The notes under the pieces: generated by a model
Told to the model about the DNA's origin: nothing
Database searches by the model: none
The model's input: the letters and a program-made list of their open reading frames with translations, nothing else
Assembly: GCA_903848955.1 (NCBI GenBank)
Contig: CAINHS010000042.1
Coordinates: 1 to 34,967, forward strand
Length of the DNA: 34,967 nucleotides
Source: an uncultured beta proteobacterium
GTDB lineage: Bacteria; Pseudomonadota; Gammaproteobacteria; Burkholderiales; Rhodocyclaceae
Reading direction: 5' to 3'
In this document: positions 1 through 34,967 of the stretch, piece by piece
Numbering within the stretch: the first letter of the stretch is position 1
Layout: the number at the start of each line of letters is the position of its first letter
Position numbers and translations under genes: made by a program

Positions 1-509
1 CGACATTCTTCGCCTACTTCCTGATCCGCTTCGACCAGGGGCACGGCTGGGGCTACCGCTATTTCCACTCCGCCTGGGGGGTGCTGCCGGTACTGGCAGC
101 GGCGGGGGCGCTGAAACTCGCGGCGGTTCCCAGCGAGGGCGTGCGATGGACCCGGATGCTGGTAGCGACCGCGCTGCTCAGCCTGCTTGCGGCCAATGGC
201 CTGCGCTTCCTCCAGATGGGCAGTTTCATGGCCGATCACCTGGCGCAGATGCCGCCCGCAACGCCTGCGCAAAGCAGCATCGTGATGCATAACGGCCGAG
301 GCTATTACGCCTACGACCTGATCCAGAACGATCCCTGGCTGCGCGGCAATTCCATCACCTTGCTGGTTCAGAGCGACGAGGAAAAGACGAGACTGCTGAA
401 CCGCTTCCGGGATCAACTGCCTGCTCATCCCGAACCGCTGAAAAACCGCTTCGGGACTAGCTTCGGCAGCGATTCGGCGGCGCCGGCACGGCAGGGACCG
501 GGTCGATAA
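1..509 (+). CDS. Integral membrane protein, putative glycosyltransferase-like, C-terminal part (5' end outside window)
   Basis: The reading frame is open from base 3 and stops with TAA at 507-509, so only about the last 168 residues are present. The visible start begins with hydrophobic membrane segments around an aromatic, glycine-rich patch (GHGWGYRYFHSAWG). A further transmembrane stretch follows, then a soluble tail of about 90 residues (containing NGRGYYAYDLIQND) that ends in a low-complexity Ala/Pro/Arg region. The G-x-GWGYRYxH patch is familiar from polytopic proteins annotated as mannosyltransferase-like or glycosyltransferase 39-like; that is recognition by memory only. A GTG at 81 could be read as a start, but the frame continues upstream with membrane-type sequence, so 81 is probably internal. 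No functional link to the following sulfur genes is evident. Confidence 0.6.
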   Translation, partial: TFFAYFLIRFDQGHGWGYRYFHSAWGVLPVLAAAGALKLAAVPSEGVRWTRMLVATALLSLLAANGLRFLQMGSFMADHLAQMPPATPAQSSIVMHNGRGYYAYDLIQNDPWLRGNSITLLVQSDEEKTRLLNRFRDQLPAHPEPLKNRFGTSFGSDSAAPARQGPGR

Positions 510-517
510 ACAATCCC

Positions 518-546
518 CTTATCCCCAAATAGAAATAATCGCCTTG
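518..546 (+). promoter_or_regulatory. Candidate activator/repressor site upstream of sat, shared with soeA
   Basis: This 29-base element matches 25 of 29 positions of the element at 14099-14127 upstream of soeA. It holds the half-site TTATCC at 519-524 and a degenerate second one, TAATCG, at 536-541, 17 bases apart. It ends 66 bases before the sat ATG. A weak sigma-70-like pair lies downstream (TTGCTA at 563-568, AATAAC at 586-591, spacing 17), which would put the element just upstream of the -35 box, as for an activator. The match is seen directly; the regulatory role is inferred. Confidence 0.5.
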
Positions 547-612
547 GCGCGATGAGGGGAAATTGCTAGCCTTCGCACTTCGAAAAATAACCAGAATAAT
601 TGGAGGTTCGGC

Positions 613-1827
613 ATGGCTTTGGTCAATCCGCACGGCGGCGGCAGTTTGCGACCCTTGTTGCTGGAGGGGCCGGCCCTGCAGGCCGAGCTGGCGCGAGCCA
701 AGTCCCTGCCGAGAGTCACGGTCAGTTCCCGCGAAAAAGGCGACATCATCATGCTCGGCATCGGCGGTTTTACGCCGCTAGAGGGCTTCATGACCCATAC
801 CGACTGGCAGGGCGTCTGCGACGGCATGAAGACCGCCTCCGGCCTGTTCTGGCCGATTCCGATCACGCTGTCCGCCGACAAGGCGACCGCCGACGGCTTG
901 AAGACCGGCGGCGAGATCGCCCTGGTCGACCCCGACGACAATTCGATTCTCGCCACCATGCAGGTGACCGAGAAGTATGCGATCGACAAGGCTCATGAGT
1001 GCGCCACCGTATTCAAGACCACCGACCTCGAGCATCCCGGCGTCAAGATGGTCATGGAGCAGGGCGACATCAATCTGGCCGGCCCGATCAAGGTGCTGTC
1101 GCAAGGCGATTTTCCGGAAAAGTACGGCGATCTGTTTCTCTCGCCGAAGGAAACCCGCGCCAGGTTCGAGGCCATGGGCTGGACCAGGGTCGCTGCCTTC
1201 CAGACGCGCAACCCGATGCACCGTTCGCACGAATACCTGGCCAAGATCGCCATCGAGACCTGCGACGGGGTGCTGATCCACTCGCTGCTCGGCAACCTGA
1301 AGCCGGGCGACATCCCCGCCGAGGTGCGCTCCGAAGCGATCGCCACGCTGGCCGAGCACTATTTCGTCAAGAACACCGTGCTGCAGGCGGGTTATCCGCT
1401 CGACATGCGCTATGCCGGTCCGCGCGAGGCGCTGCTGCATGCGCTGTTCCGCCAGAACTACGGCTGTTCTGATCTGATCGTCGGTCGCGACCATGCCGGC
1501 GTCGGCAGCTACTACGGCCCCTTCGATGCCCATCACATCTTTGACGAGATTCCCAAGGGTTCGCTCGAGACCCAGCCGCTGAAAATCGACTGGACCTTCT
1601 GGTGCTACAAGTGCGGCGGCATGGCTTCGGCGCGTACCTGCCCGCACGGCGAGGCTGACCGCCTGATGCTGTCCGGCACCAAACTGCGCAAGATGCTGTC
1701 CGAAGGCGGCGAAGTGCCCGCCGAGTTTTCGCGGGCGGAGGTGCTCGAAGTGCTGCGCGCCTACTACGCCAGTCTGGCTGAAGATGAGAAGGTCGAGGTC
1801 AAGTTGTCAGGACATTCGGCCCGCTGA
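613..1827 (+). CDS. sat: Sulfate adenylyltransferase (ATP sulfurylase), dissimilatory type
   Basis: The 404-residue homo-oligomeric type of ATP sulfurylase. In a sulfur oxidiser it runs in the direction APS plus pyrophosphate to sulfate plus ATP, giving substrate-level phosphorylation in the cytoplasm. The nucleotide-binding signature [11 protein letters not shown] starts at residue 197, and [17 protein letters not shown] starts near residue 291. A Cys cluster (C331, C334, C343, then PHGE) follows, as in dissimilatory enzymes that bind a metal there. The ATG at 613 is preceded by GGAGG at 602-606 with a 6-base spacer. It is the first gene of sat-aprB-aprA, and aprB starts 73 bases further on. 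Assimilatory CysDN is a different family, so sat beside aprBA points to energy metabolism. The family and the operon are clear. Confidence 0.97.
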
Positions 1828-1900
1828 AAGATCAGAGTCCCCCGGCTTTTCCATGTGTTTTTTTTGATGATCAACACCGCAACCAAGGAGTAGAAACCAA

Positions 1901-2374
1901 ATGCCAACCTTTGTTCGTACCGAGAAGTGCGACGGCTGCAAGGGGCAGGACAAGACCGCCTGCATGTACATCTGCCCGCACAACCTGATGAAGCTTGACA
2001 AGGACGGTTCCGAAACCGGCCATGCCATGAAAGCCTTCAACCAGGAACCGGAGCAGTGCTGGGAGTGCTACTCCTGCGTCAAGATTTGTCCGCAGGGCGC
2101 CATCGAATGCCGCCACTATGCCGACATCGTGCCGCTGGGCGGTTCGGTGCAGCCTCTGCGCGGTTCCGATTCCATCATGTGGACCATCAAGTTCCGCAAC
2201 GGCACCCTGAAGCGCTTCAAGTTCCCGATCCGCACCACGGCGGAGGGTTCGATCGATCCGTTCGGCGGCAAGCCCATGCCGAAAATGGCCGATCTCACTG
2301 CGCCCGGCGTTTTCACCCAGTCCGTGATGAACGGCTATCGCGCCGGCAACCCCGCCGAACTGATTCGCAAATAA
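1901..2374 (+). CDS. aprB: Adenylylsulfate (APS) reductase, beta subunit
   Basis: Iron-sulfur subunit (157 residues, normal length) of the cytoplasmic AprBA heterodimer, which interconverts sulfite plus AMP and APS. Two ferredoxin-type [4Fe-4S] binding sets are visible: C10, C13, C21, C25 and C53, C56, C59, C63. The second is followed by the usual PQGAIECR segment. The C-terminal half has no cysteines and is the extension that wraps around AprA in known structures. The ATG at 1901 follows AAGGAG with about 10 bases between them. Only 22 bases separate its stop from aprA, so translation of the two subunits is probably coupled. It passes electrons from the AprA flavin to an external partner, here most likely the QmoAB-HdrBC proteins encoded at 6252-11468. 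Confidence 0.97.
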   Translation: MPTFVRTEKCDGCKGQDKTACMYICPHNLMKLDKDGSETGHAMKAFNQEPEQCWECYSCVKICPQGAIECRHYADIVPLGGSVQPLRGSDSIMWTIKFRNGTLKRFKFPIRTTAEGSIDPFGGKPMPKMADLTAPGVFTQSVMNGYRAGNPAELIRK

Positions 2375-2396
2375 TCGACCAATCGAGGAACCAAAA

Positions 2397-4424
2397 ATGG
2401 CTGGAACATTTGAAGCACCGGAAGTCGTCCACGAAGAACTGGACATTCTGCTGATCGGCGGCGGCATGGCCTGTTGTGGCACCGCTTACGAAATGATGCG
2501 CTGGGCCGAAGCCGTCAAGGCCGAGTCCGGCAAGGATCTGAAGATCAAGCTGGTAGACAAGGCCGCGCTGGACCGCTCCGGCGCCGTGGCACAGGGCCTG
2601 TCGGCGATCAACACCTATATCGGTCCGGATCTCGACCCGGCCGACTATGCGCGCATGGTTTCCAACGACCTGATGGGCATCACCCGTGACGACCTGACCT
2701 ATGACCTGGGCCGCGTTGTTGACGACTCGGTGCACCTGTTCGAAGAGTGGGGCCTGCCGATCTGGAAGACCGATGCCGATGGCGTCCGTCACGACGGCGC
2801 CGAGGCGCAGAAGGAAGGCCTGGCGGCCCTGAAGGACGGCGGCAAGCCGGTGCGCTCGGGCAAGTGGCAGATCATGATCAACGGCGAGTCCTACAAGTGG
2901 ATCGTCGCCGAAGCGGCGAAGAAGGCCCTCGGCCTGAGCCGCATCGAGGAGCGCGTGTTCATCGTTCATCTGATCAACGACAAGAACGATCCCAGCCGCA
3001 TCGCCGGCGCCGCCGGTTTCTCGGTGCGCGAGAACAAGATCTACATCTACAAGGCCAAGGCCGTCATGCTGGCGGCCGGCGGTTGCGTCAACCTGTTCCG
3101 TCCGCGTTCGGTGGGCGAAGGTTCGGGCCGTGCCTGGTACCCGGTGTGGAATGCCGGTTCGACCTATGCCATGGCCGCCGAAGCCGGCGCCGAGATGACC
3201 ATGATGGAAAACCGCTTCGTACCCGCCCGTTTCAAGGACGGTTACGGTCCGGTGGGTGCCTGGTTCCTGCTGTTCAAGGCCAAGGCCACCAACGCCTACG
3301 GCGAAGACTACATGGTCAAGAACAAGGAAATGCTCAACGACTACCCGCCCTACGGCCAGGCTGCCGTTCCGGCGTCCTGCCTGCGCAATCACCTGATGCT
3401 GAAGGAGATGAAGGACGGCCATGGTCCGATCTACATGGACACCGTCACCGCCCTCGCCAAGTTGCGCGAGACGCTGACGCCGAAGGAAGTGAAGCACCTC
3501 GAAGCCGAGGCTTGGGAAGACTTCCTCGACATGTGTATCGGCCAGTGCGGCATCTGGGTTGGCGAGAACATCGAGCCCGAGAAGAAGATGTCCGAGCTGA
3601 TGCCGACCGAGCCCTACCTGCTCGGCTCGCACTCCGGCTGCTGCGGCATATGGGTCTCCGGCCCGACCGATCTTGGCGCGCCGACCAGCGAAGAGTATGA
3701 CGGCGTTCCGGCGCACCTGCCCAAGGGCTGGAACTGGGGCTACCGTTCGATGACCACGGTCAAGGGCCTGTTCACGGCCGGCGACGGCGTCGGCGCATCC
3801 GGCCACAAGTTCTCGTCCGGTTCGCACGCCGAAGGCCGCCTGGCTGCCAAGGCGATGATCAAGTACTGCCTCGACAATGCCGACTTCAAGCTCGAGTTCG
3901 ACGAGACCGACGCACAGATCGCGGAAACCATCTGGAAGCCGGTGCGCACCTTCCTCGCGCACAAGGACTACACCACCGCCATCGACGTCAACCCGCACTA
4001 CATCACGCCCAAGATGCTGCAGATGCGCTTGCAGAAAATCATGGACGAGTACGTCGCCGGTTGCAGCACCTACTACAACACCAACGACAAGATGCTGGCG
4101 GTTGCCGAAGAGAAGCTCGAACTGCTCAAGGAAGACTCGCAGAAGTTGCGCGCCAAGGATCTGCACGAACTGCTGCGGGCGTGGGAAAACTACCACCGCA
4201 TCCTGACTGCCGAAGCGCACATGAAGCACATCCAGTTCCGCGAAGAGAGTCGTTACCCCGGCTTCTACTATCGCACCGACAAGAACTTCGTCGATGAAGA
4301 GAACTGGCATTGCTTCGTGAACTCGGTCTACGACAAGCACTCCAAGAAGTGGACCTGCTTCAAGCGCAAGCACGTCGATCTGGTCGACAAGTCAAAGCTG
4401 TTCAAGGCCGCGGCCCCGCACTAA
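2397..4424 (+). CDS. aprA: Adenylylsulfate (APS) reductase, alpha subunit
   Basis: The FAD-containing catalytic subunit (675 residues) of the fumarate-reductase/succinate-dehydrogenase flavoprotein superfamily. In sulfur oxidisers it converts sulfite and AMP to APS. The dinucleotide-binding motif DILLIGGGMACCGTAYE starts at residue 16. The signature GSHSGCCGIWVSGP starts at residue 410 and includes the histidine known to lie in the active-site region of AprA. GDGVGASGHKFSSGSHAEGR, the second FAD contact region, lies further on. The Lys-rich C-terminus (CFKRKHVDLVDKSKLFK) is typical. It is the last gene of sat-aprBA, and an intrinsic terminator follows 23 bases after the stop. No aprM (the membrane partner gene of some sulfur oxidisers) follows; the Qmo-type genes nearby suggest that electron transfer system instead. 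Confidence 0.98.
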   Translation: MAGTFEAPEVVHEELDILLIGGGMACCGTAYEMMRWAEAVKAESGKDLKIKLVDKAALDRSGAVAQGLSAINTYIGPDLDPADYARMVSNDLMGITRDDLTYDLGRVVDDSVHLFEEWGLPIWKTDADGVRHDGAEAQKEGLAALKDGGKPVRSGKWQIMINGESYKWIVAEAAKKALGLSRIEERVFIVHLINDKNDPSRIAGAAGFSVRENKIYIYKAKAVMLAAGGCVNLFRPRSVGEGSGRAWYPVWNAGSTYAMAAEAGAEMTMMENRFVPARFKDGYGPVGAWFLLFKAKATNAYGEDYMVKNKEMLNDYPPYGQAAVPASCLRNHLMLKEMKDGHGPIYMDTVTALAKLRETLTPKEVKHLEAEAWEDFLDMCIGQCGIWVGENIEPEKKMSELMPTEPYLLGSHSGCCGIWVSGPTDLGAPTSEEYDGVPAHLPKGWNWGYRSMTTVKGLFTAGDGVGASGHKFSSGSHAEGRLAAKAMIKYCLDNADFKLEFDETDAQIAETIWKPVRTFLAHKDYTTAIDVNPHYITPKMLQMRLQKIMDEYVAGCSTYYNTNDKMLAVAEEKLELLKEDSQKLRAKDLHELLRAWENYHRILTAEAHMKHIQFREESRYPGFYYRTDKNFVDEENWHCFVNSVYDKHSKKWTCFKRKHVDLVDKSKLFKAAAPH

Positions 4425-4447
4425 GCAGTTCCGGCTGCACGACTGAC

Positions 4448-4484
4448 ACAGGCCGAATGCCGCAAGGCATTCGGCCTGTTTCTT
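4448..4484 (+). terminator. Rho-independent terminator of sat-aprBA
   Basis: A perfect 14-bp stem (4448-4461 paired with 4466-4479) with a GCAA tetraloop is followed by TTTCTT. It lies directly after aprA and before ykgJ, so it ends the sat-aprBA transcript. Confidence 0.9.
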
Positions 4485-4521
4485 GTAAGATGCCCGAAGA
4501 CGAATCACCCCGAGGTTTTCC

Positions 4522-5415
4522 ATGTCCCAGCCCGATATCCCGTTTCCCAACAGTCCCGTCGTTCCCACCATGGTGGAGGGCACGCATGTCATCGAGTTCT
4601 CGTGTCACAAGGGCATCGGCTGCTGGAACGCCTGCTGTTCCAACATCGACATTTCGCTGACGCCCTACGATGTGCTGCGCTTGAAGACCCGGCTGGGCAT
4701 CAGTTCCACCGAGTTTCTCAAGGAATACACGGTGCCCTATGAAATGGAAAAGGACAGCATTGCCGGGGTCAAGTTCCGCCCCGTCGACGCCGGCACCGCC
4801 TGTCGTTTCATGCAGCCGGAGGGCTGCGGCATCTACCAGGACCGGCCGACCGCCTGCCGCTACTACCCGGTGGCCCTGCTGTCCATGCGCCGGCAGGACG
4901 AATACATCGATCGCGATTCCTACGCCATCGTCAGGGAGGACCACTGCAAGGGCCACGAGGTCAATCGCCGCATCACCATCGCCGACTATCGCAAGGAACA
5001 GGGGCTGGAGGACTATGACGATCTGGCCCGCGGCTGGCGCCAGCTGGTGCTGAAGAAACAATCATCCGGTCCCTCGATCGGCAAGCCGAGCCTGCGCAGC
5101 CGCCAGCTGTTCTTTATGGCCTGCTACGACATCGACCGCTTTCGCGAGTTCGTCAGTGCGGAATCCTTCGGCCGCTTGTTCGAGTTGCCGCAGGAAGAAA
5201 AGCAGGCATTGCTCGCCGACGACGTCGCTCTGCTGCAATTCGCCTTCCGCTTCCTGCGCCAGGTGATGTTCGGCGAAGAGAGCATTGCGCTCAATGCCGA
5301 GGCGGCGCAGGAACGGCTGGTCAAGGTGCAGGAAAAGCGCCTGATCGAAGAGCGCGAAGCCGCCGGGCGCCGGGCGCAGGAAGAAGAAGCGGGCGGGGCG
5401 GAAGAGGAAGACTAG
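4522..5415 (+). CDS. YkgJ-family cysteine cluster protein
   Basis: A 297-residue soluble protein of the YkgJ/CxxCxxCC family (putative zinc- or iron-chelating domain; no established reaction). The N-terminal domain holds the cysteine set C28, C34, C38, C39 (motif SCHKGIGCWNACCSNID), then C94, C102 and C112 around CGIYQDRPTACRYYP, the family hallmark. Residues from about 200 on carry no further cysteines and end in a strongly charged, probably coiled-coil helix rich in Glu, Arg and Ala. This makes the protein longer than typical 100-150-residue YkgJ proteins. The ATG at 4522 follows GAGG with a 6-base spacer. It sits 37 bases after the aprA terminator, so it is transcribed separately or by read-through. 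A role in metal-cluster supply for the many Fe-S proteins here is possible but only inferred from position. Confidence 0.8.
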   Translation: MSQPDIPFPNSPVVPTMVEGTHVIEFSCHKGIGCWNACCSNIDISLTPYDVLRLKTRLGISSTEFLKEYTVPYEMEKDSIAGVKFRPVDAGTACRFMQPEGCGIYQDRPTACRYYPVALLSMRRQDEYIDRDSYAIVREDHCKGHEVNRRITIADYRKEQGLEDYDDLARGWRQLVLKKQSSGPSIGKPSLRSRQLFFMACYDIDRFREFVSAESFGRLFELPQEEKQALLADDVALLQFAFRFLRQVMFGEESIALNAEAAQERLVKVQEKRLIEEREAAGRRAQEEEAGGAEEED

Positions 5416-5417
5416 CG

Positions 5418-5480
5418 ACCGGGGGCGAAGCCCCTACGCCATGTGAATTGCTGCCGGCGACGCAGTTCGGGCGCCGGCAG
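5418..5480. terminator. Hairpins between convergent ykgJ-like and CBS genes
   Basis: The short space between two convergent genes holds a small hairpin (GGGGC-GAA-GCCCC, about 5422-5434) and a 9-bp perfect inverted repeat, CTGCCGGCG at 5451-5459 with CGCCGGCAG at 5472-5480. Neither has a T-run, so a bidirectional factor-dependent terminator or transcript-end stabiliser is the most that can be said. Confidence 0.4.
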
Positions 5481-5484
5481 GACT

Positions 5485-6081
5485 TCAGCCTGCGGCCAGT
5501 ATCGCCTCGATTTCGGCGAAGGTCTTGGCGACCTCGAATGCCTGCAAAGACATGCCAAGCTGACGGCCGATCTGGGTGATCGAGAAGATGCCCCTGACGG
5601 TATCATTGCCCGACACAACGTCGGTATCCACCACCATCGCGTGTTGCCGTCCGACGTTTTTGAGTGTGGCAACAATATGGCCGACCTCGGCGCGCAGTAC
5701 ATCGCCCAGCGCCAGCACCTCGATGGTATTGATCGGTGTCATGCAGTCGCGTACGTTCAAGTCACCGTGCTTGCCGCCGTTTTGCTGGATGAACTTGATG
5801 GGGCGTTCGCCCATGGTGTCGCGCGCCGTGAGCAGCCCCAATACTTCACCCTCCGGGCTCACCACCAACAGCAGGCGGACGCCGCGGGCTATCATCGTCT
5901 GTGTCGCCAGGGACAGCTTGACGTCGGCTCCGATGGTTGCGGCAGAGACTTGCTGCAGGTCCGTCATGGCCTCGATGGCAGGGGAATCCACTTGCACCAG
6001 GCGGTAAGTGCTGGGCTGGTGAAAGCCCGCTCCCGGCTTGAGCTGGTGGAATGACAGGGGCTTGTAGGTGGCGCGTTCCAT
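5485..6081 (-). CDS. Tandem CBS-domain protein
   Basis: A 198-residue soluble protein made essentially of one pair of CBS domains (a Bateman module): the first about residues 45-100 (ending GEVLGLLTARDTMGERPI), the second about 110-180 (starting VRDCMTP, ending DTVRGIFSITQIGRQLGM). There is no extra catalytic, DNA-binding or membrane domain. CBS pairs commonly bind AMP, ADP, ATP or S-adenosylmethionine, and stand-alone modules act as sensors for partner proteins. I chose the ATG at 6081 (MERATYK), which follows AAGGA by 8 bases; the frame extends further upstream but that stretch has poor protein-like composition. The gene is downstream of hdrB but separated by a terminator, so it probably has its own promoter. 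An adenylate sensor beside AMP-consuming, ATP-forming sulfur enzymes is an attractive but unproven reading. Confidence 0.85.
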   Translation of the reverse strand: MERATYKPLSFHQLKPGAGFHQPSTYRLVQVDSPAIEAMTDLQQVSAATIGADVKLSLATQTMIARGVRLLLVVSPEGEVLGLLTARDTMGERPIKFIQQNGGKHGDLNVRDCMTPINTIEVLALGDVLRAEVGHIVATLKNVGRQHAMVVDTDVVSGNDTVRGIFSITQIGRQLGMSLQAFEVAKTFAEIEAILAAG

Positions 6082-6193
6082 AGTCGAGTCCTTATCGCTG
6101 GTACTGGTTGCGGCCGCGTGCTCAAAGTCGCCAAGACAGAGGCCGGCCTGCACCGGAGCGCGGCCATGCCTCGTTTCGACCCGTTGCAGCGTG

Positions 6194-6224
6194 CAGAAAA
6201 AATGGCCGGTGGAGGCCGGCCATT
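6194..6224 (-). terminator. Rho-independent terminator of qmoA-qmoB-hdrC-hdrB
   Basis: On the minus strand a perfect 9-bp stem (AATGGCCGG paired with CCGGCCATT, 6201-6209 with 6216-6224, 6-base loop) is followed by TTTTCTG. It lies 28 bases past the hdrB stop and ends the electron-transfer operon before the CBS gene. Confidence 0.85.
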
Positions 6225-6251
6225 CTATATCACGCCAACTGCGCCGGCGGA

Positions 6252-7148
6252 TCAGCCGCCGGCGATTTTGTCCAGCTTCGCGGCGCGAATGACCTGACCG
6301 TTGAGGCCGGCCTCCTTGACACTGCCGCCATAGGCGACGGTGATCAACTGCGAATAATAGAGCACCGGCATGTTGAGCTTGGTGCCGTGCTTCTTGTTGA
6401 TCTCGGCCTGATAGATTTCGACGTTGGCCTGGCACAGCGGGCAGGGCGTGACGATCAGGTCGGCGGCGTTGTCGTAGGCGGCTTCGACGATCTGGCGGAT
6501 CTGCGCCTGGGCCTTTTCGGGTTCCGAGAAAGCCAGCGCCCCGCCGCAGCAGGCGGCCTTCTGTTCGTAGGGAACGGCCTCGGCGCCGACCGCTTCGATC
6601 ATCTTGTCGAGATACAGGGGATTCTCGAAGGATTCGCCGGCAATGCCGTAAGGCCGGTTGGCCTGGCAGCCGACATAGCCGGCAACCTTGAGGCCGTCGA
6701 GGGGTTTGACGACAGGCGCCTTGATTCCGGCGTAGCCGATATCCTCGATCAGGACTTCGGTCATGTGGCGCGCCTTGCTGCCACCCTTGTAGGTCAGGTT
6801 GACTTCCTTGAGCGCTTCGTTGGTCTCGGTCTTCAGCCGGTCGTGCTCATGCAGGCGATCGACGGCTTCGCGCAAGCCCAGCCAGCAGGCCGGGCAGCCG
6901 GAGACGATATCCTGTCCGGGGAGATCCTTTTCGGCAATCGCCAGATTGCGCGCGTTGAGCACCATGCGCGGCAATTCGCCGCCCTCGCCATAGCCGATCG
7001 AAGCACCGCAGCAGTTCCAGTCGGGGATTTCGTTGAGCTGGATGTCGAGCTTCTCGCACATGACGCCGAACGAAGTGATGTAGTTCGAAGCCGAGGCACC
7101 CTTCTGCGAAGAGCAACCGGGGTAGAACGCATACTGTTTCTTGGCCAT
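6252..7148 (-). CDS. hdrB: HdrB-like heterodisulfide reductase subunit (CCG domains), Qmo-associated
   Basis: A 298-residue soluble protein with two cysteine-rich CCG domains, the fold that binds the unusual [4Fe-4S] clusters of heterodisulfide reductase HdrB. The first domain has C12 and the pair C46-C47 (DWNCCGAS), then GCPACW. The second has GYVGCQAN, AACCGGALAF and TPCPLCQAN. There are no membrane segments. The ATG at 7148 (MAKKQYAFYPGCSS) has AGGAG about 10 bases upstream. It is the last gene of qmoA-qmoB-hdrC-hdrB, with 16 bases between the hdrC stop and this start. Qmo loci in which HdrBC replaces QmoC are known from Gram-positive sulfate reducers, and I recall them in some betaproteobacterial sulfur oxidisers. 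The expected role is in electron transfer from AprBA towards the quinone pool; the final acceptor is not encoded here. Confidence 0.9.
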   Translation of the reverse strand: MAKKQYAFYPGCSSQKGASASNYITSFGVMCEKLDIQLNEIPDWNCCGASIGYGEGGELPRMVLNARNLAIAEKDLPGQDIVSGCPACWLGLREAVDRLHEHDRLKTETNEALKEVNLTYKGGSKARHMTEVLIEDIGYAGIKAPVVKPLDGLKVAGYVGCQANRPYGIAGESFENPLYLDKMIEAVGAEAVPYEQKAACCGGALAFSEPEKAQAQIRQIVEAAYDNAADLIVTPCPLCQANVEIYQAEINKKHGTKLNMPVLYYSQLITVAYGGSVKEAGLNGQVIRAAKLDKIAGG

Positions 7149-7164
7149 TCGTCTCAATCTCCTG

Positions 7165-7785
7165 TCATGCGAGGCCCCGGCGGCGGTCTTCAATCTCGCG
7201 CGCCTTGGCGATCATCCGGTGAATACCGCTTTTCTCCTTGCACTTGTGGCCACCGAAGATTTCCATCGGGTTGAGGCGCTTGGCCTTCAACAGCCCAAGC
7301 CCCGCGGCCTGCATGGCCAGCGAGTTCTTGATGCCCTGGATGAAGCCGTCCTTGAAATACAGGCCCAGGGAAAAGGTCAGTTCGTTGATGCGCCCGGTCT
7401 TCATCAGGTTGTTCCAGAACAGCCGGGCGACGTCGCGCGTCGGCTGCCCCTTGGCCGCCAGGTTGAGACGGTGGGCGTAGTTGGCGAGGCCGTGCATGAT
7501 GTGGGTGATCGGCAGCTTGCGCGGACAGCGCACGATGCAGTTGTAGCAGGAGGTGCACATCCACATCGAATCCGAGCTCAGCACTTCTTCGCGCTTGCCG
7601 GCGCGGATCATCATGAAAATCTTTTGCGGCGAATGCTGCCAGTGCGGGCCGAACGGGCAGGAGCCGGCGCAGACGCCGCACTGCATGCACATCTTGACCA
7701 TGTTGCCTTCTTCGACGCGCTCCTCGACTTCCCTGAGGAAGTTGTTCTTGTAACGCGCAACGGCCTGGGTGTTCAGATCACTCAT
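7165..7785 (-). CDS. hdrC: HdrC-like iron-sulfur subunit, Qmo-associated
   Basis: A 206-residue HdrC-type protein with two classical [4Fe-4S] motifs, CMQCGVCAGSCPFGP near residue 34 and CTSCYNCIVRCPRKLP near residue 76, followed by an all-helical C-terminal half. There is no hydrophobic membrane domain, unlike QmoC, where an HdrC part is fused to a haem b membrane domain. The ATG at 7785 (MSDLNTQAVARYK) is preceded by AAGGAG with a 10-base spacer, whereas an in-frame TTG 9 bases upstream would sit on top of that site, so ATG was chosen. Its ribosome site starts just after the qmoB stop, and hdrB follows 16 bases downstream, so the genes are co-transcribed. It should connect the clusters of QmoAB with HdrB. 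Confidence 0.9.
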   Translation of the reverse strand: MSDLNTQAVARYKNNFLREVEERVEEGNMVKMCMQCGVCAGSCPFGPHWQHSPQKIFMMIRAGKREEVLSSDSMWMCTSCYNCIVRCPRKLPITHIMHGLANYAHRLNLAAKGQPTRDVARLFWNNLMKTGRINELTFSLGLYFKDGFIQGIKNSLAMQAAGLGLLKAKRLNPMEIFGGHKCKEKSGIHRMIAKAREIEDRRRGLA

Positions 7786-7805
7786 TCTCGTCAAGCTCCT
7801 TTATC

Positions 7806-10055
7806 TCAGCCGAAGCCCTTCATGGGGGACAGGCCGATATCGTTGATCTGCGCGGCATAGTCGTTGATCAGTTTGGCGACGCGGGCGTTGTCGGTGATGG
7901 CGACTTCTTCCGTCACCACGCGTTCGGGTTCCAGTCCCAACTGGGTCAGCGTGTCGCCGATCTTGCTCATGCGGTAATAGGCCATCTCGGAACCCTTGAC
8001 GAAATGGCACTGGTAGTCGTCGCCCTTCTTGCAGCCCATCATCATCACGCCGTCGAAACCCTGATTGAGCGCGTCGGTGATCCAGATGGTGTTGACCGAA
8101 CCGAGGCAGCGCACCGGGATGGCGCGGACGTAGGCGGAATAGGTGAGGCGCTGTACGCCGGCCATGTCGAGCGCCGGGTAGGCGTCGTTTTCGCAGGCGA
8201 GGATCAGGATGCGCGGCTTTTCCTCGTCCTCGTCCGGTACATTGACGGCCTTGACCTGCATGCCGACGGTATCGCAGGAGTAGTTCTCGAAGGAGATGAC
8301 GCGCACCGGGCAGGCGCCCATGCAGGTGCCGCAGCGGCGGCAGCGTTCCTCATTGAACACCGGGAAGCGTTTTTCGTCCTCGTCGATGGCGCCGAACGGG
8401 CATTCCACGGTGCAGCGCTTGCACTGGGTGCAGCCCTCGAGGCGGGCTATCGGGTAGGACAGGTCGCCGGCACGCGGATGGGCGGCACGACCTGCGGCGG
8501 CGTTCTCCACCGCCTGGATGGCTTTCATGGCGGCGCCGGTGGCGTCTTCGGTGGCCTGCAGCATGTCCATCGGCCGCCGCATCGGGCCGGCGGCGTAGAT
8601 GCCGGTGCGGCGCGTTTCGTAGGGGAAACAGATGAAGTGCGAGTCGGCGAAGCCATGCTTGAACTGCGGCACGTCCGGTCCCTGCCGGTAGTCGAGATTG
8701 AGGATCGAAATCGTCTTCATCTCGGTGCGCTTCTGCTTGGCTCCCTCGTCGCCGCCTTCGGCCAGAGTGTTGACCTCGGTCCAGGCGTCGAGGTTGACTC
8801 CGGCATTTGCCACCTGGCCGGTGGCGAGCACCACCAGGTCGGCGTCGATCGAGGTCTGCTCGTCAAGGATCAGGTCGGCGAACTCGACCTTGCACGAGTC
8901 GCCGCCGGTGACTTTGGAAGCTTTGCCCTTGGTGAAGATGACGCCCTTTTGCTGGGCGCTGCGATAGAAATCCTCGCCCATGCCGGGCACCCGCAGATCG
9001 TCGTACATGACCACGGTGTCGACTTCCGGGTTGGCATCCTTGAAGTACATCGCCTGCTTGATGCTTGTCGCGCAGCAGTGACCGGAGCAGTAGGGCAGGT
9101 GCGTACCGGTCTCGTCGCGCTGGCCGGCACACTGCACGAACACCACCGACTTAATGTCCTTGCCGTCGGCACGCTTGATGGCGCCGCCGTTGGCCGCCTT
9201 GGCCAGGGCTTCGAGTCCGGCCTGATCAACCACGTTGGCCTGGCCGCCGCCGAGTTCCGGCAGTTTGCCGATGTCATAGGGGGTGAAGCCGCTGGCCTGG
9301 ACGATGGCGCCGACGGTCAGTTCGCTGACGCTGCCGGATTCGGTTGCCAGCTTGATCTTGAAGCGGCCGGGAGCGCCGCCGGTCTCGGCCACGGTCGTGT
9401 TCAGATGGACCTTGATGCGGGCGTTGGCGCCGATGCTGGCCGCCATTTCGGCGACGCCGGTGGCTTGCGGCGCGGCGTAGGGGCCGCTGAAGGGAACGCG
9501 CTTCCACAGCCTGGCGGCAAAGCCGCCGAGCGCATCGGTCTTTTCGACCAGAACGATTTCGTAGCCGGCTTCGGCCGCCGCCAGCGCCGCCGTCATGCCT
9601 GTCATGCCGCCGCCGACGACCAGAATGCTCTTGTTCCGGGTCTGGTCGCGGTTGGCGTTGCCCTTGGGCAGATTCATCTTCTTGATTTCGGCGCAGCCCA
9701 TGCGGATGTAGTCCTCGGCCATTTCCTGGCGGACTTCATCATGCTCGGCGCCTGCGGCGACGACCCAGAGCACGCCCTCGCGCAGATTGGCACGCGACAT
9801 GGCTACCGTCGGGAAGTTGAAGGCTTCGGTCTTGGCGCGGCGCGAACAGGCGGCGATGCAGATATGCGTGACGGCTTCATTGGCGATGTCGTCCCTGATC
9901 ATCTGCACGCCTTCGGCATTGCAGAGGAAGGGATGGCTCTTGACCATGGACATCTTGCCTTCCTTGGTGGCGACCTTCTCCAGGGCGGCCATCTTGAAGG
10001 CGTCGCCGATGCCGCAGCCGGAGCAGATATACGCGGCAAATTTGTTGTCAGCCAT
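7806..10055 (-). CDS. qmoB: QmoB, HdrA-like flavoprotein with ferredoxin and MvhD-type domains
   Basis: The large flavin/Fe-S subunit (749 residues) of the Qmo complex that exchanges electrons with APS reductase. Visible in order: an N-terminal Cys set (YICSGCGIG, C11 and C14; CIAACSRR near 66-72); an FAD Rossmann motif (LVVGGGMTGMTAALAAAE, GGG at 148-150, then EKTDALGG); the HdrA-type segment CAGQRDETGTHLPYCSGHCC; two ferredoxin clusters about residues 541-582 (CTQCKRCTVECP, CRRCGTCMGACP); and a C-terminal MvhD/FlpD-like domain (from PRILILACENDAY to about 700, including MMMGCKKGDDYQCHF) that identifies QmoB rather than QmoA. The ATG at 10055 has GGAGG with a 6-base spacer; the frame extends 14 codons further, without a comparable ribosome site. 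A REP-like repeat separates it from qmoA. Confidence 0.93.
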   Translation of the reverse strand: MADNKFAAYICSGCGIGDAFKMAALEKVATKEGKMSMVKSHPFLCNAEGVQMIRDDIANEAVTHICIAACSRRAKTEAFNFPTVAMSRANLREGVLWVVAAGAEHDEVRQEMAEDYIRMGCAEIKKMNLPKGNANRDQTRNKSILVVGGGMTGMTAALAAAEAGYEIVLVEKTDALGGFAARLWKRVPFSGPYAAPQATGVAEMAASIGANARIKVHLNTTVAETGGAPGRFKIKLATESGSVSELTVGAIVQASGFTPYDIGKLPELGGGQANVVDQAGLEALAKAANGGAIKRADGKDIKSVVFVQCAGQRDETGTHLPYCSGHCCATSIKQAMYFKDANPEVDTVVMYDDLRVPGMGEDFYRSAQQKGVIFTKGKASKVTGGDSCKVEFADLILDEQTSIDADLVVLATGQVANAGVNLDAWTEVNTLAEGGDEGAKQKRTEMKTISILNLDYRQGPDVPQFKHGFADSHFICFPYETRRTGIYAAGPMRRPMDMLQATEDATGAAMKAIQAVENAAAGRAAHPRAGDLSYPIARLEGCTQCKRCTVECPFGAIDEDEKRFPVFNEERCRRCGTCMGACPVRVISFENYSCDTVGMQVKAVNVPDEDEEKPRILILACENDAYPALDMAGVQRLTYSAYVRAIPVRCLGSVNTIWITDALNQGFDGVMMMGCKKGDDYQCHFVKGSEMAYYRMSKIGDTLTQLGLEPERVVTEEVAITDNARVAKLINDYAAQINDIGLSPMKGFG

Positions 10056-10069
10056 GTGCTGCCTCCGCA

Positions 10070-10154
10070 GGGCCGCCCCAAGGGGGCAGCGAGTCATTGC
10101 ATTGGAGCGGGCGCAGCCCGCGAAGCGTGATTGCCCCCTTCCTCGGGAAGGGGG
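10070..10154. repeat. REP-like intergenic repeat, copy 1 (between qmoA and qmoB)
   Basis: Begins with GGGCCGCCCCAAGG, has AGTCAT about 22 bases in, a GC-rich inverted middle (GCGGGCGCAGCCCGC), and closes with a perfect 9-bp hairpin (10134-10142 with 10146-10154, CCCCCTTCC / GGAAGGGGG). Copy 2 at 17933-18019 starts with the same 14 bases, has the same AGTCAT and the same terminal hairpin, with a diverged middle. Both copies lie between subunit genes inside operons. Confidence 0.65.
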
Positions 10155-10172
10155 ACAGAAGGAAGGCTGTCA

Positions 10173-11468
10173 TTACGCGGCCTCCGTCGAAGCAGTTTTG
10201 TAGATCACTTGAATCGCCTTGAGACTGGCCGCCGTGGCACTCTGCACCGAGCGATTGACGTCAAGCGGGCTGGACGCGGCGCCGGCGCCGAACATGCCGC
10301 CATCCCTGGAGCCCTCGATGAAGTTGGACGAATCGAGAATGATGTCCTCGGGCAGCTTCACTCCCGTCACTTCCGCCTCCATGCCGACCGCCAGCACCAC
10401 CAGGTCATGCTCGGTGGCGTAGCGGTGGTAGCCCTCGGTATCGACGCCGTGCAGCACGGGATTGCCGTTTTCCTTGTTCTCGGCGATGCGGGCAACCTTG
10501 GACTTGACGAAACTGACCGTCGGATCCTGCTGCACCATCCGGTAGAAGTCCTCGAGACGGTCGATGGCGCGGATGTCGATATAGTAGATCGTCGACTTGC
10601 CGGCGTTCTCGCCGTCGCCGTAGGCTTCGCGCACGTACTGCGTTTGCTTCAGCGAGGCCATGCAACAGATGCGCGAGCAATGCGGCAGGTGGTTTTCGTC
10701 GCGGGAGCCGGCGCACTGGATGAAGGCGATGTTGCGTGCTTCCTTGCCGTCGCCCGGGCGCAGGATCTTGCCCCCGGTCGGGCCATGTGGGTCGCACAGG
10801 CGCTCGAATTCGACGCTGGTGATGACGTTGGCGTAGCGGTCGTAGCCGTAAGGCTGGATCTTGGCGGCATCGTAAGGCCGCCAACCGGTGGTCCACACTA
10901 CGCTGCCGACGTTGATCTGGATAGTCTCTTCCTTCATGCCGAGGTCGACCGCGCCGTACTTGCAGGCGGCCTTCGCGGCTTCGCCCTCCGCGGTATCGAC
11001 GATCAACGGGTCGATGACGTAGCGTTGCGGGTAGGCCATGGCGTGCGGCAGGTAGGCCGCCTTGACCTTGCTCAGACCGTAGTTGAACGGGTCGGCGACT
11101 TCGCTGGCGACGACCTTGCCGCACTCGCCGCAGGCGGTGCAGTCTGGGGTGACATAGCGCGGCGTCACTTTCAGCGTCACGGCATAGTTGCCTCGCGTAC
11201 CCGAAACGGCGATGACTTCCGTCATGGTCATCACCCGCAGGTTCGGATTGCCCTTGATCCGCTTCAAGTTGATTTCCATTCCGCAGGACGGATGGCACAT
11301 CTTGGGAAAGTAGCGGTAGAGCTGGGCGGTGCGGCCGCCGAGCGAGGGGGTCTTTTCGACCAGGATCACCTGTTTGCCGCATTCAGCGGCTTCGAGGGCG
11401 GCGGTCATGCCGGAAATCCCGCCGCCGACGACCAGAATACCCTGGCTGGTTGCTATTGAAGCCGTCAC
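10173..11468 (-). CDS. qmoA: QmoA, HdrA-like flavoprotein
   Basis: A 431-residue FAD-binding HdrA-like subunit of the quinone-interacting oxidoreductase partner of APS reductase. The FAD motif ILVVGGGISGMTAALEAAE has its GGG at residues 15-17, followed by VEKTPSLGGRTAQL. An iron-sulfur motif (C110, C113, C116, CTACGEC) and the HdrA-type segment CAGSRDENHLPHCSRICC are present. There is no C-terminal MvhD domain, which separates it from QmoB. The start is GTG at 11468, with GGGAG six bases upstream; the overlapping ATG at 11470 is out of frame and is followed at once by TGA. It is the first gene of the minus-strand operon, and the upstream 244 bases hold a palindrome at 11505-11528. The gap to qmoB (117 bases) is filled mostly by the REP-like repeat. 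Confidence 0.93.
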   Translation of the reverse strand: MTASIATSQGILVVGGGISGMTAALEAAECGKQVILVEKTPSLGGRTAQLYRYFPKMCHPSCGMEINLKRIKGNPNLRVMTMTEVIAVSGTRGNYAVTLKVTPRYVTPDCTACGECGKVVASEVADPFNYGLSKVKAAYLPHAMAYPQRYVIDPLIVDTAEGEAAKAACKYGAVDLGMKEETIQINVGSVVWTTGWRPYDAAKIQPYGYDRYANVITSVEFERLCDPHGPTGGKILRPGDGKEARNIAFIQCAGSRDENHLPHCSRICCMASLKQTQYVREAYGDGENAGKSTIYYIDIRAIDRLEDFYRMVQQDPTVSFVKSKVARIAENKENGNPVLHGVDTEGYHRYATEHDLVVLAVGMEAEVTGVKLPEDIILDSSNFIEGSRDGGMFGAGAASSPLDVNRSVQSATAASLKAIQVIYKTASTEAA

Positions 11469-11504
11469 ATCGAGCTCCCACGAAAACGAAGTTTCAGAGA
11501 AGTC

Positions 11505-11528
11505 TAAGGCCCGCGTAAGCGGGCGTTA
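11505..11528 (-). promoter_or_regulatory. Palindrome in the qmoA leader
   Basis: A 6-bp GC stem, GCCCGC-GTAA-GCGGGC (11509-11524), is extended by TAA/TTA arms after one mismatch. It lies about 37 bases upstream of the qmoA GTG. It could be an operator or a leader hairpin of the qmo transcript; nothing distinguishes these from sequence alone. The rest of the 244-base gap to yedE holds no gene that I can support. Confidence 0.35.
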
Positions 11529-11655
11529 AGCCGTAACCAATATGGTGTTGCGTGCCGCGAATTTTATCGGTTGCATGAACTCCGGCCTGTGCAATCTTCC
11601 AATGTTCGAATAGAAAAGCTGAATGCGCGCGCTACGGGTTTGCGCCGGCCTTGCA

Positions 11656-11681
11656 GCCGCCATGCCGGGCCCGATGGCGGC
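11656..11681 (-). terminator. Hairpin after the YeeE/YedE gene
   Basis: Arms GCCGCCAT (11656-11663) and ATGGCGGC (11674-11681) are perfectly complementary, with a further GC-rich palindrome inside the loop. It lies 31 bases past the transporter stop on the minus strand and lacks a T-run, so it may be a weak or factor-dependent terminator. Confidence 0.35.
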
Positions 11682-11712
11682 GGCCGCGGCAAGACTCCCC
11701 CTGGTTGATTTC

Positions 11713-12957
11713 CTACAGCAGGGTAAATTTTTCGGTGGTTTCGTTGTAGCGCACCAGTGCATACCACAGCAGCAGCAGAACGCCCCCGATCAGCAGCGTC
11801 CAGCCCCAACTGCCGAGCATTTCCGGGAGGTAGGCCTGATAGCCGACCCTGGTCATCTCATATACCTCGGTATTGCTGTCATCGATCGTGGTCAGCCCGA
11901 ATTTCTTGAACAGCGCGCTGGCGGTGGAGCCCATCCAGGAAAAAAACAACATCGTCAGCCACAGCTTGACGTGGCCTTCCCCCATGCGCCACAGGGACCC
12001 GGAGGCACAGCCGCCGGCGAAGACCATGCCGATGCCGAAGATCAGGCCGCCCAGCAAGGATCCGATCCAGAACGTGGGAGGAATGGCGCTGTAGGGGTCG
12101 ATCACCTTCTTCTGAAACAGCAGGGCAGCAATCGGAATGCCTATCGCCAGCGCCAGGATTACGGCCTTGGTCATTTCACCCTCTCCGGTCATCAAGGGTT
12201 CGCGAAAGGCGCGGGCGAAGCACAGGCGGGACCGGTGCATGATGAAGCCGATGGCGAAGCCGGCCAGAACGATCACGGCGAGGGACATCAGTTGCCGGTC
12301 GGCGGAGCCGTACCATCGCGTGGCCCAGGTCAAGACGCCGATAACGACGGCGAGTCCCAGCAGGGGGTAGTTTTTTCTGACGCCGTCCGCAATCTTGATT
12401 GCCGGTGGCGCCTGCATGCCCCACTCGATGTGGTCGAGGGTCCACAGCAGCAGTTTGAGGCCGATGGCCGCTCCTGCCAGCAGGCCGGCGCACATGGCCC
12501 AACCCGCAGGCGAGGAGTGCAGCACCGGGTTGAAAAAGCCGCCGGTGGTGCAGCCCCCGGCAAGCGCGGCGCCGATGCCGAGGAGGCTGCCGCCCAGAGC
12601 GGCCCAGATGTACTCGAGCCTGGGCGGCCGGTTGGGATTGAATTGACGCGACAGCAGGGCGGCGGCGAACGCGCCCGACACCAGCATGATGTTCATCAGC
12701 GACATGCGGTGCATGAAAATGCCATCGAGATTCTGCGGGATGCCGAGCAAGGGACCCAGTCCAAGCAGATTGTTGAGCCAGTCGCCCCAGAACCTGACGC
12801 CGCCGAACACCCCCCAGACCATGTCGTTCAGCATCAGGCCGATGATGGCCACCACCAGCAGGATGGCGCCGACAAAGGGCGACCATTCCTCGACGAATAT
12901 CGTTTGGTAGTCTTCCCTGAAGCCGGCCAGCCAGCCCGCGTTGTTATCGCTGCTCAT
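11713..12957 (-). CDS. YeeE/YedE family transporter, probable thiosulfate or other sulfur-compound importer
   Basis: A 414-residue inner-membrane protein with about ten hydrophobic segments, belonging to the YeeE/YedE family (sulphur transport domain), whose member TsuA takes up thiosulfate. It carries the family's repeated Gly-Cys motifs: GAALAGGCTTGGFFNPVLHS in the first half, and MHRSRLCFARAFREP then GMVFAGGCASGSLWRMGEG in the second half, consistent with two related halves and conserved cysteines along the substrate path. The ATG at 12957 has GGAG with a 7-base spacer. The gene lies upstream of qmoA on the same strand, 244 bases apart, so it need not share its transcript. A role in supplying reduced sulfur to this island is inferred from the family and location; the exact substrate cannot be read from sequence. 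Confidence 0.85.
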   Translation of the reverse strand: MSSDNNAGWLAGFREDYQTIFVEEWSPFVGAILLVVAIIGLMLNDMVWGVFGGVRFWGDWLNNLLGLGPLLGIPQNLDGIFMHRMSLMNIMLVSGAFAAALLSRQFNPNRPPRLEYIWAALGGSLLGIGAALAGGCTTGGFFNPVLHSSPAGWAMCAGLLAGAAIGLKLLLWTLDHIEWGMQAPPAIKIADGVRKNYPLLGLAVVIGVLTWATRWYGSADRQLMSLAVIVLAGFAIGFIMHRSRLCFARAFREPLMTGEGEMTKAVILALAIGIPIAALLFQKKVIDPYSAIPPTFWIGSLLGGLIFGIGMVFAGGCASGSLWRMGEGHVKLWLTMLFFSWMGSTASALFKKFGLTTIDDSNTEVYEMTRVGYQAYLPEMLGSWGWTLLIGGVLLLLWYALVRYNETTEKFTLL

Positions 12958-13063
12958 CGTTATTCTCCATGGCTATCGTTGCCCGCAACAAGCTGCTGTG
13001 GCGACCTATATAGGCGTCAGGGGGGCGAGGTGCGGACACGGCAGACGCGATGACATGGTCCGG

Positions 13064-13597
13064 CTACGGGTTGCCCGCCGGCGCGCCGGACAGTTCGCGG
13101 ATCTCGAATGTCAGGGCGTCCAGATCACCGAATATCCAGGTCGCTTTCGGCGCGCCGAGACCGGCGACGGTGCCGGGATTGACCAGCCAGGTGAGGCCGC
13201 CCTTGACGTTGGGCTGTTGCCTGATTTCTGTTTCGTGACTGTGGCCGCAGCAGACCAGATCGTAGTTGCCGGTGCAGGCCATGCCGTGACCGATATGCGG
13301 GTAATGGGTGAGAAAAATCCGCCTGCCGCCGAGTTCGATTTCGGCATCCTGACCGTGGTATTGCAGCAGGTCTTCGGAATGGCAGGCCATGCGGGCGATG
13401 GAGACCGGGTCGCCGAGATTGTTGCCATGCACGGCGTGGATCGGCAGGCCGAGTTTGAGCGAGGCGCGCAACGTGTTGCCGCCGATGATGTCGCCGCAAT
13501 GGATCACCGCCGCGGCGCCTTCGGCCTTGGCGGCAGCGACCGCCGCCGCCATCAGGGGGCCGCGGTCATGGCTGTCGGAGAGGATGCAGACCTTCAT
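13064..13597 (-). CDS. YfcE/MJ0936-like metallophosphoesterase
   Basis: A 177-residue cytoplasmic calcineurin-like phosphoesterase of the small bacterial phosphodiesterase type. The complete two-metal site is visible: D8 and H10 (LSDSHD), D36 (HCGDI), N59/N60 (VHGNN), H98 (LTHYPH) and H119/H121 (CGHSHE). The substrate of this group is not settled; several members hydrolyse only model phosphodiesters. The ATG at 13597 lacks a strong ribosome site. It is 106 bases upstream of the transporter gene and 27 bases downstream of the unknown gene at 13625-14029, on the same strand, so the two small genes probably form a pair. No direct sulfur link can be argued. Confidence 0.85.
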   Translation of the reverse strand: MKVCILSDSHDRGPLMAAAVAAAKAEGAAAVIHCGDIIGGNTLRASLKLGLPIHAVHGNNLGDPVSIARMACHSEDLLQYHGQDAEIELGGRRIFLTHYPHIGHGMACTGNYDLVCCGHSHETEIRQQPNVKGGLTWLVNPGTVAGLGAPKATWIFGDLDALTFEIRELSGAPAGNP

Positions 13598-13624
13598 CGC
13601 TTGCTGCCGTATGTCACTGCCACT

Positions 13625-14029
13625 TCATATCACCAGCGGGCCGTGGTATTCCTCGCCGTTCCCTGGTGCGCCAGCGCCGGCGGCTTCCGGCAGGGCCGCC
13701 GCACGCGTGGCATGGTGGTCGGCCTGGACCTGCAGCAGGGTGGTCAGGCAATCGCCCAGATTGTCATAGACGTCGCGCCCGGTGCCGAACTGCTCATTGG
13801 CCGAGTAGAAAAACTGGCAGCGATAAGCCTGGCCGGCCACTTTGGAGACGATGAACTCGGCGCCCAGTTCGTTCCAGTAAAGCGCCGGGCAGGTGCTCAG
13901 CGTCGCGCTGGCCGGATCGAGTTGCAGTTCGACGTCGGCCGCCTGTAAAGAAACCAGGTGGCCGTAACGCTCGAGCAGAATCCCGTTGGCAAGCTGCCAT
14001 TCGGTATCGGTGAAGTCAGGGATGTTCAT
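13625..14029 (-). CDS. Hypothetical protein
   Basis: A 134-residue acidic soluble protein that I do not recognise. The first 85 or so residues look folded (IPDFTDTEWQLANGILLERYG, later LYWNELGAEFIVSKVAGQAY, RCQFFYSANEQFGTGRDVYD). It has no signal peptide, membrane segment or metal motif. The last 25 residues are Ala/Gly-rich. ATG at 14029 or TTG at 14041 could start it; neither has a clear ribosome site. It is divergent from soeA, whose promoter region starts just upstream, and followed after 27 bases by the phosphoesterase gene. Real coding is suggested by composition and spacing; the function is unknown. Confidence 0.6.
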   Translation of the reverse strand: MNIPDFTDTEWQLANGILLERYGHLVSLQAADVELQLDPASATLSTCPALYWNELGAEFIVSKVAGQAYRCQFFYSANEQFGTGRDVYDNLGDCLTTLLQVQADHHATRAAALPEAAGAGAPGNGEEYHGPLVI

Positions 14030-14098
14030 CGCTATTCGCAATCGAGCAGAGGGACCGGCACTCTACAGCGGCCGGCGCAATTCCGGCAATCATTGTTG

Positions 14099-14127
14099 CT
14101 TATCCAAAAATAGAAATTATCCCCTTG
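14099..14127 (+). promoter_or_regulatory. Candidate regulatory site upstream of soeA, shared with sat
   Basis: The better-conserved copy of the 29-base element at 518-546. Exact direct repeats TTATCC at 14100-14105 and 14117-14122 are separated by 11 bases (17-base period, so on nearly the same DNA face for a dimeric or tandem regulator). A sigma-70-like pair follows (TTGTCG at 14142-14147, TCTAAA at 14165-14170, spacing 17). The element ends 75 bases before the soeA ATG. The regulatory role is inferred. Confidence 0.55.
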
Positions 14128-14202
14128 TACGCAGGCCGCGCTTGTCGTCAGAATGACGGGACTTTCTAAAGTACCGGCTCGCGCCGGTTGCCAGCCCCCT
14201 TC

Positions 14203-17082
14203 ATGCCAGCCGCCAACGATCCAATTCCATCGGTTCAGGAAGTCAAGAACACGACCTGCTACATGTGCGCCTGCCGTTGCGGCATCCGGGTGCATCTGCG
14301 CGACGGCGTGGTGCGCTACATCGACGGCAATCCTGATCATCCGCTCAACAAGGGCGTGATTTGCGCCAAGGGCTCGTCCGGCATCATGAAGCAGTATTCG
14401 CCGGCGCGCCTGCTGAAGCCGCTGAAACGCAAGGCCGGAGCGGAGCGCGGTGCCGGCGAATTCGAAGAGATTACATGGGACGAGGCCTTCGCCACGCTGG
14501 CCGAGCGCCTCGGGAAGATTCGCGCCACCGACCCGAAGAAGTTTGCCCTGTTCACCGGTCGCGACCAGATGCAGGCTTTGACCGGCATGTTCGCGCGGCA
14601 GTTCGGCACGCCCAACTATGCGGCGCACGGCGGCTTCTGTTCGGTCAACATGGCGGCCGGCATGATCTACACCATCGGCGGCTCCTTCTGGGAGTTCGGC
14701 GGACCGGACCTGGAGCGCGCCAAGCTGTTTGTCATGATCGGGACCGCCGAAGATCATCACTCGAATCCGCTGAAAATAGCGCTGTCCAAGTTCAAGCGCG
14801 ATGGCGGCCGCTTCATCTCGATCAACCCGGTGCGCACCGGCTATTCGGCGATTGCCGACGAATGGGTGCCGATCCGCCCCGCTACCGATGGCGCCCTGCT
14901 GCTGGCAATCATCCACGAGATCATCGCCACCGGCTTGTACGACCGCGACTTCCTGGTCCAGTACAGCAATGCCGGGCAATTGATCAACGTCAGCGACACC
15001 AGCGACGAGTCGGGATTCTTCGTCCGCACCGAAGTGCCGACCGAAGAGGCCTGCTACGAGCCGCAGGACAAGCTCTGGTGGGACCGCAACAGCGACCGCG
15101 CGGTAGTGACGCACACGCCCGGGGCCGACCCCTATCTGCTCGGCGAATTCAAACTGGCGGACGGTACGCCGGTGAAGCCGGCCTTCCAGTTGCTGCAGGA
15201 GCGCGTCAGGGACTACACGCCGGAATGGGCGGCCCAGATCACCGGCATTCCCGCCGATATCATCCGCCGCCTGGCGCACGAGATGGGTGTCACGGCGCGC
15301 GACCAGAAGATCGAATTGCCGATTGCCTGGACCGATTCCTGGGGCAACGAGCACGACACGGTGACCGGCAACCCGGTGGCCTTCCACGCCATGCGCGGGC
15401 TTGCGGCGCACAGCAACGGCTTCCAGACGATACGCGCGCTGGCGATCCTGATGTCGCTGCTGGGCACCATCGACCGTCCCGGCGGCTTCCGCCACAAGGC
15501 GCCTTTCCCGCGGCCGATCCCGCCCTGCGCCCGCACCCCCAACGATTCGCGTGCGGTGCAGCCCAACCATCCGCTCGACGGCATGGTGCTGGGCTGGCCG
15601 TCTGATCCGGACGATCTGTTTGTCAATGACGACGGCAGCCCGGTGCGCCTCGACAAGGCTTTTTCCTGGGAGTATCCGCTGTCGGTGCACGGCCTGATGC
15701 ACAACGCCATCACCAATGCCTGGCGCGGCGACCCGTATCGCATCGACACGCTGTTGATCTTCATGGCCAACATGTCGTGGAACTCGACCATGAACACCGC
15801 CGAAGTGCGGCAGATGCTCAACGACAAGGACGAGAGCGGCGGATTCAAGATCCCCTTCCTCGTCGTCTGCGATGCCTTCCAGTCGGAGATGACGGCCTTT
15901 GCCGACCTGATCCTGCCGGATACGACCTATCTCGAACGGCATGACGTGATGTCCATGCTCGACCGGCCGATTTCCGAGTTCGACGGCCCGGTAGATTCCG
16001 TGCGCATCCCCGTGGTGCCGGTCTCGGGCGACTGCAAGCCTTTCCAGGAAGTGCTGATAGAACTCGGTACGCGCCTGAAGTTGCCGGCCTTCGTCACGCC
16101 GGCCGGCGAGCGCAAGTTCCGCGATTACCCCGATTTCATCGTCAATTGGGAAACCGAGCCGGGATCCGGCATCGGCTTTCTTTCCGGCTGGCGCGGCAAG
16201 GGCGGTGAGAAATTCCTGCGCGGCGAGCCGAACCCGAATCAGTGGGAGATGTACGCCAGGAACAATTGCGTCTTCCACTACGAACTGCCCAAGTCCTACC
16301 AGTACATGCGCAACTGGAACAAGGGCTATCTCGAATGGTCGCAGCGCAACCGCATCACGCGTTACGCCGAGCCGATCCTGATTCACCTGTATTCCGAAGT
16401 GCTGCAGCGCTTCCGCAGTGCCGCCCAGGGCAAGGGGCTGACGCGCAAGCCGCCGCAGCATCTGAGGAAGCGCATCGATACCTATTTCGATCCCTTGCCT
16501 TTCTACTACGACTCGCTCGAAGCGCAGGTCACCGACAAGCACAAGTACCCGCTGGCGGCGGTGACGCAACGGCCGATGGCGATGTACCACTCCTGGGATT
16601 CGCAGAACGCCTGGCTGCGGCAGATCCACACTCACAACTACCTCTACGTCAATACCCGCACCGCGTTGCAGCAGGGCATCGCCGACGGCGACTGGATCTG
16701 GGTCGAATCGCAATGGGGCAAGGTGCGCTGCATGGCGCGCCACTCGGAAGCGGTGGAGCCCGGCACGGTATGGACCTGGAACGCCATCGGCAAGGCGGCG
16801 GGAGCGTGGAACCTGACGCCGGACGCCAACGAATCGCAGAAGGGCTTCCTGCTCAACCACCTGATATCGGAGGAACTGCCCGGTGCCGGAGCGAGCGGCA
16901 GGGTATCCAACTCCGACCCGATCACCGGCCAGGCGGCGTGGTATGACGTGCGGGTGCGGATATACAAGGCCGAAGCCGGCGAGGCGGAGCAGACCTCGCC
17001 GCAGTTCGAGGCCTTGAAGCCCTATCCGGGCATGAAGACGCGCGGCAGTGTTCTCGCCTACGTCGGGAAGCTGTTCAAATGA
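14203..17082 (+). CDS. soeA: Sulfite:quinone oxidoreductase, molybdopterin subunit SoeA
   Basis: A 959-residue molybdoprotein of the DMSO-reductase/complex iron-sulfur molybdoenzyme family, oxidising sulfite directly to sulfate at the cytoplasmic face of the membrane. The N-terminal [4Fe-4S] site is C19, C22, C26 and C54 (CYMCACRCG, then VICAKGSSG). C146 in GGFCSVNMAAG is the likely molybdenum ligand. Molybdopterin contacts follow, and the C-terminal molydopterin-binding domain includes HTHNYLYVNTRTA. No twin-arginine signal is present, which argues for a cytoplasmic SoeA and against periplasmic polysulfide/thiosulfate reductases PsrA/PhsA. ATG at 14203 was preferred over TTG at 14188; neither has a strong ribosome site. 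soeB and soeC follow. Order, lengths (959, 243, 325) and neighbouring sulfur genes fit SoeABC. Confidence 0.88.
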   Translation: MPAANDPIPSVQEVKNTTCYMCACRCGIRVHLRDGVVRYIDGNPDHPLNKGVICAKGSSGIMKQYSPARLLKPLKRKAGAERGAGEFEEITWDEAFATLAERLGKIRATDPKKFALFTGRDQMQALTGMFARQFGTPNYAAHGGFCSVNMAAGMIYTIGGSFWEFGGPDLERAKLFVMIGTAEDHHSNPLKIALSKFKRDGGRFISINPVRTGYSAIADEWVPIRPATDGALLLAIIHEIIATGLYDRDFLVQYSNAGQLINVSDTSDESGFFVRTEVPTEEACYEPQDKLWWDRNSDRAVVTHTPGADPYLLGEFKLADGTPVKPAFQLLQERVRDYTPEWAAQITGIPADIIRRLAHEMGVTARDQKIELPIAWTDSWGNEHDTVTGNPVAFHAMRGLAAHSNGFQTIRALAILMSLLGTIDRPGGFRHKAPFPRPIPPCARTPNDSRAVQPNHPLDGMVLGWPSDPDDLFVNDDGSPVRLDKAFSWEYPLSVHGLMHNAITNAWRGDPYRIDTLLIFMANMSWNSTMNTAEVRQMLNDKDESGGFKIPFLVVCDAFQSEMTAFADLILPDTTYLERHDVMSMLDRPISEFDGPVDSVRIPVVPVSGDCKPFQEVLIELGTRLKLPAFVTPAGERKFRDYPDFIVNWETEPGSGIGFLSGWRGKGGEKFLRGEPNPNQWEMYARNNCVFHYELPKSYQYMRNWNKGYLEWSQRNRITRYAEPILIHLYSEVLQRFRSAAQGKGLTRKPPQHLRKRIDTYFDPLPFYYDSLEAQVTDKHKYPLAAVTQRPMAMYHSWDSQNAWLRQIHTHNYLYVNTRTALQQGIADGDWIWVESQWGKVRCMARHSEAVEPGTVWTWNAIGKAAGAWNLTPDANESQKGFLLNHLISEELPGAGASGRVSNSDPITGQAAWYDVRVRIYKAEAGEAEQTSPQFEALKPYPGMKTRGSVLAYVGKLFK

Positions 17083-17097
17083 CCCCGAAAAGCATTA

Positions 17098-17170
17098 GCC
17101 ACAGAGGACACAGAGGGCACAGAGAAAGGCAAGACGGGCTTTCCTCTGTGATCTCTGTGTCCTCTGTGGC
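17098..17170. repeat. Long imperfect palindrome between soeA and soeB
   Basis: Arms 17098-17130 and 17138-17170 are inverted copies, 29 of 33 positions matching, starting with GCCACAGAGGACACAGAG; the loop is 7 bases. The CCACAGAGGACACAGAG type of intergenic palindrome is seen in many unrelated bacterial genomes. It starts 15 bases after the soeA stop and ends 18 bases before the soeB start, so the polycistronic RNA would fold a very strong hairpin here. Confidence 0.85.
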
Positions 17171-17188
17171 AAAAGAGGTTTTGAGTTC

Positions 17189-17920
17189 ATGACGCAACTC
17201 GCATTGGTCATCGACCTCAACGTCTGCGTCGGCTGCCATGCCTGCGTGACCTCCTGCAAGGAGTGGAATACTTCGGGCAGCGCCGGGCCGATGGGCGATC
17301 AGAACCCTTATGGCGCCGATCCGACGGGAACCTTCTTCAACCGGGTGCAGACTTTCGAGGTGGGCGAATTTCCCAATACGGAAACGGTGCATTTCCCCAA
17401 GTCCTGCCTGCATTGCGAGGATCCTCCCTGCGTCCCGGTGTGCCCGACAGGGGCTTCCTACAAGCGCAAGGAGGATGGTATCGTCCTCGTCAATTACGAC
17501 AAGTGCATCGGTTGCAAGTATTGCTCCTGGGCCTGCCCCTACGGCGCCCGCGAATTCGATGAGCAGCAGCGGGTGATGAAAAAATGCACGCTGTGCGTCG
17601 ACCGGATCTACGACACATCCATGAACGAGGGCGACCGCAAGCCGTCCTGCGTCAAGGCCTGCCCGACCTCGGCGCGGCTGTTCGGCGATATCCATGATCC
17701 CGACTCGGCGGTATCGATAGCAATCCGCGAAAGCGGCGGCTATCCGCTGATGCCTGAATGGGGTACGCACCCGGCCAATCACTACCTGCCGCGACGCAAG
17801 ACCCGCATCAGGATTCATCTGGATGAACTCGAGCGCGCCGACAACCCGCTCAAGGTCGATCGCCAGTTGCCGCGGCCGGCGATGAACGAGCCGACACTCG
17901 ACGACGTCACCACATGGTAG
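17189..17920 (+). CDS. soeB: Sulfite:quinone oxidoreductase, iron-sulfur subunit SoeB
   Basis: A 243-residue ferredoxin-like subunit carrying four [4Fe-4S] motifs: CVGCHACVTSC (C13, C16, C19, C23), CLHCEDPPCVPVCP, CIGCKYCSWACP, and CTLC paired with CVKACP. This is the DmsB/PsrB arrangement that wires the molybdenum site of SoeA to the membrane subunit. There is no signal peptide. The ATG at 17189 lies just behind the palindrome; GAGG about 11 bases upstream is a poor ribosome site, so expression may depend on how the hairpin folds or is processed. The C-terminus (LPRRKTRIRIHLDELE onwards) is typical of the family. soeC starts 118 bases downstream, after a REP-like repeat. Confidence 0.9.
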   Translation: MTQLALVIDLNVCVGCHACVTSCKEWNTSGSAGPMGDQNPYGADPTGTFFNRVQTFEVGEFPNTETVHFPKSCLHCEDPPCVPVCPTGASYKRKEDGIVLVNYDKCIGCKYCSWACPYGAREFDEQQRVMKKCTLCVDRIYDTSMNEGDRKPSCVKACPTSARLFGDIHDPDSAVSIAIRESGGYPLMPEWGTHPANHYLPRRKTRIRIHLDELERADNPLKVDRQLPRPAMNEPTLDDVTTW

Positions 17921-17932
17921 CGCCGCGCCGCC

Positions 17933-18019
17933 GGGCCGCCCCAAGGCGCGGCCAGTCATCAACCGGAGGTCGCGCCTGGCGCGACCGAACAACTGTCACC
18001 CCCTTTCCTGCAAAGGGGG
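17933..18019. repeat. REP-like intergenic repeat, copy 2 (between soeB and soeC)
   Basis: Starts with GGGCCGCCCCAAGG as in copy 1 (10070-10154), then AGTCAT, a GC-rich inverted middle (GGTCGCGCC/GGCGCGACC) and a perfect 8-bp terminal hairpin (17999-18006 with 18012-18019, CCCCCTTT / AAAGGGGG). It fills most of the soeB-soeC gap; soeC starts 20 bases later. Confidence 0.65.
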
Positions 18020-18038
18020 CCGGGGGGTAAGCCCAACC

Positions 18039-19016
18039 ATGCATCCGGCTTTTTCCGTCATCTTCCTGACCACCCTGATCGGCGCCGGCCAGGGACTGTT
18101 TCTCGCGCTGTTCACCGCGCAGTCCTACGCCGCCTTCAAGTTGCTGCCGCAACCGGATGCTCACGCCTTCTACGGTCAGGGCAGTTTGCTGGCGCTGGCA
18201 TTGCTGGCCGGCGGGCTGGCGGCTTCCTTCTTTCACCTCGGGCACCCGGAGCGGGCCTGGCGTTCTGCCGCGATGTGGCGCACCTCGTGGCTGTCGCGCG
18301 AGGTGATCGTGCTGCCGGCCTTCATGGGTGCGGTCTTTCTGTATGGCCTGGCGCACTGGCTGGACTGGCATCCGGTGCTGATGACCCTGCCCGGCGGACT
18401 GCCGGTCGATCCCACGGCGATTCTCGGCGTGGCCGGCTGGGTGCTGGCTTTCGCCCTGTTCATTTGCACGGCAATGATCTACGCCTGCCTTAAGTTCTTG
18501 AAGGAATGGCATTCACCTCTCACCGTCATCAATTACATCCTGCTCGGCGGAGCTTCAGGCTTTACTCTCGCCGCGGCCTTCGCCGCCGTTACTGCACCTG
18601 AACTGGTCGGCTTCCTCGCCGGCTGGGCGGCGATCATCACCGTGCTCGGTCTGCTCGGCCGCAGCGCCTCGCTCTATCGCAACGCGCGCTTGAAGCCGAC
18701 ATCGACGCTGCAGACCGCCATCGGCATCAAGCATCCGCGCATCGTGCAGACGACGCAGGGCTTCATGGGGGGCAGTTTCAATACGCGCGAGTTCTTTCAC
18801 GGCCGGCCGGTCGCCGTGCTGCGCGGCGTGAAGTGGTTTTTCCTGCTCGCCGTGTTCCCGCTGCCGCTGCTGTTGCTGTTGTCAGGTATGCAAGGCGCCA
18901 GCGGTCTGCTGGCCGCGGCCTTCGTGGTGCAGTACGCGGGCCTGCTGGCCGAACGCTGGTTTTTTTTCGCCCAGGCCAATCATCCGCAGAATCTGTTTTA
19001 CCAGTCCATCGCCTGA
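18039..19016 (+). CDS. soeC: Sulfite:quinone oxidoreductase, membrane anchor SoeC
   Basis: A 325-residue DmsC/NrfD-type polytopic inner-membrane protein with about eight hydrophobic helices, the quinone-reactive anchor of SoeABC. Visible features include SFFHLGHPERAWRSAAMWRTSWLSREV, here split as a helix-loop with the conserved HLGxPxRAW and SWLSRE elements, and a C-terminal AERWFFFAQANHPQNLFYQ. These are characteristic of DmsC-like anchors that bind no haem. The ATG at 18039 follows a purine-rich GGGGGGTAAG stretch that overlaps the REP-like repeat. It ends the soe operon: tusA follows 94 bases later behind its own candidate promoter, with no terminator between them, so some read-through into tusA is likely. 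Confidence 0.88.
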   Translation: MHPAFSVIFLTTLIGAGQGLFLALFTAQSYAAFKLLPQPDAHAFYGQGSLLALALLAGGLAASFFHLGHPERAWRSAAMWRTSWLSREVIVLPAFMGAVFLYGLAHWLDWHPVLMTLPGGLPVDPTAILGVAGWVLAFALFICTAMIYACLKFLKEWHSPLTVINYILLGGASGFTLAAAFAAVTAPELVGFLAGWAAIITVLGLLGRSASLYRNARLKPTSTLQTAIGIKHPRIVQTTQGFMGGSFNTREFFHGRPVAVLRGVKWFFLLAVFPLPLLLLLSGMQGASGLLAAAFVVQYAGLLAERWFFFAQANHPQNLFYQSIA

Positions 19017-19022
19017 GGTCTG

Positions 19023-19051
19023 TTGTCGGGAATCGACTTCGGGTATATCAT
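19023..19051 (+). promoter_or_regulatory. Candidate sigma-70 promoter of tusA
   Basis: TTGTCG at 19023-19028 and TATCAT at 19046-19051 (5 of 6 to the consensus -10) are 17 bases apart. Transcription would start near 19058, about 53 bases before the tusA ATG. The same -35 hexamer TTGTCG, also with 17-base spacing, stands before soeA. Confidence 0.4.
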
Positions 19052-19110
19052 CAAACGCTAAAGTACCAGACCGTTTCACCATAACCAAATCAGAAGAGAG
19101 GAAAAAAACC

Positions 19111-19338
19111 ATGAATTTCGACAAGGAACTCGACGCCCGCGGCCTCAACTGCCCGCTCCCCATCCTGCGCGCCAAGAAGGCGCTGGCCGAACTCGAGTCA
19201 GGCCAGATATTGCGCATCATCGCCACCGATCCCGGTTCGGTGAAAGACTTTGCCGCGTTCGCCAAGCAGACCGGCAACGAACTGCTTGAAAGCGCCGAGA
19301 AGGACAAGGAATTCGAATTCTTCATGAAGCGCAAGTAA
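19111..19338 (+). CDS. tusA: TusA sulfur carrier protein
   Basis: A 75-residue sulfurtransferase of the TusA/SirA family. The catalytic Cys14 sits in the Cys-Pro-x-Pro motif (ARGLNCPLPILRAKKAL), and the rest follows the two-helix, four-strand fold (ILRIIATDPGSVKDFAAFAK is characteristic). In sulfur oxidisers TusA is abundant and carries sulfane sulfur as a persulfide between rhodanese, DsrE-type proteins and the oxidising enzymes. The ATG at 19111 follows GAGG with a purine-rich spacer. dsrE2 follows, matching the tusA-dsrE2 pairing known from Allochromatium vinosum (rhd-tusA-dsrE2); the rhodanese gene is not in this window. A very stable hairpin stands directly after the stop. Confidence 0.95.
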   Translation: MNFDKELDARGLNCPLPILRAKKALAELESGQILRIIATDPGSVKDFAAFAKQTGNELLESAEKDKEFEFFMKRK

Positions 19339-19347
19339 GCAGCCAAC

Positions 19348-19396
19348 CGGCGGGCGGAGAACGGTCTGACTTCGGCAGACCGTTCTCCGCCCGCCG
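19348..19396 (+). terminator. 21-bp perfect hairpin after tusA, no T-run
   Basis: Arms 19348-19368 and 19376-19396 are fully complementary (21 bp, GC-rich) with a 7-base loop, starting 9 bases after the tusA stop. The bases that follow (TGCATCGCC) have no T-tract, so it is not a standard intrinsic terminator. It may be a partial terminator or a 3'-end stabiliser for tusA RNA. Confidence 0.7.
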
Positions 19397-19500
19397 TGCA
19401 TCGCCATCCACTTTCCATGCCGCGAATCATCGCCGGCTATGGGGGTATAGAAAGAATCGTCTGGATGCTGCAGTGCGATTTCCCCGATCATTAATCTATT

Positions 19501-19513
19501 GGTCATTCTGACC
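19501..19513 (+). promoter_or_regulatory. Short inverted repeat before dsrE2
   Basis: GGTCA-TTC-TGACC is a perfect 5-3-5 inverted repeat lying just before the AAGGA ribosome site of dsrE2. It might be an operator or a small leader hairpin; it is short enough to be chance. Confidence 0.25.
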
Positions 19514-19528
19514 GGAAAAGGAATACCC

Positions 19529-20143
19529 ATGGGCGCCACCCCCGAAATCGCCAACATCGAAGAGATCGTCAATCGTCGCCTGGAAGAACTGCTGCCGCAG
19601 AAAATAGAGGAAGTCCTGCGCCAGCGTGAAGAAGCGAAAACAGGATCATTGGCCATCATTGCGACCAAGGGCACGCTGGACTGGGCCTATCCGCCCTTCA
19701 TTCTCGGCTCCACGGCCGCCGCGCTGGGTTGGGACGTGTCGATTTTCTTCACCTTCTACGGATTGAATCTGCTGAAGAAGGATATCTCCGACCTGAAGGT
19801 GAGTCCGCTCGGCAATCCGGGCATGCCGATGAAAATGCCCTTTGGTCCGGACTGGTTCAAGGGCATCAACTGGAACATCCCGAACATTCTTCAGGCCGGC
19901 ATCCCCGGTTTCGAGACCGTTGCCACCATGCTGATGCAACAGACCATCAAGAACAACGGCGTCGCGAGCATCGAGGAACTGCGCGGACTGGCACTGGAAG
20001 CTGATGTAAAGTTCAGCGCCTGCCAGATGACGGTTGAATTGTTCGGCTTCAGCCACGATGATTTCATTCCGGGGCTCGACTACGTCGGTGCCGCGTCGTT
20101 TCTGCCTTTCGCACAAAAGGCGGATGTATCGCTGTTCATGTAA
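19529..20143 (+). CDS. dsrE2: DsrE2-like DsrE/DsrF-family protein
   Basis: A 204-residue protein of the DsrE/DsrF/DsrH superfamily, DsrE2 type, implicated in sulfane-sulfur trafficking together with TusA. An N-terminal charged helix (residues 9-37, rich in Glu and Arg) precedes the domain core. The only cysteine, C165 in KFSACQMTVELFGF, matches the conserved position expected to carry sulfur. Two hydrophobic stretches (residues 41-47 and 52-82) may give membrane contact, as suggested for other DsrE2 proteins. I chose ATG 19529 because AAGGA lies 7 bases upstream; a TTG 30 bases earlier has no ribosome site. tusA is upstream behind the hairpin, and the FadL gene starts 38 bases after the stop, so dsrE2 and the channel gene are probably co-transcribed. 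Confidence 0.9.
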   Translation: MGATPEIANIEEIVNRRLEELLPQKIEEVLRQREEAKTGSLAIIATKGTLDWAYPPFILGSTAAALGWDVSIFFTFYGLNLLKKDISDLKVSPLGNPGMPMKMPFGPDWFKGINWNIPNILQAGIPGFETVATMLMQQTIKNNGVASIEELRGLALEADVKFSACQMTVELFGFSHDDFIPGLDYVGAASFLPFAQKADVSLFM

Positions 20144-20181
20144 TTTACTTGAAACTACTACAAACCCCGCAGGGAGATGAA

Positions 20182-21465
20182 ATGATGAAAATTAGAAAGA
20201 TTGCAGCACTGCTGTTGGCTGTCGGTGTGTCAGCTCCGGCGTTTGCCACCAACGGATATTTCTCGCATGGCTTTGGTATCAAGGCCAAGGGAATGGCCGG
20301 TGTAGGCATTGCCATGCCACAGGATGCGCTGGCCGCCGCCACTAACCCGGCCGGGATCGTCATGGTCGGCGACCGGCTGGATGTTGGAGTCGACTGGTTC
20401 CAGCCCAAACGGGGGGCGGACATTGTCGGCAACCTCGGTGGTCTCAGTGGCAGCTACAGCGGCAATGGCGATTCCAGCTTCCTCGTTCCCGAGTTTGGTT
20501 ACAACAAGATGCTCGGTTGGGACATGGCCGTTGGCCTGGCCGTTTATGGCAATGGCGGCATGAATACACGGTATGAGGCCGGCCCGTTTGCTGCCGGTGG
20601 ACTTGGATTTTTTGGCGGTCAGAATCCCTCCGGTGTGAACCTTGAGCAACTGTTCATTGCACCGACCTTCGCCATGAAAATAAACAAGAATCATGCGCTG
20701 GGCGCTTCGATCGTGTTTGCTTACCAGACTTTCGGCGCCACCGGCTTGCAAGCAATGACCAATCCGGGTTTCTCGATTCATTCAGCCGATGTGACCAATC
20801 GGGGCAACGATCATTCCAGCGGTTGGGGTCTGCGCCTCGGCTGGAATGGGCAGATAAGCGACAACGTCACGCTTGGGGCTACCTATGCCTCCAAGATCAA
20901 GGGCAAATTCGATGCGTACAAAGGACTCTTCGCTGAGGAAGGTCAGTTCGATATCCCCGAGAACTACGGAATCGGCATCGCCGTCAAGGCAACGCCGAAA
21001 CTGACGGTGGCCGCCGATATCCAGCGGATCAACTACGGCAGCGTCAAGGCGATCGCCAATACGGCCGATTGTCTGTTTGCTTTCGGCTGCCAACTCGGAC
21101 AGAGCGGCGGAGCAGGTTTCGGCTGGCGTGACATGACCGCCTACAAGTTCGGTGTCAGCTACGAACACAGCAAGGACCTGACGTTACGGGCCGGTCTTAG
21201 TACCAACCGCCAACCTATTCCGTCCGGCCAGACCTTCTTCAACATCCTGGCGCCCGGTGTGGTCGAGAACCACCTGACTTTGGGCGGAACCATGACCCTG
21301 GCTAACAAGAATGAGTTGACCGCAGGCTACATGCACGCCTTCAAGAAGACCGTCAATGGCGCGCTCTCAATCGGTGGCGCATTCGGCGGTATGGTCGGTG
21401 GCGGCGAGGCCAATCTGCACATGTCGGAAGACTCGCTTGGAGTTGCTTACGGGATCAAGTTCTAA
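20182..21465 (+). CDS. OmpP1/FadL-family outer membrane channel
   Basis: A 427-residue outer-membrane beta-barrel protein of the FadL/OmpP1/TodX family, which moves hydrophobic compounds across the outer membrane. It has a Sec signal peptide (MMKIRKIAALLLAVGVSAPAFA, cleavage after AFA, read here in two parts: basic start and hydrophobic core). A FadL-type N-terminal hatch region follows (GIKAKGMAGVGIAMPQDALA, then the conserved ATNPAG). Alternating strands run to a terminal Phe (GVAYGIKF) as required for barrel insertion. ATG 20182 has AGGGAG 6-7 bases upstream; the ATG three bases later is also possible. It lies 38 bases behind dsrE2 and before a terminator, so it belongs to the tusA-dsrE2 module. 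Fatty acids or aromatics are the usual cargo; elemental or organic sulfur is an inference from context. Confidence 0.88.
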   Translation: MMKIRKIAALLLAVGVSAPAFATNGYFSHGFGIKAKGMAGVGIAMPQDALAAATNPAGIVMVGDRLDVGVDWFQPKRGADIVGNLGGLSGSYSGNGDSSFLVPEFGYNKMLGWDMAVGLAVYGNGGMNTRYEAGPFAAGGLGFFGGQNPSGVNLEQLFIAPTFAMKINKNHALGASIVFAYQTFGATGLQAMTNPGFSIHSADVTNRGNDHSSGWGLRLGWNGQISDNVTLGATYASKIKGKFDAYKGLFAEEGQFDIPENYGIGIAVKATPKLTVAADIQRINYGSVKAIANTADCLFAFGCQLGQSGGAGFGWRDMTAYKFGVSYEHSKDLTLRAGLSTNRQPIPSGQTFFNILAPGVVENHLTLGGTMTLANKNELTAGYMHAFKKTVNGALSIGGAFGGMVGGGEANLHMSEDSLGVAYGIKF

Positions 21466-21496
21466 CAAGCGTCCTCTCCGGCAATAGAGTAGAACT

Positions 21497-21538
21497 GGGC
21501 TGAAGGCGGCAACGCTTTCAGCCCGCATTGTTTCTGTT
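21497..21538 (+). terminator. Rho-independent terminator after the FadL-type gene
   Basis: A 12-bp stem (21497-21508 with 21513-21524, one G-T wobble) with a GCAA loop is followed by GCATTGTTTCTGTT. The same loop closes the aprA terminator. Confidence 0.7.
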
Positions 21539-21638
21539 ACAGCCGCTGCGCTTGCCGCCGATGTACCGGGCGTTAGCCTGGACTGCAACTTCGTCTAAGA
21601 AAATTCAAATAATACAAATTCTTCCCAAGGAGAGAGAT

Positions 21639-22550
21639 ATGTCCCGAATCTGGAAAAGTCTGAGTTTAGTGATCCTGACGCTCTGCGCTGCACTCGCATT
21701 CGCTCAGGAGCCCGTGCTGAAGCCATTCGTACTGGCATCGAAAGGGGCCGGTGATGTGGCGCAGAAAGTCGAGGCGACCAAGGCCGCGTTGGCCAAGGCC
21801 GGCTTCACCGTTGCCGGCAGCTATTCGCCGTATGCCAACACCACCGTGATTGGCGTGACCGGCGACGAACTGCGCAGCACCGCCGCGAAGTCGGAGCACG
21901 GCGGCTATGGCGCGGCGATGCGCGTGGCCGTGGTCAGGGTCAAGGACGAGGTGCAGGTGTCATACACCAATCCGCCCTACTGGGCCGGCGTCTACCGCAT
22001 GAACGGCGATCTCAAGGATACCGCAGCCAAGCTGCAGGCGGCGCTTGGCAGGGTCGAGGAGTTCGGCGCCAACGGCCTGACGCCGGCACAACTGCGCAAG
22101 TACCACTATGCGTTCGGCATGGAGTACTTCAACGAGGACAATTCCCTGGCCGGCTACGGCAGTCACGAGGAAGCGGTAAAGGCGGTCGAGGCCGGCCTCG
22201 CCGCGGGCAAGCAAGGCGTGACCAAGGTCTATCGCGTCGATGTTGCCGGCAAAAAGGAGGTTCTGTTCGGCGTGGCGATGAAGGGTCCGGCCGACAGCCG
22301 GATGATGGACGACGCCTACCTGATGAGCGAGATCGACTTCAAGGAGGTGAAGTCGGCCGCGCACTTGCCTTACGACATCCTTGTTGCCGACAACAAGGTG
22401 TTCGCCCAGTACGCCCGCTTCCGCATCGCCGTGAGTTTTCCCGATCTGTCGATGATGGGCGCCAACAGTTTCATGAACATCATGAAGTCGCCCGAAGCCA
22501 TTCGCGAGGCGCTGGCCCTCACTGTCGGCGGCAAGAAGGACGCCCGCTGA
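21639..22550 (+). CDS. Exported protein of unknown function, possibly two DUF302-like halves
   Basis: A 303-residue protein with a clear Sec signal peptide (MSRIWKSLSLVILTLCAALAFA, basic start then hydrophobic core), so periplasmic. The first half (VAQKVEATKAALAKAGF, then GSYSPYANTTVIGVT) resembles the small DUF302 fold, and the end of each half has a similar plan: a short strand followed by M-rich loop and helix (VQVSYTNPPYWAGVYRM, and FRIAVSFPDLSMMGANSFM). This points to an internal duplication, judged by eye only. There is no cysteine in the mature part, which argues against a sulfur carrier or haem protein. ATG 21639 has AAGGAG 7 bases upstream. It follows the FadL gene but behind a terminator; the function is unknown. 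Confidence 0.7.
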   Translation: MSRIWKSLSLVILTLCAALAFAQEPVLKPFVLASKGAGDVAQKVEATKAALAKAGFTVAGSYSPYANTTVIGVTGDELRSTAAKSEHGGYGAAMRVAVVRVKDEVQVSYTNPPYWAGVYRMNGDLKDTAAKLQAALGRVEEFGANGLTPAQLRKYHYAFGMEYFNEDNSLAGYGSHEEAVKAVEAGLAAGKQGVTKVYRVDVAGKKEVLFGVAMKGPADSRMMDDAYLMSEIDFKEVKSAAHLPYDILVADNKVFAQYARFRIAVSFPDLSMMGANSFMNIMKSPEAIREALALTVGGKKDAR

Positions 22551-22572
22551 TCAGACGGTAGAGCGGTCCTGG

Positions 22573-22601
22573 CAACAGAAAGCCCGGCCATGAGCCGGGC
22601 T
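22573..22601 (-). terminator. Rho-independent terminator of valS
   Basis: On the minus strand AGCCCGGC-TCATG-GCCGGGCT (22581-22601) is followed by TTCTGTT, 5 bases past the valS stop. On the plus strand the same hairpin may also close the gene ending at 22550. Confidence 0.8.
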
Positions 22602-22606
22602 GCTAC

Positions 22607-25432
<2,826 letters not shown>

Positions 25433-25573
25433 AGGTCTTGCAGGGGGGCTAAAAGGGGCTGATTTTAGCGGAAGCCGCCATTCCGGCCCGCGTAAATCTG
25501 CGTCTCGCCGGGGGTTTGGGCTATCATTGCCGCCTCTCGAAGTTTGCCCGGCCATGGTTTATCCCCCAGTCCA

Positions 25574-26926
25574 ATGATTCGCAAGTTCCTGCGTCGCGTC
25601 TTTCGTCGCGATGATGCCTCTCTATCCCACGCCCCTGCCACGATTCCGGTGGCCCGCCACGGCATTCGCCGCGAGCGCGTCTCGCCGGGCGCGCGCCGCA
25701 CCTGCGAAGCCCTGCAGCAGGCGGGACACAAGGCCTACGTGGTGGGCGGTGCGGTGCGCGATCTGATCGCCGGCATCGAACCCAAGGACTACGACATCGC
25801 CACCGATGCCACCCCGGAGCAGGTGCGCGGCCTGTTCCGCCGCGCGCGCATCATCGGCCGTCGCTTTCAGATCGTGCATGTCATGCAGGGCGGCGAAACG
25901 CTCGAGGTGTCTACCTTTCGCGCCGCGCACGATGCCCACACTGCCAAGGACGAGCATGGCCGCGTACTGCGCGACAATGTCTTCGGCTCGATCGCCGAAG
26001 ACGCCGCGCGCCGCGACTTCACGGTGAATGCCCTGTATTACGATCCGGCCTCGGAAACGGTGATCGACTATCACCATGGCGTTGCCGACCTGCAGCAGAA
26101 GACCCTGCGCATGATCGGCGAGCCGACGCTGCGTTACCGCGAGGATCCGGTGCGCATGCTGCGCGCCGTGCGCCTTTCGGCCAAACTGGGCCTGACGCTG
26201 GACCCGGCGGTGCGGGCGCCGATTCGCGAGATGGCCGACCTGATGCAAAACGTGCCGGCGGCGCGCGTCTTCGACGAAATGCTGAAACTGCTGTTTTCCG
26301 GCCACGCCGTGGAGTGCGTCAAGCGCCTGCGAGAAGATGGTCTGCATCACGGCCTGCTGCCGCTGCTGGACGTGATTCTGGAGCAGCCGCTGGGCGAGAA
26401 GTTCGTCCTGTTGGCGCTGGCCGGTACCGATGCCCGCGTCAAGGCCGGCAAGTCCCTTTCGCCCGGCTATCTGTTCGCCACCCTGCTCTGGCACGAAGTG
26501 CTGGCGGCGTGGGAGTTGCGCAAGGCCCGCGGCGACGTGCCTATCCCGGCGCTGTATGAGGCGATGGAAGACGTCTTGAATCAGCAGGGCGAAAAACTCG
26601 CCATCACGCGGCGCATCGTCGGCGACATCAAGGACATCTGGGCTTTGCAGCCGCGCTTCGAGAAGCGCGCCGGCAAGTCGCCCTACCGCCTGCTTGAACT
26701 GCCGCGCTTTCGCGCCGGCTACGATTTCCTTCTGTTGCGTGCAGAGAGCGGCGAGATCGACATGGAGATCTCGACCTGGTGGCATGACTTCCAGAACGCA
26801 GACCCCGACGGCCGTGAAGCCCTGCTGATTGCCGACAGCGGCCCGAAGAAGCGCCGGCGTCGTGTTCGCGGCAAGAAGGCGGCGGGCGAGGGCGACCCGC
26901 TAGCCGGCGCTGCCAGCGAGGGCTGA
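25574..26926 (+). CDS. pcnB: Poly(A) polymerase I
   Basis: A 450-residue PcnB that adds 3' poly(A) tails to RNA and so promotes its decay. The nucleotidyltransferase signature YVVGGAVRDLIAG has GGAVRD at residues 58-63, followed by the metal-binding Asp pair D72 and D74 (KDYDIATDAT). A tRNA-nucleotidyltransferase-like neck domain follows (RYREDPVRMLRAVRLSAKLG). The C-terminal tail is very basic (PKKRRRRVRGKK), typical for RNA-binding PcnB and less so for CCA-adding enzymes. ATG 25574 was preferred to an upstream in-frame start. folK begins at the base after its stop, a coupling common in proteobacteria (pcnB-folK-pan). Confidence 0.95.
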   Translation: MIRKFLRRVFRRDDASLSHAPATIPVARHGIRRERVSPGARRTCEALQQAGHKAYVVGGAVRDLIAGIEPKDYDIATDATPEQVRGLFRRARIIGRRFQIVHVMQGGETLEVSTFRAAHDAHTAKDEHGRVLRDNVFGSIAEDAARRDFTVNALYYDPASETVIDYHHGVADLQQKTLRMIGEPTLRYREDPVRMLRAVRLSAKLGLTLDPAVRAPIREMADLMQNVPAARVFDEMLKLLFSGHAVECVKRLREDGLHHGLLPLLDVILEQPLGEKFVLLALAGTDARVKAGKSLSPGYLFATLLWHEVLAAWELRKARGDVPIPALYEAMEDVLNQQGEKLAITRRIVGDIKDIWALQPRFEKRAGKSPYRLLELPRFRAGYDFLLLRAESGEIDMEISTWWHDFQNADPDGREALLIADSGPKKRRRRVRGKKAAGEGDPLAGAASEG

Positions 26927-27421
26927 GTGAGCCAGCATTGCTTCGTCGCGCTGGGTGCCAACCTGGGGAATCCGGTGGCGACAGTGAAAGAGGCCATCAT
27001 CTCCCTGCGCGGACTGCCGCAGACACGATTCATCAGCGCATCCTCGCTGTATCGCACGGCGCCGCTGGGCCTGAAGAATCAGCCCGACTTCATCAATGCA
27101 GTGGTCGAACTGGTGACGGCCTTGTCAGCGCCGGAGCTTCTTGAGTCGCTGTTTTCGATCGAAGCAGACTTCGGCCGCCAGCGCAGCGTGAAATACGCAC
27201 CGCGCACACTCGATCTCGATCTGCTGCTTCATGGTGATGCGGTCAGCGACGACCCCCTGCTCACATTGCCGCATCCGCGTATGCACGAGCGTGCCTTTGT
27301 GCTGGCGCCCTTGCTCGAAATTGCACCGCAGTTGGCTATCCCCGGTCGCGGCAGCGTGGGCGAACTGTTTTTGCGCTGCGCCGGTCAGACGATAGAGAAA
27401 CTGTTGCCGCAGGCGGCCTGA
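26927..27421 (+). CDS. folK: 2-amino-4-hydroxy-6-hydroxymethyldihydropteridine pyrophosphokinase
   Basis: HPPK (164 residues) transfers pyrophosphate from ATP to 6-hydroxymethyl-dihydropterin in folate synthesis. Family marks are FVALGANLGNP at the N-terminus, YRTAPLGLKNQPDFINAV, and the metal/ATP site RTLDLDLLLHGD (D96 and D98), then LPHPRMHERAFVLAPL. The start is GTG at 26927, directly abutting the pcnB stop, with a weak GAGGG just upstream; translational coupling is likely. Only 3 bases separate its stop from the next gene. Confidence 0.96.
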   Translation: MSQHCFVALGANLGNPVATVKEAIISLRGLPQTRFISASSLYRTAPLGLKNQPDFINAVVELVTALSAPELLESLFSIEADFGRQRSVKYAPRTLDLDLLLHGDAVSDDPLLTLPHPRMHERAFVLAPLLEIAPQLAIPGRGSVGELFLRCAGQTIEKLLPQAA

Positions 27422-27424
27422 AGC

Positions 27425-27787
27425 ATGCCGTCATTGCTGCATGTTCCGGTCGTCTGGCAGACCGCGCTTCTGCTTACGGCCTCGAACGTCTTCATGACCT
27501 TCGCCTGGTACGCCCACCTCAAGAATCTCAACGACCGGCCGTGGTGGATTGCGGCCCTGGCGTCGTGGGGCATCGCTTTGTTCGAGTACCTGCTGCAGGT
27601 GCCGGCCAATCGCATCGGCTATCATGAGATGTCGCTGGGACAACTCAAGATCCTGCAGGAAGCGATTACGCTCACTGTATTCGTTCCCTTTGCCGTGTTC
27701 TACATGCAGCAGCCGCTGAAGCTTGATTACCTGTGGGCGGGTTTGTGTATCCTAGCGGCCGTTTACTTCATATTCCGTTCGCCATGA
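27425..27787 (+). CDS. DUF486 (DMT-type) small membrane protein
   Basis: A 120-residue protein with four predicted transmembrane helices, of the DUF486 family related to small drug/metabolite transporters. Recognisable pieces are [29 protein letters not shown] (a soluble loop strongly conserved in the family) and the final [13 protein letters not shown]. No transport substrate is established. It begins 3 bases after folK, and its stop overlaps the panB start (ATGA at 27784-27787), so it is co-translated inside the folK-pan operon. That position is unusual, as the usual betaproteobacterial order is folK directly before panB. Confidence 0.88.
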
Positions 27788-28599
27788 CCTATTTAGCCAG
27801 CAACAAGCCGATCACGCTGCCCGAACTGGGGCGCATGAAGCAGGAGGGGCATAAGATCGCCATGCTCACCGGCTACGATGCCAGTTTCGCCGCTCTGGAG
27901 GACCGCTGCGGCGTTGATGTGATCCTGGTCGGCGATTCGCTGGGCAACGTGCTGCAGGGCAAGACATCGACCTTGCCGGTGACCATCGAGCAAATGGTCT
28001 ATCACACCGAATGCGTCGGCCACATGGCGCAGCGGGCGATGTGTGTCGCCGACATGCCCTTCGGCAGCTACCAGGAATCGAAGGAGCAGGCGCTGCGCAA
28101 CGCTGTGCGCCTGCTTTCCGCCGGGGCCGAGATGGTCAAGTTGGAAGGCGGCGAGGTGATGGCGGAGACCACGCATTTCATGGTCGAGCGCGGAATTCCG
28201 GTCTGCGCCCATATCGGCCTCACGCCGCAATCGGTTCACGCCCTCGGCGGCTATCGCGTGCAGGGACGCGGCGATGAAGGCGCGGCGCGCATGAAGCGCG
28301 ACGCCGTGGCGCTGGAACAGGCCGGCGCTGCCCTGATGGTTCTGGAAATGGTCCCGGCCGACCTCGCGGGTGAAATCACCCGGATGCTGAAGGTTTGCGC
28401 CACCATCGGCATCGGTGCCGGCAAGGAATGCGACGGCCAGGTACTGGTGCTGCACGACATGCTGGGTGTTTATCCGGGCAAGAAGGGGCGTTTTGTGCGC
28501 AACTTCATGGAGGGTGCCGCGAGCATCGACGCCGCCGTTATCGCCTACGTCGCGGCAGTCAAGGACGGCAGCTTCCCGGCGTCCGAACACACCTACTGA
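27784..28599 (+). CDS. panB: 3-methyl-2-oxobutanoate hydroxymethyltransferase
   Basis: PanB (271 residues) makes ketopantoate from 2-oxoisovalerate and 5,10-methylenetetrahydrofolate, the first committed step of pantothenate synthesis. Motifs: [29 protein letters not shown] (metal-binding Asp), [24 protein letters not shown], and [19 protein letters not shown] with the catalytic-site Glu and Asp. ATG 27784 (MTYLASNKP) overlaps the stop of the DUF486 gene by four bases. panC follows after three bases. Its folate cofactor links it functionally with folK in the same operon. Confidence 0.97.
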
Positions 28600-28602
28600 G
28601 CC

Positions 28603-29430
28603 ATGAGGATCCACGACACCATTGCCGGCCTGCGCGCGGCACGCGGCAGCGCGGGCCGCGTGGCGCTGGTGCCGACCATGGGCAATCTGCACGAAGGCCA
28701 CATTGCGCTGATGACGCAGGCGCGATCCCATGCCGATCAGGTGATCGCCACCATTTTCGTCAATCGCCTGCAATTTCGTCCCGGCGAGGATTTCGAAACC
28801 TACCCGCGCACTTTCCAGGCCGACTGCGAGAAGCTTGCTGCGGCCGGCGTGGAGCACCTGTTTGCGCCGACCGAGGCGGAGATGTATCCGCAGCCGCAGA
28901 CTTACCAGATCGAGCCTCCCCCCGAGCAGGCCGGCATCCTCGACGGCGAATTCCGCCCCGGGCATTTCCGCGGCGTGGCCACGGTGGTGATGAAACTGTT
29001 CCAGATCGCGCAACCCGATGTGGCGCTGTTCGGCAAGAAGGACTACCAGCAGTTGATGGTTATTCGCAATATGGCGCGCGAGTTCAACCTGCCCCTGGAG
29101 ATTGTCGGCGGCGAGACCGTGCGTGCTGCCGACGGGCTGGCCCTGTCGTCGCGCAACGGCTATCTGTCCGCCGCCGAAAGGACGCAGGCCCCTAATTTGT
29201 ACCGGATCCTGTGCAACGTGGCGGAGGCGGTGCGCGGCGGTTCGCGGGACCTGGCAAAGCTGGAAAAGGATGCGGTTCTGGAACTCCAGGCCAGTGGCTG
29301 GATTCCCGATTATGTTGCATTGCGTAAAAAAGTTGATCTACAATTGCCGTCCGCTCACGATTCCGGCTTGGTGGTGTTGGCTGCGGCGCGCTTGGGTAGC
29401 ACGCGCCTCATCGACAATCTGGAAGTTTAG
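28603..29430 (+). CDS. panC: Pantothenate synthetase (pantoate--beta-alanine ligase)
   Basis: PanC (275 residues) joins pantoate and beta-alanine using ATP. The class I synthetase-like motif [11 protein letters not shown] carries the HxGH element, followed by [30 protein letters not shown] (KMSKS-like region) and LSSRNGYLS. The ATG at 28603 sits 3 bases after the panB stop. The length and all signature blocks are normal. The 116 bases to panD contain a weak hairpin (GCACCAC/GTGGTGC near 29431-29460) but no terminator, so panD stays in the operon. Confidence 0.97.
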
Positions 29431-29546
29431 GGCACCACGATGCGCTCATGCCGGTGGTGCGCCAGCAGCGAAACAAGGCGGGATTTGTGCTCCCTCCGGG
29501 CAGAACTCCCGATTTATTGCCGCCTTTGCATGAGAAAGGTCTGACA

Positions 29547-29930
29547 ATGCAGCGCCTGATGCTCAAATCCAAACTCCATCGCGTGACGGTGACCCACGCC
29601 GAACTGCACTACGAAGGTTCCTGCGCGATCGATGAAAACCTGCTGGAAGCAGCCGACATCAAGGAATACCAGCAGATCGATATCTACAACGTGAATAACG
29701 GCGAACGTTTCACCACCTACGCCATTCGTGCCGAGCGTGGCAGCGGCACGATTTCGGTCAACGGCGCCGCCGCGCGCAAGGCCGCCACCGGCGACCTGTT
29801 GATCATCGCCAGCTACGTCACGATGAACGAGATCGAACTGCAGAACTTCGAGCCGGATCTGGTGTATGTCGATGCCAGAAACCGCATCACACACCATAGC
29901 CGGCAGATCCCGGCGCAAGCGGCCGCCTGA
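29547..29930 (+). CDS. panD: Aspartate 1-decarboxylase
   Basis: PanD (127 residues) makes beta-alanine from aspartate using a pyruvoyl group formed by self-cleavage. The cleavage site Gly24-Ser25 is intact ([10 protein letters not shown]), and the downstream [18 protein letters not shown] and [19 protein letters not shown] blocks are typical. ATG 29547 ([20 protein letters not shown]) has AAAGG 8 bases upstream; the longer frame upstream is not family-like. It supplies the second substrate of PanC and closes the operon, followed 21 bases later by a terminator. Confidence 0.97.
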
Positions 29931-29951
29931 TTTCCCCGTCGCGTCCGATCG

Positions 29952-29979
29952 GCCCACCCTTTGCGGTGGGCTTTTTGTT
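29952..29979 (+). terminator. Rho-independent terminator of the pcnB-pan operon
   Basis: A 7-bp stem GCCCACC/GGTGGGC (29952-29958 with 29965-29971, 6-base loop) is followed by TTTTTGTT. Confidence 0.9.
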
Positions 29980-30043
29980 GCTGCGCCCGGTTCTCCACCC
30001 AGAACCCGATCCGGTGCGCGTCAGCAGCAGTACCGAGTTTTCC

Positions 30044-30889
30044 TCAGCGCAGCTTTGCCGCCACCACGGTTTGCTGCTGTTCCCCCAGACCCTCAACGCC
30101 AAGCTTCACCTGGTCGCCGATCTGAAGGAAGCGGCCGCGCCCCATGCCGACGCCCTGCGGCGTACCGGTGCAGATCACGTCGCCGGGCAGCAGCGTCATG
30201 AAGCGCGAAACGTAGCTGACGATTTCGGCGCAGGAAAAGATCATGTCGGCGGTGGTCGAGTCCTGCATGCGTTCGCCATTGACATCGAGCCACAGGTGCA
30301 GTTGCTGCGGGTCCCTGACCTCGTCCCTGGTCACCAGCCAGGGGCCGATGGGACCGAAGCTGTCACAACCCTTGCCCTTGTCCCACTGGCCGCCGCGTTC
30401 GAGCTGGAAGGCGCGTTCCGAGACGTCGTGGAACACGCAATAGCCTGCGACGTGATCGAGCGCGTGTGCCTCGTCGATGTGACGGGTCTCGCGGCCGATG
30501 ACGATGCCGAGTTCGGCTTCCCAGTCGAGCTTGGTACTGCCTGGGGGCATCAGGATCGGATCGCAGGGGCCGCTGATGCAGGTGGTGGCCTTCATGAACA
30601 TCACCGGCTCAGCCGGAATCGGCATTTTGGCTTCGATGGCGTGGGCGCGGTAATTGAGGCCGATGCCGACGATCTTGGAAATGCCGGTGAAGGGCACGCC
30701 GAGGCGCGGCTTGCCGCGAACTTCCGGCAAGCTGGCCGGACTCAGCGCGCGCAGACGCTTTTGCCCCGCCGTCGAGAGTTCATTCCAGCCGATGTCGGCG
30801 ACATGACCGGAAAGATCGCGCAACGTGCCTGCCGCGTCTATCAGACCGGGTTTTTCGCGCCCCTTGGGGCCGAAGCGGACAAGTTTCAT
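30044..30889 (-). CDS. Fumarylacetoacetate hydrolase (FAH) family protein
   Basis: A 281-residue cytoplasmic enzyme of the FAH superfamily, whose members hydrolyse or decarboxylate 2-oxo acids in aromatic and sugar-acid degradation. The core motifs are present: KIVGIGLNYRAHAIEA, then DWEAELGIVIGR with the metal-binding acidic residues, DVSERAFQLERGGQWDKGK, and the C-terminal GDVICTGTPQGVGMGRGRFL. The exact substrate cannot be told from these. The ATG at 30889 follows AAGGAG with a 5-6-base spacer. It lies downstream of rhlE and the possible small ORF on the same strand, with only 25 bases to the latter, so they may be co-transcribed. Confidence 0.92.
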   Translation of the reverse strand: MKLVRFGPKGREKPGLIDAAGTLRDLSGHVADIGWNELSTAGQKRLRALSPASLPEVRGKPRLGVPFTGISKIVGIGLNYRAHAIEAKMPIPAEPVMFMKATTCISGPCDPILMPPGSTKLDWEAELGIVIGRETRHIDEAHALDHVAGYCVFHDVSERAFQLERGGQWDKGKGCDSFGPIGPWLVTRDEVRDPQQLHLWLDVNGERMQDSTTADMIFSCAEIVSYVSRFMTLLPGDVICTGTPQGVGMGRGRFLQIGDQVKLGVEGLGEQQQTVVAAKLR

Positions 30890-30914
30890 GTCGTCTCCTT
30901 GCTGGTGTGGTGTA

Positions 30915-31088
30915 TCAAGGCGCGGTTTTCTGCCGCTTGCCGCGCCGGGCGGCCTCCGGCGGCCAGGCTATCGGCAGCGGAAGATTCTGGTTGATGCGCC
31001 TGTGTCCGCCGGGAACGATGACCGGGGTGCCGGGGTCTTCAACGCCGGGCCGGCGCAGATCGAACTGCCACGCTGCTTCGCCGCGCAT
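30915..31088 (-). CDS. Possible small protein, 57 residues
   Basis: This frame, read by hand, runs from ATG at 31088 to TGA at 30915 and encodes 57 residues (starting MRGEAAWQFDLRRPGVEDPG, later RRINQNLPLPIAWPPEAARR). It begins 12 bases after the rhlE stop and ends 25 bases before the FAH start, filling the gap neatly in an operon-like way. There is no clear ribosome site. The composition (conserved-looking Trp, Phe, Asn-Gln-Asn-Leu-Pro-Leu-Pro) looks more like protein than noise, but I do not recognise the family and cannot exclude chance. Confidence 0.4.
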   Translation of the reverse strand: MRGEAAWQFDLRRPGVEDPGTPVIVPGGHRRINQNLPLPIAWPPEAARRGKRQKTAP

Positions 31089-31100
31089 GGCCGTTCGTGC

Positions 31101-32627
<1,527 letters not shown>

Positions 32628-32797
32628 TGGAACTCCTGAATCGGCCTGCCCCTTGCGGGGAACCGGTTCAGGCGGCGAAGCGCGTGAGGGAAATGCGGCG
32701 GAATGCCGGATCGGGCGCCAACCGGCAGGGCGCTCATGGCACGTATTGTATTACAGACGCCGGCGACGCCGCGCGACTGTTGTCGGCGCCATCAATT

Positions 32798-32820
32798 CGG
32801 CTTCGGCGCGCCCGAAGCCG
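32798..32820 (-). terminator. Hairpin downstream of the AsmA-like gene
   Basis: Perfect 8-bp arms CGGCTTCG (32798-32805) and CGAAGCCG (32813-32820), 33 bases past the stop at 32853 on the minus strand. There is no convincing T-run. The remaining bases to rhlE (32628-32797) hold its ribosome site and nothing else that I can name. Confidence 0.4.
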
Positions 32821-32852
32821 CGACGACAAAATGCCTGACGGCCGGCAACGGC

Positions 32853-33554
32853 TTACTTGAACAGGCCCCTGACGGCCGCGCCGGCCTTGCCGAGCGCTTC
32901 GCCGGCGGAATTCATCAGTCGCTCGAAGCTCACCGCCCCGCTCAGTTTGGCCTTCAGCGCGCCGGCGACTTCCTGCCCCAGTTCGCCGGGACTGATGCCG
33001 CCCGTGGCTTTGCCGAGGTTGCGCAAGCTGATGTCGGGCAGCGCCACGCTGACGGTCTTGCCGTTCATGAAGGCGGCGCTGGCCTGCGCCGTGGCGTCAC
33101 GGATGCTCAGTTCTTCGATGATCAGCTTGCTGCCGCCTTTCCTGCTGCCGGCGGGGCCGAGATAGGCCGCAATGTTTTTCTGCAGGACGTCGAAGTTGGT
33201 GGTCGAGTCAGCCTTCTCATAGATTACGTCGGGGGCATGGATGGCAATGCGACGAATTACGATGACATCTGCGGCGACCGAGCCGATATCGATGTCGATG
33301 TCGATGCGGGCTACCTTCAGCGCATATGCCGTCTTGAAACCTGCCGGATTGCCGATCACCAGATTGTTGATGCTGCCTTTGCCGTCGGCAGGCAGTATCT
33401 TGACCGCGTCGACACTGACGGTTGCCAGGGTCATGGCGCTGCCATGGTTTGCAATTGCGCTCCTGATCAGGCCGTCGATGTTGCCGGAAAGCCAGAACAG
33501 CACGGTGCCGATGATGGCAGCGGCGACGAGCAGAACGGCGACAGGCTTCTTCAT
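32853..33554 (-). CDS. Membrane-anchored AsmA-like/DUF748-like protein of unknown function
   Basis: A 233-residue protein with an N-terminal uncleaved-looking hydrophobic anchor (residues 5-23, VAVLLVAAAIIGTVLFWLSG) and a periplasmic part. The sequence from IDGLIRSAIANHGSAMTLATVSVD through GSINNLVIGNPAGFKTAYAL and VARIDIDIDIGSVAADVIVI has the plan of AsmA/DUF748-type proteins: beta-strand repeats with a G-x-L-x-I-x-NP-x-G-F motif. The C-terminal 60 residues are Ala/Gly-rich helices. The ATG at 33554 has GGGA upstream. It lies behind the lipoprotein gene (66-base gap), perhaps co-transcribed with it. AsmA-like proteins are linked to outer-membrane lipid transport; that function is not demonstrable here. 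Confidence 0.65.
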   Translation of the reverse strand: MKKPVAVLLVAAAIIGTVLFWLSGNIDGLIRSAIANHGSAMTLATVSVDAVKILPADGKGSINNLVIGNPAGFKTAYALKVARIDIDIDIGSVAADVIVIRRIAIHAPDVIYEKADSTTNFDVLQKNIAAYLGPAGSRKGGSKLIIEELSIRDATAQASAAFMNGKTVSVALPDISLRNLGKATGGISPGELGQEVAGALKAKLSGAVSFERLMNSAGEALGKAGAAVRGLFK

Positions 33555-33620
33555 GTATTTCCCTGCGGCGACTGCATTCAGGTTGCCTGGTTGGCGCAGT
33601 TCAGCCGCAGTACGGCGGCA

Positions 33621-34076
33621 TCAACGGGCAAGCGGCGGTCTGGCTTTTCTTGGTGGGGCAGTTTCTGCCGGCTTGGCTTCCGCAGGCTTCTTTTCAATGC
33701 CGGCAGCCGCTTTGGCGGTTGCAGCTTCGTGCTTCTGCGGCGCCGGTTCCGCGGCGGCTTCGGCCGATTCCAGCGGCCGGCCTTTGACCGGAGACGGCTT
33801 CAGCGAAGGCTCGGGCTTGATTTCCTCGATCTTGTTTTCGCGCATGTAGGCATCCATCTCCCGCCAACCGGTGAAGATGGCGGCTTTCGGCGCCTTGCGA
33901 TTGTTCTGATAGCAGTCTTCGAGGGCACGCCCCGTCTGCCTGCAGCCGCTGCCGACGGCCTTGCCTTCGGCTTCTTCACGGGCCTGTACTGCCGCAGGAC
34001 TTTCGTAGCCCAACTGTTCACAACTGGCGAGCCAGGGTGTCAGAAGAATCAGGATCAGACCATAGCTGGGTTTCAT
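33621..34076 (-). CDS. Putative lipoprotein
   Basis: A 151-residue exported protein with a lipoprotein signal: MKPSYGLILILLTPWLASC, with the lipobox LASC and lipidated Cys19. A small charged domain follows with Cys45 and Cys55 (GSGCRQTGRALEDCYQNN) that could form a disulfide, then FTGWREMDAYMRENKIEEIKPE. The last 55 residues are low-complexity Pro/Ala/Lys/Glu, as in linkers that span the periplasm. I do not recognise a family. It precedes the AsmA-like gene on the same strand. Confidence 0.7.
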   Translation of the reverse strand: MKPSYGLILILLTPWLASCEQLGYESPAAVQAREEAEGKAVGSGCRQTGRALEDCYQNNRKAPKAAIFTGWREMDAYMRENKIEEIKPEPSLKPSPVKGRPLESAEAAAEPAPQKHEAATAKAAAGIEKKPAEAKPAETAPPRKARPPLAR

Positions 34077-34250
34077 GTTCGTCGCGGGCGATGGAATGCT
34101 AAACGAGTTTCAGTGGCGGTCGATGCCGGCTTCGCGTCCCCGCGGAAAGCGGGAAGGTATCCCCTGCGGAGTTGGACGGCCGGCTCAGCGAACGTAAGCA
34201 GCCAGATTGTACGGCAGAACTTCGCCGGATCCTGTGCTCTTCAGCTCCGC

Positions 34251-34751
34251 CTATTTTTTTTGGGCAACCTTGGCGGCGCTTGTTTTCAGGGCGGCCAGCA
34301 ATTCGTAGAGCTGCTCGCGCTGCTTTTCGTCCATCCCGCAGAACAGTTCGACCACCCATTTCTCGTGCGCTTCCGCCATTCTCCGGAAGCTGCGCCGACC
34401 CTCCGCTGTAAGCCTGACTATGTACGCACGCCTGTCCTTGGGGCTGTCTTCGCGGATGACCAGTCCTTCGCCGACGAGCTGATCGGTAATTCCGGTGACG
34501 TTGCCACCTGTAACCATCATGCGTTTCGACAACTCGCCCATCTTGAGTCCCTGCGGCGATCGCTCAAGCTGGGCCATGAGGTCGAAGCGCGGCAGCGTGA
34601 TGTCGAATTCGGCGCGCAAGCGCGAGCGGAGATGGTTTTCGATCAGATTGGTGCAGGTCAGCGTGCGCAACCACAACCTCAAGTCCGGCGCGTGCCCGGA
34701 GGTGGCGCGCGTTTCGGTGTCGGAAGCGGGGGTTGCGGATTTCTTGGACAT
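34251..34751 (-). CDS. MarR-family transcriptional regulator
   Basis: A 166-residue winged-helix regulator. The helix-turn-helix and wing are visible in MGELSKRMMVTGGNVTGITDQLVGEGL followed by REDSPKDRRAYIVRLTAEGRR (given as two blocks), flanked by dimerisation helices. MarR proteins usually repress their own or a divergent gene and respond to phenolic or other small ligands. ATG 34751 has no good ribosome site. The upstream region carries TTGATA and TAAATT boxes on the minus strand (spacing 15) and a direct repeat TTGATA/TTGACA that might bind the regulator. The insertion sequence begins roughly 80 bases upstream, so any divergent target gene has been displaced. Confidence 0.92.
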   Translation of the reverse strand: MSKKSATPASDTETRATSGHAPDLRLWLRTLTCTNLIENHLRSRLRAEFDITLPRFDLMAQLERSPQGLKMGELSKRMMVTGGNVTGITDQLVGEGLVIREDSPKDRRAYIVRLTAEGRRSFRRMAEAHEKWVVELFCGMDEKQREQLYELLAALKTSAAKVAQKK

Positions 34752-34829
34752 GGAAAGGAGCGCGGTTAATTTATGTCAAGGTCTAAAGTATCAAAAGACG
34801 CCCGTTTCCGCAACTCCGATATGAACGCA

Positions 34830-34967
34830 TGTTGCGAGTTAATGAGTTGTCCGGTTCTGTAGCACGACATCTGTCCGGTCGTCATAGTGCCCCGAAGGGG
34901 GTACGAGATGAAACGGACGGAACTGCTACAGGAGATCCGGAAGATGAGATTTGAGGAAGCGTATGAA
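34830..34967 (+). mobile_element. Left end of an insertion sequence (ISNCY/IS1202-like), cut by the window edge
   Basis: The region from about 34830 (GTTGCGAGTTAATGAG) contains two copies of CTGTCCGGT/TTGTCCGGT (near 34848 and 34871), as expected for transposase-binding repeats near an IS end, followed by the transposase start at 34908. The exact left boundary and target duplication cannot be fixed without the right end. Confidence 0.6.
34908..34967 (+). CDS. Transposase, N-terminal fragment (runs off the window)
   Basis: The first 20 codons only, starting at ATG 34908 and beginning MKRTELLQEIRKMRF. I recognise this as the start of ISNCY-type (IS1202-like) transposases, which continue into a helix-turn-helix domain and a DDE integrase core outside this window. 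A GTACGAG stretch precedes it as a weak ribosome site. Whether the element is intact cannot be judged. Confidence 0.6.
   Translation, partial: MKRTELLQEIRKMRFEEAYE

Follow-up and report, generated by a model that had tools for sequence, protein, structure and literature searches.

The window, that is, the whole stretch of 34,967 nucleotides analysed here, is contig C42 of a 3.62 Mb Sulfuritalea genome and carries two operons for sulfite oxidation on its forward strand, sat-aprBA (613-4424) and soeABC (14203-19016). The first consists of sat (ATP sulfurylase, 613-1827; PF01747, and NCBIfam PRK04149 over its cut-off), aprB (APS reductase beta subunit, 1901-2374; PF12139) and aprA (alpha subunit, 2397-4424; TIGR02061 over its cut-off). 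The second consists of soeA (molybdopterin subunit of sulfite dehydrogenase, 14203-17082; PF00384, PF04879 and PF01568), which owes its name to its position with soeB (iron-sulfur subunit, 17189-17920; PF13247) and soeC (membrane anchor, 18039-19016; PF04976, DmsC). Between the operons lie a forward-strand gene for a CxxCxxCC protein and, on the reverse strand, the qmo genes, a sulfur-transport gene and a metallophosphatase gene, assigned from their domains and from earlier naming. Divergent from soeA, a reverse-strand gene at 13625-14041 encodes a 138-aa protein that has relatives in seven of the genomes compared and gave no Pfam or NCBIfam match; promoter-like blocks, ACTCTACAG and GGCAA, are conserved before it in the genus. 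A scan of the window with Rfam at the gathering threshold gave no matches.

Both operons are preceded by a copy of one 29-base element, which we propose, from its sequence, a genus-wide model and alignments, to be the activator site of a LysR-type protein. The copy upstream of sat (518-546, forward strand) reads CTTATCCCCAAATAGAAATAATCGCCTTG and the second copy, upstream of soeA (14099-14127, forward strand), reads CTTATCCAAAAATAGAAATTATCCCCTTG. Direct comparison bore out what a sequence-only reading of this DNA had reported: 25 of the 29 positions are identical and four differ, with 66 bases between the end of the element and the ATG of sat (613) and 75 bases between it and that of soeA (14203). 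A search of the whole genome with the 29-base consensus, allowing up to three mismatches, returned only these two places, and none with the reversed control. The same two copies are the only perfect occurrences of TTATCC-N11-TWATCS in this genome, where allowing one mismatch gave nine places versus four in the reversed control. When a position matrix was run over the window no third site emerged (best other score -5.4, versus 52.9 and 54.2 for the two copies), and therefore the absence of the element before qmoA and tusA, previously claimed by eye, holds.

Across the genus, the consensus with up to three mismatches was found in 29 of 31 genomes (this one included), versus 0 of 30 genomes of other genera, while the reversed consensus at the same threshold had no match in all 61. 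These matches occupy 47 places, 44 of which have a readable downstream gene (21 sat, 23 soeA), the other three being at contig ends. A sequence model was then built from 19 distinct genus forms and used to score the best 150 of several hundred candidates per genome, which listed 57 places up to an E-value of 10. The best 53 of these (E ≤ 0.21, 31 genus genomes) are the 47 consensus places plus six weaker ones, before sat in G013, G003 and G015 and before soeA in G018, G008 and G030 (the soeA ones placed by coordinates); the remaining four have E-values of 0.48-0.86. Fifty of the 53 lie before sat or soeA and three on contigs that end too soon to decide, and among the best 150 candidates per genome none at E ≤ 0.21 lies before another gene. 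The pattern is not that of the dispersed repeat at random places that the earlier reading had named as the outcome against it. Counted from the genes, the element stands before every one of the 24 genus sat genes for which start and upstream sequence are available and before 26 of the 27 listed genus soeA matches with a start and more than 40 bases upstream, so the conservation in close relatives on which that reading had staked its claim is there. The sole soeA exception is a second soeA copy in G017, part of a second soeABC (6550-15872 of L421, G017:C1:210000-229000) whose soeA is 92% identical to that of the window. The two genus genomes without a model match, G009 and G020, are assemblies of about 600 pieces each that lack a sat match and have soeA at a contig end.

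A scan of 84,980 species with the exact pattern yielded 52 stretches, of which 43 are contigs of the same genus genomes. Eight fall in unrelated bacteria, and we take these, having viewed about 200 bases of each, to be chance matches. Contig L081 (JAUXPG010000106.1), from a metagenome-assembled genome titled Gemmobacter, carries a Sulfuritalea-type sat together with the element and is therefore probably mis-binned.

To define the anatomy of the element, 21 sat upstreams and 23 soeA upstreams from the genus were aligned. Invariant in the 19 aligned forms are CTTAT and AAATAGAAAT, with variable bases between them; a T at position 2 of the element and an A at position 14 are among the invariant bases in all 19, giving the T-N11-A within an imperfect dyad that is characteristic of LysR-type binding sites. 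Judged by these alignments, the conserved core is CTTAT-N6-ATAGAAAT and not a pair of tandem TTATCC half-sites. In the window the sat copy of this core, CTTAT-N6-ATAGA, occupies 518-533 on the forward strand (T-N11-A at 519/531), and in other families it takes the form of an imperfect palindrome, CTTAT-N6-ATAAA. The right part of the element differs by gene in the genus alignments, being AATCGCATTGG at sat and TTATCCCCTTGTG at soeA, and TTG closes the element in 16 of 21 sat copies and 21 of 23 soeA copies. The tandem TTATCC repeat with a 17-base period, on which the sequence-only reading had built, is thus not conserved in the genus. Its first half may be TTATCG, TTATCT, TTATTC or TTATTT, and its second half may become, for example, ACTCC, ATTCA or AAATG; because weaker members lose the second TTATCC-like part, the tandem-repeat reading is wrong.

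Outside the element, a AAACAATC block upstream of the sat copy (508-515, forward strand) is conserved in the 21 genus sat upstreams, and a GGCAATCA block upstream of the soe copy (14085-14092, forward strand) in the 23 soeA upstreams; the latter may be the -35 box of a divergent gene on the other strand. A further conserved block (TTCTAA at 14164-14169, TTCTAAT in most relatives) follows the soe element at a distance of about 37 bases, close to where transcription is predicted to start.

The closing TTG of the element can be read as the opening bases of a poor -35 box with a -10 box behind it, both boxes being predictions. At sat, TTGGCG (544-549, forward strand) is the predicted -35 box and shares its first three bases with the end of the element, while TGCTAGCCT (564-572, forward strand) is the predicted extended -10 box, its hexamer lying 49 bases from the first base of the element. 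At soeA, TTGTAC (14125-14130, forward strand), which likewise runs into the end of the element, is the predicted -35 box, and CAGAAT (14149-14154, forward strand), 50 bases from the first base of the element, is the predicted -10 box. Predicted transcription starts lie near 579 for sat and near 14161 for soeA. The earlier placement of sigma-70-like boxes 15-17 bases behind each element therefore needs correcting, since the predicted -10 boxes begin 20-21 bases behind it and the predicted -35 boxes overlap it.

Conservation of the offset supports both -10 predictions. In a scan of sat upstreams for TGnTAnnnT, with offsets counted from the C of CTTAT to the hexamer, the box lies at 48 or 49 in all 21 genus genes and in 27 of the 31 non-genus genes that have the site, and at no other offset from 20 to 90 in sat upstreams with the site; the other four non-genus genes have CACAAT, CAGAAT or GAGAAT at 49-50 by eye. 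For soeA, [CTA]A[GC]AAT occurs at an offset of 48-50 in 22 of 23 genus upstreams (20 of them at 50), and [CT]A[ACG]AAT at 47-49 in 10 of the 16 non-genus upstreams with the site, being absent from six. A composite scan for site plus -10 box at 15 loci gave five matches, all at sat or soeA; some known sites were missed because the spacing window was too narrow, and the scan is therefore given little weight. An activator in contact with RNA polymerase would be expected to hold such a spacing between site and -10 box constant.

To follow the site into other families of the order, we compared 68 non-genus sat upstreams (from 69 of the 83 sat genomes outside the genus, one being too short) and 68 non-genus soeA upstreams (from 69 drawn from 104 such genomes, one dropped as its start was not found). 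A loose regular expression, written after the sequences had been viewed, matched 31 of the sat and 16 of the soeA upstreams, counts that are not independent because several genomes come from one family; shuffled sequences gave means of 0.17 (sat) and 0.29 (soeA) with a maximum of two. The minus strand gave 16 (sat) and nine (soeA) matches, as an imperfect palindrome in the same position should. At sat, the site in many families is an inverted repeat of greater length, such as CTTATCC-N15-GGATAAG. A consensus of this repeat matched 18 places in 17 of 399 genomes, 12 of them at sat; the other six, in five genomes, are not at sat (three were viewed and no sulfur genes were seen there), and the reversed control gave one match (in G362). 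From these sequences, the site looks like a sulfite-oxidation promoter module shared with genomes outside the genus.

Gene order links the two routes as well. In five genomes of family f24 (G059, G107, G317, G375 and G426) and one of f37 (G352), sat and soeA are adjacent and transcribed in opposite directions from a common intergenic region that bears another motif, of an ATAACC/GGGG type recognised by eye and here called type B; G059:C8:173257-173561 is an example. In G391 (f10) and G432 (f38) the two genes share a strand, sat lying downstream of soeA with enough space between them for soeB and soeC, and in two f22 genomes soeB, soeC and sat stand in a row with soeA elsewhere. Since sat and soe are tied together in these several ways, joint control is supported as the purpose. 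Target specificity and conservation support the proposal of the sequence-only reading that one regulator would serve both sulfite-oxidation routes. That the element is a shared regulator site is very probable, and we read CTTAT-N6-ATAGAAAT as the proposed activation site of a LysR-type regulator.

YeiE, the enterobacterial LysR-type sulfite sensor, offers a model for such a regulator: sulfite causes it to switch on yeiH, which encodes a sulfite exporter (PMC12880088), and according to a 2025 paper its Glu145 distinguishes sulfite from sulfate (PMC12423496). Regulator candidates were listed for the LysR family only (PF00126). The genome of the window has 11 LysR genes, two of the CysB family and one YeiE-like. 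Co-occurrence was assessed in 43 chosen genomes, among them 14 of the 31 genus genomes, with type A (this element) and type B genomes hand-chosen from upstream readings and type B assigned by eye; the regular expression is matched before sat or soeA in 17 of the 18 non-genus type A genomes, G139 being assigned by eye only. A YeiE-like gene (E ≤ 1e-50) was present in 33 of the 43: in all 14 genus genomes, in 17 of the 18 non-genus genomes that have the element and in none of the eight type B genomes. Two f22 genomes (both with the gene) and one f10 genome (without it) fit neither type and were left out of the Fisher test, which gave p = 5.8e-6 with kinship ignored. As only genomes with sat or soe were counted, the co-occurrence may partly follow the species tree.

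The YeiE-like gene is unlinked to sat and soe in Sulfuritalea. When the window and 20 regions around sat or soe of other genomes were searched by tblastn with three LysR queries, the sole LysR gene to appear was a distant one in a single region (L347), and no conserved regulator gene beside sat or soe emerged from a table of 20 fetched regions read by eye, which includes antisense frames. Linkage is seen elsewhere. In both f22 genomes the YeiE-like gene and sat, itself preceded by soeB and soeC, are convergent neighbours, and aprBA-like genes (44-46% identical) flank the YeiE-like gene on its other side, yet the regular expression finds no site before sat or soeA there. In G017, a 59% identical YeiE-like paralogue lies 3.9 kb before the second soeA, the copy without the element. 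This paralogue is also the one exception among 34 YeiE-like proteins to the sequence MTQPAVTFQ in the helix that reads DNA.

A Glu aligned with Glu145 of YeiE is present in the protein of this genome, at position 147, and in all 34 YeiE-like proteins aligned; it is absent from three other LysR proteins (from G358 and G391). The closest PDB relatives of the protein from this genome include 8sbf (E 9.2e-35), the YeiE structure 8sbh (5e-30) and 7erp (1.7e-28). A CbbR-like structure, 5y2v (2e-33), scores nearly equal to the YeiE structures, and in the printed alignment both 5y2v and 7fdf have Ser at the Glu145 position. The best NCBIfam model is that of a selenium-metabolism LysR protein (NF040786, 229 bits, cut-off 250); with the YeiE model (NF040889) the protein scores 180.3 bits against a cut-off of 480 and is therefore not YeiE itself. 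In the genus, autoregulation found no support, as no site of the same type was seen before the YeiE-like gene. A TTTAT-N6-ATAAG-like sequence lies near the start of this gene in the two f22 genomes and in G365, overlapping a likely -10 box, and weaker forms occur in some other genomes.

In the mechanism that we propose, a single LysR-type activator would act on both 29-base copies and switch on AprBA-Sat, which oxidises sulfite via APS, together with SoeABC, which does so directly. Bound to CTTAT-N6-ATAGAAAT with its centre near -53 relative to the predicted start point, it would extend to the -35 box, into which the end of the site runs, and aid RNA polymerase at a weak promoter, with the distance from site to -10 box held fixed. 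The likeliest regulator would be the product of the YeiE-like LysR gene that this genome carries at C141:21114-22025, with sulfite, the substrate common to both routes, as the likeliest signal. On the sequence comparisons above, it is reasonably probable that a YeiE-like LysR protein activates both operons. Sulfite as its ligand is put forward more tentatively, as a good possibility.

CysB, the LysR regulator of sulfur assimilation, was favoured initially as the protein binding the element, in which case sulfite oxidation would be tied to cysteine supply. This genome has two CysB-family genes over the subfamily cut-off, and CysB activates from sites whose centres lie 50-60 bases before the start (PMC11329422). 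The attraction had come from an element-like sequence, CTTATGCACAAATCAGTTGATAGATCGCCTTG, 78 bases ahead of a gene that by its look encodes a sulfate-binding protein, with a CysB-family gene in the same stretch; this is a third, weaker sequence resembling the sat element in this genome (L375 15888-15919, G000:C144). The family search led us to drop CysB. CysB-family proteins over the cut-off occur in 31 of the 43 genomes searched, including all eight of type B, which have a different element, but in only eight of the 18 non-genus genomes with the element, the 10 without being G284, G186, G392, G069, G081, G064, G142, G071, G203 and G331. In addition, the sulfate-binding protein has matches (E ≤ 1e-60) in just five of 31 genus genomes, 55-59% identical apart from the copy in this genome, and by eye no such site lies between the cysB gene and its divergent neighbour. 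We regard CysB as quite improbable. Less probable still, and hardly credible, is that the element is a mere strong promoter part (an AT-rich upstream element) or a dispersed repeat without shared control. It does abut a sigma-70-like promoter and is AT-rich within a GC-rich genome, but its conservation is base-specific, its variants in other families keep a constant spacing, and 29 of the 31 genus genomes have it just once or twice (E ≤ 0.21), at two operons whose functions match.

A single regulator from outside the LysR family, such as a Crp/Fnr, ArsR, two-component or sigma-54 activator protein, is the less remote alternative, though still an unlikely one. CTTAT-N6-ATAAG has the half-site spacing of Crp-type sites, which counts in its favour; Crp sites, however, usually lie at -41 or -61, and the predicted centre of this site, at about -53, fits neither. 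In G358 the site stands ahead of sat as well as of soeA, yet a YeiE-like gene at E ≤ 1e-50 is missing; LysR proteins fetched from G358 are 25-30% identical. One LysR gene of G358, 28% identical (L418, G358:C28:33700-35800), adjoins a qmoA relative. There is also precedent in Hyphomicrobium, where sulfur oxidation is governed by the ArsR-type SoxR and sHdrR (PMC12423496). Against a non-LysR regulator stand the co-occurrence of the YeiE-like gene with the element and its linkage to sat and soe in other genomes.

The preferred regulator, a YeiE-like LysR protein, resembles several known systems without matching any of them. It shares with YeiE the LysR family, the sulfite-selecting Glu, a place for YeiE structures among its closest solved relatives and the proposed signal, sulfite (PMC12880088 and PMC12423496), but its proposed targets are oxidation enzymes of energy metabolism rather than an exporter, and its gene is not linked to them in Sulfuritalea. 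CysB and Cbl are likewise LysR activators with sites about 50-60 bases upstream of the starts of sulfur genes (PMC11329422), but theirs is an assimilation regulon, whereas the targets of the element are dissimilatory. SoxR and sHdrR provide dedicated control of sulfur oxidation genes (PMC12423496); they are sulfane-sulfur repressors of the sox and shdr genes and control steps that make sulfite, whereas the element is common to two steps that remove it and lies beside a predicted -35 box, a position that would suit an activator. CbbR and NdhR are LysR proteins too, with the near-equal PDB score of 5y2v, but 5y2v has Ser at the Glu145 position, and the genus model finds no good site outside sat and soeA among the best 150 candidates per genome.

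Regulators are known for the sulfite-making steps of sulfur oxidation, such as SoxR and sHdrR (PMC12423496), and in the open-licence literature searched we saw neither a regulator described for sat-aprBA or soeABC nor a description of this site. Taken in full, the proposal is of a tiny regulon, spread over much of the order, in which a YeiE-related, sulfite-sensing LysR protein would activate only the AprBA-Sat and SoeABC promoters, at a constant distance from site to -10 box; we hold this as a tentative picture, somewhat less likely than not. If it is true, sulfite, the toxic intermediate, would itself be the signal that opens both of its exits at once. With the site, the predicted promoter geometry, a likely signal and one candidate among 11 LysR genes now defined, it becomes directly testable how sulfur oxidisers balance the production of toxic sulfite with its removal, and why some of them keep two parallel sulfite routes.
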